A stretch of 64,000 nucleotides of DNA, from positions 1 to 64,000 of the forward strand of contig CALUHI010000012.1 in NCBI GenBank assembly GCA_944320405.1. Reading direction: 5' to 3'. Origin of the DNA: an uncultured Eggerthellaceae bacterium (GTDB taxonomy: Bacteria; Actinomycetota; Coriobacteriia; Coriobacteriales; Eggerthellaceae). This document shows, one piece after another, positions 1 through 64,000 of this stretch (positions are counted from its first letter, which is position 1; each line of letters begins with the position of its first letter). A program made the position numbers and the translations under genes. The notes under the pieces were generated by a model. That model saw only the letters and a list, made by a program, of their open reading frames with translations. It had not been told where the DNA came from and ran no database searches.

Positions 1-98
1 TTGTGGCGGGGGTTCTCGCAGATGACGAGCACCTTGCCATGGCGTCGGATGATCTTGCACTTATCGCACATTTTCTTGACCGAAGGACGTACCTTCAT
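1..98 (-). CDS. rpmJ: 50S ribosomal protein L36, 3' end cut by window edge
   Basis: Thirty-two codons read from an ATG at 98 toward the window edge, beginning [15 protein letters not shown]. The Cys-x2-Cys zinc-ribbon start and the later CEN-PRHK segment are typical of L36, a protein of about 37 residues in the large ribosomal subunit, so only the last few codons are missing. A GGAAAAG-type ribosome binding site precedes the ATG. infA lies 141 bp upstream on the same strand, the usual infA-rpmJ order of the ribosomal protein region. Confidence 0.95.
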
Positions 99-239
99 TT
101 GCTTTTCCTTTCGGTAATGCGTTTTCGTCTTATATTCACGCCCAGCCGCAGGCGATAATTTTCGTAGTTGTCGTGCGGTTTTCGCCGCACGGAGGTTCGG
201 GCGGGTTGGCAGCCTGCCCGCTTGTTTCGGTGCAGGAGC

Positions 240-458
240 CTACTTGAAACGGTAGGTGATGCGACCGCGATTGAGGTCGTACACCGAAAGCTCGACCGTG
301 ACCTTGTCACCGGGAAGAATCTTGATGTAGTGCATCCTCATCTTGCCGGAAATGTGGGCCAGGATCTTGTGGCCGTTCTCGAGCTCAACCCTGAACATGG
401 CGTTGGGCAACGCCTCCAGGACTTCCCCTTGAAGCTCGATGACATCTTCTTTGCTCAA
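240..458 (-). CDS. infA: Translation initiation factor IF-1
   Basis: The 72-residue protein starts [19 protein letters not shown] and has the complete S1/OB-fold pattern of IF-1, including the [13 protein letters not shown] segment and the terminal GRITYRF. Length matches the family exactly. IF-1 binds the 30S A site during initiation, together with IF-2 and IF-3. It is followed by rpmJ on the same strand, as in most bacteria. Confidence 0.98.
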
Positions 459-710
459 AAGCGCTCCTTAATGCATACCGGTACATTTGCAGCAACCATA
501 GATTCTACCAAAGGGAAAGCATGTTTGAAGAAAAATCCACAAGGGCGCAGAAAACCGACAAAACCATGGTCGGTTTTGAAAAATACCTGCTTGCCAGGCG
601 TGCGGCTTGTGCCGCGCAGCTCCCGCATCCGACTGCGGTGCCGCCAGGTATTCGCGCTAAGCGCAGCCGCCTTGTCGGCTTTGAAAACGCGGCGTGATGC
701 CTCGTGTGGT

Positions 711-735
711 TCGAATGGCTGGGGTACTAGGATTC
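711..735. repeat. 25-bp copy of the tRNA-Gln 3' end (att-like)
   Basis: These 25 bases are identical to 899-923, which is the 3' end of tRNA-Gln from the T-arm through CCA plus 5 flanking bases. The copy lies 188 bp downstream of the gene in its direction of transcription. That is the arrangement left when a tyrosine integrase inserts an element at a tRNA 3' end. No integrase is present, so this is at most a remnant. Confidence 0.6.
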
Positions 736-797
736 CCGCGTCCGACTTCGGCGAACGCTCAACCCCTCCCTCGCAAGCTCGGTCGGGCGTTTTCCTA

Positions 798-820
798 AAA
801 ACGCGCCACTGGCGCGTTTT
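798..820. terminator. Bidirectional terminator-like hairpin
   Basis: A perfect 10-bp stem, AAAACGCGCC (798-807) with GGCGCGTTTT (811-820), closes a 3-nt loop and has T-rich flanks on both strands. On the minus strand it lies downstream of the tRNA-Lys and tRNA-Gln genes and would end their transcript. Confidence 0.6.
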
Positions 821-903
821 CTTAACGGAAAACCACCTCGCGGTTCGAATCCCCGGGATTCCGCCTGCGAAGAAAAGCACACCCGCTCATTACTCATCTC
901 GAA

Positions 904-977
904 TGGCTGGGGTACTAGGATTCGAACCTAGATAGCTGGCACCAAAAACCAGAGTCCTGCCGTTGGACGATACCCCA
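904..977 (-). tRNA. tRNA-Gln(TTG)
   Basis: Reading the minus strand, TGGGGTA at 971-977 pairs with the 3' acceptor strand and CCA is encoded at 904-906. The anticodon loop TTTTGGT carries anticodon TTG, which reads CAA. The T-arm GGTTCGAATCC is intact. The last bases of this gene are duplicated at 711-735. Confidence 0.95.
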
Positions 978-1029
978 GCGTCGGGCTGATGCTCGCCGCC
1001 GCCCTCAGGCGCAGGAGATGTCGCTGAAA

Positions 1030-1105
1030 TGGTGGGCCGTGAGGGAATCGAACCCGCGACCTTGGGATTAAAAGTCCCCTGCTCTACCGACTGAGCTAAC
1101 GGCCC
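1030..1105 (-). tRNA. tRNA-Lys(TTT)
   Basis: The minus strand folds into a full cloverleaf: acceptor GGGCCGT with ACGGCCC, D-arm TAGCTCAGTCGGTAGAGC, anticodon loop CTTTTAA with anticodon TTT, T-arm GGTTCGAATCC and an encoded CCA. It lies 52 bp upstream of tRNA-Gln and is probably co-transcribed with it. Confidence 0.96.
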
Positions 1106-1384
1106 TTTCGCTTCAGCGCCCGTCCTCTGGCGAGAATGAGCAATTCGCTATTGTACCGGCACACGCCAAGGCGGTCAAACAAAATGCGCAATGCCTGCAC
1201 AGCCCCGCACATCGGGATGCCGGCGCACCTTGCACGCCGCTTGCCGGAACCTCTTCTATATATATGTGAAGATGTACCCGCGCAAAGGCCGTAGCGGCAA
1301 CAGCAGGTCTACAATGCCATCCGGATCATGCGGGGCCACTCGAAAGCGCGCCCCATCTGCACGTTTCGAAAGGCAGTGATTGAC

Positions 1385-1801
1385 ATGTGGTGCAAAAAGG
1401 TTCTGGTTGCCTATGACGGTTCGGCAGCCTCTCACAAGGCGCTCGACCTTGCGAATTCTATCGCCGAAGAGGAGCCCGAGGCGCGTTTCGTCTTCGTTCA
1501 CGTGATGAAGCTCTACGCCATGGGAACCGGTGCGGAAACCGTGCTGATCGAAGACGCGAACGCCGCCTTTGACGAGCTGAAGGAGTTCGCGGCGCCGCTT
1601 GGTGAGCGCGCCGAGGTCAAACTGCTGCGCGGCTCGGCGCCCGCCGAGCTGATCCTGCGCTGCGCCAAAGACGAAGGGTGCGACCTCATCGTCATAGGCA
1701 GCCGCGGCCGCGGTGGCGTGAAGGGATACCTGGGCAGCGTGAGCTACGCTGTGGTGCAGGGTTCCCCCATCGCCGTGCTCATCACCAAGGAGGAAGCCTA
1801 A
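1385..1801 (+). CDS. Universal stress protein (UspA family)
   Basis: A 138-residue single-domain Usp. It starts MWCKKVLVAYDGSAAS, with the Asp of the ATP-binding beta1 loop. It ends with IVIGSRGRGGVKGYLGSVS, matching the G-2x-G-9x-G(S/T) nucleotide-binding pattern. The ATG at 1385 was chosen because it has an AAGGCAGTG ribosome binding site and matches the start of the paralogue at 3197; an in-frame ATG at 1328 would add 19 unrelated residues. It sits 5 bp before an MFS transporter gene, so the two are probably one operon. A stretch of 64 bases (1697-1760) is identical to 3515-3578 in the second Usp gene. Confidence 0.93.
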   Translation: MWCKKVLVAYDGSAASHKALDLANSIAEEEPEARFVFVHVMKLYAMGTGAETVLIEDANAAFDELKEFAAPLGERAEVKLLRGSAPAELILRCAKDEGCDLIVIGSRGRGGVKGYLGSVSYAVVQGSPIAVLITKEEA

Positions 1802-1806
1802 TCCGC

Positions 1807-3069
1807 ATGGACGAGATCAAGAGCATCCCCGGCGGCGCCGTCGCCGACAGGAGCCCGAAGAAGGCGCCCGCTGCTCAGGAGCGCCTCTGGACGAAGGATT
1901 TCCTTTTGGGCACCCTCGTCAACTTCCTGCTGATGGTGAACTACTACAGCTTGATGGTAGTTATCACCAGCTACTCCATGAAGGTCTACGACGCACCTGC
2001 TTCGGCCGCCGGCCTCGCGGCGAGCATCTTCATCATTGGCGCGCTCGTCGCACGCATCATCGCGGGCAGCGTGATGGACCGACTGGGTCGCAAGCGCATC
2101 CTCATGGTGGGCGTCGCAGTGGAAGTTATCTGCTCGCTGCTGTACTTGCTGGGCATCGGCTTCGCGCCCCTGTTCGTGCTGCGCTTTGCCCACGGGTTCG
2201 CCTACGGCGCGTGCTCGACCACCATCGGAACGGTTGTCACCGCGCTGGTTCCCGCGAAGCGCAAAGGTGAGGGCGTGGGCTACTACATGCTGTCCACCAC
2301 GCTCGGTGCTGCAATCGGTCCGTTTCTGGGCATGTTCCTTTCGCAAAGCGTGGGCTACACCGTGCTGTTCGCCACCGCCGCCGCGGTCGCAGTTGTGGGC
2401 CTGCTGCTCATCGCGAGCCTGAAAGTGCCTGAAATGCGCAAGCGCCCTGCGGCGACTGCTGCTCCGGCGCACGGAGGACTTGCCTCGAAGATCATCGAGC
2501 CGTCCGCAGTGCCCATCGGCATCGTGATCGGCGTGTTGTTCTTCTGCTATTCCAGCCTGCTAACCTTCCTTACCCCCTTCGCCGAGGAGAACGGCTTGCA
2601 GACTGCAGCAAGTTTCTTCTTCGTAGCCTATGCACTGGCGACGTTTGTGACCCGCCCCTTCACCGGGAAGCTGTTCGACCGCAAAGGCGACCGCATCGTG
2701 ATGGTGCCTGCGTTCATTGCGTTCACGGTGGGCATGGCGCTTCTTTCGACGGTGCATCATCCAGCAGCGCTGTTGGTCGCAGCGGCGCTTATGGGCTATG
2801 GCGCCGGCACGGTGCAGTCGAGCGCTTTGGCGCTGGCCGTACGCATGGCTCCTCCCGAGAAGCTGAGCTTGGCGAATTCGACGTTCTACGCCTTGCTGGA
2901 CACCGGCGTGGGCGTAGGCCCGCTTGTCCTGGGCATCGTCGAGCCGTTTTGGGGATACCGCGGACTGTTCGTGGCGATGGCCCTGCTTTCGGTGGTGTCG
3001 TTCGCGCTGTACCTGTACGTCGGCCGCAAGAACGGCGCAATGCGGGCGCTGCTCAAACAGAACGGCTAG
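1807..3069 (+). CDS. Major facilitator superfamily transporter
   Basis: 420 residues with about 12 predicted membrane helices. MFS motif A appears as GSVMDRLGRKRILMVG between helices 2 and 3, and a second copy, GKLFDRKGDRIVM, in the second half confirms the two six-helix repeats. The profile is of a drug/metabolite proton antiporter, but no substrate can be read from the sequence. The start MDEIKSIPGG at 1807 follows the upstream usp stop by 5 bp, indicating translational coupling. It is flanked on both sides by UspA genes, so it may serve stress or energy-limited conditions. Confidence 0.92.
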   Translation: MDEIKSIPGGAVADRSPKKAPAAQERLWTKDFLLGTLVNFLLMVNYYSLMVVITSYSMKVYDAPASAAGLAASIFIIGALVARIIAGSVMDRLGRKRILMVGVAVEVICSLLYLLGIGFAPLFVLRFAHGFAYGACSTTIGTVVTALVPAKRKGEGVGYYMLSTTLGAAIGPFLGMFLSQSVGYTVLFATAAAVAVVGLLLIASLKVPEMRKRPAATAAPAHGGLASKIIEPSAVPIGIVIGVLFFCYSSLLTFLTPFAEENGLQTAASFFFVAYALATFVTRPFTGKLFDRKGDRIVMVPAFIAFTVGMALLSTVHHPAALLVAAALMGYGAGTVQSSALALAVRMAPPEKLSLANSTFYALLDTGVGVGPLVLGIVEPFWGYRGLFVAMALLSVVSFALYLYVGRKNGAMRALLKQNG

Positions 3070-3196
3070 TATACGGAATCGCTTGCCGAAGGTTTCCTTG
3101 GCTTTTTGCTCTACAATGGAGCTGCACGGGGGTGGCGCGCGACTCGCCGACGACCCCGCCTCGGAAGATTCACCTTTCAAGGAAGGAAGTGATCAT

Positions 3197-3610
3197 ATGT
3201 GGTTTTCGAAGGCGCTGGTAGCCTATGACGGTTCCGCCGCTTCCAAGAACGCCGTCGAGCTGGCCATGGAGATGGCCAAAGACAGCGACCAGACCCAGTT
3301 CCTGTTCGTCCACATCCTGAAGTTGCCGCCGGTGCGCAGCGGCACGGGCGTCGAAGCCATGTTCGCCGAGGAAGCGCAGAACACCCTGGCCGACCTCGAG
3401 CGCATGATCGAGCCTTTGGGTGATCGCGCGCAGGCGCGCATTATGCGCGGCACCGCGCCGGCCGAGGTGCTCATCGACGGGGCCAAAGAAGAGGGCTGCG
3501 ACCTCATCATCATGGGCAGCCGCGGCCGCGGTGGCGTGAAGGGATACCTGGGCAGCGTGAGCTACGCTGTGGTGCAGGAGTCGCCCGTCGCCGTGCTTAT
3601 CGCGAAGTAG
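3197..3610 (+). CDS. Universal stress protein (UspA family), second copy
   Basis: 137 residues, start MWFSKALVAYDGSAAS, with the same nucleotide-binding elements as the Usp at 1385, including IIMGSRGRGGVKGYLGSVS. An AAGGAAG ribosome binding site precedes the ATG. The central part differs clearly from the first Usp, but the last third shares a 64-nt identical block with it, suggesting gene conversion. A hairpin terminator follows. Confidence 0.93.
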   Translation: MWFSKALVAYDGSAASKNAVELAMEMAKDSDQTQFLFVHILKLPPVRSGTGVEAMFAEEAQNTLADLERMIEPLGDRAQARIMRGTAPAEVLIDGAKEEGCDLIIMGSRGRGGVKGYLGSVSYAVVQESPVAVLIAK

Positions 3611-3646
3611 CGCGAGAACGCCGAAGGCAAACAGCGCACTGATGAG

Positions 3647-3668
3647 AAAGGGGCCATACGGCCCCTTT
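3647..3668 (+). terminator. Rho-independent terminator after usp
   Basis: AAAGGGGCC (3647-3655), loop ATAC, GGCCCCTTT (3660-3668), then CTTCGTTCTT. It ends the usp-MFS-usp unit. Nothing gene-like is seen in the 261 bp between it and the HD protein gene. Confidence 0.85.
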
Positions 3669-3929
3669 CTTCGTTCTTGCGCAGTAAATACCCGCTCTCG
3701 TGCATGAAATCAGGGGCATTTGCACGACTTCCCGTTCGCATGCGAGACCTGCAGCAACACGCCGCGCGTGCCGACCAGGCCTTTTTGTCAAAAGCGAACC
3801 TTCAACACCGCTTGCGCCGCGCGGGCTGCGTATTCGATCGTTCAAATGCCCCCTGTTTCATGCAAGCCATTGCGTCATTCCTCCCGAACAGACAAACGAG
3901 CGCCTCTGCGGTGAGGCAAAATCGACAGG

Positions 3930-4529
3930 CTATTCCGCCGGCTGGAACGTGTCTTTGTCGGGCGCGAACGAGCGCATGGCGTCAATGGTCCGCACAAACA
4001 ACTCGTCGAGCTCCCATCCGCACAACTCAGCGCCCTTGCGGATGATGTCACGCGAGCAGCCCGCGGCAAAACGCTTATCCTTGAACTTCTTCTTCAGCGA
4101 CTTCACTTCGAAGTCCATCACGCTCTTCGACGGGCGCATGACCACCGCCGCGCCAATCAGCCCCGTAAGCTCGTCGACGGCGAACAGCACCTTTTCCATG
4201 TACAGCTCCGGCGCGGGGCATGCGTCATTGAAGTCGGAGTTGTGCGTTTGGATGGAGAGGATCAGCTGCTCGGTGCCGCCCGCTGCGCGCAGCATCTCGG
4301 CCGTGCGGAGCGTGTGGTCTTCCGGCGTGGGGTACTCCTCCCAATCAAGGTCGTGCAGCAGGCCGACCATGCCCCAGAACTCGACATTTTCCGGATCGAA
4401 CTCCTGGGCGAAGTAGCGCAGACACCCTTCGACCGCCTGGGCGTGTTCGATATGGAACGGATCCTTGTTGTGCTCGTTCAGAAGAGCAAACGCTTGGTCG
4501 CGCGTGAGCCCGGTTTCCAATACCGCCAT
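3930..4529 (-). CDS. HD-domain hydrolase
   Basis: 199 residues starting MAVLETGLTRDQAF. The HD signature is present: His in FHIEHAQAVEG (about residue 27), then GLLHDLDWEEYP with the paired HD, then IQTHNSDF. This fold binds divalent metal and hydrolyses phosphate esters of nucleotides or similar molecules; the substrate is unknown. Start 4529 was chosen because GGAAAGAGGG lies just before it; the longer open frame would add 60 unconserved residues. It stands alone between the usp terminator and a divergent intergenic region. Confidence 0.85.
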   Translation of the reverse strand: MAVLETGLTRDQAFALLNEHNKDPFHIEHAQAVEGCLRYFAQEFDPENVEFWGMVGLLHDLDWEEYPTPEDHTLRTAEMLRAAGGTEQLILSIQTHNSDFNDACPAPELYMEKVLFAVDELTGLIGAAVVMRPSKSVMDFEVKSLKKKFKDKRFAAGCSRDIIRKGAELCGWELDELFVRTIDAMRSFAPDKDTFQPAE

Positions 4530-4749
4530 GATTCCCTCTTTCCCCCGTGGTTTGCTCTTCCGCATTATAGACCGGCTGGACCGGTGCGGAACGTGATGGG
4601 GCAAGAAGGAAACCGGTTCGAAAAGGACGGCGAGAGAGACGGGGCCGATAAAGAGAAGGGCGCAACGAGTGCGGCTCGCCGGGACGAACAGCCCTCGGCA
4701 AAGCAGCACGGCCCATCAGGCGCAGGAACGTCTCGTCACGAAAGCGAAA

Positions 4750-5745
4750 CTAGAACACGATGCCCAATGCGTTGCCAGCAAGGCCCCATGCGACACCCGT
4801 GACGTACAGGGCAAGCACGATGAGCGCGTTTTGCGACGCGGGCCGGTTCGCACGAAGCAGTACCAGCAGGCCAACGCCGGCAGAAACCAGAAGACCCGCC
4901 ATCATGGCGCCAGCGCCCAAAACGCCTTCCACGTAAAGCTGCGCGATGGCAACGCTTGCTGCGCAGTTGGGGATAAGCCCCACCAGCGCCGAAGCCAACA
5001 CCGAAAGCACGGGGTTCGCTCCAAGGAATGCCGCCAGCGCATCCTCGCCAATGATCTCCAGCACTGCGTTGAGCGCAATGGTGATGACGAACACGAACAC
5101 GCCCACCTGCACGGTGTGGATGAGCGCGCTTTTCAGGATGCCTTTCCAACCGTGGTCGTGATCGTGCGCGTGGTCGTGCTCATGATGGTCGTGGGCGCAA
5201 CCATGGGTGCAATCGTCATGATGGGAGTACACGAGCTCGGGGTTGTTTTCGCACGTCACGCACTCGTTGTTGCAGTGGCAGTGGTCTTGCTCGCACAGCT
5301 CGTGAATGCGCAGCTTCTGCTTGTCGCGACGGGCAAGGCGCAAAACGGCGTCCACAATGAAGCCCATCACCATGCCGATGACGATCTTCGCGCCGAGGAT
5401 CTTTGCGATGGTGTCGGCCGGAACCTGTTCAGCGATGAAGATGGGGAGCATCTCGTCGGACGTGGAAAGAAACACCGCAAACAGCGTTCCCAACGTGATG
5501 ACACGTCCTGCATACAGGGTAGCGGCAGCCGCAGAGAAACCGCACTGCGGAACCACGCCCAGCACCGAACCGACGATGGGGCCCGCAGCGCCGGCATACT
5601 GGATGGCCTCCTGCGTCTTCCCCGCCGTTCGATGCTCAAGCCATTCCATGGCCACGTAGGTGACGAACAGGAAGGGTATGAGGTACAGCGTGTCGGCGAT
5701 TGAGTGCTCCAGCACGTGCTGCGCTATGTGGATGATCTGTTCCAT
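4750..5745 (-). CDS. Putative 10-TM heavy-metal exporter with Cys/His-rich loop
   Basis: A 331-residue polytopic protein in two similar halves. Helices before and after a hydrophilic loop carry matching motifs, VVPQCGFSAAAATLYAG (residues 64-80) and LIPNCAASVAIAQLY. The pattern fits the putative 10-TM heavy-metal exporter family (ArsP_2 type, also annotated as a putative manganese or arsenic transporter). The loop at about residues 150-200 has clustered Cys (ELCEQDHCHC, ECVTCEN) and a His/Asp-rich run, likely a cytosolic metal-binding sensor or buffer. The start ATG at 5745 has no strong ribosome binding site. Substrate metal cannot be decided from sequence. Confidence 0.75.
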   Translation of the reverse strand: MEQIIHIAQHVLEHSIADTLYLIPFLFVTYVAMEWLEHRTAGKTQEAIQYAGAAGPIVGSVLGVVPQCGFSAAAATLYAGRVITLGTLFAVFLSTSDEMLPIFIAEQVPADTIAKILGAKIVIGMVMGFIVDAVLRLARRDKQKLRIHELCEQDHCHCNNECVTCENNPELVYSHHDDCTHGCAHDHHEHDHAHDHDHGWKGILKSALIHTVQVGVFVFVITIALNAVLEIIGEDALAAFLGANPVLSVLASALVGLIPNCAASVAIAQLYVEGVLGAGAMMAGLLVSAGVGLLVLLRANRPASQNALIVLALYVTGVAWGLAGNALGIVF

Positions 5746-5957
5746 AGCGGGCTATTGTAGTGGAAAGGCACATCGTGCTGGACGGCAGTTATCCTTGGCA
5801 AACCGAATGCACACGAAACGGCGGCAGGCGCACCGGCGGACGCATCGACCTTACAGCGGCATGACGGGCGGAAACCACACGGTTACAGAACAGGGCCGTA
5901 ACCGGCGAAATTGCTATAGTGGACATAAGCTGAAACCGACCGAAAAAGGATGAGACG

Positions 5958-6500
5958 ATGAGCACCCCGCAAGCCGGCTGGTACCCCGACCCCGCTGGAA
6001 ACGCAACTAAACTTCGCTATTGGGACGGAACCCAATGGACCGAATACTACGCCGAAGCCCAACCGGCCGCTGACCCCGTGACCGCATCCGGCACGGCGGA
6101 GGGGGCACAATACGCCGCAGGCCAGTCAGTTGGCTGCCAACCTGCCACCGGCGCTTATTACGGAACCGGCCCGGTTTACGCGCCCGGCCCCACGTACGCG
6201 CCCGAACCCACGTACACGGGCGGTCCTGCCTATTCCGCAGGCCCCACCCCCGCTGCCCCCTATGCGACCACCGGCAACGAGGAAACGCTGCGCCTGGTGG
6301 CGTTCATCTTCGCCGTGCTCTGCACGATTTCGGTCTGCTGGCTCATCATCCCCTTGGCGTGGATGATCCCCATGACCGTGCGCTCATGGGGCATTTACAA
6401 GGGAACGAAGCCGAACACGACTGCGTTTGGCGTATGCACCCTGATCTTCCTCTCGCTTGTCTCGGGCATTCTGCTGCTGGTCTCGAAGAAAGACGCCTAG
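5958..6500 (+). CDS. DUF2510 domain membrane protein
   Basis: 180 residues. The N-terminus AGWYPDPAGN...LRYWDGTQWT is a DUF2510 domain, common in Actinobacteria and often joined to membrane segments. A Pro/Tyr/Gly-rich low-complexity linker with repeated YAPGPTYAPEPTYTGGP-like units follows (about residues 35-105). Two hydrophobic helices come next (about 112-133 and 150-172), ending in KKDA. Function is unknown; the pattern suggests a membrane-anchored protein with a flexible cytosolic tail. AAAAGGATGAGACG precedes the ATG. Confidence 0.85.
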   Translation: MSTPQAGWYPDPAGNATKLRYWDGTQWTEYYAEAQPAADPVTASGTAEGAQYAAGQSVGCQPATGAYYGTGPVYAPGPTYAPEPTYTGGPAYSAGPTPAAPYATTGNEETLRLVAFIFAVLCTISVCWLIIPLAWMIPMTVRSWGIYKGTKPNTTAFGVCTLIFLSLVSGILLLVSKKDA

Positions 6501-6691
6501 CCCAACGCGCCCGGCATCACCAGCGTGCAGCCCCACAATTTATGTTCAACCTTTTGCGAACCGGATGCGATGGCGTCCGGTTCGCGGTACTATAGGCACA
6601 ATCACTCTAAACGCAGCATAATCGCGCCCTCAAAGCCGCGGGCGTCCGTTTCGGCGCGCCCGTTTTCCTGTTACGAATTGAAGGGAATCGC

Positions 6692-7531
6692 ATGGCAGAC
6701 ATTATCTGGACGCCGGGTAAGCAGTACCGGGAGATCATCTACGAAACCTGCGGCGGCATCGCCAAGATCACCATCAACCGCCCCGAACGCCGCAACGCAT
6801 TCACGCCCCTTACGGTCAACGAGATGTACGACGCGTTCACCGTGGCACGCGACGACGCGTCCATCGGCGTCATCATCCTGACCGGCGCCAACCATGGCGG
6901 CCGCCACGAAGACGAGGCGTTCTGCAGCGGCGGCGACCAGAAGATCCGCGGCAACGGCGGCTACGTGGGCGAAGACAACATCCCGCGCCTGAACGTCTTG
7001 GACCTGCAGCGGCTCATTCGCGTGGTGCCCAAGCCCGTCATCGCCATGGTGAACGGCTACGCCATCGGCGGCGGACACGTCCTGCACATCCTGTGCGACC
7101 TGTCCATCGCAGCAGATACCGCAAAGTTCGGGCAGACCGGACCGAAGGTGGGCAGCTTCGACGGAGGCTATGGCGCCGGCTATCTTGCCGCTATCGTGGG
7201 TCAGAAGAAGGCGCGCGAGATCTGGTACCTGTGCCGCCAGTACACCGCCGCGGAAGCGCTGGAGATGGGACTGGTGAACAAGGTGGTGCCCTTCGACGAA
7301 CTGGAAGCAGAATGCCTCCAATGGGCGCAAGAGATGCTGCGCTTGTCCCCCACGGCGCTGCGCCTGATGAAGGCCTCGTTCAACGCAGCGACCGACGGTT
7401 TCGCAGGCATCCAGCAGCTGGCTGGTGACGCCACGCTTCTGTTCTACACCTCTGACGAGGCGAAAGAGGGACGCGACGCCTTCAAGGAGAAGCGTGTTCC
7501 CGATTTCACCCAGTTCCCGAAGTTCCCGTAG
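6692..7531 (+). CDS. menB: 1,4-dihydroxy-2-naphthoyl-CoA synthase
   Basis: 279 residues of the crotonase superfamily. MenB closes the naphthoate ring by converting o-succinylbenzoyl-CoA to DHNA-CoA. Visible signs are [15 protein letters not shown], the oxyanion-hole segment [14 protein letters not shown], the [11 protein letters not shown] turn, and [17 protein letters not shown], typical of MenB rather than other enoyl-CoA hydratases. AAGGGAATCGC precedes the ATG. The fused menE-menC gene begins 84 bp downstream on the same strand. Confidence 0.95.
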
Positions 7532-7615
7532 GATCGAGGAACCACGGTCGGCGGGCGAAACCGCCACGAACCCCCGTAAGCATCTGGCGCAAGAAAGGAG
7601 CGACGCGGAAGACCA

Positions 7616-10468
7616 GTGCACGACGGTATGGGCAACACAGCTTCGATCATCGAAGCGTTCGAGAGAACCGCGCGACGGTTCCCGCAGCGGACGTGCTTCA
7701 CGTTCGTCGCGGCTGACGGCGCGGAGGTCGCCTATTCCTATCGTGAGGTGCGCATGCTGGCTGCCGCACTCGCGTGGCATCTGCGCCACCGGGGTGTCGC
7801 GCGCAACTCTGCCGTAGCCGTTGATCTTCCCAACTGCCCATTCTACGTGCTGTTGGCGCTGGCTGCTGCCTACGGAGGGTTTTTCCTGGTTGCACTCAAC
7901 AACCGGCTGACCGCAAGCGAAAAGCTCTCGCGCGTGCTTGAGCTCCAGCGCGCCGCCGGCATCCGCATAACATGCCAGGTAGACAGCGAGTCGGTCGACG
8001 ACTTCATGGCAAGCATCGCCGCCCTGCTGGCTGGCGACGACCCGCGCACCCGCGCCGGAGCCAACGATGCGCTTGCCCGCAGAAGCGCTCCGCACAATTC
8101 CCACGTCCGTTCGTCAGCGATGGGCCGCACCATCGCCGCAGCCGCTAAAGCGCGCTCGACGCGAGCATTGGGAAGGGCAAAACCGGGAATGGACGCTCGT
8201 CGCAGGCAAGATGCCATGGATCGGCAAGATGCCGTAGAGCTGGTGATGCATTTCGCAGAGCGCACATCCCGCACCTTCAACTTGGAATCCCGCGCGCTCG
8301 TGATGTTCACGTCGGGTTCCACGGGCAAACCGAAAGCCGTACCTTTGACCTGGGCTAATCTGTGCGGCTCCGCCCTTTCCGCAAACCGCTCCCTTGGGTG
8401 TGAAGGGCAGGGTGCCTGGCAGGCGATATTGCCGATGTTTCATGTGGGGGGCTTCCAGACCATCGTGCGCAGCCTGATGGGAGGCGTGCCATTCGTGCTG
8501 TACGAACGTTTCGATGCCGAGCGCGTTCTGCACGACGCTGCGGCGCGGCACCTCACCCATGTGTCGGTTGTCGACAAGATGCTCCAGGACATGCTTTCGA
8601 TCGTCGAACGCGAAGGAGACGAATCCCCCGAAGCCGCCGCACTGCGTGGATATCGCTGCATCCTTCTAGGCGGCGGCGCCCTCAACCAGAAAACGCTCGC
8701 GCGCGCAACAACGGCAGGCGCGCGCGTCTATGCAAGCTACGGCATGACCGAAACAGCGAGCCAGATTGCAAATTCGCTGGTGGACGGCAAGTTCGACGGC
8801 GGCATGGAGCTTCTGCCGGGCTACGCCGTGCGCGTGGTCGACCCCGACAGCGAGGGCTACGGAAAGCTGGCGGTGCGCGGGCCTGGCGTGACCTCTGGCT
8901 ACCTCAATGCCCAAACACCGCGAACGGTGGATAGCTTCCTTCTGACCGGCGACACTGCCGCGTTCGGCGACGGGCGCCTGTATCTGCGCGAGCGCACGCA
9001 GGACATGTTCGTATCCGGTGGTGAGAACGTCTACCCGTCCCAGATCCGCGCGGCGCTGCTGGCGCTTCCCGACGTGACCGATGCGCATGTGTTCGGCGCA
9101 CCTGACGAAAAGTGGGGGCGTCGCCCCATCGCGTTCGTGGAAAGCGCGCGGTCGAACCTTCCTTCGTCTGCCGACATTCTGCGCGAGCTGAGCCCTCATC
9201 TGGCAAAAATCTACCTGCCACGTGAGGTATACGTGACTGGCAGACTTCCGCGCACCGGCATCGGAAAACTCGACCGCACAGCGATCGAGCGCCGGTGGGA
9301 GCAGCGCATTGATGTGGAGAGTGTCACGTTGCACCGCATCCGGATTCCCTTTGCCCGCCCCTTCGCCACCGCGCGTGGCGTCATCAACCATCGCGATTCC
9401 CTCATCATCGAGGTGCGCGATCGCGAAGGCCGCACGGGTTTGGGCGAGTGCGTTTCGTTCGCAACCGATTGGTATCTGCCAGAAATCTTGGACGACGACG
9501 AGCGCGTGATACGCGACGTGCTGGCCCCCGCCGCTGTCCACGAAGTGTACTTGCATCCCAGTGAAGCATCCGCCTCGTTTGCGTCAAAGCGCGCGGCAGT
9601 GCGCTTCCCCATGGCGCGCGGCGCAATGGAGCCGGCGCTGTGGGATTTGTACGGGAAAATCGCCGGCAAGCCCTTCTGGAAGCTGATCGGCGGAGATGCC
9701 GCCTGCAAAGGCCGCGTGCCTGCTGGAGCGGTGGTGGGCATCGGAACGTCCGCCGAAACCGTGGAAGCGGTCCGTCGTTGCATCGACGCCGGCTACACCC
9801 GCGTGAAGCTGAAGGTGTCGCCGGGCGAGGCAGTGCGCGCTGCGCAGGCGGTTCGTGCTGCGTTCCCGCAACTTACCATCACGCTTGATGCCAACCAGAG
9901 CTTCATCGAAGAGGACATCCGACAGCTGCGCGCGCTGGACGAATGCGGCGCGGCATGGATCGAAGAGCCGCTGGATCCAAAGCGCGCACCCATGGATGGC
10001 CCGAGCGACGTGCTGGCGCGACTGGCACGGCTGCAGCGCCTGCTGAAAACGCCCATCTGCCTGGATGAGTCCATCGTGAAGCCAGGCGACGCCGCACGTG
10101 CGCTGCGATACCCCGAGCTGCGATGCTACGCGCTGAAGATCGCCAAGTTCGGCGGCGTGCAGCCGTCACTGGAATTTGCCGCAGCAGCGCTCGAACGCGG
10201 TTGCACAGTCTGGATGGGCGGCATGTACGACACCGGCATCTCCAAGCGCCTGCATGCCGCATTCGAAACGTTGCCGGGTATCGACATGCCTGGCGACGTG
10301 GGTGCCACCGCACGCTACTTCCCCACAGAAATATGCGACCCCGCCTACGAAGTGGCCGGTGGCCTGGTAAAGCTCAACCCCAAGGGGCACCGACACGGCA
10401 TCGGGTGCGACCTTGATCGCGCCGCACTCAAGGAAGTTTTGGTGCGCAGCGTCACCATCAAAGGCTAG
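7616..10468 (+). CDS. menE-menC: MenE-MenC fusion: o-succinylbenzoate-CoA ligase + o-succinylbenzoate synthase
   Basis: A single 950-codon frame joins two menaquinone enzymes. Residues 1 to about 560 are an adenylate-forming ligase (MenE): ATP loop LVMFTSGSTGKPKAVPLT, YASYGMTETASQ, and the C-terminal RTGIGKLDRTAI lysine region. From about residue 570 (nt 9323) an enolase-superfamily domain follows (MenC): VKLKVSPGE, metal ligands in TLDANQSF, WIEEPLD and CLDESIV, and ALKIAKFGGV. An unusual Ala/Arg-rich insertion sits near residues 125-210 of the ligase. Either GTG 7616 (GGAAG at 7607) or ATG 7628 could be the start. It catalyses two consecutive steps, MenC making the substrate of MenE. Confidence 0.92.
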   Translation: MHDGMGNTASIIEAFERTARRFPQRTCFTFVAADGAEVAYSYREVRMLAAALAWHLRHRGVARNSAVAVDLPNCPFYVLLALAAAYGGFFLVALNNRLTASEKLSRVLELQRAAGIRITCQVDSESVDDFMASIAALLAGDDPRTRAGANDALARRSAPHNSHVRSSAMGRTIAAAAKARSTRALGRAKPGMDARRRQDAMDRQDAVELVMHFAERTSRTFNLESRALVMFTSGSTGKPKAVPLTWANLCGSALSANRSLGCEGQGAWQAILPMFHVGGFQTIVRSLMGGVPFVLYERFDAERVLHDAAARHLTHVSVVDKMLQDMLSIVEREGDESPEAAALRGYRCILLGGGALNQKTLARATTAGARVYASYGMTETASQIANSLVDGKFDGGMELLPGYAVRVVDPDSEGYGKLAVRGPGVTSGYLNAQTPRTVDSFLLTGDTAAFGDGRLYLRERTQDMFVSGGENVYPSQIRAALLALPDVTDAHVFGAPDEKWGRRPIAFVESARSNLPSSADILRELSPHLAKIYLPREVYVTGRLPRTGIGKLDRTAIERRWEQRIDVESVTLHRIRIPFARPFATARGVINHRDSLIIEVRDREGRTGLGECVSFATDWYLPEILDDDERVIRDVLAPAAVHEVYLHPSEASASFASKRAAVRFPMARGAMEPALWDLYGKIAGKPFWKLIGGDAACKGRVPAGAVVGIGTSAETVEAVRRCIDAGYTRVKLKVSPGEAVRAAQAVRAAFPQLTITLDANQSFIEEDIRQLRALDECGAAWIEEPLDPKRAPMDGPSDVLARLARLQRLLKTPICLDESIVKPGDAARALRYPELRCYALKIAKFGGVQPSLEFAAAALERGCTVWMGGMYDTGISKRLHAAFETLPGIDMPGDVGATARYFPTEICDPAYEVAGGLVKLNPKGHRHGIGCDLDRAALKEVLVRSVTIKG

Positions 10469-10563
10469 CGGATTCGCTCGATAACAGGCACCTGCGAGAA
10501 GAAGCACAGCGCCAAAAGCCCGATAGCGGCGATAGGGGCAATGATGTGCATCGCGAGTTTCAT
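10465..10563 (-). CDS. Possible 32-residue single-pass membrane peptide
   Basis: A short frame beginning MKLAMHIIAPIAAIGLLAL and ending in a basic VIERIR tail. It is preceded by a strong ribosome binding site (GAGGAAAGGAACCACC before the ATG at 10563). One hydrophobic helix covers about residues 5-22. Its stop overlaps the menC stop tail-to-tail by 3 bp. It resembles other short membrane peptides only in general form; no family is recognised. Size alone makes it uncertain. Confidence 0.45.
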   Translation of the reverse strand: MKLAMHIIAPIAAIGLLALCFFSQVPVIERIR

Positions 10564-10668
10564 GGTGGGTTCCTTTCCTCGACCTTTCGATGATTCGAGA
10601 ATACGTTCCCCACCTTGCAGCAACCTTGCGCACGGCTTTCGGTTCGCTTTCGTTTTATCCGTTATGCG

Positions 10669-11514
10669 TTACGCCAGAACCTTCTTGAGCTCTTCGACGT
10701 ATGCGCTGGGCGCTTCCAAATGGATGTTGTGTCCAACGTCGGGAACCACGCAAACCTGCGCGTCTGGCGCCGCAACGCTCACCTCTTCTGCCAGTGCCGC
10801 ATATTTCGCGTCAAGCGCTCCGGCAAGGTACATGATTGGGAACCGCTTCGCCGCGTGTGCCAAAAACGCCAGCGCCGTCGACTTCCCTGCCTGGGCATGC
10901 TGTCCCCAGCCCTCAAGCTGCAACGCCACGCCTTCTGGATCGTTGTTCGCTCTGCCAGCGCGAAGCGCTTCGCGGATGGGAGCAGGAAGGGAGGCTTGTG
11001 TGGCGAACAGGGGAAGCGTTGCCCACCACTCCATGAACGTTTCCACGCCCTCGCTTCGCACGCGCTGCGCCCAGGCGGCGTTGCGCTGGCGAAGGGTTTC
11101 GCGCTGCGCCTGATCGGCCGGGCCCAAGCCCGCGCTTTCCAGCACCAAACCTGCCAGCGGAAGGCTTTCATCACGCAGCGCGGTTCCCAAGGCGATGCGT
11201 CCGCCCAGGGAATAGCCGACAAGAACAGGAGCGGCACCCGTTCGTTCGAACACGCTGCGAACGACGTGCGCGACATGGCGACATGCGGCATCGAAGGGGT
11301 CGGTAGAACGATCATCCTCTTGCAATGAAACGGAGCCGCCTTCGGGTTCCCCTTTGCGCGCAAGCTGCAGTGCGAGCCGCGAGAGATCCACGGCAACAGC
11401 CTCGAACCCGCAGGCCAAAAGCTTGTCGGCTACCTCGTTCCACGAATCAGGATGCTGCGCGAATCCGTGCAGCAGCACAACAGGACGGCGACTCGCGCTA
11501 TTTCCAGAATCCAC
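10669..11514 (-). CDS. menH: Alpha/beta hydrolase, MenH-like SHCHC synthase
   Basis: 281 residues with the alpha/beta hydrolase fold: VVLLHGFAQHPDSWNEV near the start, nucleophile elbow LVGYSLGGRIA (Ser), and the C-terminal VPDVGHNIHLEAP with the catalytic His. MenH eliminates pyruvate from SEPHCHC to give SHCHC, between MenD and MenC. The start overlaps the end of menD by 17 bp, the arrangement that points to MenH rather than an unrelated hydrolase. The length is slightly above typical MenH, with an insertion after the first strand. Confidence 0.85.
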   Translation of the reverse strand: MDSGNSASRRPVVLLHGFAQHPDSWNEVADKLLACGFEAVAVDLSRLALQLARKGEPEGGSVSLQEDDRSTDPFDAACRHVAHVVRSVFERTGAAPVLVGYSLGGRIALGTALRDESLPLAGLVLESAGLGPADQAQRETLRQRNAAWAQRVRSEGVETFMEWWATLPLFATQASLPAPIREALRAGRANNDPEGVALQLEGWGQHAQAGKSTALAFLAHAAKRFPIMYLAGALDAKYAALAEEVSVAAPDAQVCVVPDVGHNIHLEAPSAYVEELKKVLA

Positions 11515-13351
11515 CCAGACGCTCCTTCAGGCCTCGCAGCGGCGTGAGCACTTCCACCAAGCTGATGCCGGGTTCATCCAGGCTCTCGCGATAGCACCGT
11601 CTGAGTTCATCGACCGAATTCGCACGGCGGTAAGGCACATGAAATGCCTTGGCGGCGTGTTCGAAATCGACGTTTTGCGGCGTGAGGAACAGACGCTCAA
11701 AATACGGATCGTCGGAGGCCTGGGGAAGCATGTCGAAGATCGCGCCGCCGTCGTTGTTCAACAGAACGACCACCAAACTCGCATGCGAACCTGAATGGTT
11801 GCTCAGGAGCTCGTTCTGGAGCGATAGCGCGTTGATGTCATGCTGAAGCGTGAGGTCACCGGTGATAAGCACGGCTTTCCCGAATTCCTGCGCCGCCCCA
11901 ATGGCGGTTGAGAGCGTGCCGTCGATGCCGTTCTGCCCGCGGTTCGCCATAGCGCACAATGGCGCGCTCCCACGGCGCAGGAAGGTGTCCAGGTTGCGCA
12001 CGGTCATGGAATTGGCGGCGAACAAGCATGCGCCTTCCGGGCTCTCTTCGATGATGGATCGAATCGTCGCGCCTTCATGGAGCAACCCACTGGCACTCAC
12101 CTCACTCGAAGCGCTGCCGAGTTCGGCGTCGATGCGAGCGCGGGCATCATTGTTGCGCGCAATCCATTCATCCAGAAATGCTTGCTGAACGGAGTCTGCC
12201 GAATCCGTCGAAGGCGTCGTTTGGCGTATGAACTCAAGCGGCGTCAGCGGAATAAAGCAGTCAGTCATCGCATTGAAATCGCGCGTCTCACCCGCATCCA
12301 CAACCACAGCGAACGCGCCAGAGGAGGCGATCTTCGTGGTAGTTCTTTTCGACACGGGCCACCGGCCGAACCGGATGACGACTTCCGGCAGAGGACAATC
12401 GTCGCGACCGAACACCGCATCGTAGGCATCAATGACGTGCGGCTGGTCGACGGCGCGCATGCCCGACAAGGGATCGGCCAAAAGCAGAAGGCTCCACGAA
12501 TGTGCCCACGCTGCCACTTCGCGTGCCTGCGCAAGCGTTGAGCACGTGCCCTCGCCCGCCAAAACGAGCGCCCGCTTGCCGGCGAGCAGTTCCGCCAAGC
12601 GTGATGCACCGCCGCTGAAAGGCGCTTCGGGCTCCCCGAGCAGCTCCGCAGCGCTCGGTCGCCTTCCCACCGTGAATGCGTCAAGCTCGGAGTCGGATTG
12701 GGAGGCCACCGCATCAGCAGCAGGGAAATCGGGCTTCAACGGCTCATCGAAGGGGAAATTCAGATGCACCGGGCCAGCCAGGTGCTCGCACGCACGCGAG
12801 GCGACCTGCTGCGAACCGTCGCTCTCCCATATTCGATGGGCATCCGTCGCAGCAATGACTGCCTCGCGTGCCGCCTGGCGGGCAAACGCGATTCCACGCG
12901 CATCGGCCATGGGCTCGGGCATTGCGCGGAATGCGCGGACGTGGTTGCCGTACAGGTTGAGCTGGTCGGTTGTCTGCGGAGCACCCAACCCCTGAAGGCG
13001 CGGCGGCCGATCGCCCGTAAGAACGATCAGCGGAACGCGCGAGGTCTCGGCCTCGATGACCGCAGGGTAGTAGTTCGCGGTTGCCGTGCCCGATGTGCAG
13101 ACAAGGGCGACGGGGCGGCCTGTGGCTTTCGCCATGCCCAAACCGAAGAACGCCGCACCGCGCTCGTCAACATCAACGTACACGCGAAGGTCGTCGGGAC
13201 GGCGGCAGCTCAGCTCGAACGCCGCCATCGCCAACGGGGTGGAGCGCGAGCCAGGGCTCACCACCACCGCCCGCACCCCGCACCGCACCAGCTCATCAAA
13301 AAACGACCCCACCCACAGCGCCACGGTCTGCCCACATGTCAATTCAGCCAC
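11498..13351 (-). CDS. menD: SEPHCHC synthase
   Basis: 617 residues from a GTG at 13351, which follows AAAAGGAGTG at good spacing; a longer reading from 13405 would start inside the 165-bp repeat and is rejected. This thiamine-diphosphate enzyme adds 2-oxoglutarate to isochorismate. Signs are VVVSPGSRSTPLAMAAFE, the ThDP glutamate region DVDERGAAFFGLG, LTGDRPP, NRGQNGIDGTLSTAIG and GDLTLQHDINAL, ending with the NNDGGAIFDMLP cofactor motif. It is read after menF and overlaps menH. Confidence 0.96.
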   Translation of the reverse strand: MAELTCGQTVALWVGSFFDELVRCGVRAVVVSPGSRSTPLAMAAFELSCRRPDDLRVYVDVDERGAAFFGLGMAKATGRPVALVCTSGTATANYYPAVIEAETSRVPLIVLTGDRPPRLQGLGAPQTTDQLNLYGNHVRAFRAMPEPMADARGIAFARQAAREAVIAATDAHRIWESDGSQQVASRACEHLAGPVHLNFPFDEPLKPDFPAADAVASQSDSELDAFTVGRRPSAAELLGEPEAPFSGGASRLAELLAGKRALVLAGEGTCSTLAQAREVAAWAHSWSLLLLADPLSGMRAVDQPHVIDAYDAVFGRDDCPLPEVVIRFGRWPVSKRTTTKIASSGAFAVVVDAGETRDFNAMTDCFIPLTPLEFIRQTTPSTDSADSVQQAFLDEWIARNNDARARIDAELGSASSEVSASGLLHEGATIRSIIEESPEGACLFAANSMTVRNLDTFLRRGSAPLCAMANRGQNGIDGTLSTAIGAAQEFGKAVLITGDLTLQHDINALSLQNELLSNHSGSHASLVVVLLNNDGGAIFDMLPQASDDPYFERLFLTPQNVDFEHAAKAFHVPYRRANSVDELRRCYRESLDEPGISLVEVLTPLRGLKERLGGFWK

Positions 13352-13393
13352 TTGGAACACTCCTTTTGTTCTTTTCCCACCAGGTTGAACAAC

Positions 13394-13616
13394 CAGGTTG
13401 AACATAAGCAGCTGAGGGTTTCTGTGGTGCCGAAGATTCGTGGGATCGCCGGGGCGAAGCGTACTTCGGTACGCGAGTCCCGGGGATCGCGCGAAGATTC
13501 GGTGCCACAGGAAGCCTCAGCGGACGAGGAGTTCCGGCGGTCGGCAGACCGCCGGAACTAGTTGAACGGAAGCCTCAGCGGACGAGCCGTTCCGCGGGCC
13601 GGCAGGCCCGCGGAAC
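13394..13616 (-). repeat. 165-bp structured element, copy 1, plus duplicated 58-bp end module
   Basis: Bases 13394-13558 are a 165-bp element also found at 33946-34110, 36874-37038 and 55529-55693. Its long stem (CTGAGGGTTTCTGTGG with its complement near 13500-13520) encloses GCGTAC-TTCG-GTACGC, and a separate end hairpin has the loop GGCA (13531-13558). Bases 13559-13616 repeat the end module (CCTCAGCGGACGAG plus a hairpin) with a different but still paired stem. The outer hairpin overlaps the menF stop codon by one base. It fills the space between menF and menD. Confidence 0.9.
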
Positions 13617-14860
13617 TAGTTAAACCCGTCAAGGATGGTTTTCAGCTTTAACCCGATTTCGTCGAATTCGGCGTCGGCGTCGCTTCCGGCAACGATGCCG
13701 CAGCCGGCGTAGAGCCAGCCGACCTCACCGTCGAACACACCGGTTCGCAACCCCACGGAGAACTCGCCGTCACCGGCACCGTCGATGTAGCCACATGCGC
13801 CCGCAAAGAAGCCGCGGTTGTACGACTCAATCCGGCGGATGAGCATGCGCGCTTCACCAACGGGCGTGCCGGACACAGCAGGCGTAGGGTGAAGATCGCC
13901 CATGAGCTCCCAAAGGCTCATCCCGTCAAGGATGCGCGCATGGGCGGGAGTGTGCAAGTGCTGCACATGCGTCAAGGGCATGATCTGCGGCGTTTCGGGA
14001 ACGTCGACGTCATAGCAGACACGACGAAACACCTCGCGCACATGGCGCACAACATAGTCGTGTTCGGCGCGGTTTTTCGCATCGTCCATCAGTTCACGCG
14101 CCAGGCGCGCGCCTTCTTGCGGAGAGGCGCCGGCGGGGCAGGTGCCCGCCAAACACATGCTCTCGACGCGATCCCCCTCTTTGCGCACGAGCAACTCGGG
14201 CGTGCATCCGCAGAAGAACACATCGGCGTAACGGTACAGAAGCACTGTTCCGCGCGCGTCGCCGTCAATCAGATTGACCAGCACATCCTTCGACGAAAAC
14301 GGTTCGTCGGCGATCAGCTTTTGACGGCGCGACAGCACCACCTTGCCCACAACGCCGGAATCGATCGCCTCGAGCGCTTCCCCAACCGCGCGGCGCCAAT
14401 CCTCGCGAGAGTCAGCTTCGATGCGATAGGGGATGGTGCGACGTGCGCGCTTCGGCGCGGCGGCCGCTTGACGTAAAAAGCGCGCCACGCGTCCGTGGTA
14501 CACCGGACTCAATGAGTTCACCTGCAAAAACGTCCCCGATTCGTTCTGCACCAGCACGATCTCGGGAAGCATGAACCGCAGGCGCGGAAACGCCTCGAAC
14601 AAAGCATCGGTAGGAGCGGGGTTTTCGGCATCGAAGCGGTTGAACGAGAAGAACACCGGCTGCACGCAAGCTGGACCTTCCAGTTCGCAGTCAACGCCTT
14701 CGAGCGAAGGCAACGCAATGCAGCGGCCAAGCCCCATGAAGCGGCGCGGGGCGTCTTTTCGGTAGTACACGAACTGATCGGTGAAGCCCTTCTGCATCAC
14801 GCAGAAGGCATCGACGATGTCGGAATGGATGGCTACCGAGCTTGAATAGATCTTCGTCAC
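13616..14860 (-). CDS. menF: Isochorismate synthase
   Basis: 414 residues from GTG 14860 (GGAAAGG seven bases upstream). It belongs to the chorismate-binding enzymes: GVVGKVVLSRRQKL, LLYRYADVFFCGCTPELLVRKEGD, THVQHLHTPAHARI, TPAVSGTPVGEA and GEFSVGLRTGVFDGE...LYAGCGIVAGSDADAE. It makes isochorismate from chorismate as the first committed menaquinone step. An upstream in-frame start at 14902 would add 14 residues with no ribosome binding site. The stop abuts repeat copy 1, and menD follows. Confidence 0.94.
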   Translation of the reverse strand: MTKIYSSSVAIHSDIVDAFCVMQKGFTDQFVYYRKDAPRRFMGLGRCIALPSLEGVDCELEGPACVQPVFFSFNRFDAENPAPTDALFEAFPRLRFMLPEIVLVQNESGTFLQVNSLSPVYHGRVARFLRQAAAAPKRARRTIPYRIEADSREDWRRAVGEALEAIDSGVVGKVVLSRRQKLIADEPFSSKDVLVNLIDGDARGTVLLYRYADVFFCGCTPELLVRKEGDRVESMCLAGTCPAGASPQEGARLARELMDDAKNRAEHDYVVRHVREVFRRVCYDVDVPETPQIMPLTHVQHLHTPAHARILDGMSLWELMGDLHPTPAVSGTPVGEARMLIRRIESYNRGFFAGACGYIDGAGDGEFSVGLRTGVFDGEVGWLYAGCGIVAGSDADAEFDEIGLKLKTILDGFN

Positions 14861-14956
14861 GGAACGGCCTTTCCGTCGGGCAGGGAAAACGGCTGACAAC
14901 AAAAGCGGGCGCGTGGAGCGGCAGCCCGCCCCGCGCGCCCGCGCATTGCCGCAGCG

Positions 14957-15229
14957 CTAGATTTTGTACATGTACTGGAACACGTCTTCGCGCTGGATGA
15001 TCACCTGCATGCCGAGATCCTCGCCAACACCCTTCAGCGTTTCCTGCACGGTGTTGAAGTCGGCAACCTCTACATCGAGCGTGACCATCATGGTCATCGA
15101 GAAGATGTTGCCGTTCAGGATGGTCTGGCTGATGTCGTCGATGTTCGCGCCGCAATCGGAAAGGGCGGTGGACACCTTCGCGACGATGCCGCTACGGTCT
15201 TTTCCGAGGACCGAGACAACGCACTTCAT
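14957..15229 (-). CDS. ACT domain protein (UPF0237 type)
   Basis: 90 residues starting MKCVVSVLGKDRSGIVAKVS, the pattern of stand-alone ACT proteins related to GcvR, then NIDDISQTILNGNIFSMTMMV and a C-terminal DVFQYMYKI. Such proteins bind small ligands, often amino acids, as regulators; in many Gram-positives the gene precedes a UPF0210 gene, which is absent here. AACGAAAGGAACAAGCC precedes the ATG. The next gene on this strand is menF, 96 bp away. Confidence 0.9.
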   Translation of the reverse strand: MKCVVSVLGKDRSGIVAKVSTALSDCGANIDDISQTILNGNIFSMTMMVTLDVEVADFNTVQETLKGVGEDLGMQVIIQREDVFQYMYKI

Positions 15230-15319
15230 GGCTTGTTCCTTTCGTTGGGGCTGAAGGCTCCTGATCACCTTATCAGACTTGCGGCGGCATGGCGCGCGCG
15301 CCTGACGAGGGGCGTCGTT

Positions 15320-15880
15320 TTAACGGAAAATGAGCGAGAGCGCTTCCTCTCGCGTCTTCTGGCTGCTTTGGAACGCGCCGCGCACGGCGCTCGTCACCGT
15401 TTTCGAGCCAGGCTTCTTCACGCCGCGCATGCTCATGCACAGGTGCTCGGCCTCCAGCACCACGATGGCACCCTGGGGCTTCAGCTCGCGCACCAGCGTG
15501 TCGGCGATCTGCGAGGTCAGGCGCTCCTGCACCTGAGGGCGCTTGGCGTACACGTCAACCAAACGCGCCAGCTTGGAAAGTCCGCACACACGACCGTCTG
15601 CCGCCGGGATGTAGGCCACATGCGCCATGCCGAAAAACGGCACCAGATGATGTTCACACATGGAGTAGAACGGAATGTCGCGCACGAGCACCATTTCCTG
15701 ATGATGTTCGTCGAAGGTTTTCTGGAAATGCTCGGCGGGGTCCTGCTCCATGCCCGCAAACACTTCTTGGTACATGCGCGCCACGCGTGCCGGCGTCTCG
15801 CGCAAGCCCTCGCGGTCAGGGTCTTCCCCGACCCCTTCCAGGATCATCCGAACGCCTTGCTCGATCTTCTGAATGTCCAT
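15320..15880 (-). CDS. folE: GTP cyclohydrolase I
   Basis: 186 residues starting [20 protein letters not shown]. The zinc and catalytic residues are visible in [14 protein letters not shown] and in [13 protein letters not shown] with its Cys, and [13 protein letters not shown] is conserved. It converts GTP to dihydroneopterin triphosphate for folate. No other folate gene is nearby. Start 15880 has GGAAAGGAACG upstream. A longer reading would translate the 33-bp hairpin at 15902-15934 and is rejected. Confidence 0.96.
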
Positions 15881-15901
15881 GAAACACGTTCCTTTCCGAA
15901 A

Positions 15902-15934
15902 AATGAGAAAAAGCGACTGTCCCTTTTTCTCATT
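15902..15934. repeat. 33-bp AATGAG hairpin, copy 1
   Basis: AATGAGAAAAAG (15902-15913), a 9-nt spacer containing GACTGTCC, then the exact complement CTTTTTCTCATT (15923-15934). It overlaps the TAA stop of the exonuclease III gene (15933-15935) by two bases, and its T-rich arm resembles a terminator. Copies occur at 27840-27872 and 33905-33937. Confidence 0.9.
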
Positions 15935-16721
15935 ACAGGGCGATTTCGAGGCCGACGGGGCAGTGGTCGCTGCCGAACACTTCGTTGTAGATGCTGGCAG
16001 ATTCAACGCGAGGAGCAAGCTCGTCGCTCACCAGGAAGTAGTCGATGCGCCATCCGGCGTTGTTCTTGCGCGCGTTGAAGCGGTAGCTCCACCAGGAATA
16101 GGCTCCGACAACGTCCGGGTGCAGCAGGCGGAACGTATCAGTGAAGCCGGCATCCAGCAGCTTGGTGAACTTCTCGCGCTCCTCGTCGGAAAAGCCTGCG
16201 TTGCCGCGGTTGGGGCCTGGGTTCTTCAGGTCGATCTCCTGATGTGCCACGTTGAAGTCGCCGCACATCACCACCGGCTTGGGCCGTGCCTTTTGCGCAC
16301 CAGCAGGAAGGCTGCCCGCTTCGAGCCCTTTGCAGAAGTCGCGGAAGGCGTCGTCCCAGGCCATGCGATGGTCGATGCGCGCAAGCTCGTTCTGCGCATT
16401 CGGGGTGTACACGTCAACGAACCACAGCTCGGGGAACTCCAACGCCACGATGCGACCTTCGGTATCGAGCGCATCGTCGCCAAGACCGTGGACCGTTTGC
16501 AGCGGCTCTCGCTTCGAGAACACAGCCGTACCCGAATAGCCCTTCTTCTGGGCATAGCTCCAATACATGTTGTAACCGGGAAGCTGCAGATCGACCTGCC
16601 CTTCCTGAAGCTTGGTCTCCTGAAGGGCAAACACGTCCGCATCGAACTCGGCGAAGATGTCCTCGAATCCCTTTTTCAGCACGGCGCGCAGGCCGTTCAC
16701 ATTCCACGAGATGAAGCGCAT
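15933..16721 (-). CDS. xth: Exodeoxyribonuclease III (AP endonuclease)
   Basis: 262 residues of the EEP nuclease fold. Catalytic landmarks are [13 protein letters not shown] (Asn), [12 protein letters not shown] (metal-binding Glu), [16 protein letters not shown] (Asp, Asn) and the C-terminal [10 protein letters not shown] (Asp, His). It repairs abasic sites and degrades 3' ends of duplex DNA. The full length is typical. Its stop codon runs into the 33-bp hairpin, and folE follows. Confidence 0.95.
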
Positions 16722-16769
16722 GGGCGCCTCCCTTCTTTCCGACGCGCATCGCAGGACGCATGCACGCTT

Positions 16770-17240
16770 CTATTTATGATACGGCTCGCCGCGCGAGATC
16801 TTCTGCGCGCGGTACAGCTGCTCAAGCAGCACCACGCGGGCCAAGTTGTGGGGCAGGGTGATGGGACCAAACGAAAGCGTTTCGTCGGCACGGGCACGCA
16901 CGGCATCGCTTACGCCATCCGAGCCTCCGATCACAAACGCGATATCGCTTTTCCCCTGCACCAACAGTTTGTCCAACCTGCGAGAAAAGTCTTCGCTCGA
17001 GCGCTCGGATCCCTCGATGGCGAGTAAGACGACATGCGCATGTGAGGGGATTGCTGCAAGAATAGCTTCGCCCTCTTTGGCACGCGCGGCGTCCGTTCCG
17101 CCGGCGCGGGCAGGGTCGATGTCTGCCACCTCAACCACGTTTGTGCGCATGTAAGGCTGGAGCCGCTTGAGGTACTCGTCGCAGGCGGCCTTCCAGAACT
17201 TCTCTTTCAGCTTGCCTACGGCGACTACGGTAAACGCCAT
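16770..17240 (-). CDS. rlmH: 23S rRNA (pseudouridine1915-N3)-methyltransferase
   Basis: 156 residues starting MAFTVVAVGKLKEKFWK. SPOUT-family landmarks are LLAIEGSERSSEDFSRRLDKL, FVIGGSDGVSDAV and LSFGPITLPHNLARVVLLEQ, ending in SRGEPYHK, the hallmark C-terminus of RlmH. It methylates a pseudouridine in helix 69 of 23S rRNA. Start 17240 has AGAGAAGGGAAGG upstream. Confidence 0.96.
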   Translation of the reverse strand: MAFTVVAVGKLKEKFWKAACDEYLKRLQPYMRTNVVEVADIDPARAGGTDAARAKEGEAILAAIPSHAHVVLLAIEGSERSSEDFSRRLDKLLVQGKSDIAFVIGGSDGVSDAVRARADETLSFGPITLPHNLARVVLLEQLYRAQKISRGEPYHK

Positions 17241-17324
17241 GCCGCCTTCCCTTCTCTCAATCACAGGCCACTGCATCATACCGCGATGCGGAAGCCCAAA
17301 CGCAAAATCGACTTTGACGGACCG

Positions 17325-18161
17325 CTATTCCATGACGATGCCGAACTCGTCGCGCAGCAGCTGCTGAAACTGGCTCTCCGACGTGATTCGAACGATTTCT
17401 TTGCCCTCGGGCGTCACGCGCGTGAACTCGTCGCCGGTAATGGAAACGTTTCCGTCAACAGTGCGCCGGTTGACCATGCGCTGCTGCGTGAACATCGAAA
17501 GCGGACTGGTGGCGCAGAAGTGCGAAAGCACCGCATAGTCGGTCAACTGCATCGGCTCGTCTAGAAACGCGGTCACCGGAACCGCCTCGGGGTCGGGCTC
17601 ACCCGCAGCACGTGCAGCAGCAAGAGCGTCAGAACTGCCCAAGTAGAACAGCTTCCACCAGTTTCCCTCGCCGCGTTCGATACGAAACGCCTGGCCGCAA
17701 GCTGAGACCTCGTGCCCGTCGACAAGCGGAATGGCGCACGGAGGTATGGGGCCACCATAACCCACATCGCAGAACAGGCGCTGCCCGTCGACCTCGACGA
17801 CGATGGCGCGGTGAGTGAAGGGGTACACGTACCCGCGGTCTTTCAGGCTGCGGCCGACGCATGGCGTGACGTCGTAGCCAAGCTCTTCCAGCAACGCATG
17901 CAGAAGAGCATTGAGCTCGAAGCAGTATCCGCCGCGCCTGCCGCGAATCACTTTGTCAAAGATGGCGGAGATGCCGATCGGCACGTTGATCTTCCGGTCG
18001 AAGATATCCAGGTTCTCAAAAGGAATGGCAATCTGATGAGCGTAGACGATGCGGTCGATAAGTGCTTTGTCGCGCGGCTCGTCGTCTGCCGGCTCATCCA
18101 GGCCAATCTTTTTGAAGTACAGGCCGCGATCGGGCAGCGGCTCGTACAGCTCTTCGAACAT
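17325..18161 (-). CDS. nat: Arylamine N-acetyltransferase
   Basis: 278 residues starting MFEELYEPLPDRG. The Cys-His-Asp triad is visible: RGGYCFELNALLH, PFTHRAIVVEV and LFCDVGYGG. The enzyme transfers acetyl from acetyl-CoA to arylamines or hydrazines. FEELYEPLPDRGLYFKKIGL matches the usual N-terminal helical domain. A GGAGAAGGGGAAGCC site precedes the ATG. It starts 14 bp after the murT-gatD stop, suggesting co-transcription. Confidence 0.92.
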   Translation of the reverse strand: MFEELYEPLPDRGLYFKKIGLDEPADDEPRDKALIDRIVYAHQIAIPFENLDIFDRKINVPIGISAIFDKVIRGRRGGYCFELNALLHALLEELGYDVTPCVGRSLKDRGYVYPFTHRAIVVEVDGQRLFCDVGYGGPIPPCAIPLVDGHEVSACGQAFRIERGEGNWWKLFYLGSSDALAAARAAGEPDPEAVPVTAFLDEPMQLTDYAVLSHFCATSPLSMFTQQRMVNRRTVDGNVSITGDEFTRVTPEGKEIVRITSESQFQQLLRDEFGIVME

Positions 18162-18175
18162 GGCTTCCCCTTCTC

Positions 18176-20368
18176 CTATTTCGCCCCGAAACGACGGCAA
18201 AGCGCTTCGTTCGCGGCGTTTTCAGCAGCGTCGTTCAAGGGGACAAGCGCTTCGGCCGGCGTGCCCGTGCGGTTTGCACGGCGCTGCATGCCGCGCTCAA
18301 GCAGCCAATCCGCAACCTGGGGGTTCTTCGCCAGAAGGGGCCCATGGAGGTACGTTCCCAAAACATTGCGGTACAGCGCGCCGTCGGCATGGTCGTTGTC
18401 GTTGTTGCCGTGACCGGTCGACGAAATCACGCGTCCGAACGGGCGGACTCCCTCGCCCAGATGCGTGCGGCCAGCATGGTTCTCGTAACCAACTACCGGG
18501 CATTCCGCCAAAGGCGATTCCAAAATCACGTTGTCGATCAGACGGTTGCCCGATCCGCCCTCGGCACGCAACGTGGTCAAATCAAGGATGGAAAGCCCCT
18601 CCACAACGTCTTCGCCGAGCAGCCATTCGCGCCCGAGAATCTGATAGCCGCCGCAGATGGCAAGCAGCACGCCGTCGGCCTCAACAAACGCGGCAAGCTG
18701 GTCGCGCATGGCAAGCAGGGCCTCGGAGGCGAGCCGCTGCTCGCGGTCGGGGCCACCGCCCAAAAAGACAATATCCGCCTGGGAAAGATCGCATTCCTCC
18801 CCGTGCTTCACACGCCGGATTTCCACCGGAAGGCCGCGCGCGCGAAGGCGCTGCGCCAGCACGGTAACGTTGCCGCCGTCGCCGTAGAGGTTCAGCAGAT
18901 CGGGGTAAAGATGCATGATGACCAGCGGATTTTCTCCATTCGTCTGGACAGGCGCCTCGGAATCCGCAGCAGGTGCGGACACGTCCTGGACGGGCGGAAG
19001 AGATGCGCCTCCTTCTTCCTGCATGCGGGTCAGATCCGTGCGGAGGGCGGGAAGCGCGGTGTAGTTGGCAATAAGGTACACGTGAGCGCCACGCTCGTCG
19101 GAAGCGGATTTCGACAGCACGTCGGCAGCATCGGCAACCACACCGGCTTCCACACCCGAGTACTTCAGGCGCACCTGCATGTCGTTGGCGCGAATGCCGC
19201 CCGCGAACACGCGCAGGCCTTCCTGTCCGGCAAGCTCCTCGAAGTCGATGTCCCACAACCACGAGACATCATGCCCGTCGGCTGCTTTATCGTTGATGAA
19301 GAACGCGACCGTTTTGGGGCCCTTGTCCTGAAGGATGATCTTCAGGTTCTGATTGAAGCCCGTGGGGTTCTTAGCCAAGTTCAACAGCACCGAGCGCCCT
19401 TGCACTGCAAAGCGCTGCAGACGACCATTCTGCGGGTCGAAGTTGTCGATTGCGCGCTGAATGGCCTCAGGCGTTGCCCCCATCTCGAATGCCCCCACCG
19501 CAACCGCCAGCAGGTTGTACACCATGTAGGCACCGGTGAAAGGCGCTTCCAGGTCGAAGCGGACGCCATCGGCGCCACCTTCTGTCGCGCGCGACACCGA
19601 AAAGCGCAAACCGTCGACGCCAAGCGAAACGTCGGAGGCCGACCAGGCCCGCGCCGGACGCGCGAACCCGCACGACGGGCAATGATATTCGCCCAGCTGG
19701 CCGTACTGACGGTAGTCGTATTCCATCATGGAAAGACACTTCTGGCACATCTGCGCATCGACAACGGTGTTTTGCGCAAGGCCCATGTCCCCTTCCACGC
19801 CGAAGGCGAGCTTGGGGTTGCGCACGCGCTCGGCGATGGCAGCGCACAGCGGATCGTCGGCATTGAAGGCGAGCGTCGCCGACGGAGTTTTCTCCAACGC
19901 GCCGACGATGCTGTCTTGAATGCGGTCGATTTCGCCCATGCGGTCCAGTTGGTCGCGGAACAGGTTCAGAAGCACAATCAGACGCGGCTTGAGCTGGGGG
20001 GCCGTACGCGCAAGCCACAACTCGTCGCTTTCGATCACCGCAACGTCGGCGGGCTTTGCATGCAGCAACGTGGAAGCAACGCCCGAGCTCAGGTTCGCTC
20101 CAGCGCGGTTGCAAATGACGCTTTTCCCCGCGGCCTCCAAAGCATCAGCCAGCAGATTGGTCACCGTGGTCTTACCGTTGGTGCCCACCACGACGACCGA
20201 CCCTTCGCGCGCTTTGTCGGCAAGATGCGCGATGATCTGCGGGTCGATGCGCATCGCAAGTTTGCCGGGAAGGTTGCCCGCCGGTCGCTTGAACACGTTC
20301 CGCAAGCCCCATGTGGCCAACCCGGAAACCGCTTTCGCGCAGGTCAGTCGTGCGCCCATGTGTTTCAC
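18176..20368 (-). CDS. murT-gatD: Fused lipid II isoglutaminyl synthase, MurT-GatD
   Basis: 730 residues combining two normally separate proteins. The first about 455 residues are MurT: Mur-ligase P-loop VVGTNGKTTVTN (61-71), a four-Cys zinc ribbon (C208, C211, C230, C233) and a C-terminal DUF1727 part with DVSWLWDIDFEE. After a Pro/Ala linker (456-478), residues from 479 are GatD, a class I glutaminase: VFLGGGPDREQ, nucleophile Cys572 in LAICGGYQ, and catalytic His675 in GTYLHGP. The complex amidates D-Glu of lipid II using glutamine and ATP. In Staphylococcus the two are separate genes, murT then gatD; here they form one chain in the same order. Confidence 0.93.
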   Translation of the reverse strand: MKHMGARLTCAKAVSGLATWGLRNVFKRPAGNLPGKLAMRIDPQIIAHLADKAREGSVVVVGTNGKTTVTNLLADALEAAGKSVICNRAGANLSSGVASTLLHAKPADVAVIESDELWLARTAPQLKPRLIVLLNLFRDQLDRMGEIDRIQDSIVGALEKTPSATLAFNADDPLCAAIAERVRNPKLAFGVEGDMGLAQNTVVDAQMCQKCLSMMEYDYRQYGQLGEYHCPSCGFARPARAWSASDVSLGVDGLRFSVSRATEGGADGVRFDLEAPFTGAYMVYNLLAVAVGAFEMGATPEAIQRAIDNFDPQNGRLQRFAVQGRSVLLNLAKNPTGFNQNLKIILQDKGPKTVAFFINDKAADGHDVSWLWDIDFEELAGQEGLRVFAGGIRANDMQVRLKYSGVEAGVVADAADVLSKSASDERGAHVYLIANYTALPALRTDLTRMQEEGGASLPPVQDVSAPAADSEAPVQTNGENPLVIMHLYPDLLNLYGDGGNVTVLAQRLRARGLPVEIRRVKHGEECDLSQADIVFLGGGPDREQRLASEALLAMRDQLAAFVEADGVLLAICGGYQILGREWLLGEDVVEGLSILDLTTLRAEGGSGNRLIDNVILESPLAECPVVGYENHAGRTHLGEGVRPFGRVISSTGHGNNDNDHADGALYRNVLGTYLHGPLLAKNPQVADWLLERGMQRRANRTGTPAEALVPLNDAAENAANEALCRRFGAK

Positions 20369-20507
20369 CTGTTCTTTCCACCAAGCGCCGCAGCGGCGCT
20401 CTTTCAGTCCAAATGATCAGTATAACCGCCCGACCCTGCGCCGCGAACCGCGACCATGCGGAGGTGAAGAGCCTGTGAAGAAGGTTTCACTCGGGAAAAA
20501 TAACCCG

Positions 20508-20536
20508 TTGACACGCCCCGCCGTTGCGAGCATAAT
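20508..20536 (+). promoter_or_regulatory. Sigma-70-type promoter of tRNA-Arg
   Basis: TTGACA at 20508-20513 and CATAAT at 20531-20536 are separated by 17 bases. This near-consensus pair ends 20 bp before the mature tRNA 5' end. Confidence 0.85.
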
Positions 20537-20556
20537 ATCGTCTGCTGTTTCGACGT

Positions 20557-20633
20557 GCGCCGTTACCTCAGCTGGATAGAGGGACTGACTACGAATCAGT
20601 ACGTCGGGGGTTCGAATCCCTCACGGCGCACCA
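20557..20633 (+). tRNA. tRNA-Arg(ACG)
   Basis: Acceptor GCGCCGT pairs with ACGGCGC, the anticodon loop CTACGAA gives ACG (A34 presumably deaminated to inosine to read CGN), the T-arm is GGTTCGAATCC, and CCA is encoded at 20631-20633. It has its own promoter just upstream. Confidence 0.96.
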
Positions 20634-20644
20634 CTAAGGCACCT

Positions 20645-20680
20645 ACCGCAACGACTGACCCCAGCACGTGCGGTTTTTTT
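20645..20680 (+). terminator. Possible terminator after tRNA-Arg
   Basis: ACCGCA (20645-20650) can pair with TGCGGT (20669-20674), followed by a run of seven T. The 18-nt loop makes it weak, but the T-run and position just after the tRNA support it. The remaining 208 bp up to the next gene show no clear riboswitch; no match to the M-box core was seen. Confidence 0.5.
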
Positions 20681-20888
20681 GTATCTGAAGGAAAGGAACT
20701 TGCTTGAAGGTTCGAAAACCGAAACCTCACAGTAAGTAACTTCCGACTTCCTTCCTTTGCGTCGGCAGTCGGAAGACGGCTGCTGCGCGCTCAATCATCC
20801 TGCAATTTTACTTACGTTTGACTTCGCTTGACGGAGCACGTTGGTACGATGAAGGGTGGTACTGCGCGATGGACGTAAGGGAAAGCCC

Positions 20889-22241
20889 ATGCTCTATCTG
20901 TCTCAGATGACGGGAAAACCCGTCGTGGACGCCACCGGCGAGAAGATCGGCACGATCTCGGATCTTGCCATCTCTACCGGCGAGGTGTTCCCCCGCATCA
21001 CCAGCCTGGCATTCCAAGGGCCGGGCAAGGTGCCGTTCATGATTTCCTGGCGCAAGTACGTCGGCAAATTCGATGAGGACGGCATCGAGCTTTCGGTGCC
21101 TGCCAAAGACATCCGCTTCAGCTATCTGCAGCCTGAAGAGGTTCTGCTTGCGCGCGACCTTTTGGATCGACAGATCGTCGACACGCAGGGCATGAAGGTC
21201 GTGCGCGTAAACGACCTCAAGCTTTCGGAATCTGGCTCGCAACTGCGCCTTCTGGGTGCCGAAGTTGGCACTCGCGGCATCCTGCGCGGGCTTTCACCCC
21301 TTTTGGAGAAAGCGGTCGTTGCCGCTGCCGGCCTGTTCCACAAGCGCATCGACGAGAAGCTCATCGCCTGGAACTACATGGACCTGCTCGACCGTGACCT
21401 TTCGGAAGTGCAGCTTTCCGTCACACACAAGCGTTTGGACGAGCTTCATCCTGCCGACGTTGCTGACATTTTGGAGCAGCTCGACCCGCAGCAGCGCGCC
21501 AACGTGTTCAAGCACTTGGACGACGCGCAAGCGACCGAAGCGGTGTCGGAGATGGAAGATGAGTACCAGGCCGACTTCATCGAAGACCTGGACGAAGCCC
21601 GCGCAGCCGACCTTCTGGGCAACATGGATCCCGACGACGCTGCCGACATCGTGCGTGACCTGTCATATGAAAAAGCGGAAACGCTGTTGCGCCTGATGGG
21701 CGTTGAAGACGCTGCCGAAATCCGCCGCCTTCTGGGCTACAAAGACGGTACGGCGGGCGGCATGATGACCACCCAGTTCGTCGCAGTGCACCAAACCGAC
21801 ACGGTTGGTCAGACCATCGAAGTGCTGCGCGAGCTGCCGGAAGACCACCCCACCGTTCACTACGTGTACGCGCTTGACGAATACGACAAGCTGGTGGGCG
21901 TGCTTTCGCTCCGCACGCTGGTTCTGGCGCGCGACGATGCTCTCATTCAGGATGTCATGTACGACGACATCATCTCGGTGCCGCCCGATGAAGAGGAAGA
22001 TGACGTCGCGGCCGACATTTTCAAATACGACATCCCCGCCATGCCGGTCTGCGACGAGCATGGCGCGCTTCTGGGCATTGTCACCGTCGACGACGCATGG
22101 GACGCCATCGAGGAGGACGTGAGCGGCGACAAGATGAAGGCGTCGGCGCTCAAGATCGTGGGTATCGTGGTGGCGGCAGCCGCGGGCTTGGGCCTCTACA
22201 CCCTCATATTGCTGCAGATCACCGGTGTTATTGGGAGCTAA
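20889..22241 (+). CDS. PRC-barrel / MgtE N-domain / CBS protein with C-terminal membrane helix
   Basis: 450 residues from ATG 20889. Residues 1 to about 80 and a second similar unit are PRC-barrel-like (VVDATGEKIGTISDLAIS; VVRVNDLKLSE). About 180-280 is the MgtE N-terminal superhelix (ELHPADVADILEQLDPQQ, NMDPDDAADIVRDL). About 285-410 holds two CBS motifs (YKDGTAGGMMTTQFVAVHQ; AMPVCDEHGALLGIVTVDD). One hydrophobic helix ends the protein. This is the cytosolic Mg2+-sensing half of MgtE without its five-helix channel. It starts 3 bp before the stop-to-start junction with an NRAMP-type transporter gene, so it likely senses Mg2+ for that transporter. Confidence 0.88.
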   Translation: MLYLSQMTGKPVVDATGEKIGTISDLAISTGEVFPRITSLAFQGPGKVPFMISWRKYVGKFDEDGIELSVPAKDIRFSYLQPEEVLLARDLLDRQIVDTQGMKVVRVNDLKLSESGSQLRLLGAEVGTRGILRGLSPLLEKAVVAAAGLFHKRIDEKLIAWNYMDLLDRDLSEVQLSVTHKRLDELHPADVADILEQLDPQQRANVFKHLDDAQATEAVSEMEDEYQADFIEDLDEARAADLLGNMDPDDAADIVRDLSYEKAETLLRLMGVEDAAEIRRLLGYKDGTAGGMMTTQFVAVHQTDTVGQTIEVLRELPEDHPTVHYVYALDEYDKLVGVLSLRTLVLARDDALIQDVMYDDIISVPPDEEEDDVAADIFKYDIPAMPVCDEHGALLGIVTVDDAWDAIEEDVSGDKMKASALKIVGIVVAAAAGLGLYTLILLQITGVIGS

Positions 22242-22244
22242 ACC

Positions 22245-23741
22245 ATGACGCTGGGTAAGAAAAAGAACGCCAAGGCGCTGCGCGCAACGCGGTCGAAGCA
22301 GACTGCGGCGCGCAAACCGATCTCGCGCATGAAGGGCAGTTCGGCAGCGCGCCCGAGCACCATCGCCCAGCACAAGGCGGGTGCGGCGGCGCGTGCGCAG
22401 TGGTCCCAGGAGCAGCAGCGCCGGCTCGCCGCCAAACAGAGTGCCGATGCCGCATTGGCAGAAAGCGCCGGAACCGAACTCGCCGAAACTCCAGTCGATG
22501 CTGCGCCCGTAAAAAAGCAGCGCAGCAAGCTGTTGTTGGTGCTCGCCGCGCTTGGCCCTGGCATCGTTACTGCCATGGCCGGCAACGACGCAGGCGGTAT
22601 CTCGACGTACTCCACCGTGGGTGCGAAATTCGGCTACGCCACCTTATGGGTCATCCCCGTCATGTGCGTGTTGCTGCTGGTTGTCCAGATGACCGCCTCG
22701 AAGATGGGCGCCGTCACCGGCAAGGGATTCGCCGCGCTTATCCGCGAGAGCTTCGGCATCCGCCTCACCGCGTTGGCGATGCTTGCCCTGCTCGTCGGCA
22801 ACGTGTGCACCACATTCTCGGAATTCGCCGGCATCGCATCGGGCATGGAGATGTTCGGTGTGTCGCGCTACGTGGCTGTGCCAGTGGCTGCCGTCGCTGT
22901 GTGGCTTTTGGTGGTTGGCGGCAGCTACAAGCGCGTTGAGAAAGTGTTCCTCATCCTGTCGCTTGTGTTTGTGACCTACGTGGTGGCAGCATTTTTGGCG
23001 CAGCCCAACTGGAACGACGCACTGCACAGTACTGTGGTTCCGCGCATCGTGAACGACCAGAGCTTCATTCCGCTGATCATCTCGATGATCGGCACTACCA
23101 TTGCGCCGTGGATGATGTTCTATTCCCAGAGCAACGTCGTCGAGAAGGGCGTTGACATGGAGGAGTACCCGCTTCAGAAGGTCGACGTTGTAGCCGGCAC
23201 CATCGCCGCCTGCCTCGTGGCGTGGTTCATCATCGTCACCACCGGCACCGTGCTGTTCCCCCAAGGCATCGAGATTTCTTCGGCAGCCGACGCGGCTTCG
23301 GCGCTGGCACCGTTCGCCGGCCCCTATGCTGAAGCACTGTTCGCCATCGGGCTTATCGCTGCGTCTTTCCTGGCAGCATGCGTGCTGCCGCTCACCACAG
23401 CATTCGTCATTTGCGAGGCGTTCGGCTGGGAAGCGGGCGTTTCGTTTAAATGGCGTGAAGCGCCGCTGTTCAAGAGCATCTTCACATTCATCATCGTGCT
23501 GGCCGCTGCGATCGTGCTCATCCCCGGTATCGACCTGATGACCGTGATGCTCACGGCTCAGTTTATCAACGGCATCATTCTGCCTGTATTGCTGGTGTTC
23601 ATGGCTCTCATCGCCGCAGACAAGCACGTGATGGGCGAACATCGCAGCGGCATCGTTTCGCGCATCCTCATCTGGGTGACGGTGGCCATCGTGACCATTC
23701 TCACCATCATTTTGCTCGTCATGCAAGTGCTGGGCATCTAG
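22245..23741 (+). CDS. NRAMP-related Mg2+ transporter (NRMT-like, SLC11 family)
   Basis: 498 residues: a basic, Ala/Lys-rich cytosolic tail of about 93 residues, then about 11 helices of the LeuT/SLC11 fold. The TM1 metal site, DPGN in true manganese/iron NRAMPs, reads GNDAGG (113-118), and the TM6 site, normally A-x-M-P-H, reads TTIAPWMMFY (284-293), lacking the soft-metal-binding Met. Loss of that Met is the mark of the NRAMP-related magnesium transporters characterised from Eggerthella lenta. Adjacent upstream is an MgtE-type Mg2+ sensor, supporting magnesium as substrate. It overlaps no other gene and is followed by a bidirectional terminator. Confidence 0.88.
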   Translation: MTLGKKKNAKALRATRSKQTAARKPISRMKGSSAARPSTIAQHKAGAAARAQWSQEQQRRLAAKQSADAALAESAGTELAETPVDAAPVKKQRSKLLLVLAALGPGIVTAMAGNDAGGISTYSTVGAKFGYATLWVIPVMCVLLLVVQMTASKMGAVTGKGFAALIRESFGIRLTALAMLALLVGNVCTTFSEFAGIASGMEMFGVSRYVAVPVAAVAVWLLVVGGSYKRVEKVFLILSLVFVTYVVAAFLAQPNWNDALHSTVVPRIVNDQSFIPLIISMIGTTIAPWMMFYSQSNVVEKGVDMEEYPLQKVDVVAGTIAACLVAWFIIVTTGTVLFPQGIEISSAADAASALAPFAGPYAEALFAIGLIAASFLAACVLPLTTAFVICEAFGWEAGVSFKWREAPLFKSIFTFIIVLAAAIVLIPGIDLMTVMLTAQFINGIILPVLLVFMALIAADKHVMGEHRSGIVSRILIWVTVAIVTILTIILLVMQVLGI

Positions 23742-23744
23742 CAG

Positions 23745-23777
23745 AAAAAAGGGGGGAGGACGCCCTCCCCCTTTTTT
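23745..23777. terminator. Bidirectional terminator between convergent genes
   Basis: A run of six A, GGGGGGAGG, a short loop, CCCTCCCCC and six T. The A- and T-runs on both sides let it serve the transporter (+) and the convergent symporter (-). Confidence 0.92.
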
Positions 23778-23780
23778 GCC

Positions 23781-25379
23781 TCAGAGGGCGCGTTCTTTGC
23801 GTGCTTCCCGGATAATCTTCTCGAAGGGCTGCTCCAGCGACTCTTCCACTTCGAGCTCTCGCTGGAACTCGCGGTCGATGGCACCTTGCAGCGTGGGCGG
23901 GTTCACCTCGAACGGAACCGGTTTGGTGACCAAGCTCACCAGCGGCACGACGATAAGCGAGAGCAGCATGCACAGCGCTCCGCAGTTGATGGGCGAGGCG
24001 ATGAGCGGCGTGCCGGCGAAGCCCAACGCCATGTTGACCACCGTCAGCCCCACGCCCAGGACAAACGAGCACCACACCGCCGCCTTGGAGATACGTCCCG
24101 AGTAGAGTCCCCAGAGGAACGGGCCCAAGAACGCGCCGGCGAGCGCGCCCCACGAGTAGGACATCAGCTGTGCGATGAACACGATGCTGGAGTGGTACTG
24201 CACGAGCGCCATCACAGCCGACACGATGATGAACAGCACCAGCAAAACGCGCATGCAGGAGAGCTGTTTCTTCTCGGACATGTCTTTCACGATGTTGCCC
24301 TTGATCACGTCGATGGTGAGCGTGGACGACGACGTAAGCACCAGCGACGAGAGGGTCGACATCGACGCGGATAGCACCAGCACGATGACGATGCCGATGA
24401 GGATATCGGGCAGCGACGAGAGCATCGTGGGGATGATGGAGTCGTAGATGGGCGTGCCGTCGGCGGCATATTCAATCTGGTCGCTGTACAGGCGGCCGAA
24501 CCCGCCCAGGAAGTACGATCCGCCCGCGACCACAAACGCGAACAGCGTGGAGATGATGGCACCCTGCTTCACCGCCGGGCCGCTCTTGATGGCGTAGAAC
24601 TTCTGCACCATCTGCGGCAGGCCCCACGTGCCCAAGCTGGTCAGGATGACCACGCCCAACAGGTTGAACAGGTCGGGGCCAAACATGCTGGTAAACGCCC
24701 CTTCAAGCGCAGTGCCCTCGGCAGGGACCTGCGACAGCTGGATGATCGCTTCTGCAAATCCTCCGTTGCCAGCAAGCACGGCGGCGATGACCGCCACAAT
24801 GCCCACCAGCATCACGATGCCCTGGATGAAGTCGTTCATCACCGTTGCCATGTAGCCGCCGACGACGACGTAGATGCAGGTCACTACTGCCATCCCGATC
24901 ACGCACACATCGTAGGGCAGCCCGAACGCCATTCCGAACAAACGCGACAGCCCGTTGTAGACCGATGCCGTGTAGGGGATCAGGAAGACGAAGATGATCG
25001 CCGCCGCCGCAATGCGCAGCCCCTTCGACTGAAAGCGCTTTCCGAAGAACTCCGGCATCGTCTGTGCGCCCAGACGATGCGTCATCTCGCGCGTGCGCGG
25101 ACCGAGCACCCACCAGGCAAGAAGCGATCCCAAGATAGCGTTGCCGATGCCCGCCCACACAGCGGCGATGCCGTACTTGAAGCCGAACTGGCCGGCGTAG
25201 CCGACGAACACGACGGCTGAGAAGTAGCTGGTCCCGTAAGCGAACGCGCTCATCCACGGGCCGACGTTGCGGCCGCCCAATACGAACCCGTCAACGGTGG
25301 ACGTCGACTTGCGACAGTAGATGCCCACACCCACCGCAACGCCGATGAAGATGAGCACCATGCATACTTTTTCGATCAT
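23781..25379 (-). CDS. Sodium:solute symporter (SSF family)
   Basis: 532 residues with about 13 membrane helices. SSF landmarks are VDGFVLGGRNVGPWMSAFAYGTSYFSA near the start, GGYMATVMNDFIQG, and SASMSTLSSLVLTSSS, which forms the Na2 sodium site. A 50-residue charged C-terminal tail follows the last helix. The relatives include proline, pantothenate and solute carriers; the substrate cannot be told. GGATAGGAATACC precedes the ATG. It stands alone, convergent with the Mg2+ transporter gene. Confidence 0.92.
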   Translation of the reverse strand: MIEKVCMVLIFIGVAVGVGIYCRKSTSTVDGFVLGGRNVGPWMSAFAYGTSYFSAVVFVGYAGQFGFKYGIAAVWAGIGNAILGSLLAWWVLGPRTREMTHRLGAQTMPEFFGKRFQSKGLRIAAAAIIFVFLIPYTASVYNGLSRLFGMAFGLPYDVCVIGMAVVTCIYVVVGGYMATVMNDFIQGIVMLVGIVAVIAAVLAGNGGFAEAIIQLSQVPAEGTALEGAFTSMFGPDLFNLLGVVILTSLGTWGLPQMVQKFYAIKSGPAVKQGAIISTLFAFVVAGGSYFLGGFGRLYSDQIEYAADGTPIYDSIIPTMLSSLPDILIGIVIVLVLSASMSTLSSLVLTSSSTLTIDVIKGNIVKDMSEKKQLSCMRVLLVLFIIVSAVMALVQYHSSIVFIAQLMSYSWGALAGAFLGPFLWGLYSGRISKAAVWCSFVLGVGLTVVNMALGFAGTPLIASPINCGALCMLLSLIVVPLVSLVTKPVPFEVNPPTLQGAIDREFQRELEVEESLEQPFEKIIREARKERAL

Positions 25380-25830
25380 GAGAGGTATTCCTATCCAGAG
25401 GGCCGCCCGACGGCGGCGATTGCGGACACCCTGGATGCCGACGACGCGCGAGCGCGCCGATCTCCGGCAACCAGGCGGCTGCGGAGGCGCACATGACCTT
25501 GACTGCAGCTACGCACGCAATGCGCGGGTGCGCACGCGAAACGTCAGCACAGGCAAGCCCATGTGCTACAGATATCGATAGGAATACAGATAGGAGAACG
25601 CGACGTTCGAAAGGCAGGAGGACGCAGAAGCACCGGCGCAACCGGCACCGCGGAATTCATTGACGATATGTTCTCCTGAACAAGGCATGGACAGACTTTA
25701 GCACATCAAAGCGCGCGCCATGTTGCGAAAAGATTACCAATCGCCTGCTTCGGAAAACGCGAAGACGAATCCTCCCGATACAATAAGGAATTGGAGGCAA
25801 TACCTGCTCAGGCGATGCGAAAGGAGCACG
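25380..25830. other. Intergenic stretch between divergent genes
   Basis: No gene is supported in these 451 bp between the symporter (-) and kinase-like gene (+). An open frame from 25720 runs into the kinase gene, but its extra 37 codons lack a ribosome binding site. The short AT-richer part near 25680-25800 probably holds the promoters. No hairpin or riboswitch was recognised. Confidence 0.5.
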
Positions 25831-26916
25831 ATGGATCTCGACGGGCGCGACAGAGAGCTTGCAGCGCGCTATCTTGCGGAAAACGCTGCTCTTCGCGAAG
25901 CGCTGGGCGTTTCCAATGGCGTCGAGCTGGTGCCGCATTACCTGGGCGAAGGCGAACACAACCGCAACTTCTGGTTTGCCGATCCGCGCACGGGTCGGAA
26001 GTTCGTACTGCGCATCAACGTTTCCCCGCAGCCGTTCCACGATAAGCAGATTGCCTACGAGTTCGCCGCGTTGCAGCTGCTTGCGGAATCCGGGCGCGCT
26101 CCCCTTCCCCTTTATCTGGACGCCTCGCCGGAAGCGCCGGGTGAAGGCGCGCTTGTGGAGAGCTTCTGCGAGGGAGACCGCCTCGATTTCGACAACTTGC
26201 GCCCGGGCGATTTGCAATGCGCGACGCAGCTCATGGCCGACATCCATGCGGTGCGCATCGACGACGCCGAACACCGTCCGCTTTACCGCCCCACCGATCC
26301 TCTGCGCGGACTCTTTGATGAATGCGTTGCACGCTTCAAAACGTATCGCTCATCTGGGTGTGAGGACGCGAGCCTCACGCGATGGACCGAGCGCTTTATC
26401 GCGGCGGCACAAGACACGCTGGACACCCCCAGCGATCCGGCAGAATGCCGGCATATCGTGAACACGGAAACGCTCGCAGCGCACTTCCTTATCCCGAAGG
26501 GATCTGCCGAAGCCGCGGCTGCCAACATTGAAGGCTGGCGCAACAACCCCGGTTTCTTCGTGGATTGGGAGCGCCCCATTGTGGGAGAGGTTGCACAGGA
26601 TCTCGCGTATTTCGTGGCACCTACCACCACGTTTTGGGACAGCACCTTCTTCTTCACCGCCGAACAAGCGAACAGCATCATCGAGGAGTACTGGCGCGCA
26701 GTTGACGGGCGCTTCCCGCGTGGCAGCTTCGATGGGCGCTTCCGCGCGTTCCGCATGATGACGGCACTGCGCTCCACCACCTGGTTCTGCAAGGCAATGA
26801 CCACCTACCTCGGGCGCGACGGCGGGCACATGACCGAACGCACGCGGGAAAAGTTTCCGCTCTATTTGGCGGACGAGTTCATGGAGATGCTGGCGCGGGA
26901 CTGCTTCGAGCTGTAG
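25831..26916 (+). CDS. APH/choline-kinase-fold protein with altered catalytic loop (paralogue 1)
   Basis: 361 residues from ATG 25831 (AAAGGAGCACG upstream). It shares the aminoglycoside-phosphotransferase/choline-kinase layout: nucleotide loop LGEGEHNRNFWF (38-49), FVLRINVSP and the metal-binding VDWERPIVGEVAQDLAYF (244-261). The expected catalytic-loop H-x-D-x4-N is instead NTETLAAH (211-218), so the Asp is Glu and the Asn is His. The protein at 54431 keeps the same NTE triplet. It may be an active kinase of unusual chemistry or a pseudokinase. A convergent tyrosine phosphatase gene follows 14 bp away. The substrate is unknown. Confidence 0.75.
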   Translation: MDLDGRDRELAARYLAENAALREALGVSNGVELVPHYLGEGEHNRNFWFADPRTGRKFVLRINVSPQPFHDKQIAYEFAALQLLAESGRAPLPLYLDASPEAPGEGALVESFCEGDRLDFDNLRPGDLQCATQLMADIHAVRIDDAEHRPLYRPTDPLRGLFDECVARFKTYRSSGCEDASLTRWTERFIAAAQDTLDTPSDPAECRHIVNTETLAAHFLIPKGSAEAAAANIEGWRNNPGFFVDWERPIVGEVAQDLAYFVAPTTTFWDSTFFFTAEQANSIIEEYWRAVDGRFPRGSFDGRFRAFRMMTALRSTTWFCKAMTTYLGRDGGHMTERTREKFPLYLADEFMEMLARDCFEL

Positions 26917-26930
26917 GGAGCAGCCCGACT

Positions 26931-27719
26931 CTAGAGCGCAGGAACAGTCAGCTGCTCTTTCAAGCGTGCGCGGTAGTGGCGATCGATCTGCAGCACCTCC
27001 ACGATGAACGCCTCGATACCGCCATAGCGCACATCCAGCGAATCGTAGAATGCCTGCAGGTTCTCGGGATTGGCGCGATGGCCGCACGTGAGTTTGTGGG
27101 CCAGCTCCTCGTTGCCGTCGGCGAAGCGAAGGAAGCGCTGAAACTCCTTTTCGTAATGGCGGTCGCGCGATTCGTTGGTAAGCAGATAATCGGCAAGGAT
27201 ATCTTCTTGGCTTGCGCCCAAGATCGCGAGAATCAGCATTGCCAGAATGCCTGCGCGGTCTTTCCCACCGCTGCAGTGAAGGTAGACCGGCTTGCCCTCA
27301 AGCGCGTGGGAAAACGCACAGTGAACCGCTTCACGCATCTGCGCCGCCGTGAGCACGTTCGACATGGCGCCGTAGAATCGCAGCGGATCGCAGGCGACAT
27401 CACGGCCAACCACTTTGGTGCCTGCGGCGGGCTCGGTGTATTCGACGCCGACTTTCTCCAGGTCAAAAAAGGGAATGTGCAGGTTTTCCACGCCGGGAAC
27501 GGCGATGTCGGGCTTCGCCTCGCGCTCCCATCCGCAGCGCACGTCGATGACGCACGTGATGCCCAACTCGGAGAAGAGAAGCGTTTGGTCTTCGGGGGTT
27601 GCCTCGTTCAACGCTGCTCCGCGGAAAAAGAGGCCCGGTGCGACAGCGCGGCCACCCTCAACGGGGATTCCACCCAAATCGCGCACGTTGCGAACTTTTT
27701 GAAGCGCAATGGATCTCAA
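26931..27719 (-). CDS. Protein tyrosine phosphatase (Y_phosphatase3 family)
   Basis: 262 residues. The phosphatase loop C-x5-R is present in VYLHCSGGKDRAGILAML, with the nucleophile Cys and phosphate-binding Arg. The start RNVRDLGGIPVEGGRAVAPGLFFRGA is typical of the bacterial Y_phosphatase3/LipA-type enzymes, which act on tyrosine phosphate or phosphoinositides. The ATG at 27719 has no strong ribosome binding site but matches the family start. It converges on the kinase-like gene at 25831. Confidence 0.9.
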   Translation of the reverse strand: MRSIALQKVRNVRDLGGIPVEGGRAVAPGLFFRGAALNEATPEDQTLLFSELGITCVIDVRCGWEREAKPDIAVPGVENLHIPFFDLEKVGVEYTEPAAGTKVVGRDVACDPLRFYGAMSNVLTAAQMREAVHCAFSHALEGKPVYLHCSGGKDRAGILAMLILAILGASQEDILADYLLTNESRDRHYEKEFQRFLRFADGNEELAHKLTCGHRANPENLQAFYDSLDVRYGGIEAFIVEVLQIDRHYRARLKEQLTVPAL

Positions 27720-27803
27720 AGCAGGTCTTTCCCAAACGAAAACGAAACCAAACAGCGCTTCATACTATCACAAGCACCGGTGCGGCCTGCCTGAACACCG
27801 CGT

Positions 27804-27831
27804 GCGTCCGGCAGGGTGCCCTGCCGGACGC
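27804..27831. repeat. 13-bp perfect hairpin
   Basis: GCGTCCGGCAGGG (27804-27816) and its exact complement (27819-27831) enclose two bases. It lies 8 bp from the 33-bp AATGAG hairpin in the 3' region of the paaK-like gene. It has no T-run and could act as an mRNA 3' stabiliser. Confidence 0.7.
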
Positions 27832-27839
27832 TGTGTCGG

Positions 27840-27872
27840 AATGAGAAAAAGTGACTGTCCCTTTTTCTCATT
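27840..27872. repeat. 33-bp AATGAG hairpin, copy 2
   Basis: AATGAGAAAAAG (27840-27851), spacer TGACTGTCC, and CTTTTTCTCATT (27861-27872), in the same orientation as copy 1. It overlaps the TAA stop of the paaK-like gene (27872-27874) by one base. Its T-rich arm could end the trpB2-paaK transcript. Confidence 0.9.
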
Positions 27873-29113
27873 TAGTAGCGGCTGTCGAAGATGCGCTTGG
27901 TCTTCTTTTCGCTGCGCGGCAGTTCGCCCATGGGGACGCCGACGGCGTCGGGGGTGCAGCCGATCTTCGCCTTGAAGATGCCGGCGAGCTCCTCTTCGCA
28001 ACGCTTTTTCTCGTCGCCCTCAAGCGGAGTCTCGAACAACACCGTCAGCACGTCGCGGCCCGAGATGTTCTCGATCATCACCTGGTACTCGGAGCTGGCG
28101 CCGCTGGTGATGGCGATGACGTCCTCCACCTGGGCGGGGAACATGTTGCAGCCCTTCACTTTGAACATGTCATCGGTGCGGCCGACCAGCGTGTCGATGC
28201 GCGGATGCCTATCGCCATGCGCGCACTTGCAGGCGCCGGGGATGATGCGCGTGAGGTCGTGGGTGCGATAGCGGATGAGCGGCGCGCCCTGCTTGCACAG
28301 CGTGGTGAGCACGAGCTCGCCCGTCTCGCCGTCGGGCAGAACCTCACCCGTGTCGGGGTTGACGATCTCGATGTAGACGTAGTCACTCCACACGTGCATG
28401 CCTGCGTGCTCGTGGCACGAGATGCCAATGCCGGGGCCGTACACCTCGGTGAGGCCGTAGATGTCGAAGATCTCCACGCCTAGCTCGTTCTCGATGCGGC
28501 GGCGCATCTTCTCGCCCCAGCGCTCGGAGCCGATGACGCCCTTGCGCAGGTAAATCTTGTCGCGCAGACCGCGCTCGTTGATCTCCTCGGCAAGCAGCAA
28601 CGCATACGAGCTAGTAGCGCCCAGCACGGTGGACTTGAGATCCTGCATCATCTGCAGCTGTTTCTCGGTGTTGCCCGGGCCCATCGGGATGGCCATCGCG
28701 CCCAGGCGCTCGGCGCCCAGCTGAAAACCGATGCCCGCCGTCCACAGACCGTATCCCGGCGTGATTTGGATGCGGTCATTGTTGGTGATGCCCGCCGTCT
28801 CGTAGCAACGCGCGAACTGGACGGCCCAATCGTCGACATCCTGCTGGGTGTAGGGGATGATGACTGGCGTGCCCGTGGTGCCCGACGAGCTATGGATGCG
28901 CACAACCTCTTCGTCAGGAACCGCCTGCAGTCCCAACGGATAGGCGGCGCGCAGGTCGGCTTTCTCAGAGAAGGGCAGCTTCTCGAAATCCGCCTGGATC
29001 TGCACGTCGGACAGATCGATGTCCTCGAACTTCTTGGCGTAGAACGGGGAGCGGTCCTTGAGCGTGCGGAACTGGTCTTTCAACAGGGAGAACTGTTCGT
29101 CGGTGAGCTGCAT
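27872..29113 (-). CDS. paaK: Phenylacetate-CoA ligase-like (AMP-forming) enzyme
   Basis: 413 residues starting MQLTDEQFSLLKDQFRTLKD. ATP-binding motif RIHSSSGTTGTPVIIPYT, then DIYGLTEVYGPGIGISC, and the C-terminal RTDDMFKVKGCNMFP of the PaaK family of aryl-acetate CoA ligases, slightly shorter than typical PaaK (about 430). It activates an arylacetate to its CoA ester with ATP. GAGAGGAAAGAGG precedes the ATG; a longer open frame is rejected. Gene order iorA-iorB-[T-box]-trpB2-paaK suggests a shared aromatic amino acid role. Confidence 0.9.
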   Translation of the reverse strand: MQLTDEQFSLLKDQFRTLKDRSPFYAKKFEDIDLSDVQIQADFEKLPFSEKADLRAAYPLGLQAVPDEEVVRIHSSSGTTGTPVIIPYTQQDVDDWAVQFARCYETAGITNNDRIQITPGYGLWTAGIGFQLGAERLGAMAIPMGPGNTEKQLQMMQDLKSTVLGATSSYALLLAEEINERGLRDKIYLRKGVIGSERWGEKMRRRIENELGVEIFDIYGLTEVYGPGIGISCHEHAGMHVWSDYVYIEIVNPDTGEVLPDGETGELVLTTLCKQGAPLIRYRTHDLTRIIPGACKCAHGDRHPRIDTLVGRTDDMFKVKGCNMFPAQVEDVIAITSGASSEYQVMIENISGRDVLTVLFETPLEGDEKKRCEEELAGIFKAKIGCTPDAVGVPMGELPRSEKKTKRIFDSRY

Positions 29114-29222
29114 GGGTTCCTCTTTCCTCTCCTTCACGCGGCGGTCGATTTGGTTGAGCAAGCGGATCGGTGAAGCGATTCGGCTGCCAACCCGCCGACT
29201 GCCGCGCGTTTCGGTTTCAATC

Positions 29223-30611
29223 TTACTGGATGCCCTCCAGATGCGGGATGTTCGCGAAGCCCACCGCGAGGTCTTCGTCGGTGGGGATGTAATCGACCAT
29301 GGTTCCGTTGCGGAACGCGGAATAAGCGGCCAAGTCGAAATAGCCCGTGCCGGTAAGACCGAACACGATGACCTTTTCCTCGCCAGTCTCCTTGCATTTG
29401 AGCGCCTCGTCCATGGCAACGCGGATGGCGTGTGCCGACTCGGGCGCCGGCAGCGTTCCCTCCACGCGCGCGAACAGCGTGGCGGCCTCGAACACGCGGG
29501 TCTGCTCGACCGAGCGCGCCTCGTCCAAGGTGCCGTCGTGATAGAGCTGCGACAAAATAGGGCTCATGCCGTGGTAGCGCAGACCGCCCGAATGGTTGGG
29601 CGAGGGAATGAACCCGGAACCCAGCGTGTACATCTTCGCAAGCGGCGTGACCTTGCCTACATCGCAGTAGTCGTAGGCGAACGTGCCGCGCGTGAGCGTA
29701 GGACAGCTCGCCGGCTCCACCGCGATGAAGTGCGGCGCGCGCTTGCCTTGGAGTTTGTCGCCAACGAACGGTGCGATGAGGCCGCCCAGGTTCGAGCCGC
29801 CGCCGGCGCAGCCGATCATGACGTCGGGCTCCACGCCGATTTTGTCGAGCGCCGCCTTAGTCTCCAGGCCGATGATCGACTGGTGCAGCAGCACCTGGTT
29901 GAGCACGCTGCCAAGTGCGTAGCGGCAGCCTTCGGTGGAGGTAGCTTCCTCTACCGCTTCGGAAATGGCGGTGCCGAGCGATCCGGTGTTGTTGGGATCC
30001 TTCGCCAGGATGGCGCGGCCAACCGCCGTCTCGTTTGAAGGCGATTCGGTCACGCGCGCGTTGTATGTTTCCATGACTGCCTTGCGGTAGGGCTTCTGTT
30101 GCGCCGAGCACTTCACCATGAACACATGCAAATCAAGGCCGAAGAAGCCGCACGCCATGGCAAGCGCAGTGCCCCATTGGCCGGCGCCCGTTTCGGTGGT
30201 GAGGCTGGTCAGGCCCTGTTCCTTGGCGTAGTAGGCCTGGGCGATGGCGGAGTTGAGCTTGTGAGATCCGGAGGTGTTGTTGCCCTCGAACTTGTAGAAG
30301 ATCTTTGCGGGCGTGCCCAGCGCCTCTTCGAAAAACTTCGCATGCACCAGCGGCGAAGGGCGGTACATGCGGTAGAACTCGCGCACTGGCTCGGGGATCG
30401 GGATGAACCGGTCGGTGGCGTTGAACTCTTGGCGCGCAAGCTCGGTGGCGAACACGGGCGAGAGGTCGTCCACGGTCACCGGCTTGAGCGTTGCAGGGTT
30501 GAGCATCGGGGCGTGATCCGCAGGCATGTCGGCACGCACGTTGTAGTAGTGCGTGGGCAGCTCTTCCTCGGACAGGTAAGTCTTGTACTCGGTGCTCGGT
30601 CGCTTGGTCAT
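29223..30611 (-). CDS. trpB2: Tryptophan synthase beta-like protein TrpB2
   Basis: 462 residues from ATG 30611, six bases after AAAGGAG; an ATG two codons upstream sits directly on that site and is less likely. PLP lysine is in NNTSGSHKLNSAIAQ, then ETGAGQWGTALAMA and the phosphate loop IGCAGGGSNLGG. The extended N-terminus and C-terminus are those of the TrpB2 form, which can condense indole with serine without TrpA. No trpA is near. A Trp-specifier T-box lies upstream; paaK follows 109 bp downstream. Confidence 0.94.
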   Translation of the reverse strand: MTKRPSTEYKTYLSEEELPTHYYNVRADMPADHAPMLNPATLKPVTVDDLSPVFATELARQEFNATDRFIPIPEPVREFYRMYRPSPLVHAKFFEEALGTPAKIFYKFEGNNTSGSHKLNSAIAQAYYAKEQGLTSLTTETGAGQWGTALAMACGFFGLDLHVFMVKCSAQQKPYRKAVMETYNARVTESPSNETAVGRAILAKDPNNTGSLGTAISEAVEEATSTEGCRYALGSVLNQVLLHQSIIGLETKAALDKIGVEPDVMIGCAGGGSNLGGLIAPFVGDKLQGKRAPHFIAVEPASCPTLTRGTFAYDYCDVGKVTPLAKMYTLGSGFIPSPNHSGGLRYHGMSPILSQLYHDGTLDEARSVEQTRVFEAATLFARVEGTLPAPESAHAIRVAMDEALKCKETGEEKVIVFGLTGTGYFDLAAYSAFRNGTMVDYIPTDEDLAVGFANIPHLEGIQ

Positions 30612-30644
30612 CTTCATCTCCTTTCGCTTTGGAGACGAAGGCAA

Positions 30645-30945
30645 TAAAAAAAGCCCCTGTCTCCTACAAATCCTTTGCAGGGACAAGAGCGAAAACTCCT
30701 GCGGTGCCACCACTGCTTGGTACCCCCATGGTACCCACTCACGAGCCGCGCCGGCCCTTTTGCCAGTCACGCCTCTGCTCTGTAACGGGAGCACCCGTCT
30801 CGTGCTACTACGTCAAGTCATGGTGGCAGGCGATTTGCACGAGCCCTCGGAGGGCCATTTGATGGACCGCTTTCTGCCGGGATCTCAGCATCCCCGACTC
30901 TCTGGGAGCGCGCTTCCACCGTTACTTCCTCGTCAACGGTTTATG
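30645..30945 (-). promoter_or_regulatory. T-box riboswitch with Trp (TGG) specifier before trpB2
   Basis: Transcribed on the minus strand. Stem I has GACGAGGAAGTAAC, the AGAGAGTCGGGGATGCTGAG bulge and distal loop, and a return strand in which TCCATC pairs with GGTGGA. The unpaired AAATGGC that follows carries TGG at 30855-30857 as specifier codon, reading tRNA-Trp. The tRNA-acceptor-binding sequence TGGCACCGC lies within 30698-30709. The terminator is GTCCCTG with CAGGGGC and seven T (30645-30684). Uncharged tRNA-Trp should block the terminator and turn on trpB2-paaK. The specifier was assigned by hand folding. Confidence 0.9.
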
Positions 30946-30951
30946 CGATGC

Positions 30952-30979
30952 ATAGTACCAGAAGCGGCGAAGCGCGCAA
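30952..30979 (-). promoter_or_regulatory. Probable promoter of the T-box leader
   Basis: On the minus strand, TTGCGC (30974-30979) and TACTAT (30952-30957) are 16 bases apart, placing the start at about 30945, just before stem I. The -35 box is only a partial match. The 160 bp between it and iorB hold no gene. Part of it (31023-31062) looks like a decayed AATGAGAAAAAG/CTTTTT hairpin. Confidence 0.5.
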
Positions 30980-31141
30980 GTAAAAGTTTGTTAAGCGACC
31001 GCTTTACCCTGTTGAAGCGCCACGATGAGAAAAAGGCTCGGGAAAGGGACGGACGGCTCTTTTTGGTTTCACGCCAATGAGAAGTGGCGCGCGCCCCTTT
31101 CTCTCTGGGTGCGCGGGAACGCGAGAAGAGGACAGTGCCTG

Positions 31142-31738
31142 TTAGCGATCGGCAACCGCATCAACCGCGGCCAGGTTCATCTCGATGAAGCGCGGCTTGA
31201 CGCAGGCACGGATTGCCTCTTTGAGCTCATCGACGGTCAGCGGCACGGCACCGCGCGCCACGGCGCTTGCCAACAGCACCGTGTTGAGGGCGCGGCGGTT
31301 GCCCAGCTCTTCGAGGAAGGGTGCGGCATCAACCACCTCGAGCTTGCCACCGCTTTCGGCGAGCGCAGCGCCCAGGGCTTCGATCACGTCTTCGGTGCGG
31401 TACGGTTTCGTCGACAGCGCCGCCGTCACCGGCTGCACCACCGCCTTTGCAGTCACCACGGCTCCCGTCTTCTTCAGGTAAGGAAGCGAGCGCACGGCCT
31501 CGCCGGGCTCGAACGCGATGATCGCATCGGCGGTTTCCGGCGCGACCAGCGGCGCGTGCACCGGCTCGCCTTCCGACCCCATGCGCACGTGCGACACCAC
31601 GCTTCCGCCACGCTGCGCCATACCGATCGTCTCGGCGGTGCGCACCTGCCAGCCTTTGCTCTGCGCTGCCTGGGCCAACACCTTCGCGGCGAGCACCGTG
31701 CCCTGGCCGCCCACACCCACAAGCAGGATGTTAATCAT
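31142..31738 (-). CDS. iorB: Indolepyruvate ferredoxin oxidoreductase, beta subunit
   Basis: 198 residues starting MINILLVGVGGQGTVLAAKVL, the gamma/beta-type domain of 2-oxoacid:ferredoxin oxidoreductases, followed by RTAETIGMAQRGGSVVSHVRMG. With IorA it oxidatively decarboxylates aryl pyruvates to aryl-acetyl-CoA and reduces ferredoxin. The start overlaps the iorA stop by 8 bp, so translation is coupled. The longer frame to 31831 lies within iorA and is rejected. Confidence 0.94.
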   Translation of the reverse strand: MINILLVGVGGQGTVLAAKVLAQAAQSKGWQVRTAETIGMAQRGGSVVSHVRMGSEGEPVHAPLVAPETADAIIAFEPGEAVRSLPYLKKTGAVVTAKAVVQPVTAALSTKPYRTEDVIEALGAALAESGGKLEVVDAAPFLEELGNRRALNTVLLASAVARGAVPLTVDELKEAIRACVKPRFIEMNLAAVDAVADR

Positions 31739-33791
31739 GATCGGCCTCCTTTTGGATCGCAGCGAAGGGGCACACCTGAACGCACAGCCCGCATCCGTTG
31801 CACTGGCCGGGATCGATGAACGCTTGGCCACGATCCTTGGAGCGCGCTCCCTGCGCCTCGGCGGAGAACCCGATGGCGGGACAGCCGATCTCGGTGATGC
31901 ATTTCTTGCAGCCGGTGCACAGCTCCTGTTTCACGTGAAGCACCGGATCGGGCTTTTTCAGCTGCACGCACGGACTACGGAAGATGATCGCCGAAGGCCC
32001 TTCGAAACCGATTGCCTCCGCCGCTGCGTCGATCGACCCTTGTAGATCGAGCGGATCGGCACCGACGATGCACTCCACACCCAACGCGCGCAAGACCCCT
32101 TCGATGTCGATGGGCTTGCGCCGCTCCCCCATCAGCGTGACCCCTGTGCCCGGATGCGGCTGCGCGCCGGTCATCGCGGTGGTAGCGTTGTCCAGCACGC
32201 ACACGGTGATGTCGTGCCCGTTGTACACGGCGTTGGCGATGCCGGTGAGGCCGCTGGCGAAGAACGTCGAGTCGCCCACGAACGCAACTTGCTTCTTGTC
32301 GGACTCCACCACCGAAAACCCCTGCGCCATGGTGATACCCGCGCCCATGCACAGGCACGTGTCCACCGCGTTGAGCGGCGCGGCGTTGCCCAGCGTGTAG
32401 CAGCCGATGTCGCCACAGGGTACCGCCTCACGCTTGCCAAGCGCGCGCTTGACCGCGTAGAAGCTGCCGCGATGCGGGCACCCCGCGCACAGTACGGGAG
32501 GACGAACAGGAAGCAGCGCGTCGACGTTCTCGACAAGCGGGCTGCCGTCGCCCGGGCAGTGCGCGTAGTGAGCCATGTCGGCGTCGGCGAACGCCGCCAT
32601 GAAGCTTTTCAGGCTGCCGAGGATTTCCTTGGTCGAATTCTCGCCGCGATAGCGCAGGCCACACGACGACCCCATTATCTGGCAGCGGATTCCATGCTCG
32701 CCCATCGTGCGCAGAAGCCCATCCTCCAGCACGTTGTCGAGCTCCTCGTAGACAACCACGCAGTCAAGCCCATCGAGGAACGCGCGAACCAGCTCTTTGG
32801 GGAAGGGGAACGGAGTTCCGATCTGCAGGAACCGGTATGCGGGAAGCTGCAGACCCTCCTCCGCCTGGTTGCGTTCCAAGTGGCGCAGCGCCTCGCGTAC
32901 GTACGCCGCAGAGACGCCGCCGGCGACGATGCCCACGTGCGGACCGTCCTGGGTTTCGAAGTCGAAGCGAGGGGTGCCCTCCCATTCGAGCACGTCAGAG
33001 TACTCTCCTTCGGCATCCTTGCGCGCGAGGAACTGGGAGCCAGTGAGGCGCGCTGCCTCGTCGAAGCGCATGCCGGGTGCAACTTCGATTACCGTGTTGA
33101 ACTGCGAGAGTCCGTCTTTGCAGGCTTCGTCCTGGATCATCCGCAGGCGGTTGAAAATCTCGTCGTGCGCTTCATAGGCGCGCCGCGGGAAGATGATCCA
33201 TTTCGGGTTCTTCTGGAACCCCTCTTCGGGCAGCGGGCGCGCATGCGTTTCGTCTTGCACGTCGAAGAACGTCGAAGCATGGCAAATGCGCGTGGTGGGG
33301 CGCACGATGACGGGCGTGCCGTGGCGCTCAGACAGCTCGAACGCCTCTTTGATCATGGCGAACCCCTCTTCGGGTGTAGAGGGATCGAGCACCGGAACCT
33401 TTGCGAAGTCGCCGAAACGGCGCGTATCCTGTTCGGTTTGAGAGGAGATGGGGCCGGGATCGTCGGCAACGTAGAGAACAAGACCGCCCTTGACACCCAC
33501 ATAGTTGAGGCTCATGAGCGCATCGCTGGCCACATTGAGACCCACCTGCTTACAGGTGAACAGACAACGCGCGCCGGCATACGAAGCGCCGGCAAGCAGC
33601 TCGAGCGCCGCCTTCTCGTTGGTCGACCACTCCACATGCACGCCATGCGCGCGCCCTTCGGCATGAAGGCGCGCAACCGTTTCGATCAGCTCGGACGACG
33701 GTGTACCGGGGTATCCGGCTACCACACGCACGCCCGCTTCCAGCGCTGCATGCGCGAACGCCTCGTTCGCCATCAGGAGTTTCTTGGTCAT
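31731..33791 (-). CDS. iorA: Indolepyruvate ferredoxin oxidoreductase, alpha subunit
   Basis: 686 residues starting MTKKLLMANEAFAHAALEAG. Order: pyrimidine-binding domain with VVAGYPGTPSSELIE, linker, ThDP domain with CAGCPHRGSFYAV and VAFVGDSTFFASGLTG...NATTAMTGAQPHPGTG, then a C-terminal two-cluster ferredoxin part (CTGCKKCITEIGCPA and CNGCGLCVQVCPFAA). This is the standard IorA layout. In anaerobes the enzyme degrades Trp, Phe and Tyr keto acids, or runs in reverse to make them from arylacetyl-CoA. iorB overlaps its 3' end. Confidence 0.96.
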   Translation of the reverse strand: MTKKLLMANEAFAHAALEAGVRVVAGYPGTPSSELIETVARLHAEGRAHGVHVEWSTNEKAALELLAGASYAGARCLFTCKQVGLNVASDALMSLNYVGVKGGLVLYVADDPGPISSQTEQDTRRFGDFAKVPVLDPSTPEEGFAMIKEAFELSERHGTPVIVRPTTRICHASTFFDVQDETHARPLPEEGFQKNPKWIIFPRRAYEAHDEIFNRLRMIQDEACKDGLSQFNTVIEVAPGMRFDEAARLTGSQFLARKDAEGEYSDVLEWEGTPRFDFETQDGPHVGIVAGGVSAAYVREALRHLERNQAEEGLQLPAYRFLQIGTPFPFPKELVRAFLDGLDCVVVYEELDNVLEDGLLRTMGEHGIRCQIMGSSCGLRYRGENSTKEILGSLKSFMAAFADADMAHYAHCPGDGSPLVENVDALLPVRPPVLCAGCPHRGSFYAVKRALGKREAVPCGDIGCYTLGNAAPLNAVDTCLCMGAGITMAQGFSVVESDKKQVAFVGDSTFFASGLTGIANAVYNGHDITVCVLDNATTAMTGAQPHPGTGVTLMGERRKPIDIEGVLRALGVECIVGADPLDLQGSIDAAAEAIGFEGPSAIIFRSPCVQLKKPDPVLHVKQELCTGCKKCITEIGCPAIGFSAEAQGARSKDRGQAFIDPGQCNGCGLCVQVCPFAAIQKEADHD

Positions 33792-33904
33792 CGTTTGTCC
33801 GCTTCCCCTCGGCCTCGTTTTTCTATCGGAATCATATAGCAAGAAAGGCCGGCCACCCAGGCCGACCCTTCCCGTCGAACATTTTCATCGGACAGCGCAC
33901 CCGA

Positions 33905-33937
33905 AATGAGAAAAAGAGACAGTCACTTTTTCTCATT
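33905..33937. repeat. 33-bp AATGAG hairpin, copy 3 (inverted)
   Basis: AATGAGAAAAAG (33905-33916), spacer AGACAGTCA, CTTTTTCTCATT (33926-33937). Read by its spacer it is inverted relative to copies 1 and 2. It lies 9 bp from 165-bp element copy 2, in the region between purE and iorA, not at a stop codon. Confidence 0.9.
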
Positions 33938-33945
33938 TTGTCCAT

Positions 33946-34110
33946 CAGGTTGAGCACAAGAAGCTGAGAGGGCCCGAGGTGCCCCGGATTCGCGGGATCG
34001 CGAAGGCGAAGCGTACTTGGGTACGCGAGTCTTCGGGATCGCGCGAAGGCGGGGTGCATCGGGCCCTCTCAGCGGACGAGTGGTTCCGCGGGCCGGCAGG
34101 CCCACGGAAC
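33946..34110 (-). repeat. 165-bp structured element, copy 2
   Basis: Same length and layout as the other copies, but the outer stem has a different sequence, CTGAGAGGGCCCGA (about 33970-33983), whose partner near 34059-34072 has changed to TCGGGCCCTCTCAG. Pairing is kept by compensatory change. The apical GCGTAC-TTGG-GTACGC and the GGCA-loop end hairpin (34083-34110) remain, the latter with one mismatch. The hairpin ends one base before the purE stop codon. Confidence 0.9.
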
Positions 34111-34111
34111 C

Positions 34112-34579
34112 CTAAGCTTCTGCCATGGCTTTTTTGAAGTCGATGATCTTTTGGAGGGCATCGTCGCAGCCGGTGCCGATCATCTGGACGGCAAGGATGG
34201 CAGCGTTCTTCGCGCCGTTGATGGCAACGCAGGCGACCGGCACGCCGGAAGGCATCTGCACCATCGACAGCAGCGAGTCGAGACCGCCCAAATCGCTCGT
34301 CTTCATGGGGACGGTGATGACCGGGCAGGGGGTGAACGCTGCAACAACGCCACCCAGATGAGCAGCCTTGCCAGCAGCAGCAACGATCACCTTGATGCCG
34401 CGCTCGTGAGCAGTGGACGCCCACTCATGCACAATCTCGGGCTTGCGGTGAGCCGACGCAACCTTCACCTCGTACGGAACCCCGAACTCGTCAAGCTGCT
34501 TCATGCACGGCTCCATCGCCGGCATATCAGATTCGCTTCCCATGATGATGCCGACAACCGGCTTGCAGTCACATGCCAT
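34112..34579 (-). CDS. purE: N5-carboxyaminoimidazole ribonucleotide mutase
   Basis: 155 residues starting MACDCKPVVGIIMGSESDMP, with VASAHRKPE, AAAGKAAHLGGVVAAFTPCPVITVP and NGAKNAAILAVQMI as in class I PurE. It rearranges N5-CAIR to CAIR in purine synthesis. CAGGGAAGGGG precedes the ATG. purD and purA lie 4-7 kb away in other units, so the purine genes are not in one operon. Confidence 0.96.
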   Translation of the reverse strand: MACDCKPVVGIIMGSESDMPAMEPCMKQLDEFGVPYEVKVASAHRKPEIVHEWASTAHERGIKVIVAAAGKAAHLGGVVAAFTPCPVITVPMKTSDLGGLDSLLSMVQMPSGVPVACVAINGAKNAAILAVQMIGTGCDDALQKIIDFKKAMAEA

Positions 34580-34679
34580 TTCTGTGCCCCTTCCCTGCGT
34601 AGTTTTCACATCTGCTCTATTTTACGCGCTCAAACCACTCGCAGCGCCGAAATCGACCGCCGCGGAACTCAAGCAAGGC

Positions 34680-35513
34680 CTACACTTCCACCTGCGCGCC
34701 CGTGTACAGGTAGCTCACTCGTTCACCCAGCTCATCACGCAAAATGCCATATGCGTCGAGGCCGGTGCAATGGAACGTGTAGTAACGCGCAGGCCGTTTT
34801 GCGAGTTCGCAAGCGAGTTCTCGCGTGAACTCCGGTGCCTCGACCTTTCCCGAGCCGGGATCCATCAGGTGGAATCCCGCCACGACAACATCCATCGGCG
34901 CACCAACAAGCTCCTCTGCCTTGTCCATGATGTTCAAGATGCCGCAATGCGAGCATCCCGACACAAGAATGTGCCGCTCCCCTTCCGTCACGATCAAGCT
35001 TTGTTCGTGGCGGAATGAATCGGGGGTGAACCCTTCCCCTGCCTGCTCCAACAGCACGCCGTTGGATTTGACGATGGGGTGGACAATCGAAACGGCAGAA
35101 AACAGAAACAGGTTGTCGCCAAGTGCCACCTGATCGCCAATCTTCAGAAAGCGTGGGTCATCTGCAAGAGCGGGATCCAGGCCGATGTTGCGATGGTTCT
35201 CCGGCGTGCCCGCCGCATGCGGCTCGAATGCATGCTCGTTCACATAAATCGGCGCGGGCGCAAGAAGCTTGCTCGTTGCGTCGAGATACGCCCTCAGCCC
35301 GCCGCCATGATCCGAATGCCCGTGCGAAATTACGACCGCGTGAGCTGAGCGCACATCAACGCCCACCGCGAGGGCGTTTTCCAAAAAGAACTCGTCCGGT
35401 CCCACGTCGAACAGGATGCGCGCCCCTTGGCTTTCCAAAAACAGGCTGAGCCCATGACGCGCCGCAAAGCGCGCGGACGGGGTCACGTTCTCCATCAGCA
35501 CCGTTACTTTCAT
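34680..35513 (-). CDS. Metallo-beta-lactamase fold hydrolase
   Basis: 277 residues starting MKVTVLMENVTPS. The metal motif is VVISHGHSDHGGGLRAYLD, later metal ligands are in VSGCSHCGILNI and VVAGFHLMDP, and the final motif is YYTFHCTG. This pattern matches the MBL family annotated after archaeal dihydropterin/aminobenzene phosphate synthase; the real bacterial substrate is unknown. GCGAGGGAAGGATCGCC precedes the ATG at 35513. Confidence 0.88.
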   Translation of the reverse strand: MKVTVLMENVTPSARFAARHGLSLFLESQGARILFDVGPDEFFLENALAVGVDVRSAHAVVISHGHSDHGGGLRAYLDATSKLLAPAPIYVNEHAFEPHAAGTPENHRNIGLDPALADDPRFLKIGDQVALGDNLFLFSAVSIVHPIVKSNGVLLEQAGEGFTPDSFRHEQSLIVTEGERHILVSGCSHCGILNIMDKAEELVGAPMDVVVAGFHLMDPGSGKVEAPEFTRELACELAKRPARYYTFHCTGLDAYGILRDELGERVSYLYTGAQVEV

Positions 35514-36152
35514 GGCGATCCTTCCCTCGCAATTGCCGTAGTCGAAAGTATACGCGCCTGACACAACCACGGCATCCGAAGACCCAACCCGAAAGCCCGC
35601 GCATGCAGCGGCGGCGTCTGACGGATCAACCCCAAGGCTTGCGCACGCAGCTTTGCGCAGGCTTTAGCCGAAGGTTTACGCGCAGCCTCGCGCAGGCTTT
35701 TTGCAATAATTGACCGTTTTCTGTCGAAGTGCGTGGGCTCGTTCGTTCAAAACCCTCCGTTTTGGGAAAATTGCGCACCTTGCTGCCTTCTCTGTTTCAG
35801 CCTGAACAGAGGGCTTTCGTGCGGAAGCCCTCTGACCTGGGGCTTTGCAAAATGCTGTTCGCAGCAGAGGGAAGCACTTCGGTACTGGTCGCACACTTCT
35901 CGATCAAACGGGCAAAAAACCCGAAAAGCCTGTCGACCCTGCGAGAATCGCGACGCCACGTCTTGCCTCCGGCTGGTCCAGCATTGCGACAGCGGGTGGG
36001 TCGAGCGGAATGAGGAAGTCAACAATACTTTGACGAAGGTAAGAGGGTATGCGGCGCGGACGCGCCCACCGATACAATGGATAGTCGCGCGTCTCAGCTT
36101 CGGGACACACCTCCGGCTGCCGCGCGCTTATTCAACACGAGAAAGGAACCCG
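35514..36152. other. Long intergenic stretch with a hairpin
   Basis: No gene is supported in these 639 bp. The open frame running through from 35733 into the alarmone synthetase gene has no recognisable protein in its first 140 codons. Seen here are direct repeats of GCGCAGGCTTT near 35655-35700 and a 10-bp hairpin, CAGAGGGCTT with AAGCCCTCTG (35807-35834), without a T-run. Confidence 0.5.
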
Positions 36153-36842
36153 ATGCAGAGGATCCTGGCGAACGGAATCGAATCGCTTGAAGCCGCGCTG
36201 CGGACGAGGCTCAACACCGAAGAATCCCGCGAATGGATCAGGGAGCAGTCCCGCCCGTTCCGCGAGCTGATGTCATACTATCGCTGTGCCTTGATGGAAG
36301 TGGAAACGAAGTTTCGCGTGCTGAACGAAGAACTTTCTCTCGAAGGCGAGGCCAACCCGATCGATGCTATCGAGTCGCGCCTTAAGACGCCTGAAAGCAT
36401 CTTGGAGAAGGTCGACCGTAAGGGCATCGAGTTTTCCGTCGAGGCCATCGAGGAGCATATCGATGACATTGCGGGCATTCGTGTGATCTGCTCGTTTGAA
36501 TCGGACGTGTACCTGATCGCTGAATCGCTGCTGCGCCAAACCGACGTGCAGCTCATCGAGCGCATCGACTACATCGCCAACCCCAAACCCAGCGGATACC
36601 GCAGCCTGCATCTGGTGATCGCCATTCCGATTTTCCTGTACGACGAAAAGAAGATTATGAAGGTGGAAGTGCAGCTGCGCACGATGGCGATGGACATGTG
36701 GGCAAGCCTCGAACACAAGATCGCCTACAAGAAAACCCAGCCGAGCGACCCCGAGGCCATGCGCAACAACCTGTTGGAATGCGCCGAACTCTCCGCCCGC
36801 ATCGACAAACTCATGTCCGAAGCCCGCTCCATGGCCGGATAA
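36153..36842 (+). CDS. Small alarmone synthetase (RelQ-type (p)ppGpp synthetase)
   Basis: 229 residues from ATG 36153 with GAAAGGAACCCG upstream. RelA/SpoT synthetase motifs are visible: ESILEKVDRKG, HIDDIAGIRVICSF, NPKPSGYRSLHLVI, VEVQLRTMAMDMWASLEHKIAYK. No HD hydrolase, TGS or ACT domain is present, so it is a single-domain synthetase of the RelQ (YjbM) type, transferring pyrophosphate from ATP to GDP or GTP in stress. It is the only plus-strand gene in this part. Confidence 0.93.
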   Translation: MQRILANGIESLEAALRTRLNTEESREWIREQSRPFRELMSYYRCALMEVETKFRVLNEELSLEGEANPIDAIESRLKTPESILEKVDRKGIEFSVEAIEEHIDDIAGIRVICSFESDVYLIAESLLRQTDVQLIERIDYIANPKPSGYRSLHLVIAIPIFLYDEKKIMKVEVQLRTMAMDMWASLEHKIAYKKTQPSDPEAMRNNLLECAELSARIDKLMSEARSMAG

Positions 36843-36873
36843 CCGCCCGCCACCGCTCATTTTTTTTGTCGAA

Positions 36874-37038
36874 CAGGTCGAGCATAAGTAGCTGAGGGTT
36901 TCTGTGGTGCCGAAGATTCGTGGGATCGCTGGGGCGAAGCGTACTAAGGTACGCGAGTCCCAGGGATCGCGCGAAGATTCGGCACCACAGAAACCCTCAG
37001 CGGACGAGTAGTTCCGCGGGTCGGCAGACCCGCGGAAC
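36874..37038 (-). repeat. 165-bp structured element, copy 3 (most regular)
   Basis: The outer stem is uninterrupted over 23 bp (CTGAGGGTTTCTGTGGTGCC... with its exact complement ending CCCTCAG at about 36999). Inner stems are CTGGG/CCCAG and GCGTAC-TAAG-GTACGC. The end hairpin is GTTCCGCGGGTC-GGCA-GACCCGCGGAAC (37011-37038). It lies 3' of tRNA-Phe on the minus strand, separated from it by the tRNA terminator. Confidence 0.92.
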
Positions 37039-37040
37039 TA

Positions 37041-37069
37041 AAAAGCCCCGCGCGGCGCGCGGGGCTTTT
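37041..37069. terminator. Strong bidirectional terminator after tRNA-Phe
   Basis: A perfect 13-bp stem, AAAAGCCCCGCGC (37041-37053) with GCGCGGGGCTTTT (37057-37069), 3-nt loop. On the minus strand it follows tRNA-Phe by 7 bp. Confidence 0.9.
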
Positions 37070-37076
37070 GAGATCA

Positions 37077-37152
37077 TGGTGGTCAGAGAGGGACTTGAAC
37101 CCCCGGCACGGGGATTTTCAGTCCCCTGCTCTACCAACTGAGCTACCTGACC
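37077..37152 (-). tRNA. tRNA-Phe(GAA)
   Basis: Minus-strand cloverleaf: acceptor GGTCAGG with TCTGACC (one G-T pair), D-arm TAGCTCAGTTGGTAGAGC, anticodon loop CTGAAAA with anticodon GAA, T-arm GGTTCAAGTCC and encoded CCA at 37077-37079. Confidence 0.96.
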
Positions 37153-37220
37153 GGATGGCATCCTTTGCGAATGCGAGGATGTATTCTACCGGATGGGCCA
37201 TACGCCGTCAAGCGACGATT

Positions 37221-38546
37221 TTACTTGCAGGCGATGCCCTCCCCAAACAGGAGCTCTTTCTCCTCGCCAGGGAGCGCGGCGCGCGCCTGATCGCGCAGGT
37301 TGTTCACACCGATGAAGAACTGGCGCATCATCACCACCAGCAGATAGCGACCCTTCGCCGTGAGCGTAAGCTCGTCGTCGTTGTCGTGATCGAACGCGCC
37401 CGACAGCTTCATGAACGCCATTTCCGCAGGAAGACCCGCTTCCACCGTGCAGTCGAAGTCGCGCAGCCAAGCGCGTTTGTCCAGGCGACCGCCGAACAGC
37501 TGCATCATGAAACGGTACCGCATGCGGTCGCGTTTGCTGAACGTGGTCTTGCCCATGATGGACATGCGACCCGACTCGATGGCGGCGTTGTAGTCGCGCA
37601 CCGAGAACGTGTTGACGTACAGATTCGAGCCCAGGTAGGTGATGCCACCGGACCCGATGGCAGGGTATTCCTCGTAATCGACCACGTACTCGTCGATCAT
37701 CGCATCCTCTGCCGCCGCGACGGTGTCCAGGCGGTTGAACGTCCACGCCGAGCCATGGGTGAACAGCGGCTTCTCGCCACCACACAGAAGCTCGTCGATG
37801 ATCTGGTAGAACAGCTGCTCACGTTGGTAGTCGACCTTGCCCACCGTGCGCGCCAAACTGCGCTCGACCGACGGCGAGGCCATCAGCGGGTAGAACGTGG
37901 TCTGGCTTGCGCCACTTTCGATCACGCGCTCGATATCGCTGATGAGAATGTCTTCCGTCTGCGCCGGGAAGTTGAAGATCATGTCGGCGTTCATCGACAC
38001 GAAGTACGGGCTGGCCTCCTGGATGCGTGCAACGATCTCGTCGCCGCTGCCGTACTTGTCGTAGCGATCCATCTGCTTCAGCAGCCCGTCGTCGAAACTC
38101 TGTACGCCAACGGACAGGCGCTGGACGCGGCCTTTCAGCTTGTTCAGGTAGCTGGGAATCAAGTGGTTGGGGTTGGTCTCGCTCGACACCTCTTTGATCG
38201 AGAACAGGTCGCGTGCCTGATCGATGGTCTCGCACAGCTCGTCGATCATGATGGTGGGGGTGCCGCCGCCCACGTACAGGCTCTCGAAGTCGTAGCCGAG
38301 ATCCTTCAACATGCGCATTTCCTTGCGCATGTTCTGGAAGTACGGGCGCGCGCGATCCTCCGCGTAAGGGAAGCGGTTGAACGAGCAGTACGGGCACAGC
38401 CGCTCGCAGAACGGCACATGCGCGTACAGCATGTAGCGCTTGCCTGGTTCAGGCGCAGGCACGTGCGTCTCATCGGTGGGACGCAGCTTCAAATACTGGT
38501 TGGTGCACTGCCGCACCACCTTGGACAACAATCGTTCGGACAGCAT
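37221..38546 (-). CDS. Radical SAM protein, coproporphyrinogen III oxidase (HemN/HemW) family
   Basis: 441 residues. The iron-sulfur motif is C47-x3-C51-x2-C54 in HVPFCERLCPYCSF; SLYVGGGTPTIM and RLSVGVQSFDDGLLKQMDR follow, typical of HemN/HemW. The C-terminus includes the HemN-like winged part with MRYRFMMQLFGG. It could be an oxygen-independent coproporphyrinogen dehydrogenase, the haem chaperone HemW, or another relative; the sequence alone does not decide. It ends the unit after purD, 3 bp downstream of the purD stop. Confidence 0.85.
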   Translation of the reverse strand: MLSERLLSKVVRQCTNQYLKLRPTDETHVPAPEPGKRYMLYAHVPFCERLCPYCSFNRFPYAEDRARPYFQNMRKEMRMLKDLGYDFESLYVGGGTPTIMIDELCETIDQARDLFSIKEVSSETNPNHLIPSYLNKLKGRVQRLSVGVQSFDDGLLKQMDRYDKYGSGDEIVARIQEASPYFVSMNADMIFNFPAQTEDILISDIERVIESGASQTTFYPLMASPSVERSLARTVGKVDYQREQLFYQIIDELLCGGEKPLFTHGSAWTFNRLDTVAAAEDAMIDEYVVDYEEYPAIGSGGITYLGSNLYVNTFSVRDYNAAIESGRMSIMGKTTFSKRDRMRYRFMMQLFGGRLDKRAWLRDFDCTVEAGLPAEMAFMKLSGAFDHDNDDELTLTAKGRYLLVVMMRQFFIGVNNLRDQARAALPGEEKELLFGEGIACK

Positions 38547-38549
38547 CCT

Positions 38550-39842
38550 TTAAGCCCATGCCTCTCGGCCGCGGCTGGCTTTCTCGCCGATGTCGGAGCG
38601 GAACTGCTTGCCCTCGAAGTTGATGAGGTCGCACGCACGGTAAGCCTGCTCGCGAGCCTCTTCGAACGTGTCGCCCAAGGCCACCACGTTCAGCACGCGA
38701 CCACCAGCGGTGATCAGCTCACCGTCAGAGTTGAGAGCGGTTCCCGCATGGAACACCGTCACGCCGTCGAGCTCCTCGGCTTCGTCGATACCCAGGATGA
38801 CCTTGCCCTTTTCGTAGGAACCGGGGTAACCGGCGCTTGCCAGCACCACGCACACGGCCCAGCGGTCGGACCATGCCAGATCGATGTCGTCGGGGCGGCC
38901 TTCCGCGACCGCCATCATGATGTCCACCAGGTCGGACTCGAGGCGCGGCAGAACAACCTGCGTCTCGGGGTCGCCAAAGCGGACGTTGTACTCAACAACC
39001 TTGGGACCCTGCGGCGTCAGCATGAACCCGCCGTACAGCACACCACGATAGTCAGCGGCGAACGGCTCGCGCGCGGTTGCCGCGGCAGCGGTCTCCATGA
39101 CTTTCACCATGGCAGCCATCTCGTCGTCGGTGACGATGGGCACCGGGGAGTACACGCCCATGCCGCCGGTGTTGGGACCCTTGTCGCCATCGAAGGCGCG
39201 CTTGTGGTCCTGCGCCGGCGCCATGCAATGCGCCTTGCCGTTGGAAACAAACGCCAGAAGCGAGCACTCCGGGCCGGTCATGCACTCCTCGATGACCACC
39301 TTGCTGCCCGCAGCGCCAAACGCGCCGTCAAAGCAGTTGCGCACTGCTTCTTCGGCATCCGCCAGCGTCTCCGCAACCACAACACCCTTGCCTGCTGCCA
39401 AACCGTCGGCCTTGATGACGATAGGCGCGCCCTGCTCGCGCACGTATGCGAGCGCCGACTCGCACTCGGTGAACGTGGCGTAGGCGGCCGTGGGGATGTC
39501 GTTGTCGCCCATGAACTTCTTGCTGTAATCCTTGCTGCCCTCAAGCTGGGCGCCTTCAGCGTTGGGGCCGAACACGGGAATGCCCGCAGCGCGCAGCGAG
39601 TCGGCAACACCAGCAACCAACGGAGCCTCGGGGCCAATGACCACCAGGTCGATCTCGCGATCGCGCACAAAACCCAAAACGGCATCGCCGTTCATCATGT
39701 CGAGGTTGGGGATGTTCTCGGCAACGCCCGCCGTGCCGCCATTGCCCGGCGCCACGAACAGCTTGTCGCACTTCGGCGACTTCGCGATAGCCCAAGCAAT
39801 AGCATGCTCACGCCCACCGCTACCCAACACCAAAATGTTCAT
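38550..39842 (-). CDS. purD: Phosphoribosylamine-glycine ligase
   Basis: 430 residues from ATG 39842, six bases after GAAAGGA; the ATG two codons earlier sits directly on that site. N-terminal MNILVLGSGGREHAIAW, ATP-grasp signature GPNTGGMGVYSPVPI and RFGDPETQVVLPRLESDLVD are diagnostic. It makes GAR from phosphoribosylamine and glycine. The radical SAM gene follows directly. A 123-bp inverted repeat lies upstream. Confidence 0.96.
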   Translation of the reverse strand: MNILVLGSGGREHAIAWAIAKSPKCDKLFVAPGNGGTAGVAENIPNLDMMNGDAVLGFVRDREIDLVVIGPEAPLVAGVADSLRAAGIPVFGPNAEGAQLEGSKDYSKKFMGDNDIPTAAYATFTECESALAYVREQGAPIVIKADGLAAGKGVVVAETLADAEEAVRNCFDGAFGAAGSKVVIEECMTGPECSLLAFVSNGKAHCMAPAQDHKRAFDGDKGPNTGGMGVYSPVPIVTDDEMAAMVKVMETAAAATAREPFAADYRGVLYGGFMLTPQGPKVVEYNVRFGDPETQVVLPRLESDLVDIMMAVAEGRPDDIDLAWSDRWAVCVVLASAGYPGSYEKGKVILGIDEAEELDGVTVFHAGTALNSDGELITAGGRVLNVVALGDTFEEAREQAYRACDLINFEGKQFRSDIGEKASRGREAWA

Positions 39843-39885
39843 CTTCATTCCTTTCGCATGTTTGCGGCCCGGGCCGCATTATGTG

Positions 39886-40008
39886 GCGTGCCGCGCGGCG
39901 GGGGAGGGGGTTGCGCGCAGTTTCCGCACGAGCCGAAACGTCCAGTGGACGTTTCGTGCGAGCTCAGGACTGTTTGAGCACGAGCCCCTCCCCCGCCGTG
40001 CGGCACGC
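39886..40008. repeat. Long inverted repeat between purA and purD
   Basis: GCGTGCCGCGCGGCGGGGGA... (39886-39909) pairs with 39985-40008 over 24 positions with one G-T pair. Inside is a second hairpin, CGAAACGTCC-AGT-GGACGTTTCG (39934-39956). No T-run follows either arm. The sequence differs from the 165-bp element. It may be a cruciform, an mRNA processing or attenuation structure between purA and purD, or a small mobile repeat. Confidence 0.8.
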
Positions 40009-40045
40009 GGACAACCCAATCCGACCTGCCGCCGCAAACTTTGCC

Positions 40046-41362
40046 TTACCTGTCCCAGCCGTGGAGAATAGTTTGATCGCGATCGGCGCCAACGGAGATG
40101 ATGCTGATGCGTACGCCGGCGAGCTCTTCGAGGTGCTCGATGTAGTTGCGCGTGGCTTCGGGCAGCTCTTCGTAGGTCTTGCAACCGGTAATGTCGATGC
40201 CCTTCCAGCCAGGAAGCTCCTCGTAAACGGGCTTGGCGTGGAACAACACACTTTGCTGCATGGGGAAGTAATCGTAGAACTTGCCATCGCACTCGTAAGC
40301 GGTGCACACCTTGATGGTGTCAAACTCGGAAAGCACGTCAAGCTTGGTGAGCGCAACGTCGGTGAGGCCGTTGACCTCGGCAGCGTAACGTGCGATGACG
40401 GCATCAAACCATCCGCAGCGACGCTTGCGGCCGGTGGTCACGCCGAACTCGTGGCCGGCTTCGCACAGGCGCTCGCCCATCTCGGCTTCCTCACCCTCGC
40501 CGCCGTTTTCGGCAAAGCGCAGCTCGGTGGGGAACGGACCGCCACCCACGCGCGTAACGTATGCCTTCTGGATGCCCAGCACGCGTTCGATAGCGGTGGG
40601 GCCAACGCCAGAACCCGTCGCCGCGCCGCCGGCGCAGCACGAGGAAGAGGTCACGTACGGATACGTACCATGGTCGATATCGAGCAGCGTGCCCTGCGCG
40701 CCCTCGAACAGGATGGACTTGCCATCGCGCAGCGCGTCGTTAAGCAGCTGTGCCGTCTCGGCCATGTAGGGCTGCAGGATGCGCGCGTAGGGCAGGTACT
40801 CCTCGCAGATCTCCTCCACGGTGTAGGTGTGCAGGCCATAGATCTTTTCGAGGATGGGGTTCTTCTGAGCAAGAGCGGTGGCCACCTTCAGGCGGAAGAT
40901 CTTCTCGTCCAGAAGATCCTGCACGCGGATGCCCTTGCGGGCGGCTTTGTCCTGGTAGCAGGGGCCGATGCCGCGCTTGGTGGTGCCGATCTGGTTTTCG
41001 CCCAGGCGCTTTTCGTCGGCGCCGTCGAGGTCCTTGTGGTAGGGCATGATGATGTGGGCGTCGCAGCTGATCTTCAGATTCTTGCAGGAGATGCCCTCTG
41101 CTTCGAGCATGGCCATCTCGGTGATCAGCACGCCGGGGTCGATGACCACGCCGTTGCCGATGACCGGCACCGCGTGCTCGTACATAACACCCGACGGCAT
41201 CAGATGCAGCGCAAGCTTCTTGTCTCCATGAATAACCGTGTGACCTGCGTTGTTGCCGCCTTGGTAGCGCACCACGTAATCGTAGTCGCTGGCAATGAGA
41301 TCGGTGATCTTGCCTTTGCCTTCATCGCCCCACTGGGCTCCGACGAGTACCGTCCTGGGCAT
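40046..41362 (-). CDS. purA: Adenylosuccinate synthetase
   Basis: 438 residues starting MPRTVLVGAQWGDEGKGKITD, the GTP-binding and catalytic Asp loop, then NNAGHT, GTTKRGIGPCYQDKAARKG, LFEGAQGTLLDIDHGTYPYVTSS and TTGRKRRCGWFD. It joins IMP and aspartate using GTP, the first AMP-specific step. Start 41362 follows AACGAAAGG. It lies upstream of purD, with the long inverted repeat between them. Confidence 0.97.
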   Translation of the reverse strand: MPRTVLVGAQWGDEGKGKITDLIASDYDYVVRYQGGNNAGHTVIHGDKKLALHLMPSGVMYEHAVPVIGNGVVIDPGVLITEMAMLEAEGISCKNLKISCDAHIIMPYHKDLDGADEKRLGENQIGTTKRGIGPCYQDKAARKGIRVQDLLDEKIFRLKVATALAQKNPILEKIYGLHTYTVEEICEEYLPYARILQPYMAETAQLLNDALRDGKSILFEGAQGTLLDIDHGTYPYVTSSSCCAGGAATGSGVGPTAIERVLGIQKAYVTRVGGGPFPTELRFAENGGEGEEAEMGERLCEAGHEFGVTTGRKRRCGWFDAVIARYAAEVNGLTDVALTKLDVLSEFDTIKVCTAYECDGKFYDYFPMQQSVLFHAKPVYEELPGWKGIDITGCKTYEELPEATRNYIEHLEELAGVRISIISVGADRDQTILHGWDR

Positions 41363-41544
41363 TGCTATTCCTTTCGTCGAGATGCGGAACACGCTCCGTT
41401 GACGCATCGTCCCGCAAACTCAATAGTATAGCCGAGTCGGCGAGCACTCATGCAGGTAGAGCGCCGTTTCCCACGATTCTCGAGCGAGATTCCAGAAGAG
41501 CGGAGAATGGCTGGCCAAAACGAAGTTGGAAGACTTCCGCTGCG

Positions 41545-43776
41545 CTACAGCCCCAGTTCCGTGAGGCCGGGGTCGGCTTTGCGCAGGGCTTTGGCCACTT
41601 CCTCGTGGCAGGTGAACAGAACCACTTGGCGCGTGCGGGCGAGTTCGGCCAGAGCGCGTGCGGCTCCGCGGCGGCGGCGCGCATCGAAATTGACCAGAAT
41701 GTCGTCGGCAAACACGGGGATGGCACGACCCACGTTGTCGGCCTGCTGCAGCAAGGCGATACGAAGCGCCAGGTAGAGCTGTTGCCGCGTACCAAGCGAA
41801 AGGTGGACCGGCTTGCGCGCGGTCTGCGCTGCGTCCACCACTTGCAGCGTGCCTTCCTGCGACATCCGCACCTCTTCCCATGCTCCGTCGGTCATGATTT
41901 GCAGGTATCGGCTTGCCTGGCGGTACACCTCGGGCTGGCTTTTGCTCTCCCAAGTGGCGATGGACGCGCGCAGCATGCGGCGAGCCAGCAGCAGCGTGGC
42001 ATATTCGCGGGCGCTTTCCTCCTGTCGCGTGAGCAGCTGCTGCAGTTGGATCCTCAGCTCGTCGAGCTGGTGGGCCTCCTGCGCCTGGGCGAGCGTTTGC
42101 TGGAGCTCGCCGTAACGGCGATTCATGCCCTGGCTGGCTTCCAGCAGTGCAGAACGGCGGCGGTTCGCACGCGCAAGCTCTTCATCGAAGCGGGCAAGAG
42201 AATCCGTCCCGTCGAGACCGGCTTCGCAAAACGCCTCGCGACGACGCTCCTTCGCTTCGGCGATGGCACCGTCCACCGAGCTCAGGCGCGACACCAAAGC
42301 ACGGCGGCGCTGGTCGAGAAGCTCCCGTTCGGAGCGGCCCTCGTGCGCTTCGTCAAGCAGCGATCGCGCGCGACGCAGCGACCCTTCCGCAGATGCGAGG
42401 CCCGCATCGTCCAGTTGGTTGCGGATGGACTGCGCGCAGGCATCACGCGCCGCCTCGACCGCCTCGAGCTTCTTGCGGTCTTGCAGCATCACCCAATGCG
42501 CGTCGCGCTCTTGAGCGGCGCGCCGTTCGTCTTCCTTGTTAGGACGGAACAACATGACGAGCGCGCCAACGGCCATGAACAGCGAAAACACCACCACGCC
42601 AGCGCCCAGCGCCGTGAAGGACAGGCTGGATATCTGCCGGCCATGAAGAAACACCGCAACGCCAACCAAAGCGAATAGAACGGGAAGCGCCACGGACAGC
42701 GCCACTTGAGCGCCACGCTGGCGGCGTGCATGCGCGACGTCAGGGGCATGTTGCGCTTCCATCAGCGCTTCGTAGGAAGCAGTCGAGGCCGCCATGTTTT
42801 CGTTTGCCAGATCGACGCCGTGGTCGTGCTTCGCTTGCTCTTCAGCAAGCGCGTCTATTTGGTCGCGCAATGCGCGCTCTTCCGATGCGGATATCTCGAG
42901 CAACGCAGGGTCGTATGCCGAAAGCCGCGTACGCCGTTCGGTGGCGAGGTTCTTAGAATCCTCGCGCAGCGCCTCCCGCTGCCGGCGCAGCTCGTCGAGA
43001 TGCTGCTCGATTCGCTCGACAGCGGCACGTTGCGCGGTCAGGCGCTCGACACGCTCGTTGGCCTCCTCGATGCGCTGGAGCATATCATCGCGCTCGGCTT
43101 CCAACTCGGCGAATTCCTTGTCCAGGTGCCTGACACGATCAGCCTCGCGCGTTGCCTGGGAAACCCGTGCGCGCAGGTCGGATATCTCGCCGGCCAGGTT
43201 CGTAAGCGAATTGCTTGCCGACGCTGCCCGCGAGATCAGCTCGGCGAGACGACGGTCGATCTCCATCAGCGCTTCCGCAGGGCTCGCGCCCGTGCCCGAC
43301 CCCGCCGTAAGCAGCTTGGCAGTGAGATTGGTGGTACCGCGCAGCGTGCGAAGCTCGTCGGAGTTGAGCGAAAACATCGTGCAGTACGTCTCTTTGTCGA
43401 TGTCGGCAACAAGCGATTCGTCGCCCTGCAGACCGTCGGCGTTGCGCGCACGGGAAAGTTCCCTGACCGTACCGTCCTCGTCTGCGAACACGAGCGACCC
43501 TTCGCGCTCGGCATTCGCCGGACGGTAGGTGTTGCGCGAGCCGCGCGCCTCTTCCCAACCGAAGAGGACACCTTTCACGAAAGCCGAAATCGTCGATTTA
43601 CCCGCTTCGTTGCGACCGAACACCACATTCAGATGCGGCGAAAAGGGGCCAACGGTTCGCTCAGAAAACGCTCCGAAGCTACCGATGCGGATGCTTTTCA
43701 GGTACGCAGGCTTGCGGGTGGCGTCCAGGCGCGCATGGCGCGGTGCTGCCGGAAGGTTGCGGACTGGGTCGCTCAT
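41545..43776 (-). CDS. AAA ATPase of SbcC/YhaN type
   Basis: 743 residues. N-terminal LKSIRIGSFGAFSERTVGPF and Walker A VVFGRNEAGKSTISAFV, then about 450 residues of coiled coil interrupted near the middle by two hydrophobic segments (about residues 370-430: LSVALPVLFALVGVAVFLH and ALGAGVVVFSLFMAVG), then HLSLGTRQQLYLALRIA and IPVFADDILVNFD (Walker B). This matches YhaN, the membrane-anchored SbcC relative that works with the YhaO nuclease. Its start overlaps the nuclease stop by 4 bp. Confidence 0.9.
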   Translation of the reverse strand: MSDPVRNLPAAPRHARLDATRKPAYLKSIRIGSFGAFSERTVGPFSPHLNVVFGRNEAGKSTISAFVKGVLFGWEEARGSRNTYRPANAEREGSLVFADEDGTVRELSRARNADGLQGDESLVADIDKETYCTMFSLNSDELRTLRGTTNLTAKLLTAGSGTGASPAEALMEIDRRLAELISRAASASNSLTNLAGEISDLRARVSQATREADRVRHLDKEFAELEAERDDMLQRIEEANERVERLTAQRAAVERIEQHLDELRRQREALREDSKNLATERRTRLSAYDPALLEISASEERALRDQIDALAEEQAKHDHGVDLANENMAASTASYEALMEAQHAPDVAHARRQRGAQVALSVALPVLFALVGVAVFLHGRQISSLSFTALGAGVVVFSLFMAVGALVMLFRPNKEDERRAAQERDAHWVMLQDRKKLEAVEAARDACAQSIRNQLDDAGLASAEGSLRRARSLLDEAHEGRSERELLDQRRRALVSRLSSVDGAIAEAKERRREAFCEAGLDGTDSLARFDEELARANRRRSALLEASQGMNRRYGELQQTLAQAQEAHQLDELRIQLQQLLTRQEESAREYATLLLARRMLRASIATWESKSQPEVYRQASRYLQIMTDGAWEEVRMSQEGTLQVVDAAQTARKPVHLSLGTRQQLYLALRIALLQQADNVGRAIPVFADDILVNFDARRRRGAARALAELARTRQVVLFTCHEEVAKALRKADPGLTELGL

Positions 43777-45062
43777 TGCCGCACCTCCCCACCTTGGAGC
43801 AAGTCGAGCACGAGATTTTCCGCCTGGTCGGCAAGCGCGTCGATCTCGCGAACGCACGCCGCCGGAAGGGCGATCCCTTTTTGCAGGAACTCTTCCTGAA
43901 GATACGCTGCTTCATCGGCGACGTTGGCCCGCTGGGCGCGCGCGGTCTTCATGAGCACCGCAGGGAACAGACCCGCGTTCATCAGTGCGCCCTTGTCCAA
44001 AGGACGCCGCGTGGCATCGATGAGCGCATCGCAGAAAAACGCCGGATACCCTTCGTTGATCTGGCTGCGGACATCCTCCAACACGCCCGGTCGAGCAAGC
44101 ACTTCGTGCAGGTGAGTGGCACCCGTCAGCGTCACACGCACGCACATCTCTTCGCAGTGCGCCTTGCCGTTCGCACGGAACAGCGCACGCATGATGAGGT
44201 CGGGGATCTCCGACACCGTTGCGCATGCAGACACGTCCACATCTATCTTTTCCCAGGCCACACTGGCAGTCGGCACGAACTCGAGCCGTGTGGGGGCGTC
44301 TTGCTCCAGCGTCACGACGAAGCAGCCGCGCTCGCCAGTTTCCTTGATGTCGCGCCCCTGGATGCAGCCGGAAAACACCGCGCACGGATCGTCCCACGAC
44401 GGATACGCAAGCTTTTTGTGCAAATGCCCCAGCGCCCAATAGTCAACGCCACGGCCGAGAAGTTTCGCCGGTTCAACGGGCGCTTTTTGAAGGTCGAGAT
44501 CGAAACCCGTGTGCATCACGCCCACGCAGAACGGCGCCTGCGCAGCATCCGGATCATCGGAAGCCAGCGCCCGCTCCGCCGCAGCGCGAGAAATTCCTTC
44601 CGAAACGTCTTCGTCCACCGGCCACGCCTGGCTGTAAAAGCCCCGGCCCGCAACAAGACAAAGTGGCTGACCGTTGCGCCTGAACAAAACGTAGCCCGGC
44701 TTCGACGCAGGAAGCATGACGGTGTTGTCGGGCAACGCGAACAGGTCGTCGGCCCACGAGGTGTACGGGTCGTGGTTGCCCGTGCACAGATACACAGGGA
44801 TGCCCGCTTGGTTCAAGCGCTCGAGCCCCGCGAAAAACTTCCGGTAGTCACCGTAGGACGGATGCACACCGTCGAAAATGTCACCGGAGATGACCACGAA
44901 GTCGACACGGCGCGAAAGCGCCGCATCGATCACGCGCTCGTACGCTTCGGGAATGGCGGTAAGAAGACGCTGCGCCCACGTTTTCGAAAGCGCGCGCAAC
45001 CCACGGAAGGGCGCGCCTAAGTGCAGGTCGGCGGCGTGGAGGAATGTCAGCGTCTTTCCCAT
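43773..45062 (-). CDS. Mre11/SbcD-like nuclease, YhaO type
   Basis: 429 residues starting MGKTLTFLHAADLHLGAPF. Calcineurin-like metal motifs are ADLHLG, VVISGDIFDG, CTGNHDPY, VMHTGFD and WALGHLHKK. This is the nuclease partner of the YhaN-like ATPase encoded downstream with an ATGA overlap, so they form a DNA-end processing or repair complex. Start 45062 is set by homology; a reading from 45080 adds six residues. Confidence 0.92.
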   Translation of the reverse strand: MGKTLTFLHAADLHLGAPFRGLRALSKTWAQRLLTAIPEAYERVIDAALSRRVDFVVISGDIFDGVHPSYGDYRKFFAGLERLNQAGIPVYLCTGNHDPYTSWADDLFALPDNTVMLPASKPGYVLFRRNGQPLCLVAGRGFYSQAWPVDEDVSEGISRAAAERALASDDPDAAQAPFCVGVMHTGFDLDLQKAPVEPAKLLGRGVDYWALGHLHKKLAYPSWDDPCAVFSGCIQGRDIKETGERGCFVVTLEQDAPTRLEFVPTASVAWEKIDVDVSACATVSEIPDLIMRALFRANGKAHCEEMCVRVTLTGATHLHEVLARPGVLEDVRSQINEGYPAFFCDALIDATRRPLDKGALMNAGLFPAVLMKTARAQRANVADEAAYLQEEFLQKGIALPAACVREIDALADQAENLVLDLLQGGEVRQ

Positions 45063-45095
45063 GTTCAGAGTGTAGCGCACCCGAGCTAGCCGGGC

Positions 45096-46511
45096 TTATT
45101 CGAACCCGCCCGCGCGGGAATCGTCGAAGTAGTCCATGAATCGCGTGTACTCGGCAGTGAACGCCAGCGTGATGTCGCGCGTGGGGCCGTTGCGGTGCTT
45201 CGCCACGATGAGCTCGGCAGTGCCCCAGTCGGGACGCCCTTCGCTTTCTGCTTCGGCTTCGTCCATGCTTCGGTCGATGAACATGACGATGTCGGCGTCC
45301 TGCTCGATGGAACCGGATTCGCGCAGGTCGGAAAGCATGGGGCGCTTCTTGCCGCGCATTTCCACCGCACGCGAGAGCTGGGAAAGCGCAAGCACCGGCA
45401 TGTCCATTTCCTTCGCGAGCACCTTCAAGCCACGCGAGATCTCGCCAACCTCGACGGCGCGGTTGCCGTCGCGGCGGGTCTGCGGCGGCTGCATCAGCTG
45501 CAGGTAGTCGACAACGATGAGGCCCTTGCCCGCAGTCTTGCGCAGCTCGCGGCGCGCTTTGGCGCGCGCTTCCAGAATGGAGAGGCCCGGCGAATCATCG
45601 ATGTAGAGTTCCAGCTGGGAAAGGGAGTTCATCGCGTCGGCGATGGCACCCCAGTCGCCTTCCGAGATGAAACCGGAGCGGATCTTCGAAAGGCTCACGC
45701 GGGCCTCGGCGCACAGGATGCGCTGCACCAGCTGGCCGGCGCTCATTTCCAGCGAGAAGAACGTGACCGCCGTACCGCGCTTTGCCGCGTTTACAGCAAG
45801 GTTCAGCGCGAACGAGGTTTTGCCCACGCCAGGGCGTGCAGCCAGGATGATCAGGTCGCCCCCGCGGAAACCGTGGAACAGGTCGTCGACATCTTTGAAG
45901 CCCGTAGGCACACCGGCCATGTGGTTCTTCTGTTCGGCAAGCTGAGTGATCTCTTCGAATGCGTCGTTGAGAAGCGAATCCATCCGGCGGAAGGTGGACG
46001 ACACGCGCTTTTCCGTCACGCTGAACAGCGTTTTTTCAGCCTCTTCAACCACTTCGTCGAGGTTGTCAGGAGCGTCGTAGGCCAAGGCGTTGATGGACGC
46101 GGACGCATAGATGAGGTCGCGCAAAATGGCGGTGCGCTTGACGATGTCGGCATGGTTCTGCCAATTGGTCAGCGCGAACGTATTGTCAGCGAGCTCGACC
46201 AGATAGGCCTTACCACCCACTGCTTCAAGCTGCCCGGATGCGTTCAGGGAGTCGGCCAGCGAGATCTGGTCGACGGGGATGCGGCGCACGTTCAAATCGC
46301 ACACGGCTTCGAAGATGATGCGGTGGGCGGGACGGTAGAAGTTTTCGGGCTTCAGCTTGAGCACGAGCTCTTCCACCGCATCCTGGTTCAGCATGCATGC
46401 CGCCAAGACCGACTGCTCGGCCTCGATGTTTTGGGGCATCGGCTTGTTTTTGGATGCGGGTTGACCGTTGAAATCGGACGGGCGCGCCGCAGATGCTCCG
46501 TTGGACGGCAT
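45096..46511 (-). CDS. dnaB: Replicative DNA helicase
   Basis: 471 residues from ATG 46511 (GGGAGGTAGAC upstream). The N-terminal domain has MPQNIEAEQSVLAACMLN; the RecA-like domain has Walker A LAARPGVGKTSFALN, FFSLEMSAGQLVQR, VVDYLQLM and the arginine-finger region SDLRESGSIEQDADIVMFI. It unwinds DNA at the replication fork. It follows rpsF-ssb-rpsR-rplI, the conserved neighbourhood, with a terminator between rplI and dnaB. Confidence 0.96.
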   Translation of the reverse strand: MPSNGASAARPSDFNGQPASKNKPMPQNIEAEQSVLAACMLNQDAVEELVLKLKPENFYRPAHRIIFEAVCDLNVRRIPVDQISLADSLNASGQLEAVGGKAYLVELADNTFALTNWQNHADIVKRTAILRDLIYASASINALAYDAPDNLDEVVEEAEKTLFSVTEKRVSSTFRRMDSLLNDAFEEITQLAEQKNHMAGVPTGFKDVDDLFHGFRGGDLIILAARPGVGKTSFALNLAVNAAKRGTAVTFFSLEMSAGQLVQRILCAEARVSLSKIRSGFISEGDWGAIADAMNSLSQLELYIDDSPGLSILEARAKARRELRKTAGKGLIVVDYLQLMQPPQTRRDGNRAVEVGEISRGLKVLAKEMDMPVLALSQLSRAVEMRGKKRPMLSDLRESGSIEQDADIVMFIDRSMDEAEAESEGRPDWGTAELIVAKHRNGPTRDITLAFTAEYTRFMDYFDDSRAGGFE

Positions 46512-46615
46512 GTCTACCTCCCTGATCCTACCGTTGAAACCGCGCATTCGCGCAGCACATTCCATGGTACCCCATGGCGTGATGCTGCGAGGCGCGTGAC
46601 CTGCATGTCCAAAGA

Positions 46616-46656
46616 AAAAGCCCCTCGCCCGGCGCATGTGCGCGGTACGAGGGGCC
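46616..46656 (-). terminator. Terminator after rplI
   Basis: On the minus strand GCCCCTCG pairs with CGAGGGGC, followed by five T and TCTTT. It ends the rpsF-ssb-rpsR-rplI unit. dnaB must have a promoter or depend on read-through. Confidence 0.85.
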
Positions 46657-46680
46657 TGGGAATCCGGTTGTCCGTTGGAC

Positions 46681-47220
46681 TTACTCGGCGTCCTCGGCGG
46701 GAGCCTCTACAGCGGTCTCGACCTCAACCTCGACAGCCTCGGCGGCTTCCTCGGCAGCCTCGGCGGTCTCCTCGACCACGTCGCCCACCTGCAGCTTCAC
46801 GACGACCTTGATCTCGCGGTACAGCGCGATGGACACGTCGTGGATGCCAGCAACCTTGATCGGGCGGTTCAGCTCGATGCGGCGCTTGTCGATCTCGGTG
46901 CCCGTGGCCTCCTTGATCGCGTCAGCGATCATCTGGGTGGTGACGGAGCCGAACAGCTGACCCTCTTCGCCCACCTGGACGTCCACCTTCACCTTGATGC
47001 CCTCGAGCTGGGCCTTCAGAGCCTCAGCGTCGGCGATGCGCTTCTCCTCGCGCTTGGCGATGTTGTGCTTGCGCTGCTCGAGCTGCTTCAGGTTGCCCTT
47101 GGTAGCCAGAACGGCGTAGCCCTGAGTGAGCAGGTAGTTGTTGGCGAAGCCAGGAGCAACGTCGATGACGTCGCCTTCGCCGCCCTTGCCCTTCAGTTCT
47201 TTAAGCAGGATGACTTTCAT
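46681..47220 (-). CDS. rplI: 50S ribosomal protein L9 with extended acidic tail
   Basis: 179 residues. N-domain MKVILLKELKGKGGEGDVIDVAPGFANNYLL is the L9 signature, followed by the connecting helix and the C-domain (LFGSVTTQMIADAIKE; RIELNRPIKVAGIHDVSI). L9 is usually about 150 residues; here about 30 extra Glu/Ala/Val-rich residues end the protein. rpsR lies 14 bp upstream. Confidence 0.96.
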   Translation of the reverse strand: MKVILLKELKGKGGEGDVIDVAPGFANNYLLTQGYAVLATKGNLKQLEQRKHNIAKREEKRIADAEALKAQLEGIKVKVDVQVGEEGQLFGSVTTQMIADAIKEATGTEIDKRRIELNRPIKVAGIHDVSIALYREIKVVVKLQVGDVVEETAEAAEEAAEAVEVEVETAVEAPAEDAE

Positions 47221-47234
47221 GGTGCCTCCTTCGC

Positions 47235-47495
47235 CTAGCGGTTGCGGCGGTCGCCACGGCCGCTGACGGCGGGAACCGTGTACGGCATCAGAGCCATCTC
47301 GCGTGCACGCTTCACCGCGTTGGCGATGTCGCGCTGGTGCTGGGTGCAGGCACCCGTCACGCGGCGGGGCTTGATCTTGCCACGATCGGTAACGTACTTG
47401 CGCAGCATCTGCGTATCCTTGTAGTCGATGTACTGCGCGTCGTCCTTGCAGAACTGGCAGTACTTACGCCGAGGCTGCTTCACATATTCAGCCAT
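47235..47495 (-). CDS. rpsR: 30S ribosomal protein S18
   Basis: 86 residues. [11 protein letters not shown] is the zinc-binding (C+) form, followed by [34 protein letters not shown], the S18 core, and a basic C-terminus. It pairs with S6 on the 30S platform; rpsF is in the same unit. Confidence 0.97.
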
Positions 47496-47517
47496 TAGTT
47501 AACCTCTTTCGTTTCGC

Positions 47518-47988
47518 TTAGAACGGAATGTCCTCGTCATAAACAGAGGATGAGGCGTCGAATCCCTGCGCAGGCTGCGGCTGGCTGTACTGGGCCGCCG
47601 GGGCGGCTGCGTACTGGTTCGTCTGAGCGGGAGCATACTGCTGCCCACCCGAACCGCCGTTGCGGCTGGTCATCATCTCGAGTTCGTCGACGATGACCTC
47701 GATCTTGCTGCGCTTCTGGCCGTCGCGCTCCCACTGGCTCCAACGAAGCTTGCCTTCGATGGCCACCTTCATTCCCTTGGTGAGGAATCGGGAAAGCGCT
47801 TCAGCGCGAGCACCGAACATCGTGCAGTCGATGAAGTTGGGGTAATCGTCCCACTCGCCCGTCTGCGGATTGCGGCGACGGTCGTTGACCGCCACGCCGA
47901 ACGAGAGCACGTTGGTGCCCGAAGACGTCTGGCGCAGGTCGGGGTCGCGTGTCAGGTTGCCGCTGATGATAACTCTGTTGATGCTCAT
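47518..47988 (-). CDS. ssb: Single-stranded DNA-binding protein
   Basis: 156 residues from ATG 47988. OB-fold start MSINRVIISGNLTRDPDLRQ, then FGVAVNDRRRN and KGMKVAIEGKLRWSQWERDGQKRSK. A Gln/Ala/Pro-rich linker leads to the acidic tip YDEDIPF, which binds partner proteins. It lies between rpsF and rpsR, as in most Gram-positives. An upstream extension to 48033 is rejected. Confidence 0.97.
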   Translation of the reverse strand: MSINRVIISGNLTRDPDLRQTSSGTNVLSFGVAVNDRRRNPQTGEWDDYPNFIDCTMFGARAEALSRFLTKGMKVAIEGKLRWSQWERDGQKRSKIEVIVDELEMMTSRNGGSGGQQYAPAQTNQYAAAPAAQYSQPQPAQGFDASSSVYDEDIPF

Positions 47989-48042
47989 GATCTCCACCTC
48001 TTCCATGTGGCGGCGCCTTGTGGCGCCTTGCAATCCTCTACC

Positions 48043-48336
48043 TTAGTCGCGGTCGGTGCGCTTCACGATCATGTGACGCACAACGGCGTCGGTGATACGA
48101 AGCACGCGATCGAGTTCAGCGACGCTAGCCGGATCGGCATGGAAGTCGACGAGCGTGTAATCGCCGTCGTTCAGACCGTTGATCTCGTAAGCGAGTTTGC
48201 GCTTGCCCCAGTTGTCGACGTTGTCGATGGTGCCGTTGCCCTGCGCGATAGCGGTCTCGATACGCTTCGTGACGTTGGCGCGGGTGTCCTCATCGATGTT
48301 CGGAGCAACAAAATACAGCAGTTCGTAAGCCTTCAT
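48043..48336 (-). CDS. rpsF: 30S ribosomal protein S6
   Basis: 97 residues starting MKAYELLYFVAPNIDED, with WGKRKLAYEINGLNDGDYTLVDF and a C-terminal RHMIVKRTD. It is the first gene of the rpsF-ssb-rpsR-rplI unit, with AAAGGAGGTGAGC before the ATG. The roughly 250 bp upstream hold no gene and should contain the promoter. Confidence 0.97.
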   Translation of the reverse strand: MKAYELLYFVAPNIDEDTRANVTKRIETAIAQGNGTIDNVDNWGKRKLAYEINGLNDGDYTLVDFHADPASVAELDRVLRITDAVVRHMIVKRTDRD

Positions 48337-48594
48337 CAGCTCACCTCCTTTGGACTTTACGGCCCCGGGGCTGGTGAAGGCGTTTCACCCGGGGCAGGAA
48401 CAGCCTGCCTATTCTAGCAGAGCTTTCCCGCGCCCGCGCGGCTTTCTTTCTCGCATTCACGCTTTCACCACGTCCGCCTGATGCAGGCCTGCCTCGCAGC
48501 CGCCAGTCGTCGCTTCCCTGCAGGCACGATACTCCCCGCGTCTTACGTCGCGAACGTCGCAGCGTCGCTGCAATCCTTTGCGTTTTCAATGAAA

Positions 48595-48625
48595 AAGGGA
48601 GCAAGGCTTCACACCCTGCTCCCTT
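48595..48625 (-). terminator. Terminator after the acidic protein gene
   Basis: On the minus strand AAGGGAGCA pairs with TGCTCCCTT, followed by a T-run (TTTTTC). It lies 58 bp past the stop of the gene at 48683. The rest of 48337-48682 shows nothing gene-like. Confidence 0.85.
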
Positions 48626-48682
48626 GGTTCCAATGTGAGCCCAATGCGGATCCAACGCAAATCCAACACGCAGCTGAAAACG

Positions 48683-49216
48683 CTACTCTTCGGCGCCTTC
48701 CGCTTCCTCGGAGTCTTCGCCCTCTTCGCGGTACTTCTCGTCGATCTCTTCGTCGTCGTAATCATCGGCATCGCGCAGCATCACCATGAAGTTCGGTGCC
48801 GGGCCAATGTAGACCGGTTCAGATTCGAAGGAGATGCCGTCCTCGCCGTTGTCCTCGTACAGCACGCCCACGGCGAAGCCCTTGTCGGCGCCGGGCACGC
48901 CACCCTCAGAGATGAGCGCGTCGCGGGTGCCGTCGTCGGTGTCGACGTAGCCGTCGTAGGTGAACGCGTAGGCCTGAGCGCCACGCGCATGCTCGACGGT
49001 ATGGCGGGCCAGGTTGAAGCAGCCCTGCTCGTCATCGGCAGGATGCGTCTCCATGAACAAGGTTTCCTTGACGGCAAGCGACGTGAAGGGGATCAAGTCC
49101 TCCCCCGTTTCCATCTTCTTCTGCGCATGATCAAGCGAGAACAGCAGGACCTTCTCAAGAATCTCGGGGATCTCGGGAACCTCGTCGACCGAGCTTTCTA
49201 CCACACGTTCCGACAT
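48683..49216 (-). CDS. Acidic protein of unknown function
   Basis: 177 residues with a strongly acidic C-terminus (DDYDDEEIDEKYREEGEDSEE). The ordered middle reads like a small alpha/beta fold (VLLFSLDHAQKKMETGEDLIPFT; YVDTDDGTRDALISEGGVPG). I do not recognise a family. A proper start (AAGGAAGCTGCC upstream), good codon use and its own terminator support a real gene. No operon partner. Confidence 0.75.
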   Translation of the reverse strand: MSERVVESSVDEVPEIPEILEKVLLFSLDHAQKKMETGEDLIPFTSLAVKETLFMETHPADDEQGCFNLARHTVEHARGAQAYAFTYDGYVDTDDGTRDALISEGGVPGADKGFAVGVLYEDNGEDGISFESEPVYIGPAPNFMVMLRDADDYDDEEIDEKYREEGEDSEEAEGAEE

Positions 49217-49365
49217 GGCAGCTTCCTTTCATCGCATCGACCGCACGGGGCAAGCGCGCCGCGCGGCAGGTTTCAACGTTTCGCACAGTGTAGGCGAAAT
49301 GCGGCGCCGATGCGCTGCGACCTCGCAAGATGCATAGGTTTTTTCGGCCAAGCAGACGCAAGCAG

Positions 49366-50238
49366 CTATGCCAAGCCCATTGCCCCGAGGGCGCGGCGCC
49401 ACGCCTCAACCGATTCGCGCACGAACAACGCGGGATCATCGATGCGTGGTATGCGGATAGTGACGCTAGGAGCGCCCGCGCGTGCCGCCTCAAGGTAGCC
49501 CACCGACAGAAGCCGCTCGTACAACGTCACGTCCATCGCGTCGAACGAAAGCAGGTCCGGGCGTGCGACGGCAGCTGCCGCCACGATATCCCAGCAGGTG
49601 AAGCCGTCCCACACGTAGCGCTCACCCATGTCGGCGAACCAATAGTCGCAGGTACGGTACAGCCACGACCCCTCACCGAAGTTCTCGGTGAAGTCCTCGC
49701 GGCGGAAAAACGCCGGCAGGCAGGCATGCGCCGTCGCGTCTGTCACCGGGCACGGCGCGGACAACACGGCAAGCGTCGCTGCCGGGTCGCACGAGAAATT
49801 GAGCTCGTCCATGATGCGCCCGTTGATCACCAGGCTTTCAGTGATGCCGCCCATGACGGCGATCTCGCGAACGTTTGAAAAGAAAGCCGGGTCGAGCTGC
49901 GCCGCATGACGAAGGTTTGTCAGCGATCCCGTCGCCACAATGGAAAGCTCTCCGGGGTTTTCCGCCGCAGCTTGCGCGAGAAAGCGCGCAGCCTCGCCAG
50001 GTTCATCGTCTTTCGACGCCGCGCCGCGGTACATCGGAATGTCCAGCCCCCATTCCCCAAACAGGCGCAGGGTGTTTTCATGCACCGTCTCAAGGGTATT
50101 GTTGCCGAACGTCGTGCACGCCGCCTCCACCGAAACGCCCGGTGTTCCCAACAGGAACAGCAATGCCAAGACGTCGTCAACGTCGCAGCCTTTTACACCC
50201 ATGGTGTTGTCGAAATCGACGATGATGCGCTTTTCCAT
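49366..50238 (-). CDS. Nucleoside hydrolase (IUNH family)
   Basis: 290 residues. The metal-binding Asp cluster appears in an expanded form, DFDNTMGVKGCDVDDVLALL, rather than the short DxDPGxDD. ATGSLTNLRHA, VMGGITE and MDELNFSCDPAAT follow the family pattern. It splits a ribonucleoside into base and ribose. It starts 2 bp after the ABC ATPase gene stop, so it belongs to the importer operon, suggesting that the imported solute is a nucleoside or its relative. Confidence 0.9.
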   Translation of the reverse strand: MEKRIIVDFDNTMGVKGCDVDDVLALLFLLGTPGVSVEAACTTFGNNTLETVHENTLRLFGEWGLDIPMYRGAASKDDEPGEAARFLAQAAAENPGELSIVATGSLTNLRHAAQLDPAFFSNVREIAVMGGITESLVINGRIMDELNFSCDPAATLAVLSAPCPVTDATAHACLPAFFRREDFTENFGEGSWLYRTCDYWFADMGERYVWDGFTCWDIVAAAAVARPDLLSFDAMDVTLYERLLSVGYLEAARAGAPSVTIRIPRIDDPALFVRESVEAWRRALGAMGLA

Positions 50239-50240
50239 AG

Positions 50241-51125
50241 CTACCGTCCTTCTTCAGATGCGGGGAGTGCTGCGGCAGGCGCTTCGAGCGAGTGGACGAA
50301 CGGGACGCTGCCCTGCACGCGCACAAGAACGGCGGGGCCGTCGGCGACCTCCGGCGCGGGCACTTCGAGTTTTCCCACGCGGAACACCTCTTCTGCAACC
50401 GCACCCTCAATGGCCGACGTGTCGCCGAAGCAGGACGCCACCAGCTGGTTGCGCGGGCGCAACAAGAGGTCGGCGGGCGTTCCCTCCTGGATAAGCTTCC
50501 CTTCGCTCACATACACGATGCGATCGCTCATCGTAAGCGCTTCGTCCGGATCGTGCGTGACCATGAGCGACGTCATCCCGAAACGCTCGTGCAGCGAAAG
50601 CACCAAACTGCGCATTTCCTCGCGCAGCTGCTCGTCCAACCCGCTGAACGGCTCGTCCAAAAGAATGGCGCGGGGATGCCCCGCAAGCGCACGGGCAAGC
50701 GCGACACGCTGTTGCTGCCCACCAGAAAGCTCATGGACGCGACGCGTGCCCATGTCGGGAAGCTTCACCGCTTCGAGCATTTCTTGCGCCACGCGCAGGC
50801 GTTCGGCCTTCGCCACGCCCTGCATCTTCAGCGGAAACGCCACGTTGTCCTGCACGTTCATGTTGGGGAAAAGACGGATGTCTTGGAACACAATGGCACA
50901 CGAACGCTTATGCGTGGGAAGGTCGTCAACCGGCTGCCCGTCGAACAGAACCGAACCCTCATCTTGGGGAATGAGCCCTGCGACGACCTTCAGCGTGGTC
51001 GATTTGCCTGCGCCCGATTCGCCCAGAATAGAAACGAATTCCCCATCGGCGACCTCGAACGAGATGTCGTCCAAAATGGTCTTGCCCGACAAGGCCAAGC
51101 TTATGTGATCAAACGTCAGATGCAT
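50241..51125 (-). CDS. ABC importer ATP-binding protein
   Basis: 294 residues. Walker A ILGESGAGKSTTLK, Q-loop VFQDIRLFPNMNV, signature HELSGGQQQRVALARAL, Walker B AILLDEPFSGLD and switch LMVTHDPDEAL are all intact. A C-terminal extension of about 80 residues may be a regulatory domain, as in spermidine/iron/sulfate-type importers. Encoded between the permease genes and the nucleoside hydrolase gene. Confidence 0.94.
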   Translation of the reverse strand: MHLTFDHISLALSGKTILDDISFEVADGEFVSILGESGAGKSTTLKVVAGLIPQDEGSVLFDGQPVDDLPTHKRSCAIVFQDIRLFPNMNVQDNVAFPLKMQGVAKAERLRVAQEMLEAVKLPDMGTRRVHELSGGQQQRVALARALAGHPRAILLDEPFSGLDEQLREEMRSLVLSLHERFGMTSLMVTHDPDEALTMSDRIVYVSEGKLIQEGTPADLLLRPRNQLVASCFGDTSAIEGAVAEEVFRVGKLEVPAPEVADGPAVLVRVQGSVPFVHSLEAPAAALPASEEGR

Positions 51126-51153
51126 GCGCTTCTCCTTGATGAACGCCGCAGCG

Positions 51154-52002
51154 CTAGCCGTACAGATCGGTCCGTTTCCCCAAACCGAACCGTCTGAGCA
51201 ACCATTCGAAAATCAGGAACACAACGAACGTTGCCAAGATGAATGATATGCCGTACGCCGCCGCAATGGTTCGATCGCCGCCCGACAGATACGGGAACAT
51301 GACCGTGGCGAACGTGCGCACCGCCCCGCCACCGATAAGCAGGGTCAGGAAGTACTGCGAGAACGAAAGGATGTAAGACATCGATATCGACGAAAGGATG
51401 CCTGGCATGAGCGCGGGCAGCGTGGTGGAGACGAAGCTTCGCAGCGGACCGGCTCCCAGCGTGCGCGCCGCATCTTCGAGTCGCGTGCCTGCCGCGCGCG
51501 TGACATCAATCATGATGGTAACCGCATAAGGCAGCGCGCAAATTGAATGCGCCAGAATCACGCCGAACACCGTGCGCGCGATGCCGGCATGGATGAACAG
51601 CACCTGGACGCCCATGGCGAACACCGTGGTGGGAATGAGAAAGGGCACGACAAGAAGGAAGCTGTACGCGTTGCGCCCGACCCAGGTGTAGTTGCAAATG
51701 GCACGCGCCGCCATAGCAGCAACGATCGTAGTGAGAACCGCCACGGCAAAGGCAATGGCGATGCTTTGCCCCATGACCGCAAGCCCCTGGCCATTCGAGG
51801 AGAACAGCACTTCCTCGATGCCGCGCATCGAGAACTCCTCCGGCAGAAGAAGCGGCCACTGCCAGCGGTCGGCGCACGCCCATACAGCGATAACGCTGAT
51901 AGGAAGCAGCACGATGAGCACATGAATGGCAACGAACAGCTTGGAGAATGGTTTGCCGTTGCGCTTCTTGCGGCGCGTTGCCGCTGCGTTCGAGGCAGCC
52001 AT
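51154..52002 (-). CDS. ABC importer permease, second
   Basis: 282 residues with six membrane helices. The ATPase-coupling EAA loop appears as RLEDAARTLGAGPLRSFVSTTLPALMPGILSS. It matches the downstream permease of spermidine/putrescine-like importers. Its ATG shares bases with the TAA of the preceding permease gene (TAATG), so translation is coupled. Confidence 0.93.
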   Translation of the reverse strand: MAASNAAATRRKKRNGKPFSKLFVAIHVLIVLLPISVIAVWACADRWQWPLLLPEEFSMRGIEEVLFSSNGQGLAVMGQSIAIAFAVAVLTTIVAAMAARAICNYTWVGRNAYSFLLVVPFLIPTTVFAMGVQVLFIHAGIARTVFGVILAHSICALPYAVTIMIDVTRAAGTRLEDAARTLGAGPLRSFVSTTLPALMPGILSSISMSYILSFSQYFLTLLIGGGAVRTFATVMFPYLSGGDRTIAAAYGISFILATFVVFLIFEWLLRRFGLGKRTDLYG

Positions 52003-52883
52003 TACATGCGTCCCTTCCGCTCACGCTGCAACACGATGAAGTAGACAAGCGCAAACAGCGAGCAGATTAGCACCATGATGCCGTTGAGCGCCATCGCGTA
52101 GCAGCGGTTGATGATGTCGGGATCTTGGAACTCGATGTAGGCGAGCACCGGCATAGCTTTCGGCAAGGTGGGACCCAAAAGAAACGGAACCTCGTAAGAG
52201 CCGAACGCGAATGTGAACACGATGAGGAACGCCTTCACGATGGCACCTTTGCACAGCGGCAACGTCACCGTGAAGAAAGTCTTCAGCGGGTTCGCTCCCA
52301 GAGTGGCGGCGGCTTCGCCAAGCGAATCGCTGATGTTGGCCATGATGGTCACCGTGCAGAAAGCCACAAACGGGATTTCTTTCCACAGATACACCAGGAT
52401 GATGCCCCAGCCGCTGGATGCGCCCACCACCGACACGAACGTGTTCGGATCCGACACGATGCCCAAGTGGTACAGCAGGCGCGGGAACAGTCCTGAACCC
52501 GTGAACAGGCAGATCACCGCAAGGGCAACAAGCGAATGCATGGTCATGATGGGAATCTGGATGTTTACCAACCGCGTGAGACGCGAAGTGCGCGCACGGG
52601 TCATGACGGCAGAAATCGCCACGCCGCCAATGATAGCGAGCACAGCTGACACGGCGGAAAGATAGAGGCTGTAGACGATGGAGGACGAAAGATCGCTGCG
52701 CGTGAATGCCTCGATGTAATAGTCAAGAGTGAACTCGATGCGGCCGAGGAAGGGCATGATGCCAAACCCCTGGAACACACCGTTGATCACCCCGTAGAAA
52801 AAGATGAACAGCAGCACGGCGCCCGGCAGGGCAAGTGCATACGGCGCGATCGCGCGACGGGTTTTGCGCGGGATCTTCAGCAT
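52002..52883 (-). CDS. ABC importer permease, first
   Basis: 293 residues, six helices. EAA loop is SLGEAAATLGANPLKTFFTVTLPLCKGAIVKAF. Start ATG 52883 was chosen with GGAAGGAACG upstream; a GTG at 52913 has no binding site. Partner of the permease encoded directly after it. In E. coli the similar YnjC is one double-length permease; here the halves are separate genes. Confidence 0.92.
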   Translation of the reverse strand: MLKIPRKTRRAIAPYALALPGAVLLFIFFYGVINGVFQGFGIMPFLGRIEFTLDYYIEAFTRSDLSSSIVYSLYLSAVSAVLAIIGGVAISAVMTRARTSRLTRLVNIQIPIMTMHSLVALAVICLFTGSGLFPRLLYHLGIVSDPNTFVSVVGASSGWGIILVYLWKEIPFVAFCTVTIMANISDSLGEAAATLGANPLKTFFTVTLPLCKGAIVKAFLIVFTFAFGSYEVPFLLGPTLPKAMPVLAYIEFQDPDIINRCYAMALNGIMVLICSLFALVYFIVLQRERKGRM

Positions 52884-52964
52884 GCGATCAGGTTCGTTCC
52901 TTCCAATCAGCACGAAGCCGAGCGACGGGTGCCCGGCTTCGCCAACGTTTTCTGTTGTGACAGT

Positions 52965-54257
52965 TTACTTCCCAACGACCTCATCGAGCCAAATTTGCTC
53001 GATGATCGGGACCACCGGGCCAGCGGGCTCGGCGACGCGAACCGCCAGCAGGTCAGACAACGGCAGCTGGGAAACACCAAGCTCAACGTCGTCGAACGCC
53101 GTGCGATCGGCCTCGTCAAGCTTCTCCATATCCAGAACACTCATGTTGCCCAGAACCTCGTACTGGCTCAGCTGCATCTCGGGGCTGATGACCTCGTTGA
53201 TGGCAACAAGCGCGGCGGCCTTGTGCGGGGCGTTTGCCGCGATTGCCATGAAGTTGGTGTTGCCCACGGTGCCCGTATCGAACAGGAAGGACTTCGTGGT
53301 CTCGGGCAGGGTGCCGTCATCGACCAGCGCCTGAGGAGCACCGTAGCCCATGTTCATGACCAGCTCGCCGTCGGCGTACATGGTGCTGACGGTATTGGAG
53401 TCTGCCGGGAACGTGGTGCCCTGGTTCCACAGGTGCGGGTTCAGGGAGCGCAGGTACTCCAAGCCGGGTTCAATAATGGCCTTGACCTCATCTTCGGAGG
53501 GGTCGGTCATCATGGAGAGCTTCTCGAACTCTTCCTTGCCAACCACGCCGGCGATCAGGCAGCAAATGAATGCGGTGCCCGTAAAATCACCCGGCTGAGG
53601 ATAGGTCACCTGACCGGGATGCGCCTGGCAGAACGCGAGGAACTCCTCGGGGTTCTTCGGGGTTTCCGCGATAACCGAGCTGTCCACCCACATCTGCATC
53701 TGAGCTTTGCCGTACGGCGCCTCGTAGCCTTCAACCGCGCTGCCGAAGTCGTAGGCGATGTCGGCAGACTCGCCATCAACGTAGTCGTTGAAGTTCGGGA
53801 GGTACTCGCAGAACGGACCCCACAGGTAGCCGTTCTCCTTGGCGGAATAAAAGTTTTCGCCGTTGATCCAGATGAAGTCGATGGTGCCTTCTTCGGCGTT
53901 CGCCTGCATCTCACCGGAAAGCTGGGAGAGAATGTCGTTGATGTCCATTCCCACCAGATCAAGCGTGATGTCGTACTTTTCCTTGAGAAGCGGGGTCAAC
54001 ACAGATTCGATCCACTCGTTGCGGGGCTCGGATCCGCCGTACCCGTACCAGGAAACCGTCTGGCCCTTGGCGGCTTCGAGAACCGCGTCCCAATTGGTGT
54101 AGTCGATTTCGGCGTCGGAACCCTCGCCATCGGAAGCGGGTTCGGACGAACCGGAACAACCGGCAAGCGCGCCTCCCAGAACGACGGTGGAGCCCGTCGC
54201 GCCCGTCAGGGCAAGAAACTTGCGACGAGACACTGCCGGCATGGAAACGTTTTTCAT
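52965..54257 (-). CDS. ABC importer substrate-binding lipoprotein (YnjB-like), Tat-exported
   Basis: 430 residues from ATG 54257 (GGAGGGATTCACC upstream). The signal peptide has a twin-arginine motif SRRKFLAL (10-17) and lipobox LAGC with Cys34, followed by a Ser/Glu-rich linker. The mature start GQTVSWYGYGGSEPRNEW and FIWINGENFYSAKENGYLWGP resemble the E. coli YnjB family, whose ligand is unknown. It is the first gene of the importer-nucleoside hydrolase operon and is divergent from the kinase-like gene at 54431. Confidence 0.88.
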   Translation of the reverse strand: MKNVSMPAVSRRKFLALTGATGSTVVLGGALAGCSGSSEPASDGEGSDAEIDYTNWDAVLEAAKGQTVSWYGYGGSEPRNEWIESVLTPLLKEKYDITLDLVGMDINDILSQLSGEMQANAEEGTIDFIWINGENFYSAKENGYLWGPFCEYLPNFNDYVDGESADIAYDFGSAVEGYEAPYGKAQMQMWVDSSVIAETPKNPEEFLAFCQAHPGQVTYPQPGDFTGTAFICCLIAGVVGKEEFEKLSMMTDPSEDEVKAIIEPGLEYLRSLNPHLWNQGTTFPADSNTVSTMYADGELVMNMGYGAPQALVDDGTLPETTKSFLFDTGTVGNTNFMAIAANAPHKAAALVAINEVISPEMQLSQYEVLGNMSVLDMEKLDEADRTAFDDVELGVSQLPLSDLLAVRVAEPAGPVVPIIEQIWLDEVVGK

Positions 54258-54430
54258 GGTGAATCCCTCCTTGCAGGCCGTTTTCCCCTGATCACCGGCG
54301 ATTGGCGAAGGGAAAGCAACAATCCATGGCATGTCGCGATGTATTATAGGACATAATCTAGTAACTTCAAGTGCACTATACTGTTCTTGCTCAACCTGTT
54401 GATTGGCCTGAATGAGAAAGGTAAGGCTTG

Positions 54431-55471
54431 ATGGACGATACCATCGTCGAACGCGGTGCGGATCCCGCATCGGTTGAAGCGTATCTCAACCGCAATCACA
54501 CGCTACGAGAAGCGCTCAAGATCGCGCACAGCGTCGAAACCTCGATCCGTCCTCTTGCCTCGGGCGAGCACAACATGAACTACGTGCTCGACCTTTCTGA
54601 TGGCAGGCGTTTCGTCATTCGCGTCAACCTTGCCAGCCAACTGGGATTGAACGACCAAGTTGCCTATGAACATCGTGCCCTGACCGTGTTGACGAACAGC
54701 GGACGCACGCCGCGACCCCATTTTCTGGACGGTTCGCATGAAGCGCCGGGCAACGGCGTGCTGGTAATCGACTTCCTTCCCGGTGTGCAGCTTGACTACG
54801 AAAACCCGAACCACATGAGGGAAGCTGCCGCGGTTCTTGCCGACATCCACAGCGTAACGGTTCCCGCAGATGCCGGTCTCGTCGCGCCGCCGGATCCGTT
54901 GCAGGATCAGTTCGACGAATGCTGTCGAATGTTTTCGACGTATCGCGGATCGACATTTGAGAACGCCTCGGTCGTGCGCTACGTAGAGCGTTTCTTCCAG
55001 CGTGCTGAAGAGGCGCTTTGCTCCGCATGTTTACCTGAAGACTGCACCCACATCCAAAACACCGAGGCGACTTCCGACCAGTTTCTGATGAACGAACCCG
55101 GGCAGCAGGGCTACATGGTTGATTGGGAAAAGCCCATCGTGGGCGAAGTCGCGCAAGACGTTGCCTATTTTCTGGCGCCCACCAGCACCATCTGGCAGAA
55201 CGGCCCCATCCTCGACGATGAACAGCAGGCACGTTTTGTCGCCGACTACTGGAATGCAGTCGACGGACGCTTCCCTCAGGGCAATTTCAAAGAGCGCTTC
55301 GCCGCATTCTCCATGATGAACAACCTACGAGGCGTCACCTGGAGCTGCCAAGCCATGGTCGAATACCACGACCCCGCCCGCCCCTTAAAACGAGACCGCA
55401 CCTTCAAACTCCTCTCCCGCTACCTCGGAAAAGAATTCCTCACCTATTTGGACAAGCACGTGTTTGTATAG
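54431..55471 (+). CDS. APH/choline-kinase-fold protein with altered catalytic loop (paralogue 2)
   Basis: 346 residues from ATG 54431 (AAAGGTAAGG upstream). It aligns over its whole length with the protein at 25831: LASGEHNMNYVL for LGEGEHNRNFWF, then FVIRVNLAS and MVDWEKPIVGEVAQDVAYFLAPTS. Its catalytic loop reads NTEATSDQ (210-217) where H-x-D-x4-N is expected, with the same NTE triplet. It is divergent from the ABC importer/nucleoside hydrolase operon across 173 bp, so it may phosphorylate the sugar or base released there. It might instead have lost kinase activity. Confidence 0.75.
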   Translation: MDDTIVERGADPASVEAYLNRNHTLREALKIAHSVETSIRPLASGEHNMNYVLDLSDGRRFVIRVNLASQLGLNDQVAYEHRALTVLTNSGRTPRPHFLDGSHEAPGNGVLVIDFLPGVQLDYENPNHMREAAAVLADIHSVTVPADAGLVAPPDPLQDQFDECCRMFSTYRGSTFENASVVRYVERFFQRAEEALCSACLPEDCTHIQNTEATSDQFLMNEPGQQGYMVDWEKPIVGEVAQDVAYFLAPTSTIWQNGPILDDEQQARFVADYWNAVDGRFPQGNFKERFAAFSMMNNLRGVTWSCQAMVEYHDPARPLKRDRTFKLLSRYLGKEFLTYLDKHVFV

Positions 55472-55528
55472 CCGAGCCAATTAAGTCGTAAGAATCTGAG
55501 CTTTAAAGCACCAGCGATGGGATCCAAT

Positions 55529-55693
55529 CAGGTGGAGCATAAGTAGCTGAGGGTTTCTGTGGTGCCGGAGATTCGTGGGATCGCGAAGGCGAAGCGTACT
55601 TGGGTACGCGAGTCTTCGGGATCGCGCGAAGATCCGGTGCCACAGGAAGCCTCAACGGAAAAGCAGTTCCGCCGGCTGGCAAGCCGGCGGAAC
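55529..55693 (-). repeat. 165-bp structured element, copy 4
   Basis: Same length and order as the others: CAGGTGGAGCATAAG start, outer stem CTGAGGGTTTCTGTGGTGCC, apical GCGTAC-TTGG-GTACGC, and an end hairpin with a new stem, GTTCCGCCGGCT-GGCA-AGCCGGCGGAAC (55666-55693). On the minus strand it begins 9 bp after the 3' end of tRNA-Ser(CGA). Confidence 0.92.
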
Positions 55694-55702
55694 GGAACTT
55701 CG

Positions 55703-55795
55703 TGGCGGAGGAGGAGGGATTCGAACCCTCGTTACCCGGATTACGGGCAAAACGGTTTTCGAGACCGCCGCATTCAACCACTCTGCCACCCCTCC
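55703..55795 (-). tRNA. tRNA-Ser(CGA)
   Basis: A long-variable-arm tRNA: acceptor GGAGGGG with CTCCTCC (one G-T), anticodon loop CTCGAAA with anticodon CGA reading TCG, variable arm CCCGTAATCCGGGTA, T-arm GGTTCGAATCC and encoded CCA at 55703-55705. Confidence 0.95.
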
Positions 55796-55838
55796 GCGTG
55801 GGGTGAAGTCGGGGGGTTAAACCCCGATCATATGAAAA

Positions 55839-55868
55839 CGCTGCAAAGGTGGTTGGCCCTTTGCAGCG
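55839..55868. terminator. Hairpin between the two tRNA-Ser genes
   Basis: CGCTGCAAAGG (55839-55849) pairs exactly with CCTTTGCAGCG (55858-55868). It follows tRNA-Ser(GGA) on the minus strand by 9 bp and is followed there by TTTTCATATG, so it may act as a terminator. Confidence 0.7.
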
Positions 55869-55877
55869 TGGTTAATC

Positions 55878-55969
55878 TGGCGGAGAGACGGGGATTCGAA
55901 CCCCGGATACGCTTTTGGCGCATACACGATTTCCAATCGTGCTCCTTCGGCCAGCTCGGACATCTCTCC
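55878..55969 (-). tRNA. tRNA-Ser(GGA)
   Basis: Acceptor GGAGAGA with TCTCTCC, anticodon loop TTGGAAA with anticodon GGA reading TCC/TCT, long variable arm (ATGCGCCAAAAGCGTAT), T-arm GGTTCGAATCC and encoded CCA at 55878-55880. Confidence 0.95.
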
Positions 55970-56076
55970 ACTTTAGCCGTTGACTGCCCTTCTCAGACGC
56001 AGCAGATACGTAGTATACAACAGCGCACGCGCGCTCACAAGCAAAACATATGCGCGTTTCTCACGAGGAAAAACCC

Positions 56077-57282
56077 TTACGCCGCCTCGTCGGTTGCAGC
56101 CGATTCAGCGGAATCGGAACCCTCGGTAGAAGCGCCGTCAGCTGCTCCATCCTCGGCAGCGGCGTCTGCCGGCGCGTCGCCTTCGGTGCCCTCGGCGTTG
56201 TCCGCCGTGGCGTCGGCGTCACCCTCTGCCGACTCGTCCTCAGTCTCGTACTGGGACATGTCGACGTTGTAGGGCACAGTCGCAGGCATGTCGTTGATGA
56301 CGATGTCGGCGCCTTCCTTGAACTCGTCGAACCACGCCTGGTAGGCATCCTGCTGGGACTGCTGGCGCAGCGTCTCGCGGAAGGTGTCAACGAACTCGGC
56401 AGGAAGCTGGTCGATGGAAGTGATCTCATCAGGAACCGTGAACTCGTCGGTGCACTTGATAATGTGCCAGCCGTAATCGCTTTCCACAAGCTCGCTCACC
56501 TGGCCGACGGACAGGCCATCAAGCGCCGTCTGATACTCGGTAACGAAAGAGGACAGCTGGTCCCAACCCACGTCACCACCGTTCTCGGCACTGCCGGTGT
56601 CGGTAGAGTATTCCTTCGCCGCGTCAGCAAAATCAAGCGTACCAGCGTTGATCTGGTCGAGCACGCTCTGAGCGGTTTCCTTGTCGTTCACATCGAACAG
56701 GATGTGGCTGGAACGCTTGGACGACTCGAAGGAAATGTTTTCGGACGCATACGCAACGACATCTTCGTCGGTGGGCTCTTCTGCTTCGAAAGAATCCAGC
56801 AGCGCTTGCGCCAGCAAGCTGTTGCTCACCGTTTCGCGGTAATCCGATTCGGCCTCGAAGCCGGCTTGCTGCAAAGCCTGCTGCCACTTCTCATCAGAAT
56901 CGTAGTTCGCCTTGATGTTGTCGACCACCGTGTTGATGTCGGATTCCTCGACCGTGATGCCCTTTTCCTGAGCACCCTGCTTCTGCAGTTCTTGGTCAAC
57001 CAGGGAATCAACGTAGTTCTCACGAAGCTGCTCGGGGGTCGATCCGACGCTGGAAAGGTACGTGCCCCAGGAATCCTGATCGTCCAGAGAATACGCCTCA
57101 CGCATTTCCTGAATAGCCAGGGTGACGTCGTCTTCTTGGATCTCCACGCCGTTGACGGTGGCGGCGATGCCCCCCGTCAGGCCTTCCTGAGATTCACCAG
57201 ACGAACAAGCGGAAACACCGCACATGCATGCCATTGCCAAACCGGCGGCGCAGGCCACCCTGAAAACGCGTGCAGATTTCAT
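56077..57282 (-). CDS. PrsA/SurA-like peptidyl-prolyl isomerase lipoprotein
   Basis: 401 residues from ATG 57282 (GGGAAAGGGACCT upstream). Signal peptide with lipobox GVSAC (Cys26). A SurA-type N-terminal helical region (about 50-180) precedes a parvulin domain: SSHILFDVNDKETAQ, STDTGSAENGGDVGW, SVGQVSELVESDYGWHIIK. It folds exported proteins at the membrane surface. The last about 65 residues are a Ser/Ala/Glu/Asp-rich low-complexity tail. The gene stands alone between tRNA-Ser and typA. Confidence 0.9.
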   Translation of the reverse strand: MKSARVFRVACAAGLAMACMCGVSACSSGESQEGLTGGIAATVNGVEIQEDDVTLAIQEMREAYSLDDQDSWGTYLSSVGSTPEQLRENYVDSLVDQELQKQGAQEKGITVEESDINTVVDNIKANYDSDEKWQQALQQAGFEAESDYRETVSNSLLAQALLDSFEAEEPTDEDVVAYASENISFESSKRSSHILFDVNDKETAQSVLDQINAGTLDFADAAKEYSTDTGSAENGGDVGWDQLSSFVTEYQTALDGLSVGQVSELVESDYGWHIIKCTDEFTVPDEITSIDQLPAEFVDTFRETLRQQSQQDAYQAWFDEFKEGADIVINDMPATVPYNVDMSQYETEDESAEGDADATADNAEGTEGDAPADAAAEDGAADGASTEGSDSAESAATDEAA

Positions 57283-57442
57283 AGGTCCCTTTCCCATGGA
57301 TTCGCGCCCCGGAAAACGCCGGGCGCGGACTGATGCGTAAAGCATTTTCGCACAGAGATAAACCGCCCTTAATCGCTGCACAAGATGCCCACGTATGCTT
57401 CACACACGGCAACATAAAGAGAAGCGGCGGTATCTGGGCATA

Positions 57443-57475
57443 AAAAAGCGCCGGCGGAAAACCCGTCGGCGCTTT
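57443..57475 (-). terminator. Terminator after typA
   Basis: On the minus strand AAAGCGCCGACGG and CCGCCGGCGCTTT pair with one mismatch around a short loop, followed by a T-run (TTTTTTA). It lies 21 bp past the typA stop. Confidence 0.88.
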
Positions 57476-57495
57476 GGCTTTTCTTTGAGCAGAAG

Positions 57496-59307
<1,812 letters not shown>

Positions 59308-59405
59308 GTCGTTCCTTCTTTCCCTTGCTCATACGCCCGCCACCAGGCGATGCGTGGTTTCCTTGTTGTCGGCCGCTCAGGGCGGCACGCCCCGCAGGTC
59401 GGAGG

Positions 59406-59981
59406 TTATTCCTCGCGCAACTCGTCGAGGCGCGCGAGAAGTTTCTTTTTCTCAGCTGCAAGCTCGTTCAGGCGCGCGTCGAGCGCGGCGATGCCTCGCT
59501 GCGCCGAGACAACCTGAACCGCTCCCCATACTGCCGCAGCGGACGCGATGCCCGCCACCGCTAGAAGCAACCCCGCCGGGCGCCGGCTGCAAACAAGCGC
59601 GATGGCAGCACCCACCACCAAAAAGCCGATCCCCGTGCGGCGTTCGTCGCCAAGCGCGTCGCGTTGCGCCGCCAGCTGCACACGGGCAGCGGCGATTCCC
59701 GCCAGACGCGCTTCCAGCTCGCGTTCCTCGTTCAGTCCCGACGAGCCCGCAGCAGACGCCGAAGGGCGGGCAGCGCTTTTCGAAGCGCGCCTCCCCATCA
59801 GCACATCGTAGGCTTCTTGGAGGTTTTTGAACTGCTCCGTCGCGCGGTCCTGCAACTTCTTGTTGCCCGCGAATCGATCAGGATGCAGGATCTGAGCCGT
59901 TTCCCGATACGCCGCCTTGATGCCATCCGCGGACGCGTCGGCGTCCAACCCCAAGATGCGCAGCGCTTCGGTGCGGTTCAT
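59406..59981 (-). CDS. J-domain protein with two membrane helices
   Basis: 191 residues. Residues 1-65 form a J domain: [23 protein letters not shown], then ILHPDRF with the HPD tripeptide, and [16 protein letters not shown] Ser/Ala linker, a coiled coil, two adjacent hydrophobic helices (about 120-155) and another coiled coil follow. HPD proteins stimulate Hsp70 (DnaK); this one is likely membrane-attached. There is no glycine/phenylalanine or zinc domain, so it is not DnaJ itself. Confidence 0.88.
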
Positions 59982-60020
59982 GATCTCCTACCTGATCGGC
60001 GATGATTGCAACTTGTGATT

Positions 60021-60821
60021 CTAACACGGCGATTCCCCATCGGAAGGACGCTGCACCTGTCCACCACAAGCGAGGAAGCGAACGGAGAACACCGCTGCAG
60101 GAACCAAGCAAATGCTGGTGATGGCAAGGCCGATGGTATCGATGGAAACGCCCGTCAAATACGTTGTTGGGAACGATCCGGCAGCCGCAAGCCATGGCAG
60201 AAAGAACAAGAGGTTGTAACACATGTGGATGGCTGCCACCACAGCCAGGCTTCCTGTGCGCTTCAGCAGCGCTGTCATTACAAGGCCGAACAACAGACCT
60301 TGAAGAAATTTGAACACTCCCTGCATTCCCACATGAAGCAGATCGGCGCCTTCGGGAATGGGGGTAATCACGTGCATAACGGCGAAAAGGACGCTGCTTA
60401 AAAGCGCTGCGAAAAGGACGCAACGCCGGGGTATGACGCCATTGCCTGCAAAGCCGCGCTCGAACAAACCCTGAAAGACCACGCGGAAGGCCGCTTCTTC
60501 ATAGAAGCCCGTGGCAGCGCACGTCACAATGTACACGAAAAGGGTTGCAGCGAAAGGAACCGGAAAAAGCAGAGGCTCGACGGCGGTTGCGGGAATGGGG
60601 TTTTCTGAGCCGAACACCAGGTAACATACGCCGGCGGTCGCAGCTGATGCGACCATGCAGACGATGACCAGGATAGATGCTCCCTGCGTCAGTTCAGCAG
60701 GATTCGGAAGGGACGCCGGAGACGGATGCCGTCGGTCGAAACGACGATAGACGATTAATGCCACAGCGACGAGCGCGGCGATGAGCAGCGTTGCTGGCAG
60801 CGACTCGATCAAAGGGCACAT
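60021..60821 (-). CDS. CPBP-family intramembrane protease
   Basis: 266 residues from ATG 60821, or 288 from ATG 60887. The CPBP (Abi) motifs are clear: TGFYEEAAFRVVFQG with the paired Glu, SSVLFAVMHVITP and a later IHMCYNLLFF with His/Asn, in six to eight helices. The family contains CAAX-type proteases and bacteriocin-immunity proteins; its role here is unknown. Start choice is uncertain because neither site has a strong ribosome binding site. Confidence 0.85.
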   Translation of the reverse strand: MCPLIESLPATLLIAALVAVALIVYRRFDRRHPSPASLPNPAELTQGASILVIVCMVASAATAGVCYLVFGSENPIPATAVEPLLFPVPFAATLFVYIVTCAATGFYEEAAFRVVFQGLFERGFAGNGVIPRRCVLFAALLSSVLFAVMHVITPIPEGADLLHVGMQGVFKFLQGLLFGLVMTALLKRTGSLAVVAAIHMCYNLLFFLPWLAAAGSFPTTYLTGVSIDTIGLAITSICLVPAAVFSVRFLACGGQVQRPSDGESPC

Positions 60822-60905
60822 CCTCGGGTCTGGCGGACATCTCTTCGCCCATGGTATCACGCGTCCACTATACTTTCGGAGGTGCATCAGATAAGGGAAG
60901 GAGGC

Positions 60906-61607
60906 ATGGTGGCGCGCGGCGCGATATCATCTTCGACGCTCAAGATCACCGCAATCGTTGGCATGACCTGCAATCATGCGGCATGGTTGTTTGCCGATGT
61001 GCTCCCTTTTCCTGTTTACTGCATCCTGACGGGCGTTGGCGGACTGACCTTCCCCATCATGGCATTTTTAATTGCGGAAGGATGGCGGCACACCTCCGAT
61101 TGTCGCCGCTACCTTTTGCGCCTGGGATTGTTCGCGCTTGTTTCGCAGATACCGTACTGGTTGTTTCTCAGTCACGAATTGAACGTGATGTTCACTTTGT
61201 TCATTGGGCTTCTCGTGCTTCATCTTCATGATGTTATGAAGAACAGAATTGCTTGGTTCGGCGTAGTTGTTGTGGGCGTTGCTGCGAGTGCACTGTGCGA
61301 CTGGGGTATTGTTGGCGTTCCCATGATCTTGATGGCAGGGCTTCTTCCCACGTTGCGCGAGCGCGCGTTGTATTCCGCAGCTCTCCCTTGTGCGGCGTTC
61401 GGCATTCCCTCCCTGCTCAGTTTGATGGCAGGAAACCCCAATGCAATTGCAACGCTCCTTTACGCGCTGGGTAATGGAGCCGCCGGGGCGCTGCTATGTA
61501 CCTATAACGGAACGCGCGGGCTGCCGTTGAAGTGGTTCTTCTACGTGTACTATCCCGCACACATCGCGGTGCTGGGTGTAATTCACGCTTTAATGAGCAG
61601 TTTCTGA
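60906..61607 (+). CDS. TraX-family membrane protein
   Basis: 233 residues from ATG 60906, six bases after AAGGGAAGGAGG-type site. TraX features: STLKITAIVGMTCNHAAWLF near the start, GRLTFPIMAFLIAEG-like GGLTFPIMAFLIAEGW, and a C-terminal YVYYPAHIAVLGVI. The family acetylates pilin in conjugative plasmids, but chromosomal members like this one are common in Actinobacteria and their targets are unknown. It is divergent from the CPBP gene. Confidence 0.88.
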   Translation: MVARGAISSSTLKITAIVGMTCNHAAWLFADVLPFPVYCILTGVGGLTFPIMAFLIAEGWRHTSDCRRYLLRLGLFALVSQIPYWLFLSHELNVMFTLFIGLLVLHLHDVMKNRIAWFGVVVVGVAASALCDWGIVGVPMILMAGLLPTLRERALYSAALPCAAFGIPSLLSLMAGNPNAIATLLYALGNGAAGALLCTYNGTRGLPLKWFFYVYYPAHIAVLGVIHALMSSF

Positions 61608-61618
61608 TCGCGCTTAGC

Positions 61619-61740
61619 CACTTTTCACCTTTTAGCGCACTGTCAACAACGACTCTCATTTTCAGCACGTCAGTGACCTGGGTTTTTGCATCAAGCAGCT
61701 ATTAACTCTTTTGGAAATGTGCACTAAAAGGTGAAAAGTG
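61619..61740. repeat. 22-bp inverted repeats flanking 78 bp, beside a tRNA-like fragment
   Basis: CACTTTTCACCTTTTAGCGC... (61619-61640) and its complement (61719-61740) match at 21 of 22 positions. The 78 bp between encode nothing evident. Just after lies GCGGGTTCGATCCC (61753-61766), which looks like a tRNA T-arm on the plus strand without the rest of a tRNA. Together they could be a small mobile or integrated remnant. A long minus-strand frame across here is an artefact. Confidence 0.6.
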
Positions 61741-61796
61741 ACAGCGAAGCTGTTTCCCCCTCGCGGGTTCGATCCCTTGTGAGTTCTACAAACAAG

Positions 61797-61822
61797 AAAG
61801 CCTGCCAGAGTCGGCAGGCTTT
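61797..61822 (-). terminator. Terminator after tRNA-Ala
   Basis: AAAGCCTGCC and GGCAGGCTTT form a perfect 10-bp stem with a 6-nt loop. On the minus strand it follows tRNA-Ala by 6 bp and is followed by CTTGTTTG. Confidence 0.85.
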
Positions 61823-61828
61823 TGAATT

Positions 61829-61904
61829 TGGTGGAGCATAGGGGGATCGAACCCCTGACCTCAGGCTTGCAAAGCCCGCGCTCTCCCAGCTGAGCTAATG
61901 CCCC
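61829..61904 (-). tRNA. tRNA-Ala(TGC)
   Basis: Minus-strand cloverleaf with acceptor GGGGCAT/ATGCTCC, D-arm TAGCTCAGCTGGGAGAGC, anticodon loop TTTGCAA with anticodon TGC, T-arm GGTTCGATCCC and encoded CCA at 61829-61831. Confidence 0.96.
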
Positions 61905-61956
61905 GTATGGGTTCGGCTGTGGCAGCCGTCGCACTTTTTCTACCGCAGATATAAAT

Positions 61957-61996
61957 AAACGCTCCACCGGCAAACTCGGCTCACGGTGGAGCGTTT
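61957..61996 (-). terminator. Terminator between tRNA-Ile and tRNA-Ala
   Basis: AAACGCTCCACCG (61957-61969) and CGGTGGAGCGTTT (61984-61996) form a perfect 13-bp stem, so the two tRNA genes are separately terminated although they lie 102 bp apart. They are not in an rRNA operon, where these two tRNAs are often found. Confidence 0.88.
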
Positions 61997-62006
61997 ATCT
62001 CTAAAA

Positions 62007-62083
<77 letters not shown>

Positions 62084-62209
62084 GCAAAAAAGTGCCTGAA
62101 CAATATAACGCAGTTGTCAGTGCGCCGCAAGAACTTTTTTCGATGATTTTGGAAACAGCACCAAGCGTATAATCCGAAGTGTCGTTCTCCACCTTCAGAG
62201 GGAGGTTCC

Positions 62210-62722
62210 ATGGTTCCCGTCAGCATCCACACGCTTATCGTGACGGCTCCTGACTCCCCTTCCGTCGTGGTGCTTCAACCGGAAGAAGAAGCCACCGAGA
62301 AAAGGACGCGGCGCGTGGTACCAATCTGGATTGGCACGGCAGAGGCAACTCAGTTGGGAACCGCCCTGGAAAAAGCACGGTTCTCACGACCGATGACGCA
62401 CGACTTGTTTCTTGATGCGCTCACGAACCTGGATGCCTGCATCGATCACGTTCTCATCAACGACGTGAAGGGCTCGACGTTTTTCGCGCGTCTGACGTTG
62501 CGCCAACATGGGCGGCTTATCGAACTTGACGCCCGCCCCTCCGACGCGTTGGCATTGGCTGTGCGCCAGAAGGCTCCCATCTTTCTGGATGAATCGGTCT
62601 TGGAAAAGGCCTCATTCCCCTTTGTGTTCCGGAAAAACCCTCAAAACGAGGAGGAGATCGCCCAATTCCACACCTTCCTGGAAAACATCGCTCCAGAGGA
62701 TTTCAAAGAAGACTCCGAGTAA
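62210..62722 (+). CDS. Bifunctional nuclease (BFN) domain protein
   Basis: 170 residues starting MVPVSIHTLIVTAPDSPSVVVL. The BFN domain is visible in VVPIWIGTAEATQLGTALE, THDLFLDALTNL and ELDARPSDALALAVRQKAPIFLDESVL. Family members are reported as DNase/RNase in plants and occur widely in bacteria with unknown role. AGAGGGAGG precedes the ATG and TATAAT stands at 62168-62173. It is convergent with gyrA. Confidence 0.9.
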   Translation: MVPVSIHTLIVTAPDSPSVVVLQPEEEATEKRTRRVVPIWIGTAEATQLGTALEKARFSRPMTHDLFLDALTNLDACIDHVLINDVKGSTFFARLTLRQHGRLIELDARPSDALALAVRQKAPIFLDESVLEKASFPFVFRKNPQNEEEIAQFHTFLENIAPEDFKEDSE

Positions 62723-62814
62723 AAGGAAGCTCGCGGCCCATTTACCCCGTCCCTTCGGGATGGAGTAACTGATGGCATGAAAGGGCAACTTCCTCTTTCA
62801 TACCTCCTAACAAG

Positions 62815-62838
62815 AAAGGCACCCCGGAGGGTGCCTTT
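62815..62838. terminator. Bidirectional terminator between bfn gene and gyrA
   Basis: AAAGGCACCC (62815-62824) pairs exactly with GGGTGCCTTT (62829-62838). Plus strand continues CGTTCGTTTC; minus strand continues CTTGTTAGG. It can end both convergent genes. Confidence 0.85.
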
Positions 62839-62874
62839 CGTTCGTTTCACGTGAAACCGATGAGGGTGAGAGGG

Positions 62875-64000
62875 CTACTCTTCAGTTTCGTCGATGTCGG
62901 CTTCGGTCAGCGTGCCGTCGTTGGAATCAACCTCGCCAGCCTTGGCGCGCTTCTTCTTTCCGCGGTTCGAGATGGCGACGGCGGTCACACGATCCTTCTC
63001 GGCAACGTTCATCACGCGGACGCCCTGGGTGGAGCGGCCGAGCTCGGAGATGCCAGAGACCGGCGTGCGCACGACCACGCCTTCCTCGGACATGATCATG
63101 ATCTCGTCTTCCTCGAAGACGATCTTCATCGCCGCAAGCAGGCCCTTCTTCTCAGTCATCGTGATGGTGAACACGCCCTGACCGCCACGGTGATGCGTGG
63201 GGTACTCGCTCACGTTGGTGCGCTTGCCGTAGCCCTTTTCGGTGATGACGAACAAATCGGTTCCGGGGCTCGCAATCTCCATGCCCAGCACCTTCGCGAT
63301 GGGAGGCACGGTCATGCCGCGCACGCCCATGGTGTCGCGACCCATTGCGCGAACCTCGGCTTCATCCCACATGATGGCCTTGCCAGCAGACGACACCATA
63401 ATGACCTTCTCGCCCGGAGCAACGCGGCGAACGCTGATAAGCTCGTCGCCATCCTTCAGGTTGATGGCGATGAGGCCGTCGCGACGGGTGCGGTCGTACA
63501 GATCCATGGACGTCTTCTTCACCATGCCGTGCGACGTGGCGAACATGAGGTATTCGTCCTTCGGGAACTCCTTGGTGGCAATGACCGCTGAAATGCTTTC
63601 GCCCTTTTCAAGCGGCAGCAGGTTGACGATGGCGGTGCCGCGTGCATGGCGGCCAGCCTCGGGCAGCTCGTACACCTTCAGGCGATACACCTTGCCGCGC
63701 GTGCTGAAGAACAGCATGTAGGCATGAGTGGAAGCCACAAACAGGTGCTCAACGTAGTCGTTGTCCTTGAGGTTCACGCCCTGCATGCCCTTGCCTCCGC
63801 GCTTCTGCTGACGGTAGGTCGCAACGGGCAGGCGCTTCACATAGCCTGCCTTGGTCACCGTGACCACCATGTTCTCCTCAGCGATGAGGTCCTCGACGTC
63901 GAGGTCCTTCGCGGCCTCGGAAAGCAGGGTGCGGCGCGGGGTGTTGAACTTCTTCTTGATCTCAAGCAGCTCTTCCTTGATGATCTCGCGCACCAGCGCG
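62875..64000 (-). CDS. gyrA: DNA gyrase subunit A, C-terminal part (5' end outside window)
   Basis: The frame is open to the right edge; at least 372 C-terminal residues are present. They cover the end of the coiled coil (REIIKEELLEIKKKFNTPRRT) and the six-bladed DNA-wrapping beta-pinwheel, with GyrA box RQQKRGGKGMQG and blade motifs such as FATSHGMVKKTS, VSSAGKAIMWDEAEV, and EEGVVVRTPVSGISELGRSTQGV. The GyrA box distinguishes it from ParC. The tail is lysine-, then Asp/Glu-rich. Confidence 0.96.
   Translation of the reverse strand, partial: ALVREIIKEELLEIKKKFNTPRRTLLSEAAKDLDVEDLIAEENMVVTVTKAGYVKRLPVATYRQQKRGGKGMQGVNLKDNDYVEHLFVASTHAYMLFFSTRGKVYRLKVYELPEAGRHARGTAIVNLLPLEKGESISAVIATKEFPKDEYLMFATSHGMVKKTSMDLYDRTRRDGLIAINLKDGDELISVRRVAPGEKVIMVSSAGKAIMWDEAEVRAMGRDTMGVRGMTVPPIAKVLGMEIASPGTDLFVITEKGYGKRTNVSEYPTHHRGGQGVFTITMTEKKGLLAAMKIVFEEDEIMIMSEEGVVVRTPVSGISELGRSTQGVRVMNVAEKDRVTAVAISNRGKKKRAKAGEVDSNDGTLTEADIDETEE

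Follow-up and report, generated by a model that had tools for sequence, protein, structure and literature searches.

The closest known counterparts of the locus analyzed here are the NrmT transporters and their gene neighbors. Shin et al. defined NrmT in 2014 and reported that most NrmT genes adjoin a homolog of the MgtE N-terminal cytoplasmic domain, for which they offered "cytoplasmic feedback regulation of transport" or an effect on metal chaperone activity as speculative roles (PMC4072509). The same paper describes Clostridium acetobutylicum transporters that worked without the neighbor, Ca_c0685 complementing alone, and a sole tested pair, that of Acidobacterium capsulatum, in which co-expression gave no further rescue and the NrmT mainly took up Mn2+, restoring Mn2+ transport (PMC4072509). 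The pairing and the feedback idea have been in print since then as speculation, and the main proposal of the first-pass annotation of the present DNA, that a detached MgtE sensor gates the adjacent transporter in trans, is a rediscovery of them; we found no later test of the NrmT-neighbor proposal in the literature searched.

The family has since gained a structural reference in EleNRMT of Eggerthella lenta, which transports Mg2+ by itself when purified. Its metal site keeps the helix 1 Asp, with Asn replaced by Gly and the helix 6 Met by Ala, and two His of helix 6b, where the proton-path histidines sit, are replaced by Trp and Asn; transport is proton-uncoupled (PMC8806188). A search of that paper found no mention of a partner gene. 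For MgtE itself, the Mg2+ ligands are E258 (Mg2), D259 (Mg3), D91 and D247 (Mg4), D226 and D250 (Mg5), D95 (Mg6), and E59 (Mg7) (PMC5882242).

The window, a stretch of 64,000 nucleotides analyzed as a whole, comes from an uncultured Eggerthellaceae bacterium, and the named genomes nearest to it are those of Candidatus Aphodovivens species, relatives of the gut Eggerthellaceae. It contains a sensor gene followed by an NRMT gene (Table 1), and the extent of the pair (20889-23741) and the 3-bp gap given in the first-pass annotation proved exact when the open reading frames were checked. As in the NrmT operons of Shin et al., a gene for an MgtE cytoplasmic domain adjoins the transporter gene, and the two would form a single operon, co-transcription being expected from this arrangement. 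Unlike the M-box-controlled nrmT operons of those authors, the pair lacks an M-box, none being found in the window at gathering scores or around both genes at E<=5, and no other Mg2+ riboswitch was found upstream of the pair. The window sensor also carries a PRC-barrel region and one transmembrane (TM) helix, neither of them described in the available text of Shin et al., where PRC and CBS domains go unmentioned (PMC4072509).

Upstream of the sensor gene lies a tRNA gene (20557-20630, + strand), and a tRNA-Arg(ACG) is similarly placed in several related genomes, which suggests a conserved locus. Further upstream, MurT and GatD, which ordinarily occur as distinct polypeptides, are joined in one open reading frame on the opposite strand (18179-20368, -): the MurT part comprises the Mur ligase middle and MurT_C domains, and the GatD-type part is a GATase_3 glutamine amidotransferase. 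Anti-phage defence models gave no match.

Table 1. Features of the sensor-NRMT locus and of two MgtA-sensor loci (window positions unless a locus handle is given)
Feature	Position	Strand	Remarks
Sensor gene: PRC region, MgtE_N, CBS pair, one C-terminal TM helix	20889..22241	+	450 aa; ATG at 20889, TAA at 22239-22241
PRC-barrel region of sensor	20889..21390	+	two Pfam stretches, about residues 1-167
MgtE_N domain of sensor	21444..21746	+	residues 186-286; includes E217, D249, D253
CBS pair of sensor	21771..22103	+	about residues 295-405; includes D381, D402, D405
Plug-like helix running into single TM helix of sensor	22086..22223	+	about residues 400-445; G413, D414
NRMT (Nramp-related Mg2+ transporter), EleNRMT orthologue	22245..23741	+	498 aa; ATG at 22245, end at 23741; 3 bp after sensor TAA; basic N-terminal tail of ~90 aa
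NDAGG metal-site motif, helix 1 of NRMT	22584..22598	+	residues 114-118
IAPWMM metal-site motif, helix 6 of NRMT	23100..23117	+	residues 286-291
Terminator-like hairpin between putative operon and convergent symporter gene	23751..23770		readable on both strands; consensus match only
MgtA-sensor locus	L094:1501-4226	-	NRMT-less genus
MgtA-sensor locus	L093:1-2070	+	NRMT-less genus

The transporter is closely related to EleNRMT. It matches the Nramp family (PF01566, 280 bits), and among solved structures EleNRMT (7qia) is its best relative by a wide margin, with 740 bits by sequence and, in structure comparison, 86% identity and a TM-score of 0.90; against EleNRMT of E. lenta it is ~85% identical. 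The motifs TAMAGNDAGG and GTTIAPWMMF..QSN contain every EleNRMT site change: the Asp is kept, Asn has become Gly, Met has become Ala, and the helix 6b histidines have become Trp and Asn. The earlier assignment as an NRMT, made from the loss of the helix 6 Met, agrees with the published description of EleNRMT, and its statement that NDAGG replaces DPGN holds to the extent that the motif differs; the binding Asp is retained, and only P and N change. The protein shares orthology, metal site, and fold with EleNRMT (7qia; PMC8806188), and is predicted from this ~85% identity to be a Mg2+-transporting NRMT. Unlike EleNRMT, which was studied alone, it has a longer basic N-terminal tail (22245-22520, ~90 aa, strongly basic), a segment that differs greatly in length and charge from one relative to another.

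The first protein of the pair had been read as an MgtE N domain and CBS pair with PRC units and a single membrane helix, lacking the MgtE channel, and Pfam, hydropathy, and the fold model all bear this out. Pfam recovers PRC in two stretches, MgtE_N at 100.5 bits, and CBS in two stretches, and finds no match to the MgtE channel domain (PF01769) in the 450 residues; by Pfam and hydropathy, the five-helix channel domain with its pore Asp (D432) is absent. A single TM segment, at about residues 416-445, emerges from the hydropathy scan, and the fold model renders it as part of one long helix (residues 400-444). In the PDB, the sensor core has a match of about 5e-39 to the cytosolic part of MgtE, and the sensor model superposes on the MgtE cytosolic domains at 1.5-2.0 Å over 227-245 residues. 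The NCBIfam mgtE equivalog cut-off of 232.75 bits is not reached (181.2 bits). Within the TM helix, L434, Y437, T/S438, L441, and Q443 are well kept. Packing of this helix on a partner through a one-sided conserved face was considered and set aside, the asymmetry in conservation being nonsignificant (p=0.74).

The window sensor shares with MgtE (2yvx, 2zy9; PMC5882242) the N domain, the CBS pair, and the Mg2+ ligands involved in gating. By alignment, E217, D249, and D253 correspond to MgtE E59, D91, and D95, and D381, D402, and D405 to D226, D247, and D250, so that all six cytosolic ligands are present. The first-pass annotation had counted missing acidic Mg2+-binding residues as evidence against its idea; the alignment with MgtE finds them in place, and the idea is not refuted. 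Across 18 diverse sensors, E59, D91, D95, D247, and D250 are acidic in at least 94%, and D226 in 56%, compared with a mean of 47% over the 46 other Asp/Glu positions of TtMgtE; columns that are at least 90% acidic comprise five of the six cytosolic ligands versus 3 of 46 other acidic positions (p=1e-4). The exception, D226 (Mg5), is replaced by Asn in most sensors from outside Coriobacteriia, as well as in each of the nine Coriobacteriia sensors from genomes without NRMT. Unlike MgtE, the window sensor has no channel domain, has an added PRC region, and has lost the E258 equivalent (G413), with the D259 equivalent kept (D414). These pore-side ligands of the plug helix are not kept in the 18 diverse sensors (E258 acidic in 56%, D259 in 50%), and E258 is mostly lost in 64 short Eggerthellaceae sensors and kept in ten long NRMT-linked forms. 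As read from the alignments, the sensing sites are kept and the sites joining the sensor to its own pore released, as a detached sensor predicts.

This ligand pattern bears on what the sensor would respond to. The CBS domain of MgtE binds ATP, which modulates its Mg2+-dependent gating (PMC5529423). CBS pairs in general are common nucleotide sensors as well, and the sensor could by this route set NRMT activity by Mg-ATP or energy state and not by free Mg2+. We consider this unlikely, given that conservation singles out the MgtE Mg2+ ligands and not only a CBS pocket. The same residues also weigh on the alternative raised by Shin et al., a metal chaperone or buffer, with the acidic sensor handing on Mg2+ or Mn2+: the N and CBS region is indeed highly acidic, and Mn2+ is the metal associated with the A. 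capsulatum pair. Cytosolic Mg2+ is, however, millimolar, which would leave a chaperone little to gain, and the conserved positions are the inter-domain bridging sites of a switch, making this alternative very improbable.

The sensor appears to have arisen from MgtE forms with a defunct pore. Most Coriobacteriia encode a longer sensor of ~600-650 aa. By hhalign (probability 99.3%, E 6.7e-21), the additional C-terminal portion of this sensor is an MgtE channel (TM) domain, which scores under the Pfam threshold. The GGNxGxQ motif and the TM5 pore Asp are missing from all long forms aligned, which makes it unlikely that the long form works as an ordinary MgtE pore. A tree built on the N and CBS region, whose deeper branches and long-branch rows are uncertain, nests the single-helix clade inside the long forms (enclosing clade 99/97), and likewise a helix-less pair from an MgtA-linked genus described below; since both lie inside the long forms, the pseudo-channel was shed at least twice. 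On the evidence of this tree and the motif losses, the window sensor is placed as a descendant of MgtE forms whose pore is predicted to be dead and whose Mg2+ sites were kept.

A survey of NRMT genes alongside PRC/MgtE_N/CBS genes, which had been suggested as a check of the proposal, gives a consistent result. A scan of GTDB genomes yielded 80 sensor loci, and in all 78 Coriobacteriia loci not cut by a contig end the NRMT gene lies directly downstream of the sensor gene, in the same order, with a median gap of 7 nt (77 loci). This recurrence is far above chance. With NRMT called at E<1e-40 and the sensor at E<1e-90, 197 of 246 Coriobacteriia genomes have both genes, 3 have NRMT only, 9 the sensor only, and 37 neither (Fisher 8e-32, with shared ancestry left uncorrected); the three NRMT-only genomes are fragmentary drafts. 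Joint absence recurs in separate Eggerthellaceae genera and in genera of two other families, and the two genes were probably lost together several times. Because a single deletion can remove two neighboring genes, joint absence supports a unit and is no proof of function. Two loci (L095 and L098) retain a long sensor beside the 5-formyl-THF cyclo-ligase gene that follows NRMT in relatives and have no NRMT; the transporter appears to have been cleanly deleted.

The association extends beyond the class. Among 35 Actinomycetota genomes outside Coriobacteriia with an NRMT-like protein (called at E<1e-60), a full-length sensor adjoins it in 21, a sensor homolog lies elsewhere in 10, and 4 have none; about 20 Actinomycetes have a distant sensor homolog and no NRMT. 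On plasmids of Bacillota, Pseudomonadota, and Actinomycetota, six of the seven full-length sensors examined adjoin NDAG-type Nramps, in either gene order (Alicyclobacillus, Citrobacter, Arthrobacter, Mycolicibacterium, Streptomyces, and Rhodococcus). Incidentally, no sensor-NRMT gene fusion was noticed among the loci examined. In some Actinomycetota a small PRC-only protein (~200 aa) adjoins NRMT (G309:C123, G388:C18, G329:C57, and G378:C162), and in G309, G388, and G378 a long pseudo-MgtE sensor lies on a different contig from NRMT.

A second partner is found where NRMT is absent. In two species of one genus (G026 and G032), the sensor gene begins a few bases after that of the Mg-translocating P-type ATPase MgtA; the L094 copy scores 659 bits against TIGR01524 (cut-off 611), and the L093 copy is truncated where its contig stops. 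MgtA and NRMT share only their cargo, and the MgtA pairing thus ties the sensor to Mg2+ import independently. As a wide pattern the MgtA pairing was rejected, as it is seen only in these two species. A 261-aa PRC protein adjoins the MgtA-sensor locus of this genus. On a Nonomuraea plasmid (L118:5136-5672), a distant sensor homolog is followed by a DUF1003 gene in place of an Nramp gene, which suggests that the DUF1003 protein is another sensor partner in Actinomycetes.

Such changes of neighbor could also be taken to mean that the main target of the sensor lies elsewhere, for example in CNNM/CorC exporters, and that adjacency to NRMT reflects shared Mg2+ homeostasis only. CNNM/CorC are Mg2+-linked proteins with cytosolic CBS pairs, thought to be exporters or mediators of Mg2+ transport. 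Like the sensor, they place a CBS pair below the membrane; unlike it, they have an unrelated membrane domain (PF01595) and no MgtE_N. The source genome has two CNNM/CorC genes, some genomes keep the sensor without NRMT, and the sensor can adjoin an MgtA or DUF1003 gene. Against this stand the near-perfect adjacency and joint absence with NRMT and the fact that the neighboring partner gene changes with the importer present, and we regard a main target elsewhere as having very little probability.

The large PRC region shows high conservation, with column identity averaging 88% in Eggerthellaceae sensors. Together with the single TM helix retained in the short form and the small PRC-only proteins beside NRMT in some Actinomycetota, this would suit an assembly, stability, or localization factor, in which PRC and TM helix would chaperone or anchor NRMT, with Mg2+ sensing in a secondary role. 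Such a role is nevertheless doubtful, as NRMTs of C. acetobutylicum and E. lenta work without the sensor (PMC4072509, PMC8806188), sensors from other phyla have no TM helix, and the Mg2+ ligands would need no conservation.

We also co-folded the pair as a fused protein, with both reading frames joined in frame and the separating TAA read through. The fused AlphaFold model reached pLDDT 65 and pTM 0.46 with 39 paired rows, and pLDDT 83 and pTM 0.51 with 129 paired and unpaired rows, an alignment from which rows from plasmid records were left out. In both, the domains are well folded and the relative placement of sensor and NRMT is not confident, and the fused model was used for folds only, with the interface undefined. 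Since a dimer of the sensor may be required for the natural complex, the unsure placement neither supports nor refutes contact.

The source genome encodes one Nramp only, and no MgtE channel, CorA, or MgtA is detectable in its assembly (93% complete), which leaves NRMT as its only recognized Mg2+ importer. In the mechanism that we favor as the probable one, a membrane-anchored, channel-less MgtE relative senses Mg2+ and acts as a regulatory subunit of NRMT, restraining transport in trans; we infer that the sensor binds Mg2+, that it touches NRMT, and that its effect is inhibitory. NRMT, being proton-uncoupled, would let Mg2+ in down its gradient, and the N domain and CBS pair of the sensor would bind Mg2+, and perhaps ATP. 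At high cytosolic Mg2+, the sensor may take up a compact, Mg2+-bound form that restrains NRMT in trans, as the cytosolic domain of MgtE closes its own pore. The sensor is dispensable for transport, yet it is kept with NRMT and with intact Mg2+ sites, so a brake fits better than a required subunit, and with NRMT as the only recognized Mg2+ importer in the genome, the brake should act on NRMT. That NRMTs work without the sensor fits a brake and proves nothing, and the 2014 co-expression experiment, which looked for improved rescue only, would not have revealed a brake.

Trans gating, as put forward in the first-pass annotation, gains from the kept ligands, the co-occurrence, the pseudo-channel ancestry, and the MgtA swap, and gains nothing from the co-folds (pTM 0.46 and 0.51); it is plausible, and better supported than before. 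Its weak points are the variation at D226, the large conserved PRC region without an assigned role, the sensor-only genomes, and the interface, which is not confident. The present analysis adds the pseudo-channel ancestry, the Mg2+-ligand pattern, and the MgtA partner to the earlier proposal, and as far as we found in the literature searched, the pseudo-channel origin and the MgtA partner swap are undescribed. A wider reading, which we advance more tentatively, is that the MgtE gate sensor is a portable subunit, with pore-dead forms in Actinomycetota and the channel shed at least twice in Coriobacteriia, that may serve unrelated Mg2+ importers, NRMT in most lineages and MgtA in one, and, counting MgtE, three transporter folds.

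The pair touches on the question of how proton-uncoupled NRMTs in an inward Mg2+ gradient avoid overloading the cell, and the role of the neighboring protein has been asked about since 2014. A feedback valve is a likely answer, if not a proven one. For EleNRMT, a structure is available along with a transport assay, and the single-helix sensor occurs in its family, which makes the proposal directly testable with the partner added. If trans gating holds true, the built-in sensor of a channel can outlive that channel and pass to other transporters.
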